Assembly (NCBI RefSeq): GCF_018448935.1
Contig: NZ_RCWC01000038.1
Span: 1 to 56,081 of the forward strand
DNA length: 56,081 nt
Source: Photorhabdus noenieputensis
GTDB lineage: Bacteria; Pseudomonadota; Gammaproteobacteria; Enterobacterales; Enterobacteriaceae
Reading direction: 5' to 3'
Positions 1 to 56,081 of the stretch are shown one piece after another; the first letter of the stretch is position 1, and each line of letters opens with the position of its first letter. The position numbers were made by a program, and so were the translations under genes. The notes beneath the pieces are model-generated. The model was not told the DNA's origin. It did no database searches and was given only the letters and a program-made list of their open reading frames with translations.

Positions 1-42
1 AATCTGATATCTTTCTGTCTCGGTCAGTTGTGTATAGGCCAT
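1..42 (-). CDS. IS30-family transposase, N-terminal edge only
   Basis: Only the first 14 codons lie in the window; the gene runs off the left edge. They read MAYTQLTETERYQI, which matches the usual start of IS30-family transposases (a short YTQLT...RYQI N-terminus ahead of the helix-turn-helix). The AT-rich flank to the right would hold the insertion sequence end, but I cannot fix its terminal repeat from one side. Whether the element is intact cannot be judged. Confidence 0.6.
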   Translation of the reverse strand, partial: MAYTQLTETERYQI

Positions 43-528
43 AGCGCATTCTCCTGTGGCGGGAAAGATGCCTACTATAGCAACTGACCGCCTTTCTGAA
101 AAATTGCGCTTATTAGTCGAATCCGCCTATTATATTTAATTTTGAATTTTAACTAACGTAAAAATCAATTATATTATTCCCTGTTATTTCTTTATAATTT
201 TCCGTTTATAAAAAAATAATCTGATGTGCTCGTACCCGACGAACCTAACACAAACATGCCTTTATGCCGTATGTTCATTACTGAAACAATAAAAGTGAAT
301 ATACCCGTCATCTCTCAAATTGCCTCTTTATTGGCTGTACTCGCTCACCCCGGCCACATAGTTACCTATGCGCCCGGGGATTCACTCCCTTGCCGTCACG
401 ATGCATCTTGAAATCCATAAGGTATAAAACATGAGTAACATCACTATTTACGGTAAAAAATCTTACAGCATTAATCATGTAATAGTGGTAAAAATAACAT
501 CAATAAATTATCAAAAATGAGGTTTTTT
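43..528. other. Intergenic region with ERIC element
   Basis: About 490 bases without a convincing gene. It holds the presumed outer end of the IS30-like element (about 43-110), AT-rich sequence and one ERIC element (299-427). A short stretch near 258-280 resembles positions 1278-1300, suggesting two scraps of the same older element around the cyclase gene. Confidence 0.5.
299..427. repeat. ERIC element, full length
   Basis: About 128 bp bounded by the imperfect inverted ends TATACCCGTC and CATAAGGTATA. It contains the two ERIC cores CGCTCACCCCGG and CCCGGGGATTCACTCCC. It is one of eight ERIC copies or fragments recognised in the window. Confidence 0.85.
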
Positions 529-1266
529 ATGTCAAATAGCATTTTACAAGCTCTCACTTTATTGAAGTCAAAAAAATGGGTTGACTTGACGCATAGCTTC
601 GATAAAGATTCTCCACATTTTTTTATGCTTAATTCAGCAGAGTTTAAAACACTGTTTGATTACAAAGATGGCTTTTTTGTTCAGCAATTTTCTTTTCCCG
701 GCCAATATGGAACTCATGTTGATGCTCCCTGCCACTTTGTTCCTAATGCCCGTTATGTTGATGAACTGAAATTAAAAGAATTGGTTTTACCTCTAATCGT
801 ACTTGATCAATCAGCAAGAGCAAAACAGGACCCTAACTTTTCACTTTCTAAAGAAGATATTCTTAAGTTTGAAGAAGAATATGGCATTATTGAGGCAGGT
901 ACTTTCGTTGCGCTCCGAACTGATTGGAGTAAACGCTGGCCATCTCAGGAAAAAATGGATAATAAAGATGACTCGGGCAATAACCAAATACCTGGGTGGG
1001 GAGTAGATGCCCTTAAATTTTTATTTGAGGAGCGTCATGTTAAAGCCATTGGGCATGAAACATTTGATACCGACGCCGCTAAAGATTTTAGAAAGAATAA
1101 TGCTTTGTTGGGTGAAGATTATGTCTTAAAGCAAGATACTTATCAGATAGAACTTTTGGCTAATTTGGACCAAGTCCCTGTACGTGGCGCAGTCATTTTT
1201 AATATCGTGGCCAAACCTAAAAAAGCCTCTGGTTTTCCTGTTCGCTCGTTTGCCATACTTCCATAA
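529..1266 (+). CDS. Cyclase-family (kynurenine formamidase-like) metal hydrolase
   Basis: A 245-residue protein of the cyclase / kynurenine formamidase-like superfamily. These are metal-dependent amide or lactone hydrolases such as KynB and isatin hydrolase. The N-terminal WVDLTHSFDKDSPHF is typical, and the metal-binding segment around residues 65-75 reads QYGTHVDAPCHF. The family motif is HxGTHxDxPxH, so the first His is Gln here while the other metal-binding residues remain. A later GHETFDTDA block is also family-like. I start at the ATG at 529 because GAGG lies seven bases upstream; an ATG at 517 is in frame but has no ribosome site. The gene stands alone between an ERIC element and argS. 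The substrate is unknown. Confidence 0.7.
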   Translation: MSNSILQALTLLKSKKWVDLTHSFDKDSPHFFMLNSAEFKTLFDYKDGFFVQQFSFPGQYGTHVDAPCHFVPNARYVDELKLKELVLPLIVLDQSARAKQDPNFSLSKEDILKFEEEYGIIEAGTFVALRTDWSKRWPSQEKMDNKDDSGNNQIPGWGVDALKFLFEERHVKAIGHETFDTDAAKDFRKNNALLGEDYVLKQDTYQIELLANLDQVPVRGAVIFNIVAKPKKASGFPVRSFAILP

Positions 1267-1380
1267 CCACCTTCCTCCTTATGCCGTATATTCACTACGG
1301 CATTATAGTCACGATCATGATTTTTCGCGGAAATGCGTTTTTTATCTTCGTAACTTGGCACAAAGCAACAGTAAAGTGGT
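1267..1380 (-). pseudogene. Possible scrap of a TnpB-like (IS605 OrfB) gene
   Basis: On the minus strand a frame overlapping the cyclase 3' end reads CxxPSYEDKKRISAKNHDRDYNAVVNIR. It resembles the C-terminal end of TnpB proteins, where a HDRDxNAAxNI block follows a zinc finger. No other part of such a gene is present. The match is short, so this is weak evidence for an old insertion remnant. Confidence 0.3.
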
Positions 1381-1494
1381 ATGTCATGTGTTGAATATGG
1401 TATAAAACCTGCCGTTTCTTCTTATGAATCATTTTGCAGAGGGTATTGTTTGCTACAATAATACCTATTCTCATTCGTCATTTAAGGTAACCAG

Positions 1495-3225
1495 GTGAAT
1501 ATTCAGGCGATTCTTTCAGAAAAAGTCAGCCAAGCGCTGATTGCAGCAGGTGCTCCAGCCGATAGCGAAGCTCACATCCGCCAATCCGCGAAAGCGCAAT
1601 TTGGCGACTACCAGGCCAACGGAGTGATGGCCGCCGCGAAAAAAGTGGGCATGCCCCCCCGACAACTGGCAGAAAAAGTTGTTAACCTGCTAGATCTGCA
1701 AGGTATCGCCAGTAAAGTTGAAATCGCCGGCACCGGCTTTATTAATATTTTCCTTGATAAAGCATGGATTGCAGCGAATATCGAAACTGCCCTGAAAGAT
1801 GAGAAACTGGGCGTTACTCCAACCGAATCACAAACTATTGTTGTCGATTATTCCGCGCCTAATGTAGCAAAACAGATGCACGTTGGTCATCTACGCTCCA
1901 CGATTATTGGTGATGCTGCCGTCCGTACACTGGAATTCCTCGGTCATAAGGTTATTCGCGCTAACCATGTGGGTGACTGGGGAACCCAGTTTGGTATGCT
2001 GATTGCTTATCTGGAAAAAGTGCAAAATGAAAATGCCAGCGATATGGCATTATCCGATCTGGAAGCTTTCTATCGCGAAGCGAAAAAACATTACGATGAA
2101 GACGAAGAGTTTGCCATCCGCGCCCGTGGCTATGTGGTGAAGCTGCAAGGCGGTGATGAATATTGCCGTACCATGTGGCGCAAGCTAGTGGATATCACGA
2201 TGGCCCAAAATCAACAAACCTATGATCGTCTGAATGTCACGCTGACTAAAGATTCTGTTATGGGTGAAAGTCTGTACAACGATCTACTGCCCGGTATTGT
2301 CGCTGATCTGAAACAGCAAGGATTAGCAGTAGAAAGCGATGGCGCAGCCGTGGTTTACCTTGATGAGTATAAAAATAAAGAAGGTGAACCGATGGGCGTT
2401 ATTATCCAAAAGAAAGATGGTGGTTATCTTTACACCACAACAGATATCGCCTGTGCGAAATACCGTCATGAAACCTTGCACGCCGACCGCGTTCTTTACT
2501 ACATCGACTCCCGTCAACATCAACATTTGATGCAGGCTTGGACCATCGTCCGTAAAGCTGGTTATGTGCCAGAATCCGTGTCTCTGGAACACCATATGTT
2601 CGGCATGATGTTGGGTAAAGATAGCAAACCATTTAAAACTCGCACCGGCGGCACGGTCAGATTGACCGATCTATTGGACGAAGCCATCGAACGCGCCAAT
2701 ACCCTTATCCGTGAAAAGAACCCGGATATGCCAGAAGATGAACTGAAAAAAGTGGTGGAAGCTGTAGGTATCGGCGCGGTGAAATATGCTGATCTCTCCA
2801 AGAGCCGCACCACAGATTACATCTTCGATTGGGATAATATGCTCGCTTTTGAAGGCAATACCGCACCTTATATGCAATATGCTTACACCCGTGTTGCCTC
2901 CATCTTCAAGCGTGCCGAAATTGATGAAAACAGCCTGACACTACCCGTTATCCTAAATGAGGAGCGTGAACAAGCGTTAGCCACCCGCTTGTTACAATTT
3001 GAAGAGACCATCACCACCGTTGCTCGTGAAGGTACACCACATGTCATGTGTGCCTACCTGTATGATCTAGCCGGTCTGTTCTCTGGCTTCTATGAACACT
3101 GTCAGATCCTTAATGCTGAAAGTGAAGAGTTGCGTCAAAGCCGCCTGAAACTGGCACTCCTGACCGCAAAAACATTGAAGCAAGGTCTGAATACTTTGGG
3201 CATTGAGACGGTAGAACGGATGTAA
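1495..3225 (+). CDS. argS: Arginine--tRNA ligase
   Basis: A class I aminoacyl-tRNA synthetase that charges tRNA-Arg. At 576 residues it matches the E. coli enzyme (577) and aligns along its whole length from [19 protein letters not shown]. The N-terminal additional domain is followed by the HIGH-type motif in [16 protein letters not shown] (about residues 123-138), and the C-terminal DALR-type anticodon-binding domain ends in [10 protein letters not shown]. The start is GTG behind TAAGGTAACCAG. A TACAAT box at 1454-1459 is a plausible -10 element. It is core metabolism and shows no oddities. Confidence 0.97.
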
Positions 3226-3252
3226 CCGGATAATCGCTGTTTTCTGAAAATT

Positions 3253-3289
3253 GGCGTGATCGGGCATATATATTTTGCCTTATCACGCC
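3253..3289. terminator. Hairpin between argS and the thioesterase gene
   Basis: Perfect 8-bp arms GGCGTGAT and ATCACGCC enclose an AT-rich loop between two convergent genes. No strong T run follows, so termination by this hairpin is uncertain. Confidence 0.4.
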
Positions 3290-3303
3290 GATTAAACTTT
3301 GAT

Positions 3304-4071
3304 CTATAACACAGCAGTACGTTCCCGCTTGGCGCTCAATTCAATTCTTGCATGGATGATATTTGCAACCACTTGTGGAATATGCTGGATAAAGAAGTGA
3401 TCAGAATCCACAAGGTGAATATCAATCTCGCCACAAGTATAATTTTCCCACGCCAACATATCCTCTTTTGACATCGTTTTATCCTGTTGCCCATAAATTA
3501 AAACGAGTTCTGATACACTTTGCTTTGGCAACAAGTAACGTTTCATATGGTAATTAAGCGAAAGATCATTACGAATAACAGGAAAGAACACCGCCTTAAA
3601 ATCTTTATCATTGATGATCTCATCATGTGTTCCACCGTATCTTACCAATAGCTCTCTCAATTGAGTATCGGAAAAATTAAACGGATCTTCTTTAAAACTG
3701 GTAATATGTGGAGCCGCTTCCGCAGAAATAAATACGTTTGCCGGGGACTGATTCTCATCATTCAATCGATTAGCTAATTCATAAGCAAATAAGCCGCCGT
3801 TGCTGTGCCCAAATAAAGAGAATCGCTTACCATTAATCAAACGCTTCATTTCTTCATGTACTGCTTGCAAAATATTTTCCACATCTCGACTTAATGCTTC
3901 ATCAAAACGGCTGCCGCCACCCGGTAATTGCAGTGCATATACTGCGATATTTTTTGCTAAGCAGTTACTCAGGCTACGAAAAACTTCTGCTGAACCACCA
4001 GCATAAGGAAAACAAAATAAGATATGTTCCGTTTTATCTGATTGAATATGACTTAATTTTTCAAACCACAT
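3304..4071 (-). CDS. Type II thioesterase (NRPS/PKS editing)
   Basis: A 255-residue alpha/beta hydrolase of the GrsT/TEII family, the free-standing thioesterases that clear misprimed acyl groups from NRPS or PKS carrier proteins. The N-terminal block LFCFPYAGGSAEVFRSL is diagnostic. The nucleophile motif GHSNGG lies near residue 90-95, and the catalytic His sits in DSDHFFIQ near the C-terminus. No NRPS or PKS gene adjoins it in this window, so it is either an orphan serving assembly lines elsewhere or the remnant of a lost cluster. Two tiny frames lie directly upstream on the same strand. Confidence 0.85.
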   Translation of the reverse strand: MWFEKLSHIQSDKTEHILFCFPYAGGSAEVFRSLSNCLAKNIAVYALQLPGGGSRFDEALSRDVENILQAVHEEMKRLINGKRFSLFGHSNGGLFAYELANRLNDENQSPANVFISAEAAPHITSFKEDPFNFSDTQLRELLVRYGGTHDEIINDKDFKAVFFPVIRNDLSLNYHMKRYLLPKQSVSELVLIYGQQDKTMSKEDMLAWENYTCGEIDIHLVDSDHFFIQHIPQVVANIIHARIELSAKRERTAVL

Positions 4072-4117
4072 AAATTACTCCCTCCCAATTAAATCTGTCA
4101 AAGTCAGACGATTAATT

Positions 4118-4245
4118 TATACCCGTCATCTTTCAAGTTGCCTCTTTGTTGGCGGCACTCGCTCACCCCGGTCACATCGTTACCTATGCTCCCGGGGATT
4201 CACTCCCTTACCGCCGCAATCCATCTTGAAATCCATAGGGTATAT
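4118..4245. repeat. ERIC element, full length
   Basis: A complete ERIC element (about 128 bp) bounded by TATACCCGTC and CATAGGGTATA. It lies in the leader of the thioesterase gene, between that gene and the 28-codon frame. Confidence 0.9.
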
Positions 4246-4280
4246 CACTCATGAATGACCGGTTGAACACTGCTCATTAT

Positions 4281-4364
4281 TTACTTTTGAGATAATTCAA
4301 TGCTCACTTCCGCATTATTTACCTGCTCAATTGAATCTAACCAATCCGTCAACTTTTCTGACAT
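4281..4364 (-). CDS. Possible 27-residue peptide upstream of the thioesterase
   Basis: An ATG frame of 28 codons including the stop, beginning MSEKLTDWLDS. A strong ribosome site (GGGGAGAGGAG) lies about eight bases upstream, better than those of several real genes here. The peptide is acidic and has no membrane segment or cysteine. It might be the end of a small ACP-like or leader gene, or simply decay. The ribosome site is the only firm argument for translation. Confidence 0.35.
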   Translation of the reverse strand: MSEKLTDWLDSIEQVNNAEVSIELSQK

Positions 4365-4382
4365 AAATACCGCTCCTCTCCC

Positions 4383-4505
4383 CTATTCATCGTCAAATAA
4401 TAGCGCCTGTTTATTAATATTTATCTGCACCAGATCATGTTTTGCCAGATAATCAATAACTTCTCCAGCAAACATAGTAGCCAGCAAACTGCTTAGTCCC
4501 AACAT
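4383..4505 (-). CDS. Possible 40-residue protein
   Basis: A frame reading MLGLSSLLATMFAGEV followed by a polar tail (YLAKHDLVQ...), ending 18 bases before the next tiny frame. An in-frame stop lies three codons before the ATG and I see no clear ribosome site, so it may not be translated. I do not recognise the protein. Confidence 0.25.
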   Translation of the reverse strand: MLGLSSLLATMFAGEVIDYLAKHDLVQININKQALLFDDE

Positions 4506-4961
4506 TTTTTATATTATTTGTGAAAAAACACGATCTAACACACATAATTAATTTTTCATTCATGAAACGAATTCAAACAAAAATTAAATTGTAAACTTTA
4601 GCAAATTAATAGTTTCAAATCGAAGAAATATAAACATGGTAAAATAACTTGGCTAACAGATATAAATAATGAATAGATATAGCGTTAATTTTTAGGGAAA
4701 ACTAAATCATTTACTATAATAACCATGAATAGTTAAATAATAAATCACAAACAATCAATATATTATTTATAAAAAATCGCCATCTGGCATTTAATTATTT
4801 AACTTAAGGTGGAAGTATATTATTTTACCGATATAACGCTTTATCCCCCCATAATATCTCATAATGTCATACAGAATTATTCAATTATGGCGTAGATAAA
4901 AACACGATTAAACTTCAATTAGCATCATTTAAACTAACTCTTGGCCGAACAGGAAATTTAG

Positions 4962-5089
4962 TATACCTGTCATCTTTCAAGTTGCCTCTTTGTTGGCGGC
5001 ACTCGCTCACCCCGGTCACATCATTACCTATGCTCCCGGGGATTCACTCCCTTGCCGTCGCGATGCATCTTGAAATCCATAGAATATAT
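4962..5089. repeat. ERIC element, full length
   Basis: A complete ERIC copy with slightly diverged ends (GTATACCTGTC and CATAGAATATA). It lies just beyond the murJ terminator-like hairpin. Confidence 0.88.
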
Positions 5090-5100
5090 ACTTATTAGCT

Positions 5101-5162
5101 GATATCCCGGTAATCTCAGAAAACTCAAGCCAGTTTGATCTCATAATAATTACCGGGATATC
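5101..5162. terminator. Long inverted repeat after murJ
   Basis: Arms GATATCCCGGTAAT (5101-5114) and ATTACCGGGATATC (5149-5162) pair perfectly over 14 bp around a 34-base loop, six bases beyond the murJ stop. The position suggests 3'-end formation or protection of the murJ message. There is no long T run. Confidence 0.5.
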
Positions 5163-5167
5163 TCAAT

Positions 5168-6706
5168 TTATTGAAAACCTCGGTGAGCAAAATCTTTTAG
5201 CCGAAAACCCATCAGCATCAGCGCAGCAAAATAGCTGCTTGCCCCGGCGATAACCACCACCATTAATCGCAACAGACGCATAGCCATATTTCCCTGCTCC
5301 CATGCTGGCATCAACCACAAAGTAACCGCCAATACAGCAATCATTACCGCAATTGCCACCACCAGTTTAGATAAGAACACCCCCCAACCCGCTAACGGCT
5401 TAAAAATATTTTTCTTACGTAATTGCCAGTAAAGCAGACTGGCATTGAAACAAGATGCCAGACCGATAGACAAGGCCAACCCGGCATGTTTTAGTGGACC
5501 AATAAAGGCAAGATTCATTAGCTGAGTCAGAATTAAAGTAGCAATCGCAATTTTCACCGGGGTTTTAATATCTCGACGAGAATAAAAACCCGGTGCCAGC
5601 ACCTTAACAATAATTAGCCCCATCAGTCCAAAACAGTAAGCAATTAATGCTTTTTGGGTCATTACTGCATCAAATGCCGTAAAATTACCGTATTGAAACA
5701 GAGAAACGATTAAAGGTTCCGCTAGCATACCTAAAGCAACAGCACAAGGCAGTGCTAACAAAAAACAGAGCCGCAGCCCCCAATCCATTAATTTGGTGTA
5801 CTCCTCATGATTTCCACTGGAAAAACTTTTCGCCAGTGAAGGCAAAAGAATGGTCCCAAGCGCAACCCCCAATACACCAGAAGGCAATTCCATTAAACGG
5901 TCAGCGTAATACATCCAGGAGACAGAACCGGACACCAAAAATGAAGCGAAAATCGTATTAATAATTAATGAAATCTGGCCGACTGACACCCCAAGAAGTG
6001 CTGGCCCCATCTGCCGCATAACCCGCCATACACCGCTGTCACGGAAAGAAATACGCGGTAACACCAGCATGCCAATCTTTTTTAAATGAGGAAGCTGATA
6101 TAAGAGCTGTAAAATTCCCCCTGCAACTACCGCCCAACCCAACGCCATTACCGGCGGATGACAATAAGGGGCGACAAATAACGCAAACACAATCATGCTG
6201 ATATTGAGTAACGTCGGAGCGAAAGCTGGAACAGAAAATCGATTCCAAGTATTTAATATCGCACCTGCCAACGAGGCCAGCGATATCAGAAAAATATAAG
6301 GGAAGGTAATTCTCAACAGATTTGTTGTCAGAGTAAATTTATCGGCGGTATCGGTAAAACCCGGTGCAGTAACATAAATCACCCAAGGCGCACTTAAAAT
6401 CCCCAACACAGTAACAATGGCCAGAATTAACGTCAGCATACCGGAAACATAAGCAATAAACGTCCGGGTCGCTTCATCACCTTGTTGGTTCTTATATTCT
6501 GCCAAAATAGGCACAAACGCCTGAGAAAAGGCACCTTCGGCAAAAATACGACGCAGTAAATTAGGCAGTTTAAATGCAACAAAAAAAGCATCCGCTGCAA
6601 CACCTGCCCCAAATATGCGGGCAATAATGGCATCCCGGATAAAGCCCAAAACCCGAGAGAACATGGTCATGGAGCTAACCGCAGCCAGCGATTTCAATAA
6701 ATTCAT
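5168..6706 (-). CDS. murJ: Lipid II flippase MurJ
   Basis: A 512-residue polytopic membrane protein matching MurJ/MviN along its length. MurJ flips the lipid-linked peptidoglycan precursor across the inner membrane. The N-terminus [18 protein letters not shown] and the following [15 protein letters not shown] segment are signature sequence, including Arg residues in the central cavity of the family. About 14 hydrophobic segments are readable. The gene is isolated from other cell-wall genes here, with an inverted repeat downstream and a relict CRISPR array upstream. Confidence 0.96.
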
Positions 6707-6735
6707 CGTATTTATCTCAAAATCATGTTAGTTGA

Positions 6736-6995
6736 TTTCTGAACTGTCTGTACGACAGTGCAAAAATGGAAAATGAATTATACACGACTGAGATACTTGT
6801 AAGCTGTCTGTACTTTTTAGGCCGCCTATGCGAGTGCAAAAAACCACCAAATCACACCATCTTAATCCAGCTTGCTAAGCTACCTATCCAACAGTGCACA
6901 GTTAGATATTAACTTTAACCTACTGACAGTTAAAACATATATTAATAAACAATAAAAAAGCCTTTTTTAAGATAAGTAATATTTCTTTAAAATCA
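6736..6995 (-). repeat. Relict type I-F CRISPR array and leader
   Basis: Degenerate copies of the I-F repeat start at 6736, 6796 and 6872. The first two are exactly 60 bases apart, the period of the intact array at 8245. The third is 21/28 identical to the intact repeat by my count. Directly after it, 6900-6995 resembles the intact leader at 8633-8735, including the shared run TTAACCTACTGACAGTTAAA. The second repeat is broken by about 16 extra bases. This is an array that lost function while its leader stayed readable. Confidence 0.75.
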
Positions 6996-7044
6996 ATAAA
7001 TTATTATTTAACATAAAGTCATGTACGGACTCAAGTTATATGAA

Positions 7045-7129
7045 TATACCCGTTATCTTTCAAATTGCGTATTTGTTGGCTGCACTCACTCACCCCGGTC
7101 ACATAGTTTTGAAATCCATAGGGTATATT
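7045..7129. repeat. ERIC element with internal deletion
   Basis: Both ERIC ends are present (TATACCCGTT and CATAGGGTATA), but about 43 bases of the centre and right half are missing. The CCCGGGGATTCACTCCC core is gone. The short form is a known type of ERIC variant. Confidence 0.85.
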
Positions 7130-7375
7130 TATTTTCACTCACCCTTTATTTATCTATTTTTTTCAATTCAATTGCCATTATCCAGAAAATATAAAATCGA
7201 AGTTGGTATTTATCAAATAATTATGAAATAGAACTTCAACACTTATTAATCAGGCCAATCATAATAATATCTATTTTCATGATAATCAGTCAATAAATTG
7301 TTTTATCACTCATTATAATTTCAAAAATAATAAAATCTTAACTGTTATTTACCATAAGAACAGACAAAACAGAAT

Positions 7376-7409
7376 TAAAAAGCCCTTTCAGAAAATGAGA
7401 GGGCTTATG
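7376..7409 (-). terminator. Rho-independent terminator of the 186-aa lipoprotein gene
   Basis: Read on the minus strand, AAGCCCTCT and a near-complementary AAAGGGCTT flank a short loop, then a T run. It lies about 40 bases beyond the stop codon of the gene ending at 7449. Confidence 0.7.
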
Positions 7410-7448
7410 GTCATATACTTACCAGATTGTCCAACCGGACATTTTGGC

Positions 7449-8009
7449 TTACCCTAACGGTGTTACCTGTTTATTAGCGTCTAATATCTTACTAGGATCT
7501 ACCGCCTTATTAGGGTCTACCATCAGAATAATTGTATTTGTTACCTGATTCTGAGATGAGCCAGCATTCACTGCTTTCTCAGGTAAATGGGCATTTACTG
7601 CTTTCTGAGGTAACTGGGCATTCACTGCTTTTGGATGCAACGTATACATCCCGCCATTAAATGGATCAAATAACAGCCAACCAATTAAACCACCAAAGAA
7701 AAAATTACCTCCAATGTACCAACCATTGGCGCTCGCTTTAATTGGTAACGTTACAGATTCAGAATTCTCACTAGTAAAAGTGACCAGATAGTCTTTTTTA
7801 CCGAAATAACTTCCATCAGATTTTTCTAAAATCACATCTTGGGGCGTTTTCCCTTGAGCAACAACCCTACCTAATTCATCTTTGATAGAGAATATGGCCC
7901 CTGATGGATTACTATCAACCTGAACATGCTGAGTTTTATCACCCACAATCGTAGCGCAACCGCTAGTAAACATTACAGCAGCCAAAGACAAGGCAGCAAT
8001 ATTATTCAT
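7449..8009 (-). CDS. PEGA-like lipoprotein with a 9-residue repeat
   Basis: A 186-residue predicted lipoprotein. The N-terminus MNNIAALSLAAVMFTSGC ends in a lipobox at Cys18 but is unusual in lacking Lys or Arg. An in-frame stop just upstream makes a longer start unlikely. The body (CATIVGDKTQHVQVDSNPSG) and the GWYIGGNFFFGGLIGWLLFD segment belong to a common family of CATIVG-type lipoproteins with a PEGA-like fold and a hydrophobic hairpin. After MYTLHP there is a tandem 9-residue repeat starting KAVNA (three copies, 27-bp DNA period), apparently peculiar to this protein. Function is unknown. The gene sits between a relict and an intact CRISPR array. Confidence 0.75.
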   Translation of the reverse strand: MNNIAALSLAAVMFTSGCATIVGDKTQHVQVDSNPSGAIFSIKDELGRVVAQGKTPQDVILEKSDGSYFGKKDYLVTFTSENSESVTLPIKASANGWYIGGNFFFGGLIGWLLFDPFNGGMYTLHPKAVNAQLPQKAVNAHLPEKAVNAGSSQNQVTNTIILMVDPNKAVDPSKILDANKQVTPLG

Positions 8010-8244
8010 GGTTAATTATTCACTTTGCTAACAAAAGCGGCGAGTATACATAAATTCACGCTTATGCACTAGAACTCATTAGCATTTATGAGCTGCCAAT
8101 GAGCATCGTATTTGGCCTAGATGATGGAGCATTGAACTAGCCTTACCACAAAAAGCTGAAATAGCCACTTCAAAAAACGCACCAACCGAAGTCAGTGCGT
8201 CAAATAAGTCAACTCATTAAAGCTTACTCAGGATAAAACTCTTG

Positions 8245-8632
8245 TTTCTAAGCTGCCTGTACGGCAGTGAACGGGCAAATGAGCAAGCAGCATTATTGCG
8301 TGCATTTCTAAGCTGCCTGTACGGCAGTGAACCCGGCGTCGCGCTGATTTTTCAATCGGCTTTGTTTCTAAGCTGCCTGTACGGCAGTGAACGTACCTGC
8401 TGCGTATCATCCCTGACTCTTTCATTTCTAAGCTGCCTGTACGGCAGTGAACCTTATCTTTATTACGTTGTATAGCTTTTATCGTTTCTAAGCTGCCTGT
8501 ACGGCAGTGAACCGGTATCGTAGCCAGGCCGCGAAAGCCGGTAATTTCTAAGCTGCCTGTACGGCAGTGAACTTCACGCGCTGACATGCGAGTATTAAAC
8601 GCTATTTCTAAGCTGCCTGTACGGCAGTGAAC
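8245..8632 (-). CRISPR. Type I-F CRISPR array, 7 repeats and 6 spacers
   Basis: Seven identical 28-base repeats start at 8245, 8305, 8365, 8425, 8485, 8545 and 8605, separated by six 32-base spacers. Read on the minus strand the repeat begins GTTCACTGCC and ends CTTAGAAA, the type I-F (Ypest) repeat of enterobacteria. The AT-rich leader lies to the right, so transcription runs leftward and the newest spacer is 8573-8604. No cas gene is in this window, so the array depends on Cas proteins elsewhere or is orphaned. By eye no spacer matches another part of the window. Confidence 0.98.
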
Positions 8633-8760
8633 TGTTATATATTAACGTTAACCTACTGACAGTTAAAGCATATATTTATTAAATAACGAAAAAACCCTTT
8701 TTTACAAGAGAAGTAATATTTCATTAAAAATCAATCAGTTAAAATTGACCATAAAAAAAG
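8633..8760 (-). promoter_or_regulatory. CRISPR leader
   Basis: AT-rich sequence directly next to the right-most (leader-proximal) repeat. It is largely repeated beside the relict array at 6900-6995. That conservation next to two arrays marks it as the leader that carries the promoter and adaptation signals. Confidence 0.75.
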
Positions 8761-8993
8761 GGTCAAAACTAAGAAGAGTAACGTCCTAAACAATTGTCAC
8801 CACATTGCTATTCAATGTTTCTATAACGAGTTCCATCCTTCTGTCACTTAGTCACACTACTTTTCACCACGGAACCAACAATCCCATCTAACAAGCGCGT
8901 CCCCAACAACATCAACTGAGTAACTATTCAGCGACATATTTGGAGCACACGCTATCAATTATAAATCGGGGTATTAGCTCAATGGCAATTCTC
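8761..8993. other. Intergenic region, nothing recognised
   Basis: Between the CRISPR leader and the next lipoprotein gene I see no gene, repeat or clear hairpin. Confidence 0.4.
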
Positions 8994-9548
8994 TCACTTA
9001 TTTACCACAAAGGGCATAAGTTTATTATCTACTGTTCCTAAAGATTGCAAAAATTGAGTGATATTATTTTGTGCCGCCCTGTTAATTGATTCTCTACCTC
9101 TTATATAACCCAGCAAAGCGTAATTAAATGGTACAGTACCGTTTGACGATATATCTTCGCTATAAATTATACGACCATCGCTGCGATCAATTAATTCATA
9201 CCTAGCTATTGCCTTTGTGGTCATAGATGTCCCAAAAAGAGGCATGTCAATTGCCAAAATCTTAACAGCCAGATTGACTTTCTTATTAGCATCATCTTTA
9301 AATATAGCCATTCTTCCCAGAGCTTCTTCAAGGGATGCTTTCCAGAACTGAGGAACTTCTTCCATTCCAGCCTGAATACCCCCTTTTTGTTCTTCAGGTC
9401 TTGCAAGCACAATTGTTATTGATTTTAGTTCCGCATCAATTTTATGGCCGCTGCCCCCCACATTTGGTACCGAGAAATTAAGTGGTGGAGGAGTTTGGCA
9501 CCCAGAAAGAGTTACCACTAAAAGAAATATTGCAAAAAGACGCTTCAT
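8994..9548 (-). CDS. Conserved lipoprotein of unknown function
   Basis: A 184-residue predicted lipoprotein. MKRLFAIFLLVVTLSGC is a textbook lipoprotein signal with the lipid-anchored Cys at 17. The mature part begins QTPPPLNFSVPNVG and has mixed alpha/beta character, with a GRIIYSEDISSNG segment and a C-terminal helix rich in Asn and Gln. It resembles small lipoproteins found widely in proteobacteria, sometimes annotated as UDP-N-acetylglucosamine acyltransferase without good reason. I assign no function. It is transcribed on its own. Confidence 0.7.
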   Translation of the reverse strand: MKRLFAIFLLVVTLSGCQTPPPLNFSVPNVGGSGHKIDAELKSITIVLARPEEQKGGIQAGMEEVPQFWKASLEEALGRMAIFKDDANKKVNLAVKILAIDMPLFGTSMTTKAIARYELIDRSDGRIIYSEDISSNGTVPFNYALLGYIRGRESINRAAQNNITQFLQSLGTVDNKLMPFVVNK

Positions 9549-9704
9549 TATTAGTTTATTCCCATCCCAAAAATACGGATTATTATATCGCTAAAACTTA
9601 GTATCAATTAAGGGTGTATTATACTTACTGAACTTATCCTCGAAATCATTTCAACTCAATTACGCCGTAATCTCATTAGCCACTGAAGACAGACAACCCG
9701 ATAA

Positions 9705-10289
9705 TCAACTTTTTCCACTCCATTTGTCATCTGTCAATGCGGTTAATACGTGATCTTGCCAGACTCCATTAATCATCAGGTATTTCTTGGCATAACCTTC
9801 ACGTTCAAAACCCAATCGTTCCAACAATTTCCCACTACGATGATTATCCGGCATATAATTAGCCATAATCCGATGCATCCCCTGTTGACGTTGCATATAA
9901 CGGATAGCTGGTTGTAAAGCTTCGTACATCATCCCTTTTCCCTGCCACTTTTCACCAAGCGAATATCCCAAATAACAGGCATGAAAAGCCCCATGCAGAA
10001 TATTACTGAAATTGGCAACACCAATAACTTCATTTTCATTTGGATCAAGTAGCAGAAAGTGAAAAGCCGCATTCTGTTTTTGCATTTCTATGATTAAATT
10101 CAATCGGTTTATCCAACCGGAAGGCTGACAATGACTTCTATCTCTGGTCGGCTCCCAAGGTTTAAGAAACTCGTGATTTTCTGCATAGTACTCAGCCAAA
10201 CGATAAGCATCCCGCTCGTACACCAAACGCACCACCATTCGTTCTGTTATCAGACGAACTTTCGGTAAAGTGGAACGATAACCAAACAT
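9705..10289 (-). CDS. rimJ: Ribosomal protein S5 alanine N-acetyltransferase
   Basis: A 194-residue GNAT acetyltransferase matching E. coli RimJ (194 residues), which acetylates the N-terminal Ala of ribosomal protein S5. Family blocks are [13 protein letters not shown] at the start, VIGVANFSN, and the acetyl-CoA-binding [18 protein letters not shown] (motif A, about residues 110-127). [11 protein letters not shown]-like sequence ([16 protein letters not shown]) closes the fold. It is divergent from mdtH, and this rimJ-mdtH pairing is also the E. coli arrangement. Confidence 0.96.
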
Positions 10290-10477
10290 TATTTCTCCCT
10301 AACTATATTAATTTATCCGTTAAAAATTTAAGCTATTCATCTGTAAAAAACAGCTTCCAGTCATTACCTTACAATAAAAAAATATTATCCATAATTCACT
10401 ACCCTAATTATCAAATTAAGTACAAAATATAAAGCAACCATATTGTCCTCTCTTCTTTACTACTCCAATGGTGAGCA

Positions 10478-11683
10478 ATGTCACTGGTTTCACAAGCACG
10501 TAGCCTGGGTAAGTACTTCCTGTTATTCGATAACTTGTTGGTCGTTCTGGGTTTCTTCGTCGTATTTCCTTTAATATCAATACATTTTGTTGAGCAACTG
10601 GGTTGGGCCGCGCTGATTGTCGGTTTTGCGCTTGGTTTACGCCAATTTGTACAACAGGGTTTAGGCATTTTCGGTGGTGCAATTGCAGACCGTTTCGGCG
10701 CGAAACCGATGATCGTCACCGGCATGCTATTACGCGCCCTTGGTTTTGCTTTAATCGCCTTAGCCACCGAACCGTGGATACTGTGGTTTGCCTGCATATT
10801 ATCCGCACTGGGAGGAACCTTATTTGATCCTCCCCGGACCGCACTGGTCATCAAACTAACCCGACCACACGAGCGCGGCCGTTTCTTCTCTCTGCTGTTG
10901 ATGCAGGACAGCGCTGGCGCGGTTATCGGCGCACTGATTGGTAGCTGGCTGCTGCAATACGATTTCCAACTTGTCTGCTGGACAGGTGCCGGTGTTTTCG
11001 TTCTGGCAGCCATCTGGAATGCATTATTCCTCCCTGCCTACCGGATTTCCACTACCCGCACCCCGATCTGGGAAGGGATGGAGCGGGTTATTAAAGATCG
11101 CCGCTTCTTTACCTATGTATTGACGTTGACCGGTTACTTTATGCTATCTGTCCAAGTGATGTTGATGTTCCCGATTATCGTCAACGAAATCGCCGGAACA
11201 CCCGCTGCGGTGAAATGGATGTACGCGATTGAAGCAGCCCTATCACTCACTTTACTGTATCCGATCGCCCGCTGGAGTGAAAAACGATTCCGGTTAGAAC
11301 AGCGTCTAATGGCCGGGCTTTTCCTGATGAGCCTGAGCATGTTCCCAGTCGGTTTGATTGGTGAAATCAATACCTTGTTTGGCCTTATTTGTCTGTTCTA
11401 TCTCGGTACCATCACCGCTGAACCTGCCCGTGAAACATTAAGTGCTTCACTGGCTGATCCGCGCGCGCGTGGTAGTTATATGGGATTTAGCCGTCTTGGA
11501 TTGGCTCTGGGCGGCGCTTTGGGTTATACCGGCGGTGGTTGGTTATATGATACCGGTCATGCGCTGCATATGCCGCAATTACCCTGGTTCCTGCTTGGGA
11601 TTATTGGCTTAATAACGCTGTACGCCCTGCACCGTCAATTCAACCAACGTAAAATTGAATCTGCCATGCTGAGTGGCAATTAA
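10478..11683 (+). CDS. mdtH: MFS multidrug transporter MdtH
   Basis: A 401-residue major facilitator protein with 12 predicted membrane segments, collinear with E. coli MdtH (402 residues) from [14 protein letters not shown]. The loop 2-3 MFS signature appears as [17 protein letters not shown]. MdtH is an inner-membrane drug/proton antiporter linked to quinolone tolerance in E. coli. It is divergent from rimJ, with yceB 37 bases downstream on the same strand. Confidence 0.96.
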
Positions 11684-11720
11684 TGAGGTAAAATCTGCCC
11701 TCCAAAATAAAGGAGTCGAT

Positions 11721-12284
11721 ATGAGAAAATTTTTCTTGGGGGCAGTATTGCTGCTAGCGGGGCTAATCAGTGGTTGCGATCAGTTCAAAAGTGTCAGTAT
11801 CAGCGAAGAGCTAATTAATGGTTATCTGGCAAAACACGTCCATTACCAGAAACAGATTGAATTACATAGTATCGCCATCGCAGATATTGAATTAACAGAA
11901 CTATCCAGCCAAATTGGCCGGGCAGAACCTGACAAAATAGCGTTAACCGGCCGTGCAAACGTAAATATTACCTCCCTGATTGGCCTGGCAAAAGCCGATA
12001 TGAAACTCACCCTGAAAGCACAACCTGTTTTTGAGCAGGAAAAAGGGGCTATTTTCCTGAAAGCATTGGAAATCGTTGATTACCAAATCACACAGGAAAA
12101 AATGGAAAAACCGATTAACGCATTAGTTCCTTATCTGAATAAATCACTCAGCGCTTTCTTTGACACTCACCCGGTTTATGTATTAAAGCCGGATCACAGC
12201 AAAGCTGAAGCCGCAGCTAAAACATTAGCAGAAAGGTTAGAAGTGAAACCTGGCAAATTAGTTATTACTCTGACCGATAAATAA
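11721..12284 (+). CDS. yceB: YceB-type lipoprotein (DUF1439)
   Basis: A 187-residue lipoprotein of the YceB family. I start at 11721 because AAAGGAG lies just upstream and the signal MRKFFLGAVLLLAGLISGC begins there. The frame is open back to 11673, inside mdtH, but that extension would bury the signal. Cys19 is the lipid anchor. The mature domain (SVSISEELINGYLAKH...) is a bactericidal/permeability-increasing-like tubular fold in relatives. YceB also follows mdtH in E. coli. Role unknown. Confidence 0.9.
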   Translation: MRKFFLGAVLLLAGLISGCDQFKSVSISEELINGYLAKHVHYQKQIELHSIAIADIELTELSSQIGRAEPDKIALTGRANVNITSLIGLAKADMKLTLKAQPVFEQEKGAIFLKALEIVDYQITQEKMEKPINALVPYLNKSLSAFFDTHPVYVLKPDHSKAEAAAKTLAERLEVKPGKLVITLTDK

Positions 12285-12302
12285 CTTTCATCGAGATATA
12301 GC

Positions 12303-12337
12303 AAAAAGGCAAATAATTCGAAGTTATTTGCCTTTTT
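12303..12337. terminator. Bidirectional terminator between yceB and ycdY
   Basis: AAAAAGGCAAATAA and TTATTTGCCTTTTT pair perfectly around a 7-base loop, with T runs in both directions between two convergent genes. Confidence 0.9.
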
Positions 12338-12349
12338 ATCATGTTAAAA

Positions 12350-12889
12350 TTAAGAATCCAGCTCTTCTCTTAACGCTTGTAACGCCTCACGAGTAATCAT
12401 TGCTAATGTCCGGTAGAAACCGGTTGTGGCGTGAGCTTCCACTTTCCCCAGAAATTGCCCGCACCACGGCAGAAGATATTGATCAAACAGCTCAATCTGC
12501 CCCTGAACCTCATCTTCTGCCGCCTGATCCTCCAGCCATGAAGCACCTAATAGCAGGGAACCAAACTGATCGACTGGCCCATCTGACAATGGCATGCCTC
12601 GTTCAGTCAGAAATTGACGAATATCGTTTTCACTCTCCCCGGTATAGTCAAAACGGCGGCTTGGTACACTCGTATTATCGCCATAAAACAGTGCCATATA
12701 ATCAGCTTGGATTGCCGATAGATCACAGTTTTGTTGCAGGCGATCCAACAACGCATCTTGCTCCAATGGCCATGATTGCTTCAATTTACCTTCGACAATC
12801 ACCGTCAAAAGTGGTTTCAGAATCGGGTCTTGCGGTTGACGATTAAATAAAGTCCCTAAAATACGGCAGACTATTGAAAATTCATTCAT
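12350..12889 (-). CDS. ycdY: TorD-family chaperone YcdY
   Basis: A 179-residue helical protein of the TorD/DmsD cofactor-enzyme chaperone family, closest to E. coli YcdY (184 residues). Shared blocks include NEFSIVCRILG, FLTERGMPLSDGP, LLLGASWLEDQ and LPWCGQFLGKVEAHATT. In E. coli YcdY assists the zinc enzyme YcdX, but no ycdX lies next to it here and ghrA is the neighbour instead. I start at the ATG at 12889 (MNEFSI). A TTG four codons earlier is in frame but matches no relative. Confidence 0.92.
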   Translation of the reverse strand: MNEFSIVCRILGTLFNRQPQDPILKPLLTVIVEGKLKQSWPLEQDALLDRLQQNCDLSAIQADYMALFYGDNTSVPSRRFDYTGESENDIRQFLTERGMPLSDGPVDQFGSLLLGASWLEDQAAEDEVQGQIELFDQYLLPWCGQFLGKVEAHATTGFYRTLAMITREALQALREELDS

Positions 12890-12961
12890 CTCAGTTTCCA
12901 AACAAATAGCAATTTTGTCATTATTGTCTCCAATAGCTGCCCCTACTGTAAAGAGACGTTA

Positions 12962-13903
12962 TTAATATCCTAGTTTTATATCCACAACACTGGTTGGTAA
13001 TTCCCCTTTTTCAATTCGTCGAATATTTTCACTAATCGTATCCATAGCAATATCGGGAATAGTAATAGCCGCAATATGTGGCGTCACCGTTATACGGGGA
13101 TGAGTCCAGAAAGGGTGCATCTCAGGTAATGGTTCCTCAACAAACACATCCAATGCCGCCCCGGCGATATAACCTTTATCAATCGCCACCAACAGATCAT
13201 GTTCTACTAAATGGGCACCTCGTGCGATATTAATCAGATATGACTTTGGTTTTAGCTGGCTAAACAGCGATAAATTCAGAATACCACGGGTCTTTGATGT
13301 ATCGGGCAGCAAATTGATAAGCACCTTACTCCCGGAAAGAAAATCGCCCAATTGATCTTCACCGTGAAAACTAACTATATTATTAACCTGTTTTGGAGTA
13401 CGGCTCCAGCAACGCACAGTAAAGCCAAGCTCCACTAGCGTCTCTGCAACACTGCGTCCCAGAACACCGGCACCCAACACACCCACGACAAAATCTTTGC
13501 GAGCATGGGGTACGAGTTGTTTCCACATCCTCTGCCCTTGTTGCAGCTTATACTCATCCATGCGCCGCAAATAATGTAAAACCATTGCTACCGCATACTC
13601 TTGCATTTGCCGTCCCATCCCCGCATCTTCGAGCCGCATCAGTGGCACACCGGCGGGTAACATTCCTGGTCTTTGTTGCTCCTGTTTCAAAATGGCCTCT
13701 ACTCCTGCACCTAAAGTAAAAATCCCCTTCAATTCGGAGCGATTTGCCAACATCTCATAGGGAGGCACCCAAACCATTGCATAATCCGCATGCTTATTAT
13801 CGCCGCGTTTCCATGCGCGGATATTAATATTGGGCAGTCGTTGCTGCATACCTTGAATCCACTGAGCAGCATCAAAAAAGGGGTGGTAAAAGATAATTTC
13901 CAT
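12962..13903 (-). CDS. ghrA: Glyoxylate/hydroxypyruvate reductase A
   Basis: A 313-residue member of the D-2-hydroxyacid dehydrogenase family, matching E. coli GhrA (312 residues). It reduces glyoxylate to glycolate and hydroxypyruvate to D-glycerate with NADPH. The Rossmann motif is GVLGAGVLGRSVAE (about residues 140-153), the substrate Arg lies in INIARGAHL, and the catalytic His in TPHIAAIT. It sits beside tRNA-Ser, as in E. coli, where ghrA and serX are neighbours. Confidence 0.96.
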   Translation of the reverse strand: MEIIFYHPFFDAAQWIQGMQQRLPNINIRAWKRGDNKHADYAMVWVPPYEMLANRSELKGIFTLGAGVEAILKQEQQRPGMLPAGVPLMRLEDAGMGRQMQEYAVAMVLHYLRRMDEYKLQQGQRMWKQLVPHARKDFVVGVLGAGVLGRSVAETLVELGFTVRCWSRTPKQVNNIVSFHGEDQLGDFLSGSKVLINLLPDTSKTRGILNLSLFSQLKPKSYLINIARGAHLVEHDLLVAIDKGYIAGAALDVFVEEPLPEMHPFWTHPRITVTPHIAAITIPDIAMDTISENIRRIEKGELPTSVVDIKLGY

Positions 13904-14147
13904 GACTATTTATCCTCATCTTACATTTTCATACAGGGTTATCTGATGATTGAGTGTAGGTTGCAAGTCCCTTTGTTAGTCATCATTACGAAAATTTTGA
14001 GAATGTTAAGTAGTTAACGAATTTGTTTTTTTCTTATCGAAGGGCTTGTACCTATCTATTTAGCGGCATCGGTTGGATGCCAATTCACCGAATTGACTCT
14101 TATTTAGCTAAGCAATCAAAAAACCAAAGAAAAATATCAGAAGAGTG
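13904..14147. other. Intergenic region upstream of ghrA and tRNA-Ser
   Basis: No gene seen. With the tRNA promoter this spacer exceeds 300 bases and must hold the divergent ghrA promoter, which I cannot place. Confidence 0.4.
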
Positions 14148-14176
14148 TTGACGCTTGTAACGGTTTTCCCTATAGT
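14148..14176 (+). promoter_or_regulatory. Sigma-70 promoter of tRNA-Ser
   Basis: TTGACG (14148-14153) and TATAGT (14171-14176) are separated by exactly 17 bases. The GC-rich AGCGCCCCG stretch after the -10 box is the discriminator typical of stably transcribed, stringently controlled RNA genes. Confidence 0.85.
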
Positions 14177-14230
14177 AGCGCCCCGTTGCAGCGACGATGT
14201 TAAACAAAGTTGCTGGAACGAAAAAAAGAT

Positions 14231-14320
14231 GGTGAGGTGTCCGAGTGGCTGAAGGAGCACGCCTGGAAAGTGTGTATACGTGAAAACGTATCGAGGGTTC
14301 GAATCCCTCCCTCACCGCCA
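14231..14320 (+). tRNA. serX: tRNA-Ser (GGA)
   Basis: A 90-base tRNA gene including the encoded CCA. The acceptor GGTGAGG pairs with CCTCACC, the anticodon loop CTGGAAA gives anticodon GGA, and a long variable arm (TGTATACGTGAAAACGTA region) marks a class II serine tRNA. The T arm reads GAGGGTTCGAATCCCTC. It is next to ghrA as in E. coli, supporting the serX name. Its 3' end is the left border of the accessory interval that carries lux. Confidence 0.95.
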
Positions 14321-14710
14321 AATTCGAAAGAAAGCTCAGGTTTACCACCTGGGCTTTTTTGCTTGCATATCGCTCCCAATGCAGGGAGGGTCGAGAACCC
14401 TCGAACAGGGTTCGACAAAACGGCTTGCCGTTTTGGACCGCCAACGGCGGCCCGTAGGGTGAGCGTAGCGAATCCATCCCTCCCTCACCGCCAAATTCGA
14501 AAGAAAGCTCAGGTTTACCACCTGGGCTTTTTTGCTTGTGTATACCCCCGATGCAGGGAGGGTCGAGAACCCTCAACCAGGGTTCGACAAAACGGCCTGC
14601 CGTTTTGGACCGCCAACGGCGGCCCGTAGGGTGAGCGCAGCGAATCTATCCTTTCTTCTCCTCCAAATTTAAAAAGAGGCTCAGGTTAAATACCTAGGTT
14701 TTTTACTTAT
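14321..14710 (+). repeat. Tandem repeats copied from the tRNA-Ser 3' end
   Basis: The last 16 bases of the tRNA (CCCTCCCTCACCGCCA, 14305-14320) recur at 14478-14493, an offset of 173 bases. In both places they are followed by the same terminator and a palindrome-rich tail containing CAAAACGGC/GCCGTTTTG and CCGCCAACGGCGG. A third, decayed unit starts near 14655. A fourth terminator remnant lies after higA at about 15121. Duplications of a tRNA 3' end are what repeated use of the tRNA as an integration site leaves behind, although simple tandem duplication is also possible. Confidence 0.75.
14332..14361 (+). terminator. tRNA-Ser terminator (first copy)
   Basis: AAGCTCAGGT and ACCTGGGCTT pair around a short loop, then a T run. 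The same terminator recurs, increasingly decayed, near 14505, 14677 and 15121. Confidence 0.9.
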
Positions 14711-14806
14711 ATGGACATTACAATTACTATTTCAGGAAATTGGCGTGTGGCATTCGAATTTATCGATGGTGATGCGTACATCGTTAACTACGAGGATTAT
14801 CACTAA
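14711..14806 (+). pseudogene. HigB-type toxin, C-terminal stub
   Basis: Thirty-one codons read [25 protein letters not shown], the conserved C-terminal end of RelE/HigB-family mRNA interferases (SGNWRITFxF...DYxDYH). The N-terminal two thirds, including the upstream catalytic residues, are missing, replaced by the tRNA-tail repeat. The stop overlaps the higA start in TAATG, the normal higBA junction. It is a broken toxin. Confidence 0.8.
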
Positions 14807-15108
14807 TGAAAATGTTTAACCCACCTCACCCAGGCGAAATTATTGCTGACTCTTTGGAAGAACTAGGTTTAGGAATTCGTGATCTAGCGCGAGCATTGAA
14901 TGTTGCTCCGTCTACGGCTCAACGTTTAGTATCGTGCAAAGCAGCAGTCACGCCAGAGATGGCAATAAAACTGTCAAAAGTACTTGGTAGCTCTCCACGG
15001 CTGTGGCTAAAACTGCAAGAAACTTATAGCCTCGATAAAGCAGAAAAGACAGTTGATATTTCCAAACTGACTCCGTTATTTAAGCCTGTCCATTTATCTC
15101 ACACCTAA
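14806..15108 (+). CDS. higA: HigA-type antitoxin, XRE family
   Basis: A 100-residue helix-turn-helix protein of the HigA/VapI family. [20 protein letters not shown] is the family's N-terminal signature, and the HTH reads [17 protein letters not shown] (about residues 25-41). In complete modules it binds and silences HigB and represses the operon. Here the toxin is only a stub, so higA is a toxin-less antitoxin. It may persist as a regulator, protect against related toxins elsewhere, or be decaying. It overlaps the stub by one base. Confidence 0.9.
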
Positions 15109-15119
15109 AAGTCAACAAC

Positions 15120-15151
15120 CTAAGCTCAGGTTACCAACTGGGCTTTTTACT
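15120..15151 (+). terminator. Terminator after higA, copy of the tRNA terminator
   Basis: AAGCTCAGGTTACCAACTGGGCTTTTT is a diverged copy of the tRNA-Ser terminator at 14332. It now ends the higA transcript, and its presence brackets higA between two tRNA-tail remnants. The arms pair as AGCTCAG with CTGGGCT. Confidence 0.65.
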
Positions 15152-15268
15152 TTCATAACACCAAAACAGCAATATATTTACCTAGAAAGCATTGGACAAA
15201 GAATGTTAACTATCAAATGTTGGGACTTAACAGATATAAAAAACCACCCGAAGGTGGCTATTGTCGTC

Positions 15269-15850
15269 TCAAACATCTTCATCCAGTTTTTCACGATCTA
15301 ATTCCAGTAATTCTTGGAATTCCTTTAATCCTCTTAATTCATGGATTTTATTCTCGAAATCTGGGATCGTATGAACATCTTGACTCGTATAAATCAGTTG
15401 ACTGGTTTCTATGCCTTCTTTGCCACACATTATATGTATATCAACTAATACCGTATTATTATCATAACCTATAGACATAGTTCCATTGTATTTTAGCGCA
15501 TTTTCAAATTCTTCTTGTGATGGATACGATGACTCATCTCCGTACTTTTTCGTTAACGATTTGCTTACTGGCTTCACGAGGCGACCAATATTAATCTCTA
15601 ATCTTTTAAATTTTCCATTTAAAAAAAATGCCATTGCTTCACGCTTTTTGTTAGCAAACGAAAAGTCAGAACATGAATAAAGTGATACTTCTTCTATTTG
15701 AGAATTTCCCTCAAATTTTTCAAAATCACATAACCTCTTCGAGAGAAACTCTTCTTCTGTCATGCCAAACTTTGCATCTTTATATCCATCAACTGCCATT
15801 GCACCAAAGCTAATCATTCCCAATGCAAGCATAACTGCTAATTTTTTCAT
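15269..15850 (-). CDS. Secreted protein of unknown function
   Basis: A 193-residue protein with a clear signal peptide, MKKLAVMLALGMISFGAMA, probably cleaved after AMA. The mature part starts VDGYKDAKFGMTEEEF, a pattern seen in small periplasmic proteins with a KFGMT-type repeat fold, and has four Cys that could form disulfides. The C-terminal 40 residues are charged and helical. I know no function. It lies in the accessory interval between higA and luxE, in the opposite orientation to higA. Confidence 0.6.
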   Translation of the reverse strand: MKKLAVMLALGMISFGAMAVDGYKDAKFGMTEEEFLSKRLCDFEKFEGNSQIEEVSLYSCSDFSFANKKREAMAFFLNGKFKRLEINIGRLVKPVSKSLTKKYGDESSYPSQEEFENALKYNGTMSIGYDNNTVLVDIHIMCGKEGIETSQLIYTSQDVHTIPDFENKIHELRGLKEFQELLELDREKLDEDV

Positions 15851-15957
15851 GTTATCTCCTTTTGCTTAACGCAATGATAACAATGAGAACAGTGTTAAGC
15901 CAACCCCATAAACCTCTATCAAGTCCCCAAGTGTGGATGTTTTGGAGAATTTTTTCG

Positions 15958-16017
15958 CATGCTCCCGGGAATTCACTCCCTTGCCGTCGCGATGCATCTT
16001 AAAATCCATAGGGTATA
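15958..16017. repeat. ERIC element, right half only
   Basis: Only the half with the GATTCACTCCC-type core and the CATAGGGTATA end is present. It stops one base before the luxE stop codon, so the luxE message would end in it. Loss of the left half points to a break point just downstream of the lux operon. Confidence 0.8.
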
Positions 16018-17130
16018 TCAACTATCAAATGCTTCGGTTAAGCTTAAAGCACACCCTTTCTGCGCCCTTGTATTGACGCGACGTAAAATCTCAACAAGTA
16101 CACCAGGATATTGACCATATTCTCTGCTAATTATCCCGACATCATCGGTAACAATAAATGCCGGGTAACTCGTTGACGACGCATCCATATAACTCATCAA
16201 ACCCGGCGTTCCATCAGGTACAGGTTTCAATGTTTCAGGATCAAGTGCTCGTGCATATACCCACGGTGGAACACGTTTACGTTGCATCTCATCTTCAAAA
16301 AAACAAGTGTTGAGTTCAACTTGATTAAATATATCGCGAATCTGACTAATATCACTAAGATTGAAAGTGTCGAATAAAAGATGATTAAAGTCATCACGTT
16401 TCAGGGATTCTTTTTCGTGACTTTTCCAACCTCCTCCCGTTATGATATAAAGGCTTTTACCCCCAGAAAATGAGATATTTTTATCTTTCATATACTGGCA
16501 AAGTAAATAAATAAAATACGGCGAACCGATAAGACAAATATCTTTTCCTTGATTCTTTATTCGTTCAAGACTATTCAATGTTTTAACAAAATCTATTCGT
16601 TCTTCTGTTACGGTAAATGTCGTAGGATATAACAATTCCACCAGGCTCATAACATATTTAAACCAAATGTTATGAGCATTAAATCTATCTGGCCCCAAGT
16701 TGACTAATTCCATTTGATGATCAAACCAGCTACCAACATATTTCATGCCATAACTCACAGAGCCTAAAAGTCTCTCAATACTTAATCTGTCACGTGCTAC
16801 CTGGCTTTTTAAACCATTCGTGCCGCTACTGGTAAACCAACTTTCAATCTCGTTTTCCTGAGAAGTTAATAAACGAGTAAACTTAAAAACTGATGTTGGG
16901 AATACAGGTATGTCATCAATTTCCGTAATATTATCATCTACTTTGTGTACCTGACAGTAGTGACGGTATTCTTGGCAATGTTTATAGTGATTACGAAATG
17001 CATCAAGCACGAGTTTGTTTCTGATTTTTTCCTGTTCATCGTAAGACCAAGCTAATGGATCGCTCGAAAAAATCAAATCATCAATTTCTGAGCTTGCTGT
17101 GATTTCTTGTTTATCAACATATGAAGTCAT
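16018..17130 (-). CDS. luxE: LuxE, acyl-protein synthetase of the luciferase fatty acid reductase
   Basis: A 370-residue protein matching Photorhabdus LuxE. It activates free fatty acid with ATP and passes the acyl group to LuxC for reduction to the aldehyde used by luciferase. The N-terminus [20 protein letters not shown] and the [10 protein letters not shown] block are family features. The acyl-accepting Cys is near the C-terminus in [13 protein letters not shown] (about residue 360). It is the last gene of luxCDABE, with a good ribosome site (GGAGGAG). An ERIC half-element abuts its stop. Confidence 0.96.
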
Positions 17131-17192
17131 ACCTGTTTTACTCCTCCAGATAATATTAGAGAGTACAGCAGCACTGCTGTCATACTCTTTGA

Positions 17193-18167
17193 CTACATGT
17201 GGTACTTCTTAATATTATCATTAACAATATTAATTACATTTTTTTGGTGCATCAAATCACTCATTGGTTCAAAGGATAGCAATACATTTTTTACACCACA
17301 CTTTTCAATTGCCAGCTTAGCCGCAGTTATACATTCTGTATAATTTCCGATAGCATTTTCTGCAATTATCTGTTCAATTTTATCTTCAAAATTTTCATTA
17401 GGGTGCATTTCAAGAACATAATCATTGATAAATGCACGCGTCTCTTCTTTGGCTTTGTTACTATCTTCGTTATAGTTAACTAATATCATTAACTGATGGT
17501 CTACCGCTGATAGGTCAACGCCATATTTATCAGCAATGGCTTTATACCTTTCAGCATATTCATGTCTAACATCATTGGAGTCATCCCACTTAAAGATGAG
17601 AGGAATGCCTTTTTTAGCCGCCCATTCTACAATGCGATGACTGGTTGCCGTGACATATTTCCGAGGCCCGCCGGGCGTATAAGCATGGGGGTTTACCGAT
17701 ATTTTTGGGAAACTATAAAAGTCGTTATCTGGATTACAATAGCCGGTTGTTAAAGCATCGTTAATGATTTCATAACACTCTTCAAAGAGTTGCTGTTGAT
17801 ATTCAACAGGGCGATTAAAAAAATGCATTTCATCTTCTTTCTCGCAATCACTAAACCCTAGAATAAATCTCCCTTCGCTTAATTGATCCAATAAGCAAGC
17901 TTCCTCCGCTACGCGGACAGGATGATGAGTTGTAATGATGTGATTCAATGAGCCAATTTTAATTTTTTCCGTTAAACCGAGCAAAAAGCCAGAAACAGTC
18001 AGCGGAGCACCGACAACACCATTACCTGAAAAATGATTTTCATACACTAAAATCTGTTCAAAATTCAACTTGTCAACATACTCCGTTATTTCTTGCATGC
18101 GAACCATACTCTGTTCTTGAACAGTTGTTGAATTGATGAAGTTAAGGAAGAACAATCCAAATTTCAT
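17193..18167 (-). CDS. luxB: LuxB, luciferase beta subunit
   Basis: A 324-residue flavin-dependent monooxygenase fold matching Photorhabdus LuxB from [19 protein letters not shown]. LuxB does not catalyse but stabilises the alpha subunit in the luciferase heterodimer, and its [16 protein letters not shown] and [18 protein letters not shown] blocks are typical. It ends NDNIKKYHM; the Photorhabdus LuxB sequence I remember is about three residues longer, a minor difference. It follows luxA by 14 bases. Confidence 0.96.
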
Positions 18168-18181
18168 TTCTTTTTCCTTAG

Positions 18182-19264
18182 CTAATATAATAGCGAACGT
18201 TGTTTTTCTTTAAGAAACGGCATGACATCAGACTGGAAGAGTTTCATGGAAGCAATAATTTCATCTACCGTTCCATTAGCTTCAAATCCACAACAAATAT
18301 TTGATATTCCTGTGGCATCAATGTCTTTTTGAATTATGTCAATACATTCCTGCGGAGTTCCCACGGGATTGATTTCGTAACTGTAATCAATACGGCGATT
18401 AGTATCTTTATGTCCTTTTAATACAAAGTCACGCCACTGCCCTTTATTAAAATCATAACCTCTCGTTTGGTCTGAATCATCAAAAATGGTCGTGGCATTC
18501 ACATAAGAATCATACCAGTGCCCGAGAAACTTCCGGCAAATTTCTTTCGCCTTAGTTGAGTCATGATCTACAGATGTTATATATGATAAGCAATGGTCGA
18601 TATTATGAATATCGTGCCCATGTTCTTGAGCCACCTCGTTATAAAGCTCAAGTTGTGCTCTCTTTTCGTTAGTATTTATAATCCAACTTAATATCATCGG
18701 CAAACCATGTTGAGCGGCCCACTCAGTCGTCGAGGCTGATTCAGCAACCACATAAACAGGTGCGCCACTTCTGCTATACGCCGTGGGGTTTACTTTTACC
18801 TTATGGAACTTGATATGTTCATTGTCAGCTTCCATATATCCCTTTGTCATTCCACTCTTTATCAGCCGGTACCAGCATTCCGCTAAGGCGCGACTGTTAT
18901 TCATATCTGTGCCAAATACACGAAAGTCTTTGTTGTAAAGCCCCCGACAAATACCAAACCGAAATCGTCCTTTTGACATTTGATCCAATAAATTCACATC
19001 TTCAAGTTGGCGTGCTGGATGGGCTGTGGGAAGAACAATCGCGGCAGTCCCCACATTCAATTTCTTAGTTGCACCAAGTAAATACGCAGCAGCGACATAA
19101 GGGTTACCAAGCAAACCAAACTCCGTGAAATGATGCTCCAGTAACCATACAGTATCAAAACCACACTCCTCAGAGATGCGGCCTAATTTAACCAAACGTT
19201 TCATTACCTCTGTTTGAGAAAATTGAGGGGGTTGGTATGTAAGCAAAAAGTTTCCAAATTTCAT
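18182..19264 (-). CDS. luxA: LuxA, luciferase alpha subunit
   Basis: A 360-residue catalytic luciferase subunit that oxidises reduced FMN and a long-chain aldehyde with oxygen to give blue-green light. The sequence is close to Photorhabdus LuxA throughout. The active-site His pair lies in [11 protein letters not shown] (about 44-45), and the reactive Cys near 106 in [12 protein letters not shown]. The lid region around residues 260-290 ([19 protein letters not shown]) is present. The family length is preserved and no frame damage is seen. Confidence 0.98.
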
Positions 19265-19321
19265 AGAGAGCCCTTATATTTCTATTTGAGTGATAGAATT
19301 AACTATCTATCCCAATAGGTT

Positions 19322-20245
19322 TTAAGACAGCGAAATTGCTTGATTTTCAATCTCAATTTTCATTCGGCGTTCATTGACTGTCGCAATAGTTAAATGTTCA
19401 AATGACGGTTCAATAATATCAACATCAATATCCAGACGATCATTATCCATCGCAATAGCGGCTTTCGTAACCGATTGATAAAAATTGCGCAAGACGACTA
19501 AGTTTTCACCCAAATCATGCGAACTTCCTAACAAAGAATATATCTTGCATCGATTACTACGAATATTTGATAACAATGTGATAACTTCATCCTGCTTCAC
19601 CCAATTATCGTTATTTGCAGTAAAAGCAATAAGCGGTATATCAAGATACATCATGTGATTAATTGTAGAAGCTAAATCTTCCCAGCCAAAATCAAGACAA
19701 TCTCTCGCAAAAACTTCAGCACCCAATTTATGGCCTTCAAAATCTAGATTATTCGGCAATTCATCAATGGGTAAACTGAGATAATCAAATCCTAAAGCTC
19801 TTTCAAGCGTATATCTTAAGTTAACGACGCCGACCGCGGTGATTAAAAACGAAACATTGATTTCAGATAGGCTTGCATAAGCTATCCGCGCAGATAAGCT
19901 TGAAGCCAACATACCGAGGTTATTTATTTTTCGTGTAGTTAACCAATCAACCACGGCTAACAAGCTCTGTTTTCCTATAGACATTGTAAATTCATCAATT
20001 GTCCCTGAGCTCAATCCAACGTGGTGAAGCGAATCATAGCGGATCACATGAAATCCATTCCGCGATAAGTACTCTGCCAGACCAGCAAAATGATCCATCC
20101 TTCGGCCAAAACCCGACGCAATAATAATGGTATTATTTCTCTTTGGGCTATCTTCTTCTGGTCGCGTTTCCCAAACATGAATTTTTTTGTTTCCTTCAAC
20201 ACAAATAATATGGTCGATGGTTTTATATCTGGATTCATTTTCCAT
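19322..20245 (-). CDS. luxD: LuxD, acyl-ACP thioesterase of the luciferase system
   Basis: A 307-residue alpha/beta hydrolase matching Photorhabdus LuxD. It diverts tetradecanoyl groups from acyl-ACP to free fatty acid for the LuxCE reductase. The nucleophile Ser sits in LASSLSAR (about residue 116) and the catalytic His in LLGSSHDLGEN near 240. It is the second gene of the operon, between luxC and luxA. Because it draws on acyl-ACP, it is the lux protein that could interact with the ACP-based cluster upstream. Confidence 0.96.
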   Translation of the reverse strand: MENESRYKTIDHIICVEGNKKIHVWETRPEEDSPKRNNTIIIASGFGRRMDHFAGLAEYLSRNGFHVIRYDSLHHVGLSSGTIDEFTMSIGKQSLLAVVDWLTTRKINNLGMLASSLSARIAYASLSEINVSFLITAVGVVNLRYTLERALGFDYLSLPIDELPNNLDFEGHKLGAEVFARDCLDFGWEDLASTINHMMYLDIPLIAFTANNDNWVKQDEVITLLSNIRSNRCKIYSLLGSSHDLGENLVVLRNFYQSVTKAAIAMDNDRLDIDVDIIEPSFEHLTIATVNERRMKIEIENQAISLS

Positions 20246-20257
20246 ACTTTTTACCTA

Positions 20258-21700
20258 TTACGGGACAAACACAAGGAACTTATCTTCTTCCAGAAATCGA
20301 GTCTGTTCTATTTCAACCGCAACATCCTTAGCAGTATAGTTAGATGGCCTTTCATGAGAAATATATGTCACTAATCGTTGTAATGGTCTCATTCCATCAT
20401 GAGATCCACCCACTCGAAATATGTTATTCATTCCTGCTTCTACAATCCTTTCCGCGCCTTTTAATGCTAATGCATCTCGGTACTTAAATGCTGATTCCCA
20501 AGGAAAAATAGATATAGTTTGCGTTTTATTTTTTTGAACATAAGGCAATATTTGCTCAATATTATCAACGTGATGAAGGTACACACATCTGCCAAGTGGT
20601 TGATTAAACTCCACACCCGCACTCGACTCAATAACCATCCAGCGCTGATGAGCATCCGCCTCCACTTTTAATCCAGCAAATAAGCTCTCTTTTTGGACTA
20701 AGGAATAGGCCGCCTTTTCATCAAAATCTTTTTTGGCGTTTGGTAATATATGTGCATATAGATCCAGTTTTTCTATCAACGCTAGCTTAAATTCCTCATA
20801 ATGATTTCCCATGTAATATATATTTTGGGCGGAAAAACAAGCGCGCTGATCGTAAAAACAGACATCATGAGCCGCACCGGTAGCTGCGGACGTCAAATCA
20901 ACTGGGTTATCGATAATGCAAAGACTCTTTTTAGAACCAAATTTAATCACGTCAGCATAAGGTGGTGCATGTTCTACAGCCCAATTAATCGCATCTTCCC
21001 CTCCCCAGGCGACAATGACATCCATATGTTGCATAATTTCTTTTGCGAGTGATGTATCACCTTGGTGTGGCCAATATACAACAGACAAAGAACGCGTTAT
21101 CGGGTGATTAGGGTCTACATCGATAAAGCTTAACGCTAATGCATTAGCTGTAAAGGGATCGGTTGACGATGTTTTTATAATGCACTGATTCTTGGTTAAA
21201 ATTGCGCGTAATATAGACATGATCCCAGATAATGGAACATTACCTGCCAATAGATGTACAGACTTACCTTTCGGAAAAGCCCTAATATAACTTTCATCCT
21301 GAGGTAGCCATTCATCCATGATATGGCGAGAACCAAGTTCATTTTCTACAACATCATAAAGGCCACCTTTAGAACATAAAATCATAGATATCCAATTAGC
21401 CTCTAGCTTGGCCATTGCTTCTGAATATCCCATATATTTTTTTAAGTCACGAATATATGTCCTGCGTCTTGAATATTCTTCATTTTTCCATCTTTGCCCT
21501 ACCGTATAGAGAAAATTGACAATGTTATGCAACCGTAATTCATTATTTTCATTATAATCAATAATGTTTTTTACATGAGAGTCATTCAATATTGGCAGGT
21601 AAACACTATTATCACCAAAATTAATGGATTGCACTAAATCATCACTTTCGGGAAAGATTTCAACTTGGCCGTTAATAATGAATGAAATTTTTTTAGTCAT
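20258..21700 (-). CDS. luxC: LuxC, fatty acyl reductase
   Basis: A 480-residue NADPH-dependent acyl reductase that takes the acyl group from LuxE and releases the aldehyde. It matches Photorhabdus LuxC from [17 protein letters not shown], and I start at that ATG rather than the one three codons earlier. The acyl-accepting Cys is in [14 protein letters not shown] (about residue 285), and [11 protein letters not shown] and [17 protein letters not shown] are family blocks. It is the first gene of luxCDABE, so the operon promoter lies between here and 22111. Confidence 0.96.
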
Positions 21701-22111
21701 ATTAGCCATCCATTTAATGGGGTAATTTCAACTTAAGTTGTTGTTTAGCCATCTTGCAAACTGGTCGTACCAATATTTGCTTCTTGTATTTTTGTGCTAC
21801 GACGATGTAAATAACAAAATATCCAGCAAATAAGCTTCTGATTACGGGACATCTAACCTGTAACTTTCGTCAGAATATGGTAATACTCTGAATTTTCTGC
21901 TCAAAGCTATTAATGTGACTGGGCGGATCATCAATATAATAATCTCTCCCCTAGTTTCAATACCTGCTAAAATAGCAAAGGAAAATTTTCATATCAACAA
22001 GATTTGTTAATGAAAAATTTAAATTAAAAGAGTCACGCTCTTCTCTATGCGTAATGATATTTATGTAAATTATTAGTCTGCTTATGCATTCAAGATGTTT
22101 TATGCTATTTT
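21701..22111 (-). promoter_or_regulatory. Upstream region of the lux operon
   Basis: About 400 AT-rich bases between luxC and the antitoxin-like remnant. Since luxC is the first lux gene and its 5' neighbour is a remnant with its own stop, the lux promoter should lie here. I see no lux box palindrome of the Vibrio type and cannot name exact -10/-35 boxes. There is no luxR or luxI homolog in the window, consistent with Photorhabdus light not being under LuxIR control. Confidence 0.5.
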
Positions 22112-22388
22112 TCAAATACCCACAGAATACATTGAAATAGCAAGTGTAAAGTTATCATCCGCGATGTCGCTAGCTGCACTCGCCTCACGGATGGTACAGA
22201 TCTGTTCATCGCTCAATGGTCCGTCATCTTTCTCGTAGTGCGGTAAGTAGCGGTCTGCAAAGTTGCGCAAGGCAAGGTGTGCGATTTCAGTTTTACTCAT
22301 ACCAGTGACTTTAACCAGTTCATCGAGCGTCCCGGCGCTAATCCCTGTCGGCGTATCCTGATTAGTTTTCCCAACGCCGCCACAAGAT
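22112..22388 (-). pseudogene. ParD/RHH-like antitoxin remnant
   Basis: The open frame reads GVGKTNQDTPTGISAGTLDE, continues LVKVTGMSKTEIAHLALRNF, and ends in AISMYSVGI. It resembles small ribbon-helix-helix antitoxin-like proteins of enterobacteria, where SAGTLDEL is followed by MSKTEIAHLALR. No ATG precedes the conserved part; the first ATG (22300) is inside it, and an in-frame stop lies just upstream near 22400. So it is probably a 5'-damaged copy, or a short 62-residue protein if translated from 22300. It sits between the biosynthetic cluster and luxC, and no toxin partner is visible. Confidence 0.45.
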
Positions 22389-22396
22389 GTTCAAAC

Positions 22397-23398
22397 TCAA
22401 CCTTTATACCGATATAACTCCCCCCACATCATATTAGTTATTTGCTCAATATGATCAAAACGCCCGGCTATTTTTTCCAACACTTGCGGTGATAATGTGG
22501 CTTCAAACTTCAACGCTAAAATAGATAAAGCTTTCCAGTGATCAATCAATTCCGTGCAACGCTCAATCAAAGAAGGTGCAATATCAGCTCTGATTAAAGA
22601 ATGTTTTAACAAATTCAAACTGGGTATTACATACAATACGCTAATGTGATCAAACAATCTTTTAGCCGCCCGGCAAGCTTTTTCTTCTGCCTGTTGAAAT
22701 GCATTTAGACATAATTTGCCATAATTTTTCAATGCGTCATAATATTCAGGCAAGGTATTAAATAATTCTGCCTGACGAGTCAGTAATTCCCTTACCGGCA
22801 TAGTTTCATGCTCGCTCAGTGAATCAACAATATAAAAATTACCCATATGATCATAAGTTTCATTGGGCACTTTATCAGAAAGCGCTAAATAAAATTGCTC
22901 AGATGGCATCCATGCCTCACAAGCATAAGATTCCCGATCAACCACCAAAGAATCAAAGATACGCACTTGTGAATAATCATCCGTAATAGCGGAGATCAAC
23001 ACAGCATGCAGGTATTCCGGTTTATTGGTATAAACCTCAGAATAAGATAAATGTGCCGAATTAACCCAAGCAACGACGCCTTTCCTCTGACACAGTAATT
23101 CATACAATTGACGACACCACTGAGCATAATCTATCGGTAATGAAATTATATTTGCGCCCAAAGTCGCCGCACCAGTTAGTCCAACAGTTTCAACTGAGAA
23201 AGTATATTCAGGCATATTCAGTGCATCATAACCACTACGAAATAAATAACCATTACCCGCTTCAAAGATCTCTGCCTCAAAAATCTCTTTACCCTGTAAA
23301 TTAAGTAATCTTGTCAGGCTACCGGTAAAACAATTTATTGCGACATTATTTATCGCGACATTTGCGTATGATTTATCCATCACATTTTCCATGAGCAT
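22397..23398 (-). CDS. BtrH-like cysteine acyltransferase
   Basis: A 333-residue protein whose N-terminal half looks like the BtrH N-terminal domain. BtrH is the butirosin enzyme that transfers an aminoacyl group from an ACP to an amine acceptor. A papain-like triad is readable: Cys in AINCFTGSLTRLL (about residue 23), His in EYLHAVLIS (about 131) and Asp in VRIFDSLVV (about 149). The C-terminal 130 residues are helical and unrecognised. I start at the ATG at 23398, which has AGGTGA upstream; the frame is open six codons further to a TTG. As last gene of the cluster, after an amino acid:carrier protein ligase, it is the likely release or transfer step. Confidence 0.7.
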   Translation of the reverse strand: MLMENVMDKSYANVAINNVAINCFTGSLTRLLNLQGKEIFEAEIFEAGNGYLFRSGYDALNMPEYTFSVETVGLTGAATLGANIISLPIDYAQWCRQLYELLCQRKGVVAWVNSAHLSYSEVYTNKPEYLHAVLISAITDDYSQVRIFDSLVVDRESYACEAWMPSEQFYLALSDKVPNETYDHMGNFYIVDSLSEHETMPVRELLTRQAELFNTLPEYYDALKNYGKLCLNAFQQAEEKACRAAKRLFDHISVLYVIPSLNLLKHSLIRADIAPSLIERCTELIDHWKALSILALKFEATLSPQVLEKIAGRFDHIEQITNMMWGELYRYKG

Positions 23399-23448
23399 TT
23401 TGTCACCTAGATACAATGGGCTAATTTATGAATAGCAGACCAGATATA

Positions 23449-24342
23449 TTATGCCCTGTAATCACGGTTATTTTCCTCCAATATTATTGTGGCTGCTTGT
23501 GCTATATTTTCGATAAGTAAATCAGGTTCATAATTCAAAGTATGTGCTAACAGCGCCAAAAGTAATCTCTCCATTCCGAAAGCAATACAAGCGGAATGCA
23601 TAGCACGATCGCTAGCACGGCTGATAATATTGAAGTTGGTGGTAAATAAATCTCGGTGTAAATTTCGGGAACCAACGCTAACGTTATATTTATCAAACCA
23701 AGGAATAAGTATTTCACACTTGACGCCCATTGATAATTGTACTTTACGAGTCACTTTAGAATGCTCTCCATAAAATACATCACTGGCTTTTTCTACCGAA
23801 AGAGAAGGAAACAGTAAACGTAAGAATTTAACCGCTTGCCCAAATATCATTTCACAATGTGTTTCTACTTTTTCCTGTAGCCCCACCAATATTAATTCAC
23901 GCATGGTAAAATTCCCCATACGGGTAGGCTCATCTTTAGCCGGTTCATATCGATGACACTGCCCTTTAGCTGTAAAATATTTCAGTTCCCAATCATGGGT
24001 ACTCTCTGCTAAATGAGCGAAGGTATGATAACAAGTCGATGGGCTCAATACCCATGCATCCCCGCTATTTTCACTCATGACATCGTGAGTTAAATGAGGA
24101 TAAACATGCAATGGATTGCTAGGCAATTTGTCAAAGAAACTGATACGCTCTAACGTGGATCGAGGTAACAATGTGGTACATGAGTGTGAAGTAACAGATA
24201 TTCCCTTACTTAAAACTTGCAAAAGTGTCTCATCAAGGAACTCAGCAGCAGCATATAAACTGTCAGAGAGCCGGTACCCGACAAGGCCATTCTGCGATTG
24301 CACAATTGATAGCAGCTTACGCTGTTGAAGTTCTTTTATCAT
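23449..24342 (-). CDS. Amino acid:[carrier protein] ligase-like, class II synthetase fold
   Basis: A 297-residue class II aminoacyl-tRNA synthetase catalytic core without a tRNA-binding domain. Motif 2 lies at about 122-155 (FTAKGQCHRYE ... RMGNFTMRELILVG) and motif 3 at about 250-265 (ACIAFGMERLLLALL). Cys104, Glu149 and Cys252 have the spacing of the three zinc ligands in amino acid:carrier protein ligases, which derive from atypical archaeal SerRS and load Gly or Ala onto a carrier protein. The only carrier protein gene here is the ACP at 29205. It should therefore start or decorate the chain with an amino acid. Which amino acid is unknown. Confidence 0.8.
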   Translation of the reverse strand: MIKELQQRKLLSIVQSQNGLVGYRLSDSLYAAAEFLDETLLQVLSKGISVTSHSCTTLLPRSTLERISFFDKLPSNPLHVYPHLTHDVMSENSGDAWVLSPSTCYHTFAHLAESTHDWELKYFTAKGQCHRYEPAKDEPTRMGNFTMRELILVGLQEKVETHCEMIFGQAVKFLRLLFPSLSVEKASDVFYGEHSKVTRKVQLSMGVKCEILIPWFDKYNVSVGSRNLHRDLFTTNFNIISRASDRAMHSACIAFGMERLLLALLAHTLNYEPDLLIENIAQAATIILEENNRDYRA

Positions 24343-24531
24343 ATTTTTATATTACCTTTGCTGATCGATGGTTACGTTATGCTGCCCAGTAAACAATCTC
24401 TGTTCTATAAATAGAAAGGATGTGTTTCCATATCATCAAATATCATCTCCAGATATTTTTCTAAGATGATAAAGAAACACATTTGATCCCAAAATCAATT
24501 AACTGACATTTTAATCAGGACGCCATCAGGG

Positions 24532-26283
24532 TTATTCTTTCCATACGACAAACCCTTCAATATAAAGCTTGTCCAATGAGGTTTTCAAAAATGTCTCTAC
24601 TGCAACCTCTGGTGACATAATAAGCGGCTGTCCCCTAACGTTAAATGAAGTATTCACCAGGCAGCCATAACCCGTTATCTTCTGTACCTCTTTCAATAAT
24701 CGCCAAAAAGTTGCGTTAAAAGTACGCTCAACAAGCTGAATACGCGCCGTTCCATCAGCATGAACAATACCTGACACCGGCTCCATCATCTCTGGTTTTA
24801 CTTTGGCGGTGCAAAGCATATATCGAGTCGGCATTAAATTACGTGTCTCAAAAATAGTGTCGCAATCCTCATCCAATATTGCCGGGGCAAATGGCCGGAA
24901 AGCCTCACGGAATTTTACTGTGCTATTAATTCTATCCTTTATTTTTTCACCTGCTGGCAGAGCTAAAATCGAACGGTTGCCAAGTGCCCTTGGGCCAAAT
25001 TCCATTCGATCATGGAACCAAGCAATGATTTTGTCTTCTGCGATATCTTTAGCCGCAGACGCAAAATAATCATCATTCAGCCCCAAATAACGCCATTTCA
25101 TGCCCGCATTGCCACCATGTCGGAATAATACATTACGGACTTCATCAGTGGAGAAACGAGGACCGAGATAAGGATTAAAGCAAGGATCTGCGCCATTGTT
25201 ATATCCGCCAGCCACAAAAAGCGCAGCGCCCAAGGCCGAACCATCATCACCCGATGCCGGTTGAACAAAGACGTTTTCAACACCATCAAGCTGACAAAGG
25301 GCCTGGTTTGCTTTGCAGTTTAAGAACGATCCTCCAGCAAGGCAGAGTGATGTTTCACCGGTTTTTTGCAGCCAATAGGCCACTAACTGTTTCAGCAACA
25401 GTGTAAATTTCTCCTGTAATCCGGCAGCAAAATCCTGATGAACATCCAGCAAAGGATCATCTTCATTTCTTGGTGTCAAACCAAACATATCGCTCAGTTG
25501 TGCCATTGCACCGGGAAAACCATATTCCGAATTGTCAAATGCTTGCGGTAACCAGTTTATCTGTATCGTTCCACTCTCTGCATCGAATTGAGTCAATTTA
25601 TTGAAAATATCGCGATATCGCTCAGGATTACCATATGCGGCAAGTCCCATGACTTTATATTCATCACTATTAAATACAAAGCCAAGGAACCGGGTACAGA
25701 TAGAATAAAATATTCCTAATGAAGAACTAATTGGCTGACTGTACAATTTCTGGAATTGCTGGTCTTTAGCAAGATAAACACTTAAAGATTCTATTTCACC
25801 CATACCGTCTGAAATGACACATAGTGCCGATGGGAAGCCACTGGGATAAAAGGTTGATGCGGCGTGAGCCAGATGATGATCTACCCCTTGAAAACGTGAT
25901 TCAATATTCTGCCACCCTTCTGAAGCCAATGCATTAATCACGGTTTTTCCGCTAAAAGCCTCCTCAAACATTTTTTCATTCGACATGAAAAAACGGCGAT
26001 ATTTATCATAATTAAAACCGTGGGCAATAACCTGTATATCATCTTGCGTAAGACCCGCTTCCGCCAAACAGTAGTTAATAGCATTAGCAGGAAACCGGCC
26101 GGTTCCTTTTTCTCCGGTAAAGCGCTCTTCCGCAGCCGCTGCAATAATTTTTCCATTAACAATTACGCAGGCTGCACTATCAACTCCCTGACAAATACGC
26201 TCGTCTAATTTACCTATACCTGGGTAATTCTCTCGCATAAAATGTTGCGAATTGGGAAGGCCACTGATACCTAATATAACCAT
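24532..26283 (-). CDS. NodU/CmcH-family carbamoyltransferase
   Basis: A 583-residue O-carbamoyltransferase of the NodU/CmcH/TobZ type, which makes carbamoyl-adenylate from carbamoyl phosphate and ATP and transfers it to a hydroxyl. The N-terminal Kae1-like domain has GVDHHLAHAASTFYPSGF and SDGMGE. It continues with GGSFLNCKANQ and QPASGDDGSALGAAL, and the YrdC-like C-terminal region has FGPRALGNRSIL and TSFNVRGQPLIMSP. I start at 26283 behind GGAGGTG; an in-frame TTG lies five codons upstream. All catalytic blocks look intact, so the cluster's product is probably a carbamate ester. Confidence 0.92.
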   Translation of the reverse strand: MVILGISGLPNSQHFMRENYPGIGKLDERICQGVDSAACVIVNGKIIAAAAEERFTGEKGTGRFPANAINYCLAEAGLTQDDIQVIAHGFNYDKYRRFFMSNEKMFEEAFSGKTVINALASEGWQNIESRFQGVDHHLAHAASTFYPSGFPSALCVISDGMGEIESLSVYLAKDQQFQKLYSQPISSSLGIFYSICTRFLGFVFNSDEYKVMGLAAYGNPERYRDIFNKLTQFDAESGTIQINWLPQAFDNSEYGFPGAMAQLSDMFGLTPRNEDDPLLDVHQDFAAGLQEKFTLLLKQLVAYWLQKTGETSLCLAGGSFLNCKANQALCQLDGVENVFVQPASGDDGSALGAALFVAGGYNNGADPCFNPYLGPRFSTDEVRNVLFRHGGNAGMKWRYLGLNDDYFASAAKDIAEDKIIAWFHDRMEFGPRALGNRSILALPAGEKIKDRINSTVKFREAFRPFAPAILDEDCDTIFETRNLMPTRYMLCTAKVKPEMMEPVSGIVHADGTARIQLVERTFNATFWRLLKEVQKITGYGCLVNTSFNVRGQPLIMSPEVAVETFLKTSLDKLYIEGFVVWKE

Positions 26284-26369
26284 TTTCTTCACCTCCAAAT
26301 TGTTATTTTTCTTTCATAAGAATTAGACTATGCACTTTATACCAATAGCCCATTTTGCATTACCAGGAA

Positions 26370-27554
26370 TCAAGTCACCTTGCCAAATAAAGTAATGGCA
26401 TTATTACCACCAAAACCAAATGCATTGTTTTGTATATATTTTAAATTATTCTTCATTTCCATTTGACGAGTAATTAAATTAAATTGATATTCAAAATCCT
26501 CCTGCAAGATATTTGTTGGCGGCATCATTTGATCTCTCAAAGATAAGCAAGCACTGACTGCGCCAATTGCTCCCGCTGTCGCCATCATATGTCCGATAGT
26601 CCCTTTAATTGCTGAAACCGCCGAATGCGGGAAATATTCAGAGAATATCGATGCTTCTACTGCATCATTGGCCTTAGTCCCAGTACCGTGTGCATATATG
26701 CCACCTATATCTCCGGCTTCCACGCCTGCCAAATCTAATAATTTCTTATGGCACTGGGTGACACTGTTAATATCAGGATTGGTCGGATGTAATGCGTCAT
26801 TATTACTAGCAGTAGCGATCAATTCAGCATAAGGCGATTGATATTCACCAACGTGTTTTCTATTCTGCAACACCAAAAAAGCGGCACCCTCAGATATCGT
26901 AATAAAGCGCCTTAATTTCGAAAACGGACGGCATTGTTCCGCACCTAATGCATTAAGCATGTAGAAACCTGACCACACCTTTTTTGAAAAGGCGTCTCCA
27001 CCGCCAATGATGGATGTCGAGATAATTCCCGCATTCATCATGCGTAGTGCTGTTTCAAGCGCAATATTTGCTGACGCACAAGTATTATGTATCGTCATGG
27101 AAGGCCCGAATGAACCAATTGCACGAGCAACATTATCGGAAACCGCATGACTCGAATAGATATTCGAATGCCAATTTACCGGCATACCTTCAACTAATTG
27201 ATCAAGAATATCCGCCTCAGCCTCATTATTACCCACACACACCAAGGCATTACGCAATTCAGCACACCCTGGTTGTAATCCTGCATCCGCTATCGCTTGA
27301 AGTGCGGCATCGACAGCATACAAAGAAGAATCAGGGAGCTGTATACCGGTACATTTCGGTGCTCTGGCTTTTATATCCAGACGCCGCTCAGCGGAAATTC
27401 TTCCCGCGACAAAATTTGGCTTCAAAGAAGGATAGATCGGTTCCAGTCGAGTAAAATTTGACTCGCCAGCACATAAGTTTTTCCAATAATTTTCGACGTC
27501 TATACCAATTGGAGTAACGACGCCAAGACCTGTAACATATATTTTATCTAACAT
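26370..27554 (-). CDS. Beta-ketoacyl-ACP synthase (active)
   Basis: A 394-residue condensing enzyme of the FabF/KS-alpha class. The catalytic triad is complete: Cys159 in IHNTCASANIAL, His289 in YAHGTGTKAND and His322 in KGTIGHMMATAGA. It starts MLDKIYVTGLGVVTPIG behind a strong AGGAAGGAG site and overlaps the preceding dehydratase gene by 11 bases. It would perform decarboxylative condensation on the cluster's ACP. It resembles KS proteins of type II PKS and aryl-polyene-like clusters more than housekeeping FabF. Its chain-length preference cannot be read from sequence. Confidence 0.92.
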   Translation of the reverse strand: MLDKIYVTGLGVVTPIGIDVENYWKNLCAGESNFTRLEPIYPSLKPNFVAGRISAERRLDIKARAPKCTGIQLPDSSLYAVDAALQAIADAGLQPGCAELRNALVCVGNNEAEADILDQLVEGMPVNWHSNIYSSHAVSDNVARAIGSFGPSMTIHNTCASANIALETALRMMNAGIISTSIIGGGDAFSKKVWSGFYMLNALGAEQCRPFSKLRRFITISEGAAFLVLQNRKHVGEYQSPYAELIATASNNDALHPTNPDINSVTQCHKKLLDLAGVEAGDIGGIYAHGTGTKANDAVEASIFSEYFPHSAVSAIKGTIGHMMATAGAIGAVSACLSLRDQMMPPTNILQEDFEYQFNLITRQMEMKNNLKYIQNNAFGFGGNNAITLFGKVT

Positions 27555-28293
27555 CGTTCTCCTTCCTCTTAATTGATACTGCGTCAGTTATCCAAAGTAA
27601 TTTTTCCCCTTCACAATATGCCCTGGCATCCCAACACATTATTGAGCCAAATCGGGTTACTTTAGTTTCAATAAACACAGGAGAATTAATATGTTCGATA
27701 TCAGGATTGAAGGCCAATTCGCCAAATTTGGCAAAAACATAATCGCCTGCTGTTGAAATACTCTGTTGCTGATGCTGCAAAATTAATGCTAAATTCCCCA
27801 TTGCCTCGACAAGAATAATCAAAGGGAAATAATGATATTTTTGCAAATAAGCCGCTTCACCGCGCAATGATTTCATATCCAGGCTGCAATTCGCTCTGTT
27901 TAATCCATCATTAACATAGACTATTTTCGGCAAAAACCAAAATTCTGGTTCACGCAATGATGGTGATAATAGAGAAGATGCGTAAAAAATTTTTTTACTT
28001 TCACCTTTTGTATCTCTGTCAGAATAATTCAGAAGAAAAGAAAAACAGCGTTGTTCCGATACCATTGCAGAAATTTTATTTTCCACTTGGCGATATTGGA
28101 TATTTTCATCAGGACGTATAAATTGATGAAAAAATAGATTTCTTAAACTGATAAAATCGGCAGATGCATCAGCCATCTCTTTACAAAAAGCGGCGACTGG
28201 CAAGATCCCTGGCACAACAGGATTACCGGGAAAATGATATTTGAATATTTCATCTTGAGGTGAAAAAACATGGTTAATACGATTAATCATCAT
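27544..28293 (-). CDS. Double-hotdog dehydratase-like protein (FabA/FabZ type)
   Basis: A 249-residue protein with two hotdog segments. The first (about residues 15-40) has YHFPGNPVVPGILP, the FabA/FabZ signature with its catalytic-type His. The second (about 153-175) has YFPLIILVEAMGNLALIL, which resembles the central helix of FabA-like proteins with an acidic residue. A dehydratase acting on beta-hydroxyacyl-ACP is the simplest reading. The catalytic His and Asp/Glu come from different halves, as in fused hotdog dehydratases. The gene overlaps both neighbours by 11 bases (CLF-like before, KS after), indicating tight coupling. Confidence 0.8.
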   Translation of the reverse strand: MMINRINHVFSPQDEIFKYHFPGNPVVPGILPVAAFCKEMADASADFISLRNLFFHQFIRPDENIQYRQVENKISAMVSEQRCFSFLLNYSDRDTKGESKKIFYASSLLSPSLREPEFWFLPKIVYVNDGLNRANCSLDMKSLRGEAAYLQKYHYFPLIILVEAMGNLALILQHQQQSISTAGDYVFAKFGELAFNPDIEHINSPVFIETKVTRFGSIMCWDARAYCEGEKLLWITDAVSIKRKENDVR

Positions 28294-29143
28294 TGTGTAT
28301 AACCCTTACGCCTGAAGCATTCATGTTATCGATCACAATAAATACAACAGCATCTCCTTTTTTACTGTGCTTAATCGCCCCCATAAACTTATGAAACAGA
28401 AAAGCGCTATTATATTCTTGGTATTCAATTGCATTATTATCTTTAACAACATGAATTAATGCGTCATTCTGATCCAACGTATTATATATAAATATCTTCG
28501 TATCCGGTGACAAAGCATCACACCGTTTTTTTATCTCTCCCGCCGTTAACCCGAAGAAAAAATCTGCCGTAAATTGTTTTCCACTCAATAGTGTCGCACA
28601 CATCACACCAGAAGATATTGACTTCTGATTGCTGACTTTCTTTCGTATATCATCAAGTGCTTCTGTGCAATAAACATCACCGAAAAAGAGGTAGCTGGCA
28701 CCTATTGATCTATTATGCAGATTAAGCAACGCTTGCATGAATACCATTACAGGGGTTTTACTACCTGCATTTAATGTACAATTTCCTCCCGTTACCTTTT
28801 TGTCAATGTTAATAAAGGTTGAAGCTGAACTGGTGGTAGCATAAGGGAATTGTTGAGCAGATACCATTTTATCATTGTTCATGACCTGCCGCTGAAAACG
28901 AAGCATTGCTTCAAGGTTGCCATATTCTGTACCCACAATCACAGATTCATTTTTTCCATTTCTATCTTCTGCAATAAACTGATTCGCCAGATAGGTACAA
29001 ACGCGGCTAAAGTCATCACGAAAACGATCACCTTTATTGCTTACAAATTCAGAAATATCAGCAGGAAGAGAAAACTCCCCCTCTCTCTCATTCCGAAATA
29101 TATTCGGGTAAATAGCTAAATTTCCCACGTTAAAAGTCAACAT
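28283..29143 (-). CDS. Ketosynthase-like partner lacking the catalytic cysteine
   Basis: A 286-residue protein related to the N-terminal half of beta-ketoacyl synthases. The nucleophile region reads GGNCTLNAGSKTPVMVFMQA, where active enzymes have a Cys in an ACxS turn and this one has Gly (about residue 127). The two C-terminal active-site His blocks are absent, and the protein is about 120 residues shorter than a full KS. In type II PKS such inactive partners (chain-length factors) pair with the KS, and that is my inference here. It begins MLTFNVGNLAIYPN after GAGGGA and overlaps the dehydratase gene. Confidence 0.65.
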   Translation of the reverse strand: MLTFNVGNLAIYPNIFRNEREGEFSLPADISEFVSNKGDRFRDDFSRVCTYLANQFIAEDRNGKNESVIVGTEYGNLEAMLRFQRQVMNNDKMVSAQQFPYATTSSASTFINIDKKVTGGNCTLNAGSKTPVMVFMQALLNLHNRSIGASYLFFGDVYCTEALDDIRKKVSNQKSISSGVMCATLLSGKQFTADFFFGLTAGEIKKRCDALSPDTKIFIYNTLDQNDALIHVVKDNNAIEYQEYNSAFLFHKFMGAIKHSKKGDAVVFIVIDNMNASGVRVIHNDD

Positions 29144-29204
29144 TTTCCCTCAACTTATTATTTGAAAAATAGAGAGTTTTTAATTATTGATTAAGTCAAC
29201 CCGA

Positions 29205-29453
29205 TCATTGCAGGTTATTTTTTATTTCCTCCCATAACTCACCTACAGTTTGAATACGGGCAAGCGCATCTTCAGAAACCTCCTTACCAAAAGTTCGCTC
29301 AACTGACAAAATGACATCAATTAACTTTAATGAGTCAATACCGAGATCACTCTTCAACAATTTATTCGACGTTATTTTAAAATCCGGGTCTAACTCAGCA
29401 ACATTCACCAAAATACTTGCTAATTCTTCATTAACCATATCAATATTATCCAT
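29205..29453 (-). CDS. Acyl carrier protein
   Basis: An 82-residue ACP. The phosphopantetheine attachment Ser lies in SDLGIDSLKLIDVI (about residue 56), and the surrounding four-helix pattern and acidic composition are typical. It is distinct from housekeeping AcpP, which has DSLDTVE at this place. It is the only carrier protein in the cluster and so the likely partner of both the ketosynthase pair and the amino acid:carrier protein ligase. A strong ribosome site precedes it, and an ERIC element lies just upstream. Confidence 0.93.
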   Translation of the reverse strand: MDNIDMVNEELASILVNVAELDPDFKITSNKLLKSDLGIDSLKLIDVILSVERTFGKEVSEDALARIQTVGELWEEIKNNLQ

Positions 29454-29947
29454 ATCACATCCCCAATGATGTCTATTCAGATCTAATGGTTTTTATACCC
29501 ATTATCTTTCAAGTTGCCTCTTTGTTGGCTGCTCTCGCTCACCCCAGTCACATAATTCTCTATGATCCCGGGGATTCACTCCCTTGCCATCGCGATGCAT
29601 CTTGAAATCCATAGGGTATATATAAATTTCTCATAAATCGTTTCCCCCATACATATATCGAAAAACGCATTCCAATTAACGGCCAGCAACAATTACGCCT
29701 ATTGGGATAGGTATTTACCCAAGAAAATAATTCATAACCGATATAAAAGCAGAGGTATCTGATAATCAGTTTTGGTTCCTATTCCAAATAACGTACCCAA
29801 AATTGGAATAATAACCAATAACCTTTTCTCATTACAGCGATTGGCAATATTAGGCCAAGTGAAGAAATACATTTATCATATACCCAACCCAATATTCCAG
29901 TTAATTGATAAAAACATGATTGTAGATCACGATTTATGATATTGTTA
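29454..29947. other. Intergenic region between ACP and ketoreductase genes
   Basis: About 490 bases with an ERIC element (29494-29622) and AT-rich sequence. The gap separates the ketoreductase gene from the other eight genes, so the ACP-to-BtrH run probably has its own promoter between 29623 and 29947. I cannot pick it out. Confidence 0.45.
29494..29622. repeat. ERIC element, full length
   Basis: A complete ERIC copy (ends TATACCCATT and CATAGGGTATA) in the leader of the ACP gene, between it and the ketoreductase gene. Confidence 0.9.
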
Positions 29948-30640
29948 TTAACCACTTAATCCCCCATCAATGCAAAGAGATGTTCCTGTGATATAGGTTG
30001 ATGTACTCAATGTCCCCACACAAAAACTGGCAATTTCATCGACATCTGCCATTCGTTTTAATGCTGTGCTTCTGGCGAATTCCATCTTTTTTTCTGGAGA
30101 AATATGACGTAACATACCACCATCAACATATCCCGGCATTACAGTGTAAGCCCTAACATTAAAACGGCCGTAGTCATTTGAGATGTTTTTCACCAATGCA
30201 TTCATGGCGGCTTTTGAACAAGAATAAGCAGTAGCGCCTGTCTCCCCACGTAAACTTGCTGTAGAAGAAATAAATTGCATCACGCCATTACGATTCTTCA
30301 TAAAATGCGGCAGCAAATATTTTGCTACTCTTGCGGCACCAAACAAGTTGACATTAAAAACATCATGCCAACCCTCAATATCCTGAGCATGCAATAAACC
30401 ATCCAATGACATTGCCGGTGTATAGATAACCGCGTCAATACATTTCATTTTCTCAACCGCAATGCCAATGGCTTCTCTAACGCTGTTATCCGACATAACA
30501 TCTAAATAAATTTCTTCATTACACGGTTTACGTGAAGTACCTAATACTTCATAGCCGCTGGCAACCGCATGTCGGCAAATTGCATTCCCAATTTCACTTG
30601 ATGAACCAATAATAAGTATCTTGCTGTTATATTTATGCAT
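29948..30640 (-). CDS. Short-chain dehydrogenase, ketoacyl reductase-like (FabG type)
   Basis: A 230-residue SDR of the classical type. The NADP motif is slightly unusual (IGSSSEIG instead of TGxxxGIG). The catalytic Ser-Tyr-Lys is complete: Ser in FISSTASL, then Tyr and Lys in TAYSCSKAAM (about residues 146-150). VMPGYVDGGMLRHI and TGTSLCIDGGLSG are the closing family blocks. In this setting it would reduce the beta-ketoacyl-ACP. It is the first gene of the cluster, 490 bases ahead of the ACP and divergent from dauA. Confidence 0.85.
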   Translation of the reverse strand: MHKYNSKILIIGSSSEIGNAICRHAVASGYEVLGTSRKPCNEEIYLDVMSDNSVREAIGIAVEKMKCIDAVIYTPAMSLDGLLHAQDIEGWHDVFNVNLFGAARVAKYLLPHFMKNRNGVMQFISSTASLRGETGATAYSCSKAAMNALVKNISNDYGRFNVRAYTVMPGYVDGGMLRHISPEKKMEFARSTALKRMADVDEIASFCVGTLSTSTYITGTSLCIDGGLSG

Positions 30641-31428
30641 TCAAACATTCCTACCTTATCTAAAAGTTATTTTCCAACAGTAAACCCTACTTTAAATAAA
30701 GCATTCAGAATAAATATTATCTAAACAAGAAAACATTTTTAACTCATATATTTACAGATATATATACTTTTAAACACATGTACTTTTAACGCATATATTT
30801 TTAGCTTACCTATTTTCAACTCATTTAATCCATCTAATTCTATGAGTCACTCTAAATAATAGGGTGAGTTCTTATATCTGTCAAATTATTAATCTAATAT
30901 TTAAGAAATATCAAAGCATTGGTTAAATTACATCCAAAAATTAAATAAAAACCATCATGCGTAAAAATATCCAATACAGCTAATTTAATCTAGTCATAAT
31001 CAATACATGTGGTGAATGCATAATTAATTATTTAACTTTCTGACAATAACAATTAAAAATTGTAATTAATTCTGTTAATTTATTATAAAGATAAAACATT
31101 ATAATTTTATAATTAATAGAACAAACATATAGCTTCAAATTTAAAAAAATTAATTAAACTCTTTATTAAGTTAATTCAATGATATTCACCAATAAGAATA
31201 GATACTTAACAGAAATCGATTTCAGCCTATTTTATGGTGATAAGAGCACTATTCTCCCTTTTACTTTTCACTTTCCTGTCGTTAAGCTATTAATGTTAAG
31301 TTTGCTCTATAGTGCTATCGCTTTGAACTAAAAGCACTATTTTTACAATTTAGTTTTGTAATTGGTCTTGCAATTCGGCTGTAACAACCCTATTGCTTTT
31401 TCCCTCTATATTTTTGGTTTATGCACAG
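30641..31428. other. AT-rich divergent promoter region
   Basis: Nearly 790 bases with no gene. The middle is unusually AT-rich with many TTAA and TAAT runs, which is common at horizontally acquired borders and at H-NS targets. It should hold the divergent promoters of the biosynthetic cluster and dauA, and it marks the right end of the accessory interval. Confidence 0.5.
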
Positions 31429-33144
31429 ATGAAAACTCGTAGAATGAACGGCATACGGCCGTTTAGTGCTGTAATTGATGCTTGTTGGAAAGAACCTTAC
31501 TCTTTTACTCGTTTAATTAAAGATATTATTGCCGGTATTACTGTCGGTATTATCGCCATTCCGCTCGCTATGGCGCTAGCAATCGGGAGTGGGGTCCCAC
31601 CACAATATGGGCTTTACACCGCCGCTATCGCCGGGATGGTCATCGCGATAACCGGCGGCTCACGTTATAGTGTTTCCGGCCCTACCGCCGCTTTCGTTGT
31701 CATTCTCTATCCGGTCTCTCAACAATTTGGTCTGAGTGGTTTGCTCATTGCAACATTAATGTCAGGCATTATTTTGCTGGTGATGGGATTAGCCCGCTTT
31801 GGTAAATTGATCGAATATATCCCACTACCCGTCACTCTCGGTTTTACTTCTGGAATCGCGATTACTATCGCAACCATGCAAGTAAAAGATTTTTTTGGTC
31901 TGCAATTGGAACATATGCCAGAGAATTATATCTATAAGGTTGCAACACTGTTTCAAGCGCTGCCAACGCTGTATTTGAGTGATACGCTGATTGGCCTAAC
32001 AACGCTTGTCGTTCTGATTTATTGGCCCAAGCTTGGGCTGAAATTACCCGGGCATCTTCCCGCCCTCATTGCAGGAACTGCTGTAATGGGGATCATGAAC
32101 TCATTCGGTCAACATGCTGCTACCATTGGTTCTGAATTCAGTTATATATTGAACGACGGTACTCAAGGGCAAGGCATTCCCCCTATTCTGCCGCAACTTG
32201 TTTTACCGTGGCATTTACCTGATATGGGTTCTCATCAGGTTGATATAAGTTGGGCAACAATTTCAGCCCTATTACCCGCCGCTTTTTCAATGGCAATGTT
32301 AGGCGCTATTGAGTCACTGCTTTGTGCCGTGGTTTTGGATGGTATGACCGGTAAGAAGCATCACTCAAATAGTGAATTAATTGGTCAAGGCTTGGGAAAT
32401 ATTGTCGTACCATTCTTCGGCGGTATTACGGCTACCGCCGCCATCGCCCGGTCAGCCGCCAACATCAGAGCCGGAGCAACATCACCGGTTTCAGCCATTG
32501 TTCACTCTCTGCTCGTGTTATTGACTTTACTGGCATTGGCCCCCATGCTCTCCGATCTTCCTCTGGCCGCCATGTCTGCCTTGTTGCTTATGGTCGCTTG
32601 GAATATGAGCGAAATACATAAAGTTATCGACCTAATGCGCCGCGCACCAAAGGATGACATTATTGTGTTGGTACTTTGCATGTCGCTCACCGTGCTGTTT
32701 GATATGGTTATCGCAATTACGATCGGTATCGTATTAGCTTCACTGCTGTTTATGCGTCGAATCGCCAATATGACTCGCATCAGTCAATTGCCACAAACCA
32801 ATGTCGATAAAGCTCTGCTAGTTGTCCGTATCAATGGCCCACTATTCTTTGCCGCCGCTGAACGTATCTTTACAGAATTAAAGGAAAAAAGCGTCAGCTA
32901 TCAAACAATTCTTATGCAGTGGGATGCCGTTCCTGTGCTGGATGCCGGTGGGCTGCACGCTTTTCAACGCTTTATTGATGAAGTGGGAAAAGATAAATAT
33001 ATCGCGGTTTGTGATATTCCATTTCAGCCGTTAAAAACATTGGCCAGAGCCAGGATACAATTGGTTGAAAATCACCTTAGCTTCCATGCGACATTGCCAC
33101 GAGCAATGGAAGAATTGAATTTCAATGGCAAAATGGATAGCTGA
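31429..33144 (+). CDS. dauA: SulP-family C4-dicarboxylate transporter DauA
   Basis: A 571-residue SulP transporter matching E. coli DauA (YchM). The first two thirds are membrane segments with the family block [16 protein letters not shown] and [20 protein letters not shown], and the C-terminus is a STAS domain ([19 protein letters not shown]). DauA takes up succinate and other C4-dicarboxylates at acidic pH. I start at 31429, since relatives begin close to [15 protein letters not shown]; 31393 and 31444 are alternatives. In E. coli dauA follows prs, while here it is on the other side of the kdsA-hemA operon, so this locus has been rearranged. Confidence 0.93.
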
Positions 33145-33261
33145 AATTGCCAGATAAAAATTTGCTAGCTCTGTTTCCAATAACTCTTTTTTTAAATAAT
33201 GGCGCTGTAAACCAGCGCCAAATCTCTTGATCATTTGATGTCATGACATCAGAAAGCTTCT

Positions 33262-34158
<897 letters not shown>

Positions 34159-34186
34159 TCAGTGCAGTGTACTATTCAGTGCAAAG

Positions 34187-34258
34187 CAATATTTCAATAC
34201 AAAACAATATTGCAACGCAAAACGATATTTCAATGTAAAACAATATTTCAATGTAAAA
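34187..34258. repeat. Tandem 18-bp repeat, about four copies
   Basis: Units start at 34187, 34205, 34223 and 34241 with consensus CAATATTTCAATGTAAAA; the left units are diverged and the right ones nearly identical. The right end overlaps the last codons and stop of ychA, and the array fills most of the 130-base gap before kdsA. No longer copies are seen elsewhere in the window. Confidence 0.8.
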
Positions 34259-35057
34259 CAATGCATTGCTGCTTAATGGCGTATATTTGCATTCTGACCA
34301 TTTCTGCCACCGGGTCCTCCGGGCAGTGCTCCACAAAATAATTTAAATCAGAAACCGCAATATGGTTACAATCAAGTTCCGCATAAATCAGCCCCCTATC
34401 ACGTATTTCATAGGGGTTATCGGGATCAAATATCAGCACAGCTTCACTCGTCCTCAGCGCCAATTCCATCTGCCCTTCGTCCATCAATGCGACTTTTATC
34501 GTATCCAGCATTTTACGTACAATGCTGGCGTTATCGGCTCCCTGCAAATCATCTGCCGCTAATTTCGCTGTCTGGCTAATATTACCTTTAAGCCATACAT
34601 CAAGCACACGTTCGCTTAGCGCTTCTCCATTGATTGGATTAATGAACTTCACTGTGTTATCTGGATAATCAACACGCAAAATCAACTGCGTCGGAAAAAT
34701 AACCGGCATAAACGGCAGTTCTAAAGCCTGAGCAATATGAATAAGAATTGCCCCTAAAACAACAGAGGAACCTTGGCGGGTTTGCAGTACTTTATCCAGC
34801 CATAATGTATCTGACAGGCAATAAACACCCCTGGCACCACCGAATTTCCAGGTTTGATAAAAAAGCCTCAGTAATTTTTCCAGCCGTTCTTCTATATTCA
34901 ACTGCGGAGATATTTCACGTCTGGCTTCATCAATCAATACCTGGAGCTGCATCTCCACTGAATGCTGAGGAAAATCAGAACGGAGGGTTCTGGAGATTAA
35001 CAGGATACCGCTACTTAACGATGCGTTATTAAATTCATAATCAGCTATGGCTTTCAT
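34248..35057 (-). CDS. ychA: SirB1/YchA-family protein
   Basis: A 269-residue protein of the SirB1 family: an N-terminal transglutaminase-like helical domain followed by a TPR-like tail (EIRDRGLIYAELDCNHIAVSDL). It matches E. coli YchA, including VIFPTQLILRVDYPDN and LDVWLKGNIS. Biochemical function is unknown. It overlaps the end of prmC by about 17 bases. ychQ (sirB2), which in E. coli lies between ychA and prmC, is absent here. Its 3' end runs into the 18-bp repeat. Confidence 0.93.
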   Translation of the reverse strand: MKAIADYEFNNASLSSGILLISRTLRSDFPQHSVEMQLQVLIDEARREISPQLNIEERLEKLLRLFYQTWKFGGARGVYCLSDTLWLDKVLQTRQGSSVVLGAILIHIAQALELPFMPVIFPTQLILRVDYPDNTVKFINPINGEALSERVLDVWLKGNISQTAKLAADDLQGADNASIVRKMLDTIKVALMDEGQMELALRTSEAVLIFDPDNPYEIRDRGLIYAELDCNHIAVSDLNYFVEHCPEDPVAEMVRMQIYAIKQQCIVLH

Positions 35058-35889
35058 CACTTTTCCACTGACCCAGTGTTATTCGCTCATTACCGCCATA
35101 ATCCTGAAAAGTAGCTATCTGCCGATAACCACTCTCAGAGAACAGGCTTCTTACAACATTTCCCTGTTTCCAACCATGCTCCAATAACAACCATCCACCA
35201 GGCAACAAAAAATGGCGAGATAGATCAATAATGGTATTCAGATCAGCAATTCCCTGTTGTGCCGCAATTAATGCACTATCCGGCTCAAACCGAACATCGC
35301 CCTGAGATAGATGTGGATCGATTTCATCTATGTAAGGCGGATTACTGACAATCATACCAAACTGTTGATTATTCAACGAAGAGAACCAATCGCTTAACAA
35401 AAAATCCACATTTTGTATTTTGAGTTTTTCAGCATTGCCCTGCGCCAGTATGACCGCATCAGGATTGATATCAACCCCGGTAACTCGGCAATCAGGGCGC
35501 TCACTGGCGATTGCCAGTGCAATTGCGCCGGTTCCCGTTCCCAAATCCAGAATGCGGCAAGGAGTCAGCGATAGCCGTTCAAGCGCCTTTTCTACCAAAC
35601 ATTCAGTGTCAGGACGTGGGATTAACGTGGCAGGAGAGACATTTAATGGCAATGACCAGAATTCACGCTCACCGGTGATGTAGGCAATAGGTTCACCTTT
35701 CACCCGGCGAGCGAGTAACGCCTCAAGCTGGTTGAACTGTTCCGCAGCTAACTGCGTTTCACCAAATGCCAATAGGTAAGTCCGGGGACGGTGAGTGACA
35801 AACCCCAACAAAATTTCCGCATCTCGTTTAGGACTGTCACTTGCCGATAACTGTATTGTGGCTTGTTTGAGCCAAGATTGATAATCCAT
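35041..35889 (-). CDS. prmC: Release factor glutamine methyltransferase
   Basis: A 282-residue class I methyltransferase (HemK/PrmC) that methylates the Gln of the GGQ motif in release factors 1 and 2. The SAM-binding motif is LDLGTGTGAIALAIA (about residues 113-127), and the catalytic NPPY is in IVSNPPYIDEID. The start ATG overlaps the prfA stop by one base (TGATG), so it is coupled to its substrate's gene. Family-typical length. Confidence 0.96.
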   Translation of the reverse strand: MDYQSWLKQATIQLSASDSPKRDAEILLGFVTHRPRTYLLAFGETQLAAEQFNQLEALLARRVKGEPIAYITGEREFWSLPLNVSPATLIPRPDTECLVEKALERLSLTPCRILDLGTGTGAIALAIASERPDCRVTGVDINPDAVILAQGNAEKLKIQNVDFLLSDWFSSLNNQQFGMIVSNPPYIDEIDPHLSQGDVRFEPDSALIAAQQGIADLNTIIDLSRHFLLPGGWLLLEHGWKQGNVVRSLFSESGYRQIATFQDYGGNERITLGQWKSDESHS

Positions 35890-36971
35890 CAATCCTGCTC
35901 TGACAAAGCCGATAATAGATCAGCCTGATATTCATTCACGATCGGCTGAACAAGCATATCCAATTTGCCTTCCATCACTTCATCAAGGCGGTATAACGTC
36001 AAGTTAATACGGTGATCCGTCACCCGCCCTTGCGGGAAATTGTAAGTACGGTTGCGATCCGAACGGTCACCGGAACCCAGCAAGTTACGACGCTCAGAAG
36101 CTTCCGCTTCCTGACGTTTACGAACCTCAGCAGCGCGAATACGTGCCGCCAATACAGACATCGCTTTCGCTTTGTTTTTGTGCTGTGAACGTTCATCCTG
36201 ACATTCAACGACAATGCCAGTTGGAATATGAGTGATACGGATGGCTGAATCCGTGGTGTTTACGTGCTGACCACCCGCCCCAGACGAACGGAACGTATCA
36301 ATACGCAGATCACTTGGACTTATCTCCGGCAACTCGGCTTCCGGGATCTCGGGCAAAACCGCAACGGTACAAGCAGACGTGTGAATACGCCCTTGCGATT
36401 CGGTTTCCGGTACACGTTGAACACGATGACCACCCGATTCAAATTTTAAATGACCATAAACCTGCTCACCGGAAACTTTAGCAATAATTTCCTTATAGCC
36501 ACCATGTTCACCATCGTTAGCACTGATGACCTCAACTTTCCAACGACGGGATTCAGCATAACGGCTGTACATACGAAACAGATCCCCGGCGAAAATAGCC
36601 GCTTCATCACCACCGGTTCCGGCACGCACTTCAAGAAAACAGTTACGCTCATCATCAGGATCTTTCGGCAACAACAATAATTGTAGTTGTTGTTCTAACT
36701 CTTCATTACGGACTTTGGCGTCCCTGATCTCTTCCTGTGCCATTTCCCGCATTTCAGGGTCATCAAGCATTATTTCGGCTGCTTTAAGATCATCCTGAAC
36801 CGCACGCCAGGCTTTAAAACAGCTCGTCACATCAGTCAGTTGAGCATATTCCCGTGACAAAGCACGAAAACGTTCCTGATCAGCAATCACATCGGCATCA
36901 CCGAGATGAGCCAAAACTTCCTCGTGACGTTCTTGCAATGCTTCCAATTTAGCAACAATAGAAGGCTTCAT
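35889..36971 (-). CDS. prfA: Peptide chain release factor 1
   Basis: A 360-residue class I release factor reading UAA and UAG. The GGQ motif is in [14 protein letters not shown], and the codon-reading PxT tripeptide is PET ([10 protein letters not shown]), where E. coli has PAT. Length equals E. coli RF1 (360). It lies between hemA (31 bases upstream) and prmC (overlapping), the conserved order. Confidence 0.97.
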
Positions 36972-37002
36972 TCTTGGTTTCAGACCCTATTCCGAGATAT
37001 GG

Positions 37003-38265
37003 TTAATTATGTTCCAGCCCCAGGCTGTCACGTAATAAATTAAGGCGTTCCAGATCACCATTGCTGGCTGCTTGCTGGAGTGATTTGGTAGGAGCATGTA
37101 TCAGACGGTTCACCAATTGATGAGTCAATTGATTAACGGCCTGTTCTACGTCAGCTCCCTGATTGATAGCAGTCAGTGCCTTAGCTGTCATTTCAGCTCG
37201 CACTCGTTCTGCCTGATTACGATACTCACGGATTGAATTTACTGCGCCCTGCGAACGCAGCCAGTCCATAAAATAACGGCTTTCCTGCTGAACAATACAT
37301 TCAGCCTGAACCGCCGCCGCTTTGCGCTGCGCAAGATTCTGCTGAATAATTGCCTGTAAATCATCAACACTGTAGAGATAGACGTTATCCAGTCTCTCTA
37401 CATCAGGCTCTATATCACGGGGAACCGCAATGTCAACGAGCAACATCGGTTGGTTACGACGTAACTTTAATGCACGTTCAACCATCCCTTTACCAATAAT
37501 CGGCAAAGGACTGGCCGTCGAGCTGATAACAATATCAGCTTCTGCTAAACGTGTATCAATTTCAGGCAAAGTGATCACTTCCGCCTGAACTTCATCAGCC
37601 AACACCTGTGCCTTCTCTTTCGTCCTGTTAGCAATCATCATATGGTGCACGCGGTGCTCTTTCAAATGACGAGCAGCCAGTTCAATCGTTTCTCCGGCAC
37701 CTACCAGCAAAATATTTAGTTCAGAAAGTGATTCAAAAATCTGCCGCGCCAAGGTACAAGCGGCAAATGCAACGGAAACCGCATTCGAACCAATCTCTGT
37801 TTCCGTTCTGATACGCTTGGCAACAGAAAATGATTTCTGAAACAGTCGCTCCAGTTCACTCGATAAAGAGTGACTGTGCTGCGACTCGGCAAATGCTTTC
37901 TTCACTTGCCCAAGAATCTGAGGTTCTCCAAGTACCAACGAATCCAGCCCACTCGCCACTCTCATCAAGTGACTGACCGCTTCATTACCACAATGCCAGT
38001 AAATACTGGATTTTAGATCTCTGGGATTTAGCTGATGGTATCCACACAACCAGTCAATTAACTGCTCATACAGATTATCTTGCTGTTCTACGCTGAGATA
38101 AAGCTCCGTACGATTACACGTTGACAGTACAACCCCCCCTTTCACCAGGGGATGCTGGAGGAGGTTATCAAGCGCTTCCCCAATCGTGCCCGGAGAAAAA
38201 GTGACCCGTTCACGCAAGGATACAGGAGCCGTTTTATGGTTAATACCAAGTGCTAACAAAGTCAT
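37003..38265 (-). CDS. hemA: Glutamyl-tRNA reductase
   Basis: A 420-residue enzyme for the first step of C5 heme synthesis, making glutamate 1-semialdehyde from glutamyl-tRNA. The catalytic Cys is in [13 protein letters not shown] (about residue 50) and the nucleotide-binding region in [15 protein letters not shown]. coli HemA has 418 residues. It begins the hemA-prfA-prmC-ychA-kdsA run and is divergent from lolB, the usual enterobacterial layout. Confidence 0.97.
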
Positions 38266-38516
38266 ATCAACTTCATTGGGTTATCAACAGGGAGACAGTT
38301 CATCGTAAAAAACATTCCATATTGATGAAATCATCACCCTTAATAAGGACTCTTATAAACTGTGCATTCTACTTGATACCTCAGATCAATAAAAGACAAT
38401 CAGCAGTGTCTGATATCATTATTCAGAACATTTTTTTGAAATTTAACTGGATTAATAGTTCATTCTTCATTATTAAGTGACGTAAAAGTTTTCACGTTAT
38501 TAAACCGAGATTGCCG

Positions 38517-39140
38517 ATGAAACCAACACAAAAATTATCACTATTCCGTCTATTGCCACTCTCTTGTGTATTGTTGACCGCCTGTACATTAACGCAACCT
38601 GGCGGAACAGGTTCGGCAGATTCTCCCCAATGGCGAACACGTACTCAACAGTTACAGCAATTAAATCAATATCAAACACGTGGCTCTTTTGCCTATCTGT
38701 CTAATGAGAAAAAAGTTTATGCCCGCTTCTTCTGGCAACAATATCATCCTGAACGCTACCGTTTATTACTGACTAACCCGCTAGGCAGCACTGAATTAGA
38801 GCTGCTCGTTCAGCCTGGCATGACACAATTAACCGATAGCCAGGGCAAAAAATATTTTAGCGATAACCCCGAAGAGATAATTTATCGGCTCACCAATATG
38901 GATATTCCACTAGATAATCTGCGGCATTGGATAACGGGTCTCCCCGGTGATGCCAAAAACTTTAAACTGGATGCGAACTATCTATTGAAAACCGTCAATT
39001 ACCAGCAAAATGGCGCGACATGGCAGGTGAATTATCAATCCTACGATACCTCAACAATCCCCACTCTTCCCAATCGCCTGGAACTGATTCAAGGGGATCG
39101 TCGCATCAAATTGAAAATGGATAACTGGACCACAAAATAA
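38517..39140 (+). CDS. lolB: Outer membrane lipoprotein receptor LolB
   Basis: A 207-residue outer-membrane lipoprotein that accepts lipoproteins from LolA and inserts them in the outer membrane. The signal [12 protein letters not shown] ends in the lipobox Cys, and [20 protein letters not shown] and the [13 protein letters not shown] strand are family-like. I start at the ATG at 38517, giving the E. coli length (207). It is divergent from hemA and overlaps ispE by one base. Confidence 0.95.
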
Positions 39141-40015
39141 TGACATTAACTTGGCCTTCGCCGGCAAAACTTAACCTATTCCTCTATATCACCGGTCGTC
39201 GCGCTGATGGTTATCACCAGTTGCAAACGCTATTTCAATTTCTCGATTATGGTGATGAAATTACCATTACCCTCCGTCAGGATAATGAAATCCGTTTATT
39301 GACGCCGGTAGAGGGGGTGGAACACGATAACAACCTGATCGTTCGCGCCGCACGTCTATTACAATCCTACAGCGATAAACACCATACCGGGATTACTCAC
39401 AAAGGCGCTGATATCCAGATTAACAAACGCCTGCCAATGGGCGGTGGATTAGGCGGAGGTTCATCCAATGCCGCTACCGTGCTCATTGCTCTGAATTATC
39501 ACTGGCAAACCGGTTTCACAGACGAAACATTGGCAACCCTTGGCGTGAGTCTTGGCGCTGATGTGCCAGTCTTTATCAAAGGACACGCCGCGTTTGCAGA
39601 AGGTATTGGTGAAATTCTGCACATGGCAGAACCGGCAGAAAAGTGGTATCTGGTTGCACACCCCGGTATTGAAATCTCAACTCTGCGCGTCTTCACAGAT
39701 CCAGAATTAAAACGTGATACGCCAATTCGCCCTCTGACCGCATTATTAAAGGCTCCGTACACAAATGATTGTGAATCTCTTGTAAGAAAACGTTTTCGTA
39801 AGGTTGAACAGCTTCTTTCATGGCTGCTAGAATACGCGCCGTCACGCCTGACCGGAACCGGTGCCTGTGTATTCGGTGAGTTTGAATCAGAAGCATCGGC
39901 CCGTAAGGTGTTAAATCAAGCCCCTGAGTGGTTGCAGGGTTTTGTTGCGCGTGGCGTTAACAATTCACCTTTGCACAGTTTTCGCTCTGGGATACCCGTG
40001 TTATTGAACCAATGA
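39140..40015 (+). CDS. ispE: 4-diphosphocytidyl-2-C-methylerythritol kinase
   Basis: A 291-residue GHMP kinase of the methylerythritol phosphate isoprenoid pathway. The ATP-binding GHMP motif is [17 protein letters not shown] (about residues 96-112), and the N-terminal [20 protein letters not shown] is diagnostic. It is coupled to lolB by the TAATG overlap and followed by prs. Confidence 0.96.
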
Positions 40016-40019
40016 ATAA

Positions 40020-41027
<1,008 letters not shown>

Positions 41028-41059
41028 TATAAGTTGTACTCATAATATTGCTATTTAAG

Positions 41060-41096
41060 AAAAAACCCGTTGTACAAGAGATTCAACGGGTTTTTT
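41060..41096 (+). terminator. prs terminator
   Basis: AAAAACCCGTTG and CAACGGGTTTTTT form a perfect hairpin with a T run 33 bases after the prs stop. Flanking A and T runs mean it could work in both directions. Confidence 0.93.
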
Positions 41097-41151
41097 GCTT
41101 ATCTGGAATATACTTTTCCATTAGCACAAACTATGACTAATTCTATTCTTG

Positions 41152-41427
41152 TTATGGATACCGATGATCACCACGACGATAACGCTCATCATAGTTTCTT
41201 AACCACCAATAACGATCTGCCACACCTTCCCGGCCTCCCACACCGGCACCAGCCAACCAAACAAGCGCGCCAATAAAAACCCCCAATAGCGCGGCTTCAG
41301 ATAAAAACTCAGGCCAGCCAAAACCGAAGATGTGAGGCAGTAATGTATAAGCCAGGCTACTCACTATGGTGAACATACCGACACCCATTAATACATTACC
41401 GACTATGAAAGCACTTTGACGTTTCAT
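41152..41427 (-). CDS. ychH: YchH-family small membrane protein (DUF2583)
   Basis: A 91-residue protein with two membrane segments (about residues 8-30 and 42-62) and a basic tail. The GNVLMGVGM start region and WLAGAGVGGREGVADRYWWLRNYD near the C-terminus match E. coli YchH, a stress-induced protein without a known mechanism. In E. coli ychH is followed by pth and ychF. Here the core order stops at ychH and the adhesin-like array begins. Confidence 0.92.
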   Translation of the reverse strand: MKRQSAFIVGNVLMGVGMFTIVSSLAYTLLPHIFGFGWPEFLSEAALLGVFIGALVWLAGAGVGGREGVADRYWWLRNYDERYRRGDHRYP

Positions 41428-41511
41428 ATATTACCTCCAACACTCTTCGTGAATACACACTCTCCGTGAACACTAAGAACCGAAAATTCAAAAGTTAACG
41501 TTAATTGACTC

Positions 41512-41636
41512 TATACCCGTCATCTTTCAAGTTGTCTCTTTGTTGGCTGCACTCACTCCGGTCACATAGTTTGCTATGCTCCCGGGGATTCGCTCCCTTG
41601 CCGTCGCGATGCATCTTGAAATCCATAAGGTATATA
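41512..41636. repeat. ERIC element, full length
   Basis: An ERIC copy (about 125 bp) with ends TATACCCGTC and CATAAGGTATA, a few bases shorter in the first core (CACTCACTCCGGTC). Confidence 0.88.
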
Positions 41637-41770
41637 TAATTATAAAGTCTATTTATAGTATAGCCCTATTTCATAAAAGGTCATTGCGGGCGCGATCACA
41701 ACTAAAGGAGATTTAATAACAACACCCTAATCATTGTAAGAAATAACATGAAGAAATAATGAGTTAGTAG

Positions 41771-41804
41771 CCTGAACTTCACTTAAAGAAAAGTTCAGGT
41801 TTTT
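41771..41804 (+). terminator. Orphan rho-independent terminator
   Basis: A perfect 9-bp stem CCTGAACTT / AAGTTCAGG followed by TTTTT on the plus strand. No plus-strand gene ends here. Confidence 0.65.
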
Positions 41805-41992
41805 AACTAAATATTGATATATAACAATGATAGTTGTGAAATTCCACCCAAGTTATATATTTTTAATCAATGATTCCTACCGGGATAATAAAAATCATCT
41901 TATTTTCACACTGCATGATAACGGCTAAAAACAGGGATCTGCCTAATTTTTTAATGAGTCATCATCAATCAGCATCCCGAAATATCCAATGC

Positions 41993-42961
41993 CTAATATA
42001 ACCCTGGGGTTAATTCTATCCAAGTTTGAGAATATACCCGTCCATCAATACAACTTATATCTACCGATGCGGATTCATTCATGGGAGGTACATGATTATG
42101 AGGCGAATACCCTCGTGTATAAGAAGAAGAAACTCTAAAGCTAAAATATCCATCTTTATCGGTAGTCATATGTTTGTCTTGATTACTCAATGACAGATAA
42201 AATCCCATAGATACTGATATAGTTACATTAGGTTCACCTACGCCATTCTTATATAAATATCCAGCTATAATACCGCTTGAAAATGAAGACAGAACAGCCG
42301 GAGATTTTCCAATCTTTAACTGATATGGATTATACGTGAAACACATAGCTATAGCCTTTGCAACATCTCCCGCTTGTGCCATTAGCATCACTTCACCAGC
42401 ACTATTAGATTGTATTGACACCGTTATTTTACCATCTTTATCTGTCATACCCGACGACGGAACTACTGTTGCCCCACTATCTGCATAGAAGGTTATTTCT
42501 TGGTTTTTCATTCCGTTACCAAACCGATCATGCGCCGTTACAACTACCTTATTCTCATCGGTACTATTAGTCCATGCATTATTTTTTTCTAAATCAAGAT
42601 TAAGCGCTGCCACCACTTGAGGAGCAACAGTAAACTCGACCTGGAGAGGAGGGGCTGCTATTTGAGTATCATCTTCCAAGCAAGCATATACATTCCCTCG
42701 ACATGGAGTTAAATCAGTAGAGATTATTTCAACTGATACCTTACCCAGTACTCCTGTACCTTTGATAATTTTGCGATCATTATTCTCTTTAAATACCATA
42801 GATTGATTATCTAACGTGAAAATTATATTCGCCCCTTGCAATAAATAACCATCCTGGATTGCGCTTACACCGATATCTATCGGTTTATCCGCAGTTTCCG
42901 TTTTTTCACTTGATAGCCAATTTAATGTTTTAGCCTCTTTTGGTGCTTGTTCGTCATTCAT
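41993..42961 (-). CDS. Ig-like (Big-1) domain protein without signal peptide
   Basis: A 322-residue protein made of about three Ig-like modules. The middle one (about 112-210) is a clear bacterial Ig-like domain 1: NKVVVTAHDRFGNGMKNQ ... ITFYADSGATV ... GMTDKDGKITVSIQSNSAGEV. The last (about 225-322) has GYLYKNGVGEPNVTIS and TDKDGYFSFRV. The N-terminus (MNDEQAPKEAKTLNW) is hydrophilic, so there is no Sec signal or anchor. It is last in a minus-strand run of related genes. Confidence 0.7.
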   Translation of the reverse strand: MNDEQAPKEAKTLNWLSSEKTETADKPIDIGVSAIQDGYLLQGANIIFTLDNQSMVFKENNDRKIIKGTGVLGKVSVEIISTDLTPCRGNVYACLEDDTQIAAPPLQVEFTVAPQVVAALNLDLEKNNAWTNSTDENKVVVTAHDRFGNGMKNQEITFYADSGATVVPSSGMTDKDGKITVSIQSNSAGEVMLMAQAGDVAKAIAMCFTYNPYQLKIGKSPAVLSSFSSGIIAGYLYKNGVGEPNVTISVSMGFYLSLSNQDKHMTTDKDGYFSFRVSSSYTRGYSPHNHVPPMNESASVDISCIDGRVYSQTWIELTPGLY

Positions 42962-43079
42962 TTCTTTCTCCTAATTTATCACTATCATGTATATTTATAT
43001 ATGTCATCATCGATTTGAAGTTAAAAAACAAAATAATTTCAACTTGATAACATTATGCTAATTAACAATATTCCTTACG

Positions 43080-44405
43080 CTAAATAGAAGGAAAGTGTTT
43101 AAAATTAATAGAAAATTGAATCGACTTATCACTATCGGGTAAACTTATTATTACATTATTTTTTTCTGCTTTGGTATTAGTTATATGGAAAGTTGTACAA
43201 CCATCCTGACTAATTGCAACCTGCAACTCTCTTTCATTATCACCATAACCTGAAATTATCGCGGAGCCATCAGTACGAACAAGTAATCTTTTGCCGGAAT
43301 AGGCAGTACGGTCCACAATAACATAACCACTACAAACACTCACGCCATCAGCAGGTACCTCAGAGGTAAATGCATAAGCCTTGATAATATTCCCTCCATC
43401 TCTCCACTCACTAAATACTGCCTGACCTACACCCGGTGTTATAGAACCATCCTCCGCCGAAACAGTACAACGAAAACTACCCGCTACCTCAGATTGCAAA
43501 TGAAAATAAGCCAGCCCGAAACTATTAGGAGCAAACTGATATTTTGCACCACCCCCTTCAACAATACTTCCTGATTCAACACTGGCCGATAATCTCTTTC
43601 CTGGCGGCCCATAAACCACAGCTAAATTTTTCGGGTTTATTCTGGGATATTCATTAGATACCATCGGCGCACCTTCACTAATTGATATCATGGCAGATGA
43701 CATATCCATTAATGACAAGATCACTGAACCTGGAGCAGAAATAGTATTACCAACCTCATAATACCCTGTTCCCACGCCCTCTTGCCCCAAACAAAGCACG
43801 TTTTCCGCCGGCACCACTAAAGAAACATAACCCTGCTTAACATCCTCATCACTGACTATTATTGGTTGTGCATCCCAGGCTGCCCTCGCAATCGGCTCAT
43901 AGTCAAAATTATGCCCTTGCCAGTGGAATATGACGCTATCGCCTTTCTGCATCTGCTTATAACTAATATGCACATTTAACCCATAATGTTGTTTAAGAGA
44001 TGAATAGTGAATAACGCCAGATGTTGAATCTGGGTAAATTGATGGTAATAATTTTATCGATGGAGAATTAATAACTTTAATAACAGCCGGTTTAGAGAAA
44101 TTTTCATTCTCGAAATCATCGGCTGATGTATAAGTCACATCATAGCAACCATCCGGTATTTCAGAGAACGGAATAGTTACAGTAAAAAAATCAAGATTAA
44201 TATTCTGAATATAATAGGGCCGAGAAAATATTCCCCCAACATTTACCACGATCATATCCCCGATTCTTAGCCACTCATGATAAGGTACTTTGATAATTAA
44301 ATCTTGGTTCTGTTGAACAGGAACATCAATCAGGCCATCGTGATCTGCTTGCGGCAACTCTGGAGACGATAAAGAAATAGGTGTATTGTCGTTATTGGTA
44401 ATCAT
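43080..44405 (-). CDS. Ig-like multidomain protein, 441 aa
   Basis: A 441-residue all-beta-type protein of no known function. Residues about 10-120 and 125-240 are two related modules (LPQADHDGLIDVPVQQNQ; YHEWLRIGDMIVVNVGG; IPFSEIPDGCYDVTYTS) that resemble the middle module of the ~505-aa paralogs nearby. The C-terminal half (EYPRINPKNLAVVYGPPGKR onward) is a paralog of the 228-residue protein upstream. So it behaves like a natural fusion of the two building blocks of this locus. No signal peptide. It overlaps the upstream gene by four bases. Confidence 0.6.
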   Translation of the reverse strand: MITNNDNTPISLSSPELPQADHDGLIDVPVQQNQDLIIKVPYHEWLRIGDMIVVNVGGIFSRPYYIQNINLDFFTVTIPFSEIPDGCYDVTYTSADDFENENFSKPAVIKVINSPSIKLLPSIYPDSTSGVIHYSSLKQHYGLNVHISYKQMQKGDSVIFHWQGHNFDYEPIARAAWDAQPIIVSDEDVKQGYVSLVVPAENVLCLGQEGVGTGYYEVGNTISAPGSVILSLMDMSSAMISISEGAPMVSNEYPRINPKNLAVVYGPPGKRLSASVESGSIVEGGGAKYQFAPNSFGLAYFHLQSEVAGSFRCTVSAEDGSITPGVGQAVFSEWRDGGNIIKAYAFTSEVPADGVSVCSGYVIVDRTAYSGKRLLVRTDGSAIISGYGDNERELQVAISQDGCTTFHITNTKAEKNNVIISLPDSDKSIQFSINFKHFPSI

Positions 44406-45088
44406 ATTTCACCTCTCATTGGAATCGGTCTGAACGATAAAACAAAATTGACTCTATCGCCTGAATCTGAATCAGGCGCTGTTAGCCAAACATTAACTTT
44501 ACCTACTGTGCTGCTCGTCACATTCACTGTCGCACTACCATCCTCCTTTAATGGAATATCTGCCCAGTTCTTATTATAACCATCGATGAGTGCATTATTA
44601 TTAACTCTTACACGGATTTGATTAATATCATCATTATTTTTACGATCAATAAAAAGATATATCGAGCAAGGCGTCTTCCCATCCGCCGGAGCGCCTGTAG
44701 TATAATTATAGGCGGTAAATACTATAGCTTCATCAGACTGACGATAATTACCAAAAGTAAGCGGAAAAGACATTACTTTATTGATATCCTCTTGCGGGGC
44801 AATCACCACAAAAGCCGAAAATTCTTCGCTATTTTCAATATTTTTATGTTCAAACGGAGAACGAACATAAAAATGTCCTTTTCCAGTCTCATCTAGCGTC
44901 AATATGATCTGATCTAGATTAATGTTATCGTCTACAATGAAAGCACCGATAGATGTCGTAGCATAGAATTTATGCCCAGGCAGACCATATATAGTCACAA
45001 TATTTTGAGGGTTAAGATTAGGATAATTGGTTAAATCACTTTTTGCCGCATTTTCTGTGATAATCACACTTGATATGCCGTTATTCAT
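44402..45088 (-). CDS. 228-aa Ig-like protein (cassette gene B, only intact copy)
   Basis: A 228-residue protein starting MNNGISSVIITENAAKS. NYPNLNPQNIVTIYGLPGHKF is shared with the C-terminal half of the 441-aa neighbour. The second half, VFTAYNYTTGAPADGKTPCS, then GSATVNVTSSTVGKVNVWLT, has the pattern of bacterial Ig-like domains. No signal peptide or membrane segment. Its 5' end and leader recur as short stubs after each of the other ~505-aa genes, so it is the surviving second gene of a two-gene cassette. Function is unknown. Confidence 0.6.
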   Translation of the reverse strand: MNNGISSVIITENAAKSDLTNYPNLNPQNIVTIYGLPGHKFYATTSIGAFIVDDNINLDQIILTLDETGKGHFYVRSPFEHKNIENSEEFSAFVVIAPQEDINKVMSFPLTFGNYRQSDEAIVFTAYNYTTGAPADGKTPCSIYLFIDRKNNDDINQIRVRVNNNALIDGYNKNWADIPLKEDGSATVNVTSSTVGKVNVWLTAPDSDSGDRVNFVLSFRPIPMRGEI

Positions 45089-45171
45089 ATTGTCACCATT
45101 AACTCCATGATTTATTAATTGAAAATAAAATGATAACGCTTAATAAAATATTAAAGCTCAATCGGTTAAAT

Positions 45172-46695
45172 TTACTGTCCGGGAAGAACCGTATCAATAT
45201 GTCCAAACCAAATCTTAGAGTCCTTTGTACTTTCACTGCACTCCATGCCTACACTATAAGTGATATAAACCCAGCCTGGCGCACCATCACGATATGAATT
45301 TACATTAGTAAAAGGTGCCTGACCAAGTGGAATAATAATTTCTCCAGCTTCCAGTGCGTCGGCAGTTACCGTATGAGGTTCAACAGAATAAATCTTTGAA
45401 AATGGATTATCATTTACAATACCATTAATGTAAATACGTACATTAATGACATTATTTACCTCTATCCCATTCTTTTCCCCCACAGCAATATGAGCATCCA
45501 GCCCCCCTCCTAAAATACTTGCAAGATTCATCTTACTTGACTGTCTAAATTCTATCTGGTCTTTATGACTGAAAATTCTAGGTACCGCCAATATGCGCCT
45601 AATCTCTGGTGGTACATTTAGTATTGACCTCGTTAAATTAAAATAGCGGGCAGATGATACAGCGACGTTTCCATTTGCATCAGCCACATAATAATACAAC
45701 TCATTACTACCAGTATTTGGAATACTGGTATATGGAACTGAAATAAATGGTATATCTAACTGATTCAGATCAGTAATGACAGCAGACTCACCTTGCGTTT
45801 CGTCATAACCTTCTCTGATCATTAAGAAAACTCTATCTCTCGGTCTAACACCTTCATAAAATGGGATAATCACATGAAAACCTGTACTACTATTTCCTAC
45901 TGATGGCATTAACTTATTACCATTCAGTTCTGCAATATCTGGCGCTGGAAGCGTTGGCTCAATATCTTTGGTAATCATCAAAATGCTTGATGAAGCGCTT
46001 TTTAAAAGATATGACAGTTTTGTCAACATATTCACTGAATAATTACCCTCAGATTTCTTAGGAAAAACTCTTAAAGCAACAAAACCACGACTATCCGTAT
46101 TAATATAATATTGATAATTATCTTTTTCACTAATAAACGGCAATATTTCTTCCGTAATTCCTTCTCCATCATACCCAAAAATACGTACTGCCCTATCAGT
46201 TACCAGAGGAATTTGGAAATAAGGAAGCGGATCATTTGTTTTATTCAACGCATAGATATTAATAAGCAGATTGCCACTAAATACAGAAGGTTCTTCATCA
46301 TCCTCTGCCGGAGAAAAATCTTTTACCCATGAATCGCCCATAATTATAGGGGTAAACCCTGCGTGTGAAAAATCATTTTTACTAATAGAATGAAGCTTAA
46401 TCTCTAATTTAGCATCGGGATCAGTAGCTTTATCCATTGAAAATATTATGGTTAAATCTCTATCACCAGAGTAAACAGTAAAAACAAATTTCGCAGTAAA
46501 GATATTTTTTTCGACATCTCTTGAAATACGGGGAATTCCATCAAAATAGCCATAATCGTACATGATGTCAGTCGTTTCCGTTACTTTATGGATATCATCA
46601 CCTGAATAAGTCACAGTGATAACAACTGGGCAATTTTCTAAAATCGTTATTCCTGAAACGATATCTGCTGTAAGTGTCGACACATTAAACCTCAT
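45172..46695 (-). CDS. Cassette gene A, copy 1 (~505 aa, unknown)
   Basis: About 507 residues, one of four intact paralogs here. The N-terminal ~110 residues (TLTADIVSGITILENCPVVI, YSGDDIHKVTETTDIMY) are an Ig-like or calcium-lectin-like beta module. The middle region has PSVGNSSTGFHVIIPFYEGV and YYYVADANGNVAVSS, shared with the 441-aa gene. The C-terminal third has VNVRIYINGIVND and SVEPHTVTADALEAGEIIIP. No signal peptide. The exact start is unclear: this copy has GTG where copies 2-4 have a second ATG behind GAGG. It is directly followed by the intact gene B. I do not recognise the family. Confidence 0.6.
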   Translation of the reverse strand: MRFNVSTLTADIVSGITILENCPVVITVTYSGDDIHKVTETTDIMYDYGYFDGIPRISRDVEKNIFTAKFVFTVYSGDRDLTIIFSMDKATDPDAKLEIKLHSISKNDFSHAGFTPIIMGDSWVKDFSPAEDDEEPSVFSGNLLINIYALNKTNDPLPYFQIPLVTDRAVRIFGYDGEGITEEILPFISEKDNYQYYINTDSRGFVALRVFPKKSEGNYSVNMLTKLSYLLKSASSSILMITKDIEPTLPAPDIAELNGNKLMPSVGNSSTGFHVIIPFYEGVRPRDRVFLMIREGYDETQGESAVITDLNQLDIPFISVPYTSIPNTGSNELYYYVADANGNVAVSSARYFNLTRSILNVPPEIRRILAVPRIFSHKDQIEFRQSSKMNLASILGGGLDAHIAVGEKNGIEVNNVINVRIYINGIVNDNPFSKIYSVEPHTVTADALEAGEIIIPLGQAPFTNVNSYRDGAPGWVYITYSVGMECSESTKDSKIWFGHIDTVLPGQ

Positions 46696-46854
46696 ATTAA
46701 AGTTAAACATCAATAAGTAAAAAGCGCCAATAATGCGTTTACACCACGATGCTTACCATCTATTACCCCCTTGCTACTTCTCACATAAATAAATTATTTA
46801 CTTTAGCCGTTACTGTAATAACAATAAATCCCCACTCAAAGCATAAGCCTTATA

Positions 46855-46990
46855 TTCAAGTATACCCCATATAGTCACAATATATCTGGGGTTAAGATGA
46901 CGGTAATTGTTAAATCATTTTTCACCATGTTTGCCATTATTCATACTGTCACCATTAACTCCATGATTCATCGATTGAAAATAATCCACA
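46855..46990 (-). pseudogene. Stub of gene B (5' end), unit 2
   Basis: Sequence matching the first ~30 codons and the leader of the intact 228-aa gene (44985-45125), including the ATG-AATAATGG start and the ACTCCATGATT leader. It runs out of frame after about nine codons and everything downstream of the stub is missing. Confidence 0.7.
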
Positions 46991-47033
46991 ATAAAAAATC
47001 GCTAGTTTACAAATAAGAAACATGTCCGGGAAA

Positions 47034-47059
47034 ATGGAAAACGCTTACGCATTTTCCAT
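47034..47059 (-). terminator. Palindrome after gene A copy 2
   Basis: ATGGAAAACGC/GCATTTTCCAT pair around a short loop about 30 bases past the stop of the gene ending at 47088. The same palindrome follows copies 3 and 4. It could end or protect the transcript; only four T follow. Confidence 0.5.
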
Positions 47060-47087
47060 AAACAGGTAAAAGCTCAATCAGTTAAAT

Positions 47088-48602
47088 TTATTGTCCGGGG
47101 GGAACCGTATCAATGCGTCCAAACCAAATCTTGGAGTTCTTTATACTTACACTGTAAGTGACATAAACCAATCCTGGTCCATCATCATACGAGTCCACAC
47201 CGGTAAAAGGTGCCTGACCAAGCAGAATAATAGCCTCTCCTGCCGCCACTTCGTCGGCAGTTACCGTATGAGGTTCAAGAGAATAAATTTTTGAAGATGG
47301 ACTATGATTGACAATACCATTAACGTAAATATGTACATTGATAATACTATCCACATCTATTCCATTTTTTTTACCCACAGCAATACGCGCATCCAGCCCT
47401 CCCCCTAAAATTTTTACAAGATTGATCTTATCTCGCTGTTTAAGTTCGCTCTGATCTTTATGAGTAAAAATTCTAGCTGCCGCTAATGTACGCCTAATCT
47501 GTGGTGGTTGATTCGGTACTGACTTCGTTAAATAAAAATAGAGGGAAGATGATATAGCTACGTTTCCCATTGTATCAGCCACATAATAGTATAATTCATT
47601 ATCGCCAATATTTGGAATGCTGGCATATGGAGCTGAAATAAATGGTATATCCAACTGATTCAGATCAGTAATGACAGTAGATGTACTTTGTATTTCATCA
47701 TTATCTTCCCTGATCATTAAGAAGATTCTATCTTTCGGTTTAGCATCTTCATAAAATGGGATACTCACATGGAAACCCGTGCTACTATTTCCCACTGATG
47801 GTATTAATCTATCGCCATCCAACTCTTTAATATCTGGCATCACAAGGGTTGGAGCAATATCTTCTGTAATAAACAGAATATTTGACGAAGATTTCCTTGA
47901 AAAACCCTGCAACTCTGTAAACATATTGACTGTATAGTTACCCCCCTCTCCCTTACTAGGGAAAACTCTTAAGGCAGCAAAACCTTTACTATTCGTATTA
48001 ATATAGTATTTACTATTATTGAGTTCTTGAATAAAAGGAAATATTTCTTCCGTAAGTTGCCCTCCCTCATAACCAAAAATACGTACCATCCTATCAGTTA
48101 CCAAGGGAATTTGAAAATAAGGCAACGGATCATCTGTTTTATTCAGCGCATAGATATTAACAACGAGGCTGCCGTTAAACTCAGAAGGTTGCTCATCATC
48201 CTCTACCGGAGATAAGTCTTTTACCAACGAATCGCCAATAATCATAGGTTCAAACGCTGCATGTGAAAAACCATTTTTATCAATAGGATGAAATGCTATC
48301 TCTAATTTAGCATCGGGGTCCGTAGTCTTATCCATTGAAAATATTATGGTGAAATCATTGGCGCCAGAATGAGCAGTAGCAATAAATTTTGCAGTGCAGA
48401 TATTATTCTTGGCATCCCTTGAAATACGAGGAGTTTCATCAAAACTGACATCTTTCTGGTCACTGTACACTATATCAGTCGTTTCTGTTACTTTATGAGT
48501 CTCATCACCTGAATAAGTCACAGTAATGACAACCGGGCACTCTTCTAAAACCGTTATTCCTGAAACGATATCTGCTGTAAGTATCGACATATTAAACCTC
48601 AT
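47088..48602 (-). CDS. Cassette gene A, copy 2
   Basis: About 504 residues, closest by eye to copies 3 and 4 in the N-terminal module (ILTADIVSGITVLEECPVVI). It retains all blocks of copy 1 but is shortened near the C-terminus (YDDGPGLVYVTYSVSIKNSKIW), losing a few residues of the last strand. A second in-frame ATG 12 bases in (MSILTAD) has GAGG at good distance and may be the real start. It is followed by a palindrome and a stub of gene B. Confidence 0.6.
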   Translation of the reverse strand: MRFNMSILTADIVSGITVLEECPVVITVTYSGDETHKVTETTDIVYSDQKDVSFDETPRISRDAKNNICTAKFIATAHSGANDFTIIFSMDKTTDPDAKLEIAFHPIDKNGFSHAAFEPMIIGDSLVKDLSPVEDDEQPSEFNGSLVVNIYALNKTDDPLPYFQIPLVTDRMVRIFGYEGGQLTEEIFPFIQELNNSKYYINTNSKGFAALRVFPSKGEGGNYTVNMFTELQGFSRKSSSNILFITEDIAPTLVMPDIKELDGDRLIPSVGNSSTGFHVSIPFYEDAKPKDRIFLMIREDNDEIQSTSTVITDLNQLDIPFISAPYASIPNIGDNELYYYVADTMGNVAISSSLYFYLTKSVPNQPPQIRRTLAAARIFTHKDQSELKQRDKINLVKILGGGLDARIAVGKKNGIDVDSIINVHIYVNGIVNHSPSSKIYSLEPHTVTADEVAAGEAIILLGQAPFTGVDSYDDGPGLVYVTYSVSIKNSKIWFGRIDTVPPGQ

Positions 48603-48737
48603 ATTAAAGTTAAACATCAATAAGTAACAAACGTCTAATCTTCTTACCAAAATAATGCGTTTACACCACGATGCTTACTGTCTATTACCTCCTTCCTGTT
48701 TGTTACAAAAATAAATTATTTACTTCATCCGTTATTT

Positions 48738-48875
48738 TTTGGTCAAGATTAGGATAACTGTCAAATCACTTCTCACCATGTTTGCCATTATTCATACTGT
48801 CATCATTAGTGCCATGATTCCTTGGTTGAAAATAAAATGACAACACTCAATTAAATATTGTAGCTCGGTAATGAA
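48738..48875 (-). pseudogene. Stub of gene B (5' end), unit 3
   Basis: A further decayed copy of the gene B leader and first codons, between copy 2 upstream sequence and copy 3. GTCAAGATTAGGATAACTGTC and the CATTATTCATACTGTCATCA leader align with 45010-45100. Confidence 0.65.
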
Positions 48876-48915
48876 GAAATCGCCAATTCACAAAATAAGC
48901 AACATGTCCGGGAAA

Positions 48916-48941
48916 ATGGAAAATGCTTATGCATTTTCCAT
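48916..48941 (-). terminator. Palindrome after gene A copy 3
   Basis: Perfect ATGGAAAATGC / GCATTTTCCAT around TTAT, about 30 bases past the stop at 48973. Confidence 0.5.
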
Positions 48942-48972
48942 AAACAGGTAAAAGCTCAATCAGTTAAATTTA

Positions 48973-50487
48973 TTATCCTACTGGAACAGTATTAATGTGC
49001 CCACTCCAAATCTCAGACTCCTTCGTGTCTACACTATAAGTAATATAAACTGAGCCTGGTGTACCATCACAATACGAACCTACCTTAGTAAAAGGTGCCT
49101 GGCCAAGCTGAATAATAGCTTCTCCAGCAGCCACTTCATCGGCAGTTACCGTATGAGGATCAAGAGAATAAAGTCGTGAGGACGGGTTATCATTTACAAT
49201 ACCATTAACGTAAATACGTACATTAATAACACTATCCACATCTATTCCATTGTTTTGACCCACAGCAATATGGGCATTCAACCCTCCTCCTAAAATATTT
49301 TCAAGATTGATCCTACCTGACTGTTCAAATTCTAACTGCTGTTTATGAGCAAAGATTCTGGGTACTGCTAATGTCCGCTTAACTTCTGGTGGTTCATTCG
49401 GTACTGACCCTGTTAAATTAAAATAGAGAGCAGAAGACATAGCTACATTTCCCACTACATCAGCCACATAATAACATAATTCATTGTCGCCAATATTTGG
49501 AACGCTGGCATATGGAACTAAAATAAATGGATTATTCAACTGATACAGATCAGTAATGACAGTAGACGCACCTAGCGTTTCGTCATTATCTTCTCTAATT
49601 ACTAAAAAAATCCTATCTCTCGGTTTAGCACCTTTATAAAATGGGATACTCACATGAAACCCCGTGCTACTATTTCCTACTGATGGCGTTAATCTATTTC
49701 CATCCAGCTCTTCAATGTCTGGCGCAGAAAGCGCTGGAGCAGTGTCTTCTATAATGAAAAGAATATTTGATGAAGCGTTCTTTAAAAAACCCGGCAATTC
49801 TATGAACATATCAACGGTATAATTACCAATCTTCTCCTTACGAGGGAAAACCCTTAAAGCAACAAAACCTTTATCATCCGTATTAATATAGTATTTATTA
49901 TTATTGATTTCTTTAATAAAAGGCAATATTTCTTCCGTAATGTTTTCTCCATCATACCCAAAAATACGTACTAAATTATCAATTACCAGAGGGATTTGAA
50001 AATAGGGTAACGGCTCATTTGTTTTACTCAACGCATAGATATTAATAAGCAGGCTGCCATTCAATTCAGAAGGTCGTTCATCATCAGCTACCGGAGATAA
50101 GTCTTTTATCAACGAATCGCCAATAATGATAGGTTCAAACGCTGCATGTGAAAAATCATTTTTATCAATAGAATGAAATGCAATCTCCAATTCAGCATCG
50201 GGGTCCGTAGCCTTATCCATTGAAAATGTTATGATGAAATCACCAGCGTCAGAACCAGCAGTAACAACAAATTTTGCAGTACAGGTATTATTCTCGACAT
50301 CTCTTGAAATACGAGGGGTCTTATCAAAACGGGTATTTTCTGGGTGACTGTACATTATGTCAGTCGTTTCCGTTACTTTATGTGTATCATCACCTGAATA
50401 AGTCACAGTAATGACAACCGGGCACGCTTCTAAAACCGTTATTCCTGAAACGATATCTGTTGTAAGTATTGACATATTAAACCTCAT
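48973..50487 (-). CDS. Cassette gene A, copy 3
   Basis: 504 residues, MRFNMSILTTDIVSGITVLE to the C-terminal KESEIWSGHINTVPVG. An ERIC element lies 17 bases upstream and replaces the leader found before copies 1, 2 and 4. The conserved GAGG-ATG(TCG) start site is untouched, so translation could continue, though the original promoter or leader is displaced. All internal blocks are present and the frame is intact. Confidence 0.6.
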   Translation of the reverse strand: MRFNMSILTTDIVSGITVLEACPVVITVTYSGDDTHKVTETTDIMYSHPENTRFDKTPRISRDVENNTCTAKFVVTAGSDAGDFIITFSMDKATDPDAELEIAFHSIDKNDFSHAAFEPIIIGDSLIKDLSPVADDERPSELNGSLLINIYALSKTNEPLPYFQIPLVIDNLVRIFGYDGENITEEILPFIKEINNNKYYINTDDKGFVALRVFPRKEKIGNYTVDMFIELPGFLKNASSNILFIIEDTAPALSAPDIEELDGNRLTPSVGNSSTGFHVSIPFYKGAKPRDRIFLVIREDNDETLGASTVITDLYQLNNPFILVPYASVPNIGDNELCYYVADVVGNVAMSSALYFNLTGSVPNEPPEVKRTLAVPRIFAHKQQLEFEQSGRINLENILGGGLNAHIAVGQNNGIDVDSVINVRIYVNGIVNDNPSSRLYSLDPHTVTADEVAAGEAIIQLGQAPFTKVGSYCDGTPGSVYITYSVDTKESEIWSGHINTVPVG

Positions 50488-50503
50488 ATTAAAGTTAAAC
50501 GCC

Positions 50504-50632
50504 TATACCCGTTATCTTTCAAGTTGCTTCTTTGTTGGCTGCTCTCGCTCACCCCGGTCACATAGTTTGCTATGCTCCCGGGGATTCACTCCCTTGCCGC
50601 CACGATGCATCCTGAAATCCATAGGGTATATA
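50504..50632. repeat. ERIC element inserted ahead of gene A copy 3
   Basis: A complete ERIC copy. The flanks fit an insertion into the conserved leader: the shared AAAGTTAAAC sequence is on its left and the shared AAGTAACAAAC sequence on its right, which are nearly contiguous in the other copies. Confidence 0.92.
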
Positions 50633-50794
50633 AGTAACAAACACTTAATTTTCTGTCAAAATAATGCGTTTATACAACGATACTTACTATTTATTATCCT
50701 ATTACCTCCTTCCTGTTTGTCACACAAATAAGTATTCATTTTAGCTATTAATGTAATAGCAATAAACCCACTACTCATAACATAAGCTTTATAT

Positions 50795-50960
50795 CCAAGT
50801 ATATACTATATAGTCAAAATATATCTGGGGCTAAAACTACGATAATTGTTAAATCACTTTTCGCCATATTGACCATTATTCATACTGCCACCATTAACTC
50901 CGTGATTCATTGGTTGAAAGTAAAATGACAACGCTTAATAAAATATTATAGCTTGGTAAT
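50795..50960 (-). pseudogene. Stub of gene B (5' end), unit 4
   Basis: The gene B leader and start recur (CACCATTAACTCCGTGATT, CATTATTCATACTGC). The frame starts MNNG, then breaks (a short internal deletion leads to a stop after nine codons). The homology ends after about 100 bases. Confidence 0.7.
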
Positions 50961-51002
50961 GAAGAATCGCCAGTTCATCAATAAGAAATATGTTCAGAAA
51001 AG

Positions 51003-51026
51003 TGGAAAATGCGTGAGCATTTTCCA
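51003..51026 (-). terminator. Palindrome after gene A copy 4
   Basis: TGGAAAATGC / GCATTTTCCA around a four-base loop, about 35 bases past the stop at 51060. Confidence 0.5.
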
Positions 51027-51059
51027 ACAAACAGATAAAAGCTCAATCAGTTAAATTTA

Positions 51060-52571
51060 TTACCTAGGTGGAACAGTATCAATATGTCCAAACCAAATCT
51101 TAGATTCGTTTTTGCCTACGCTATAAGTGATATAAACCAAGCCTGGCGTGCCATCACTATATGAGTCTACATTAGCAAAAGGGGCCTGACCAAGCGGAAT
51201 AATAGTCTCTCCTGCCGCCGCTTCGTCGGCAGTTACCGTATGAGGATCAATAGAATAAATTTTCGAAAATGGATTATCATTTACAATACCATTGACGTAA
51301 ATACGTATATTGATAACACTATTTACCTCTATTTCACTATTTTTACCCACAGCAATATGGGCATCCAACCCTCCACCTAAAATATACTTAAAACTAATCT
51401 TACCTGGCCAACTAAATTCCTTCTGTCGTTTATGATTAAAGATTCTAGGTCTTGCTAATATACGCTTAATCTCTGGTGGTATATTTGGTGTTGATCTCGT
51501 TAAATTAAAATAGAGGGCAGATGACATAGTTATGTTTCCTATTACATCAGCTACGTAATAGTATAACCCATTATTGCCAATATTTGGAATACTGGCATAT
51601 GGAACTAAAATAGATGGTATATCCAACTGACTCAGATCAGTAATGACAGCGGACGCACTTGGCGTTTCATTATTATCTTCTCTGATCATTAAGAAAATTC
51701 TATCTCTCGGTTTAACACCTTCATAGAACGGGATACTCACATGAAAACCTGTATTGCTATATCCTGTTGATGGCGTTAATCTATCACCGTCCAACTCTTC
51801 TATATCTGGCATCACAAGCGTTGGAGCAATGTCTTCTGTAATAAACAGAATATTTGATGAAGATTTCCTTGAAAAACCCTGCAATTCGGTGAACATATTA
51901 ACTGCATAGTTCCCCTCCTCCTGACTGGGAAAAATCTTTAAGGCAACAAAACCTTTATCATCTGTATTAATATAGTATTTATTATTATTGAGCTCTTGAA
52001 TAAAAGGAAATATTTCTTTCGTAAGTTTCTTTCCATCATACCCAAAAATACGCACCAACTGATCAGTTACCAGAGGAATTTGAAAATAGGGTAATGGATC
52101 ATTTGTTCTACTCAGCGCATATAGATTAACAAAGAGGCTACCATTTGATTCAGAAGGTTTCTCATTATCCGCTGCCGGAGATAAATCTTTTATCAACGCA
52201 TCGCCAATAATGATAGGTTCAAATGCTGCATATGAAAAACCGTTTTTATCAATAGAATGAAATGCAATTTCCAATTTAGCATCGGGGTCCGTAGCCCTAT
52301 CCATTGAAAATGTTATGGTGAAATCACCAGCACCGGAATTAGCAGTAACAACAAATTTCGCAGTACAGGTATTTTTTTCAACATCTCTTGAAATACGAGG
52401 GATCTCATCGAAACTGGTATTTTCCGGGTTATCGTACACTATGTCAGTCGAATCCGTTACTTTATGAGTATCATCGCCTGAATAAGTCACAGTGATAACA
52501 ACTGGACACTCCTCTAAAACCGTTATTCCTGAAATTATATCTGCTGTAAGTGTCGACATATTAAACCTCAT
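51060..52571 (-). CDS. Cassette gene A, copy 4
   Basis: 503 residues, MRFNMSTLTADIISGITVLE to WFGHIDTVPPR. It shares the RKSSSNILFITEDIAPTLVM segment with copy 2, where copies 1 and 3 differ, suggesting gene conversion among copies. PSTGYSNTGFHVSIPFYEGV replaces the usual PSVGNSSTGFHV. No signal peptide. The gene is first of the four intact copies after the large adhesin gene. Confidence 0.6.
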   Translation of the reverse strand: MRFNMSTLTADIISGITVLEECPVVITVTYSGDDTHKVTDSTDIVYDNPENTSFDEIPRISRDVEKNTCTAKFVVTANSGAGDFTITFSMDRATDPDAKLEIAFHSIDKNGFSYAAFEPIIIGDALIKDLSPAADNEKPSESNGSLFVNLYALSRTNDPLPYFQIPLVTDQLVRIFGYDGKKLTKEIFPFIQELNNNKYYINTDDKGFVALKIFPSQEEGNYAVNMFTELQGFSRKSSSNILFITEDIAPTLVMPDIEELDGDRLTPSTGYSNTGFHVSIPFYEGVKPRDRIFLMIREDNNETPSASAVITDLSQLDIPSILVPYASIPNIGNNGLYYYVADVIGNITMSSALYFNLTRSTPNIPPEIKRILARPRIFNHKRQKEFSWPGKISFKYILGGGLDAHIAVGKNSEIEVNSVINIRIYVNGIVNDNPFSKIYSIDPHTVTADEAAAGETIIPLGQAPFANVDSYSDGTPGLVYITYSVGKNESKIWFGHIDTVPPR

Positions 52572-52739
52572 ATTAAAGTTAAACACCAACAAGTAACAAC
52601 CACCTAATTTCTATCAAAATAATGTTCTTCTACAATGATGCTGACTATCTATTATATCCTCCCTACTTCTCACATAAATAAACTATTTACTTTAGCCATT
52701 ACTGTAATAGCAATGTATTCTTTATCCAAAAGGTATCAT

Positions 52740-53120
52740 AAAGTGGGATACAGTGCTTTCTCCACATATTCCTTGATTAATGTATGAGGATCAATAGTAA
52801 TAAATACTTAATCCAACTCCTCTCACACAATACCATCAGCGTAAACACTTACATTAATAATATCATCTATATTGATTTCAGTTAACAATTAAATAATTGA
52901 TTTTGCCTCGCTATCCAAGTTTTAAATGACCTTTGTGAGTAAAAATTCTAGCTACAGCTAATGCACGAGAAACCTCTGTGATCGCTCATTAGGGACTGAA
53001 TCGCTTAAAATAACGAGAAGGTAGGGCTATGTTTTCACTATAAGTCACAGTAATGGCAACTGGGCACTCTTCTAAAATCGTCATTCCTGAAATTATATCT
53101 GCTGTAAGTGTTAACATATT
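52740..53120 (-). pseudogene. Cassette gene A, wrecked fifth copy
   Basis: At the right end the frame reads LTADIISGMTILEECPVAI then VTYSEN, and then jumps straight to the ALYF-like segment normally found 260 residues later (IALPSRYFK), so about 0.8 kb is deleted. Further left only scraps of the C-terminal region remain (GTATGAGGATCAATAG; ACAATACCATCAGCGTAAA). The first ATG is changed to ATT, matching a decayed gene. Confidence 0.8.
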
Positions 53121-53221
53121 AAACCTAATATTAGAATTAAACATCAATAAGCAATAAACACCTAATTTTCTATCAAAATAATGCGCTTCAACAATAATGC
53201 TTACTACCTATTATTTCCTCC

Positions 53222-56081
53222 CTACTCCTCACAGAAAACCACATAAGCATTTGAAGTTGAATCTCTCTTATTCAACAAATGAGCCTGAATTCTTGTATTA
53301 TCTTTTTGTAGCCCCCCCATTCCTATTCCGTTATTACTAAATCCCTTAGTTGGATCACCTAATATACCCTTTTGAATAAGATTTAAATCCAAATCCTTAA
53401 CCAAATAATCAATTGAACGACCAAGAGCACTCTCCTTTATTCTATTTCCTCTTGTACAACGAGGTAAAGGTAGACTCTCGTCAATACGACTATTCAGGTC
53501 AGGGTAACCAATCCCCGGCCCTATCGGGTCAGGATCAAAAATTATAAAATGGTTAATTTTCACATCAGGAATAACATATTTTAAATACCGACCAGATCCT
53601 GGATGTGTAAACGTCGCAGTTAATGTAGCCGTTCCTGCTTTTTTAACTTGAAAATACTCTTCATTCACATCAATTACGTTCCTATTACTTGAGTCATATA
53701 CTCCAAAATAATCATCAGATATTTTTACTTTTCCAGGTAAATACTCGGGTTTAAACTGCATTTTTGTCCAGGCAAAATTCATTCTTTCTTTTGGAACCGA
53801 AGGCCCGATCGGTTTTCCATCTGTAGAGTCATAATCCATTATAAAGAAGCCAGTAACATCCTGCTCATTAGCCTTAATTTCTACCGTTTTACTCTTAGAA
53901 CCAACAGATGAATCATTCACTTTGGTCGTTACCATAACAGCAACAAATCCGCCGCTTTTGCTATATACCCGATATTGCGCTTTCCCATCAGCATCTGTTT
54001 TACCATCACCCACTACCTGAGTAACTAGGTTTTTATCAGTGATGGTAACTCCCTTACTATTTGTTACACTCCAGGCCACCGCAACACCGCTTTTCGCCTG
54101 CCCGGAAAAATCTTTTACTGTGGCAGTGAAGGTATAAGTATGCCCCTCGCCTTCTCCTTCTGTTACGTGATCTGGGCTAACAGTAAGAGAAGCAAGCTCA
54201 TCAGGGCTGATAAAACTGACTTTTTTATCCGCATTCATTGGCGTCTGCTGAGTAGCTGTTTTTGCCGACACTTGTACATCAATCGCTACCACCGTACTGG
54301 TTAACGTCGCCGTCACCTGCCCCTGCGCGTTACTCACCGAATTGCTCTGTTTCGTCAAGGTTAACCCCTCAACCGTTGGCTCTGTCTGCCAGTCAATATC
54401 GATTGATTTATCCACCACCGGCTTGCCATATGCATCTTCCACTGTCGCCGTGAAGGTGTAAGTATCAGTGCCTCCGTTGTAGAGTGGACCCTCTTTGTCC
54501 ACCGTTACATGGGTAACATGATAGCTAGTGCTCAGATCCTCAAAGCTCACCGGACTATCGGCCTTGACCCACGACGGGTTCGCCGCCGCCTTCGCCGATA
54601 CCTGCACATTCTTCACCGCCGCCGTGCTGATTAAGGTCGCCGTCACCTGTCCCTGCGCGTTACTCACCGAATTGTTCTGTTTCGTCAGTTTTAACCCGTC
54701 AACCGTTGGCTCTGTCTGCCAGTCAATGTCGACCGGTTGACCCACCACCAGATTGCCGTGCCCATCCTTCACCGTCGCCGTGAAGGTATAACTGTCACTG
54801 CCGTTGTTGTAGTGCGCCTTGTCTTTCTCCGCATCCACCATCACGCTGGCGACATAATAGCTGGCGCTGTACTCCGTAAAACTGACTTTCTCGTTCGCAT
54901 TCTCCGCCGTCTGCTGGGCAGCCGTTTTCGCCGATACCTGCACATCAGATACCACCACCGTGCTGGTTAAGGTCGCCGTCACCTGTCCCTGCGCGTTACT
55001 CACCGAGTTATTCTGTTTCGTCAGCTTTAACCCGGCTGGCGTTTGGTCAGTCTGCCAGTCAATGCCGACCGGTTGACCCACCACCAGATTGCCGTGCCCA
55101 TCCTTCACCGTCGCCGTGAAGGTATAACTGTCACTGCCGTTGTTGTAGTGCGCCTTGTCTTTATCCGCATCCACCGTCACGCTGGCGACATAATAGCTGG
55201 CGCTGTACTCCGTAAAACTGACTTTTCTATTCGCGTTCTCCGCCGTCTTCTGGGTAGCCGTTTTCGCCGATACCTGCACATCAGATACCACCACCGTGCT
55301 GGTTAAGGTCGCGGTCACCTGTCCCTGCGCGTTACTCACCGAATCGCTCTGTTTCGTCAAGATTAACCCGTCAACCGTTGGCTCTGTCTGCCAGTCAATG
55401 TCGACCGGTTGACCCACCACCAGATTGCCGTGCCCGTCCTTCACCGTCGCCGTGAAGGTATAACTGTCAGTGCCGTTGTTGTAGTGCTCTTTGTCTTTAT
55501 CCATTTCCACCGTCACGCCGGTAACCCGATAACTGAGGCTCAGCTCCTCAAAGCTCACCTTTCGATCAGCATTGACCCACGACGGGTTTGCCGCCGCCTT
55601 CGCCGATACCTGCACATCCTCCACCGCCGCTGTGCTGGTTAAGGTCGCCGTCACCTGTCCCTGCGCGTTACTCACCGAGTTGCTCTGTTTCGTCAAGGTC
55701 AACCCGTCAACCGTTGGCTCTGTCTGCCAGTCAATGTCGATTGGCTTATCCGCTACCGGCTTGCCATGCGCATCCACTACCGTCGCCGTGAAGGTATAAC
55801 TGTCACTACCGTTGTTATAGCGCTTCTCGTCTTTATCCACTTCCACCGTCACGCCGGTGACTTGATAGCTGAGGCTCAGCTCCTCAAAGCTCACCTTTCG
55901 ATCAGCCTCGACCCACGACGGGTTCGCCGCCGCCTTCGCCGATACCTGCACATCCTTCACCGCCGCCGTACTGGTTAAGGTCGCCGTCACCTGTCCCTGC
56001 GCGTTACTCACCGAATTGCTCTGTTTCGTCAGTTTTAACCCGTCAACCGTTGGCTCTGTCTGCCAGTCAATGTCGATCGGT
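53222..56081 (-). CDS. Invasin/intimin-type adhesin with Ig-like repeats, 5' part outside the window
   Basis: An open frame of at least 953 codons that continues past the right edge; the GTG at 56011 is inside a repeat, not the start. It carries five near-identical complete repeats of about 112 residues plus a partial one at the edge. Each reads like VTVxxDKxxYNNGSDSYTFT, a Big-1 domain core, then SVSNAQGQVTATLTST. A divergent Big-1 domain follows (SPDHVTEGEGEGHTYTFTATV). The C-terminus has two Cys (PRCTRGNRIKES and YVVFCEE) placed as in the lectin-like tip domain of invasins. The N-terminal beta-barrel should lie outside the window. Likely surface adhesin. Confidence 0.85.
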   Translation of the reverse strand, partial: PIDIDWQTEPTVDGLKLTKQSNSVSNAQGQVTATLTSTAAVKDVQVSAKAAANPSWVEADRKVSFEELSLSYQVTGVTVEVDKDEKRYNNGSDSYTFTATVVDAHGKPVADKPIDIDWQTEPTVDGLTLTKQSNSVSNAQGQVTATLTSTAAVEDVQVSAKAAANPSWVNADRKVSFEELSLSYRVTGVTVEMDKDKEHYNNGTDSYTFTATVKDGHGNLVVGQPVDIDWQTEPTVDGLILTKQSDSVSNAQGQVTATLTSTVVVSDVQVSAKTATQKTAENANRKVSFTEYSASYYVASVTVDADKDKAHYNNGSDSYTFTATVKDGHGNLVVGQPVGIDWQTDQTPAGLKLTKQNNSVSNAQGQVTATLTSTVVVSDVQVSAKTAAQQTAENANEKVSFTEYSASYYVASVMVDAEKDKAHYNNGSDSYTFTATVKDGHGNLVVGQPVDIDWQTEPTVDGLKLTKQNNSVSNAQGQVTATLISTAAVKNVQVSAKAAANPSWVKADSPVSFEDLSTSYHVTHVTVDKEGPLYNGGTDTYTFTATVEDAYGKPVVDKSIDIDWQTEPTVEGLTLTKQSNSVSNAQGQVTATLTSTVVAIDVQVSAKTATQQTPMNADKKVSFISPDELASLTVSPDHVTEGEGEGHTYTFTATVKDFSGQAKSGVAVAWSVTNSKGVTITDKNLVTQVVGDGKTDADGKAQYRVYSKSGGFVAVMVTTKVNDSSVGSKSKTVEIKANEQDVTGFFIMDYDSTDGKPIGPSVPKERMNFAWTKMQFKPEYLPGKVKISDDYFGVYDSSNRNVIDVNEEYFQVKKAGTATLTATFTHPGSGRYLKYVIPDVKINHFIIFDPDPIGPGIGYPDLNSRIDESLPLPRCTRGNRIKESALGRSIDYLVKDLDLNLIQKGILGDPTKGFSNNGIGMGGLQKDNTRIQAHLLNKRDSTSNAYVVFCEE
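54331..56081 (-). repeat. Tandem 336-bp coding repeats in the adhesin gene
   Basis: The marker TACTCACCGA recurs at 54331, 54661, 54997, 55333, 55669 and 56005. The offsets are 330 once and 336 four times (112 codons). Central units are almost identical at DNA level while flanking units diverge, which points to recent unequal exchange within the gene. It continues beyond the window. Confidence 0.92.

Follow-up and report, generated by a model that had tools for sequence, protein, structure and literature searches.

The eight genes at positions 22397-30640 on the minus strand of the window, the 56,081-nt stretch of Photorhabdus noenieputensis DNA that was analyzed, are read here as a natural-product cluster in which a PKS chain, a carbamate, and an amino acid are combined, the amino acid being joined as an amide via a synthetase-like ligase and a BtrH-like enzyme. 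We put the probability of this reading at about one half. The order is KR, ACP1, KS partner, double hotdog (HD), KS, O-carbamoyltransferase (CT), ligase, and BtrH-like (Table 1). Open reading frames and Pfam and NCBIfam matches bear out the family assignments of the original prediction, although its title spoke of nine steps and the genes number eight. The overlaps that it described lie between the CLF-like KS partner and HD and between HD and KS (11 bp each); the remaining intergenic gaps, from KR to BtrH-like, measure 494, 61, 71, 189, and 32 bp.

Table 1. Features of the cluster (window positions)
Feature	Position	Strand	Evidence
BtrH/CtaG/CcbD-like papain-fold acyltransferase	22397..23416	-	C29/H137/D155
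Amino acid:carrier-protein ligase, class II aaRS-like, Zn-site C104/E149/C252	23449..24342	-	NF005479; PDB 4h2w/3mey
Putative ACP2 remnant, no intact frame	24378..24482	-	Smith-Waterman vs X. griffiniae and Kutzneria ACP2
O-carbamoyltransferase (CT), NodU/TobZ/GdmN/NovN type	24532..26298	-	PF02543, PF16861
Active ketosynthase (KS)	26370..27554	-	ketoacyl-synt 2.2e-23; C159/H289/H322
Double-hotdog dehydratase (HD)	27544..28293	-	PF07977 (FabA-like) 2.4e-6; H20 in half 1, E163 in half 2
Probable inactive KS partner (CLF-like), 286 aa	28283..29143	-	
Acyl carrier protein ACP1	29205..29453	-	PF00550 (PP-binding) 7e-9; Ser41 in GIDSLKL; alignment
127-bp repeat with inverted ends, KR-ACP gap	29494..29620	-	Own-genome copies; fold z -3.28
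Ketoreductase (SDR), KR	29948..30640	-	PF13561 4.5e-35, TIGR01830 9.4e-35, YxxxK motif

In Photorhabdus, the cluster is flanked by luxC on one side and by a SulP-type gene on the other, and light-producing genes adjoin it (luxD, the SulP-type gene, and an NRPS of Xenorhabdus griffiniae were named from reading of the sequence, not from a family scan). The expected catalytic residues are conserved. Between the window and P. khanii (L025), a simple Nei-Gojobori count on this single pair gave dN/dS values of 0.06 to 0.25 for the eight genes at dS values of 0.44 to 0.80. The Photorhabdus set holds no amine-forming enzyme, thioesterase, or transporter, which counts against the proposed pathway, as do the retention of CT in decayed clusters, the absence of an intact ACP2 next to the ligase, the tentative CLF assignment, and the low BtrH_N score described below. 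From this gene content we infer the reactions, their order, and the product, which would be a carbamoylated short-chain compound.

KS and its CLF-like partner, together with KR (dN/dS of 0.085 against P. khanii) and the double-hotdog dehydratase, would use ACP1 to assemble a chain that is reduced or unsaturated. The Cys-His-His residues of KS are invariant in all six aligned proteins, and its best PDB matches are 9s5h_B (213.7 bits) and the ishigamide KS 6kxd_A (197.1 bits). The KS partner gave no KS match in the Pfam and NCBIfam scans, and hhalign found no match between its profile and that of KS (probability 0.2); it matches 9s5h_C with an E value of 0.0056, and its model (mean pLDDT of 59.6) resembles thiolase-fold enzymes, the ishigamide CLF among them. 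On the basis of this low-confidence model, it is probably an inactive, CLF-like partner. The family match of HD is confined to the first half, to which all of its PDB matches, mostly FabZ-type, also belong, whereas the second half is assigned by motif only; H20 and E163 are both invariant (6/6 aligned).

CT, which would carbamoylate a hydroxyl, matches Carbam_trans_N (1.7e-45; 156.4 bits, cut-off of 24) and Carbam_trans_C (5.3e-63; 212 bits, cut-off of 27) and, in the PDB, the decarbamoylnovobiocin carbamoyltransferase 9s2t (5.4e-93), GdmN (1e-88), and TobZ (1.4e-66). To judge from its relatives, its start is likelier to be an ATG about five codons inside the called frame. The gene is kept in all four decayed clusters of the genus, with an open frame in three, and its pairwise dN/dS is 0.09 among L015, L016, and L017 in a CT-only comparison; CT may therefore have another role. 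Since KR is also full length in decayed L016 and L017, two or more functions could share the locus, with CT, and perhaps KR, modifying something else and the rest forming a separate pathway. We consider such a division unlikely, because CT directly follows KS in Photorhabdus, X. griffiniae, and Kutzneria buriramensis alike and the second CT found in the same genome is only 36% identical to that of the cluster.

The synthetase-like ligase would activate a small amino acid, whose amino group the zinc would hold, and load it on a carrier protein. It matches NF005479 (aa--[ACP] ligase) with an E value of 8.1e-33 and 113.7 bits, below the cut-off of 357, and thus belongs to the same superfamily but not to that equivalog. 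In hmmsearch it matches 4h2w and 3mey (5.9e-22 and 2.8e-21) over profile positions 95-265, the Bll0957-related class II aaRS-like core. The residues Cys104, Glu149, and Cys252 of the original prediction proved invariant in all five aligned ligases; the zinc ligands of known amino acid:[carrier protein] ligases are likewise Cys-Glu-Cys. Distant ligase matches occur in 6 other genomes of the 369 covered by a class search.

Between CT and the ligase, X. griffiniae encodes a second small carrier-like protein in an intact frame (ACP2; PP-binding score of 14.9 bits against a Pfam cut-off of 20.8), and Kutzneria has an ACP2-like protein ahead of a ligase fragment, its frame running on into other letters. 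The weak carrier match and the broken Kutzneria ligase suggest that ACP2 may be degenerate there, too. None of seven Photorhabdus CT-ligase gaps, which are related and not independent, holds an intact carrier gene; what they hold is a remnant signal. In the window, the X. griffiniae query gives it a score of 43 and the Kutzneria query one of 55, values reached by none of 500 shuffles, and it ranks first among 888 window tiles (43 versus 41 and 55 versus 41, respectively). The signal is weak in some species, e.g., in L022, where 29 and 2 of 500 shuffles, respectively, reach the score. A second ACP2 copy elsewhere in the genome was sought and rejected, the matches being weak (E values of 0.035 and 0.038). 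To judge from these alignments, the dedicated carrier of the ligase seems to have decayed in Photorhabdus, so its task would now fall to ACP1, as the original prediction implied, or to an ACP encoded outside the cluster.

The BtrH-like enzyme, whose Cys, His, and Asp had been singled out from the beginning, retains C29, H137, and D155 in all six aligned proteins, and the order of this triad, the only aspect compared, matches that of CtaG residues 11, 128, and 144 (taken from entry titles). Its match to BtrH_N is weak (E value of 0.0016; 19.1 bits against a cut-off of 29.7); the relatives in Kutzneria and X. griffiniae score 21.8 and 30.2, the latter above the cut-off. The fold is papain-like with a helical C-terminal part and resembles CtaG and CcbD, although the sequence identity to CtaG, AziU2-U3, and CcbD chains is 9 to 13%. 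Known members of this fold class make amides, yet AziU3, which has the same fold, is not known as an amide former. The cluster enzyme would couple an acyl group from a carrier to an amine. The amino acid could be the group that is donated, capping an amine of the product; alternatively, the PKS chain could be donated to the amino acid on its carrier.

The product had originally been predicted to be either aminoacyl-primed or aminoacyl-capped. Capping by amide formation is favored over priming, because the BtrH-like enzyme folds like CtaG and CcbD and is paired with the ligase. Under priming, the ligase would load ACP1, KS would extend the starter with malonyl units, and the BtrH-like enzyme would only release the chain. 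This would suit a Photorhabdus cluster in which only one ACP is intact, the CT-ligase gap containing no complete second ACP gene, and in which the dN/dS of ACP1 against P. khanii (0.061) is the lowest of the eight. However, the second carrier-like protein of X. griffiniae, and less clearly of Kutzneria, hints that aminoacyl and ketide groups travel on different tracks, the Kutzneria ligase and BtrH genes form a pair on the strand opposite the KS block, and amide formation by the fold class also speaks for capping. Priming is therefore improbable in our view.

The search for the same gene set in other genomes showed that 6 of 12 Photorhabdus genomes carry all eight genes, open and syntenic, while 4 of 12 retain little besides CT; G150 and G151, which lack a close CT, were left out of the locus comparison. 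A dying cluster whose product has been lost through stepwise decay would account for the ACP2 remnant and for the loss of most genes in the four genomes, in three of which (L015, L016, and L017) copies or part copies of the 127-bp repeat coincide with the deletion junctions or lie close to them; none was seen at those of L020. This repeat, which we take to be MITE/ERIC-like, has at least 42 matches in its own genome (40 scored of 282 candidates). Yet all eight genes are free of internal stops in the matched stretches in L012, L013, L014, L018, L019, and L023, and the dN/dS values between the window and P. khanii indicate constraint, so a general decay is very unlikely.

The core of the cluster is also found in X. 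griffiniae and the actinomycete K. buriramensis, to which the Photorhabdus proteins show identities of 57% and 56% for KS and of 56% and 62% for CT, respectively. Plain vertical descent from a Photorhabdus-Xenorhabdus ancestor was rejected because Kutzneria is about as close as X. griffiniae and because a genome-wide CLF scan, based on two peptide patterns only, found one Xenorhabdus locus. Spread by plasmids was likewise rejected: tblastn found no match for the BtrH-like or CLF protein of the window in the plasmid collection, and the matches for KS (941 records) and the ligase (71 records) are all below 60% identity.

If the proposed pathway is correct, it links a small type II PKS with a ligase of the tRNA-synthetase type and an amide-forming enzyme of papain fold; no description of such a gene combination was found in the literature searched. 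It would also supply a concrete hypothesis for the function of orphan amino acid:carrier-protein ligases with a DUF1839 neighbor. The original statement that no described pathway is recognizable stands as well, none having been matched in searches by gene names and broadly, which covered few subscription journals. A more far-reaching version, possible but on balance doubtful, is a polyketide-peptide logic without NRPS: a ligase-charged carrier would supply a papain-fold enzyme that links its amino acid to the chain of a type II PKS as an amide, ligase and transferase would constitute a portable module, and the PKS ACP would substitute for the dedicated carrier lost in Photorhabdus. In that case, the transferase slot of a portable aminoacylation module would be BtrH-like here and filled by DUF1839 in Rhizobium, Azospirillum, and Caballeronia, whose orphan amino acid:carrier-protein ligases would thereby gain a testable function, and Photorhabdus would be a natural case of a PKS ACP taking over from a lost carrier. 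Because the cluster occurs in several culturable Photorhabdus species and is decayed in others, direct knock-outs and comparative metabolomics are feasible.

Among known systems, highly reducing type II PKSs, e.g., those of ishigamide (Iga11-Iga12) and aryl polyenes (ApeO-ApeC), likewise have a discrete KS, KR, DH, and ACP along with a CLF (a probable one in the present cluster), and a half-size CLF occurs in ApeC according to the portion of the publication consulted (PMC8358021). The present cluster differs in its 286-aa partner without a recognizable KS signature, its single-chain double-hotdog dehydratase, and its additional CT, ligase, and BtrH-like genes. The type II PKS-like enzymes of cispentacin and coronafacic acid (AmcB-AmcH) also form a small KS-CLF system on one ACP, and ligase, BtrH-like, and CT genes are absent from the Amc functions described in the part of that work consulted (PMC10698177). 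A pathway of this type was rejected, since the Amc models score far under their cut-offs (KS versus AmcF, 162 bits against 325; ACP1 versus AmcB, 23.9 against 80); no Amc model was among the families listed for the other cluster proteins (for KR, the best 25 of 217).

With the amino acid:[carrier protein] ligases, e.g., Bradyrhizobium Bll0957 (3mey/4h2w), the cluster ligase shares the core domain and the Cys-Glu-Cys motif, but the similarity extends over about residues 95-265, and the NF005479 score is 113.7 bits versus 357. Five plasmid-borne relatives are accompanied by ACP, acyl-CoA dehydrogenase, DUF1839, and GH2, where the window has PKS genes and BtrH instead. DUF1839, a papain-like family, lies next to the ligase in 6 of 9 annotated neighborhoods opened, and both it and the BtrH-like family are called papain-like in the consulted part of a published survey (PMC10318531). 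Homology of the two by profile was rejected (hhalign probability of 0.2), with one weak BtrH_N match (E value of 0.03) in two DUF1839 proteins scanned. NovN, GdmN, TobZ, and NodU have both Pfam domains of the cluster CT (PDB E values of 5e-93 to 1e-65), but the latter sits outside an aminoglycoside, ansamycin, or Nod-factor cluster. Finally, the BtrH-like enzyme shares its fold and the Cys-His-Asp order with BtrH of butirosin, CcbD, and CtaG, which use a carrier-bound acyl donor; its partner is a synthetase-like ligase, where the known systems presumably use BtrJ or an A domain.

The eight genes of the cluster, in a source genome of 5.36 Mb, are flanked by luxC (NCBIfam, 900 bits) and, as judged by reading the sequence, by what is presumably a SulP-type transporter gene; luxD, A, B, and E are taken to be such from their size and order. 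The lux operon, together with relatives that are named Photorhabdus, assigns the window to this genus. According to Pfam and NCBIfam scans, the products are a ketoreductase (KR), an acyl carrier protein (ACP1), a KS-like partner (CLF), a double-hotdog dehydratase (HD), a KS, an O-carbamoyltransferase (CT), an amino acid:carrier-protein ligase (LIG), and a BtrH-like enzyme, with overlaps of 11 bp at CLF/HD and again at HD/KS. The predicted catalytic residues are invariant in KS (C159/H289/H322) and the BtrH-like enzyme (C29/H137/D155) in 6/6 aligned proteins and in LIG (C104/E149/C252) in 5/5, the last being exactly the triplet named in the original prediction. HD has an invariant H20 in its first half and E163 in its second (6/6), and a histidine in one half with a glutamate in the other is the arrangement of a pseudo-dimeric dehydratase. 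Between luxC and the BtrH-like gene, a 62-aa frame presumably resembles a ribbon-helix-helix antitoxin fragment, and the Pfam and NCBIfam scans gave no match for it.

Coordinates of the cluster and of further features in the window, Xenorhabdus griffiniae (L021), and Kutzneria (L027)
Feature	Location	Remark
Eight-gene cluster	window 22397-30640	all genes on minus strand
62-aa frame	window 22112-22300	
127-bp repeat	window 29494-29620	inverted ends; in KR-ACP gap
CRISPR array	window 8242-8633	7 repeats, 60-base spacing, Rfam CRISPR-DR4
X. griffiniae ACP2	L021:10447-10704	between CT and ligase
X. griffiniae ACP1 fusion	L021:15239-16309	haem-oxygenase-like domain (PF14518, 23.3 bits, below cut-off)
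Kutzneria ligase fragment	L027:14461-14964	after CT and ACP2, followed by transposase gene

Among the 12 Photorhabdus genomes of the genus set, the window's own included, six have the complete gene set in identical order from luxC to the SulP-type gene, and no internal stop interrupts the stretches matched in the five besides the window (L012, L013, L014, L018, and L019). All eight genes are also present in P. akhurstii DSM 15138. Since the cluster is complete and stop-free in relatives and dN/dS between the window and P. khanii is low (KR, 0.085; ACP, 0.061; CLF, 0.221; HD, 0.251; KS, 0.080; CT, 0.080; LIG, 0.120; BtrH-like, 0.141; all at dS 0.44-0.80), the genes are maintained. The cluster is decayed in 4/12 genomes: L015 and L020 retain CT plus a piece of KR at most, and L016 and L017 retain CT, KR, and a KS tail. 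In the two remaining genomes the best CT is only 38% identical, and the intact and decayed loci are those of the other ten. The 127-bp repeat has at least 42 matches in its own genome (40 of 282 candidates scored), and in three of the four decayed clusters (L015, L016, and L017) a whole or partial copy lies at the deletion junctions or close to them. CT itself is kept in all four, with an open frame in three and one stop in L017, and its pairwise dN/dS among L015, L016, and L017 is 0.09. Because CT is retained and constrained in decayed clusters, and L016 and L017 still have a full-length KR, CT may have a role in something else as well, which speaks against a single pathway.

The proposed search for the gene set in other genomes recovered its core outside the genus. 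Two peptide patterns from the CLF alignment, run against genome_contigs (84,980 species by its own description), hit 139 stretches and led to eight loci, i.e., six in Photorhabdus, one in X. griffiniae VH1, and one in Kutzneria buriramensis DSM 45791. A CLF profile matched 6/392 genomes of the family, including the window's, one of them weakly (E 2e-4, within an 873-aa frame), and 1/394 genomes of Kutzneria's class, namely Kutzneria itself. The X. griffiniae core is accompanied by a second small carrier-like protein (ACP2), a MATE transporter, an ATP-grasp enzyme, a class III aminotransferase, and, from its sequence, an NRPS; the domain fused to its ACP1 would make a carrier-linked iron oxidase possible. 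The Kutzneria core has a further ACP, a GDP-mannose dehydratase, an epimerase, a family-11 glycosyltransferase, and a condensation-domain protein scoring below the cut-off, and its ligase and BtrH-like genes are on the opposite strand. A full ligase gene is found elsewhere in that locus in addition to the fragment, perhaps reflecting a duplication with one copy broken. The Photorhabdus proteins are roughly equidistant from those of Kutzneria and those of Xenorhabdus, which suggests spread by horizontal transfer.

ACP2 scores 14.9 bits for PP-binding in X. griffiniae, under the cut-off of 20.8; the Kutzneria ACP2, placed after CT, may be degenerate too. No intact ACP was found in the Photorhabdus CT-LIG gap (184-215 bp), which holds an ACP2-like remnant aligning from about the serine region onward. 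Its scores against the X. griffiniae and Kutzneria ACP2 are 81/70 in P. tasmaniensis, where DSL is retained, 66/58 in P. khanii, and 43/55 in the window, each reached by 0/500 shuffles; in the other four gaps they were reached by 0-29 of 500, the weakest being L022 (29/500 and 2/500). The window gap ranked top of 888 tiles with both queries, although only by 43 versus 41 with the X. griffiniae query and by 55 versus 41 with the Kutzneria query. A second ACP2 copy was sought in the window's genome without a good match (best E, 0.035). Since LIG remains under constraint, a working pathway would have to use a different carrier. Loading of ACP1 by LIG, as in the original prediction, is thus possible but would be a derived state.

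In the favored step, the BtrH-like enzyme would form an amide, in one of two directions. Either the aminoacyl-carrier would donate to an amine, as in butirosin and celesticetin, or the PKS chain would be donated to the amine of the amino acid on its carrier; this second direction fits the genes present in Photorhabdus, as it requires no separate amine source. CT, judging by its family, would carbamoylate a chain hydroxyl. A comparable slot may exist elsewhere. Eleven ligase neighborhoods were opened from the best 20 of 71 plasmid records with matches, and in six of the nine annotated ones (L039, L040, and L044 to L047; Caballeronia, 3; Azospirillum, 2; Rhizobium, 1) DUF1839 comes immediately after the ligase, with ACP and acyl-CoA dehydrogenase genes preceding it; in the other three (Tsukamurella, Priestia, and Streptomyces) it does not. 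A published survey describes DUF1839 as a papain-like family that has a C(T/S)H triad and for which a role in the cell wall is a guess (PMC10318531). It may be an aminoacyl transferase acting on the carrier-bound amino acid and filling the slot that the BtrH-like protein has here; a profile comparison of the two families revealed no closer kinship. A plasmid of Streptomyces decoyicus encodes a ligase relative, a hypothetical protein by annotation, whose neighbors are a phosphopantetheine protein, a glycine amidinotransferase, dpgABC, and a PGM1-type peptide ligase; this is another, possibly uncharacterized, use of such ligases.

The closest structures to CT are decarbamoylnovobiocin carbamoyltransferase (9s2t), GdmN, and TobZ, and those to KS are 9s5h_B and the ishigamide KS 6kxd_A (entry title, ishigamide KS/CLF). 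In line with the original prediction, which did not recognize a described pathway, none with this gene set was found among the matches listed in a literature search, and neither "carbamoyl" nor "T2PKS" turned up when the main text of a 2022 survey of Xenorhabdus and Photorhabdus clusters was searched for these terms (PMC9177418). The component parts are known families; what is new, to our knowledge, is how they are combined and that the dedicated carrier was lost.
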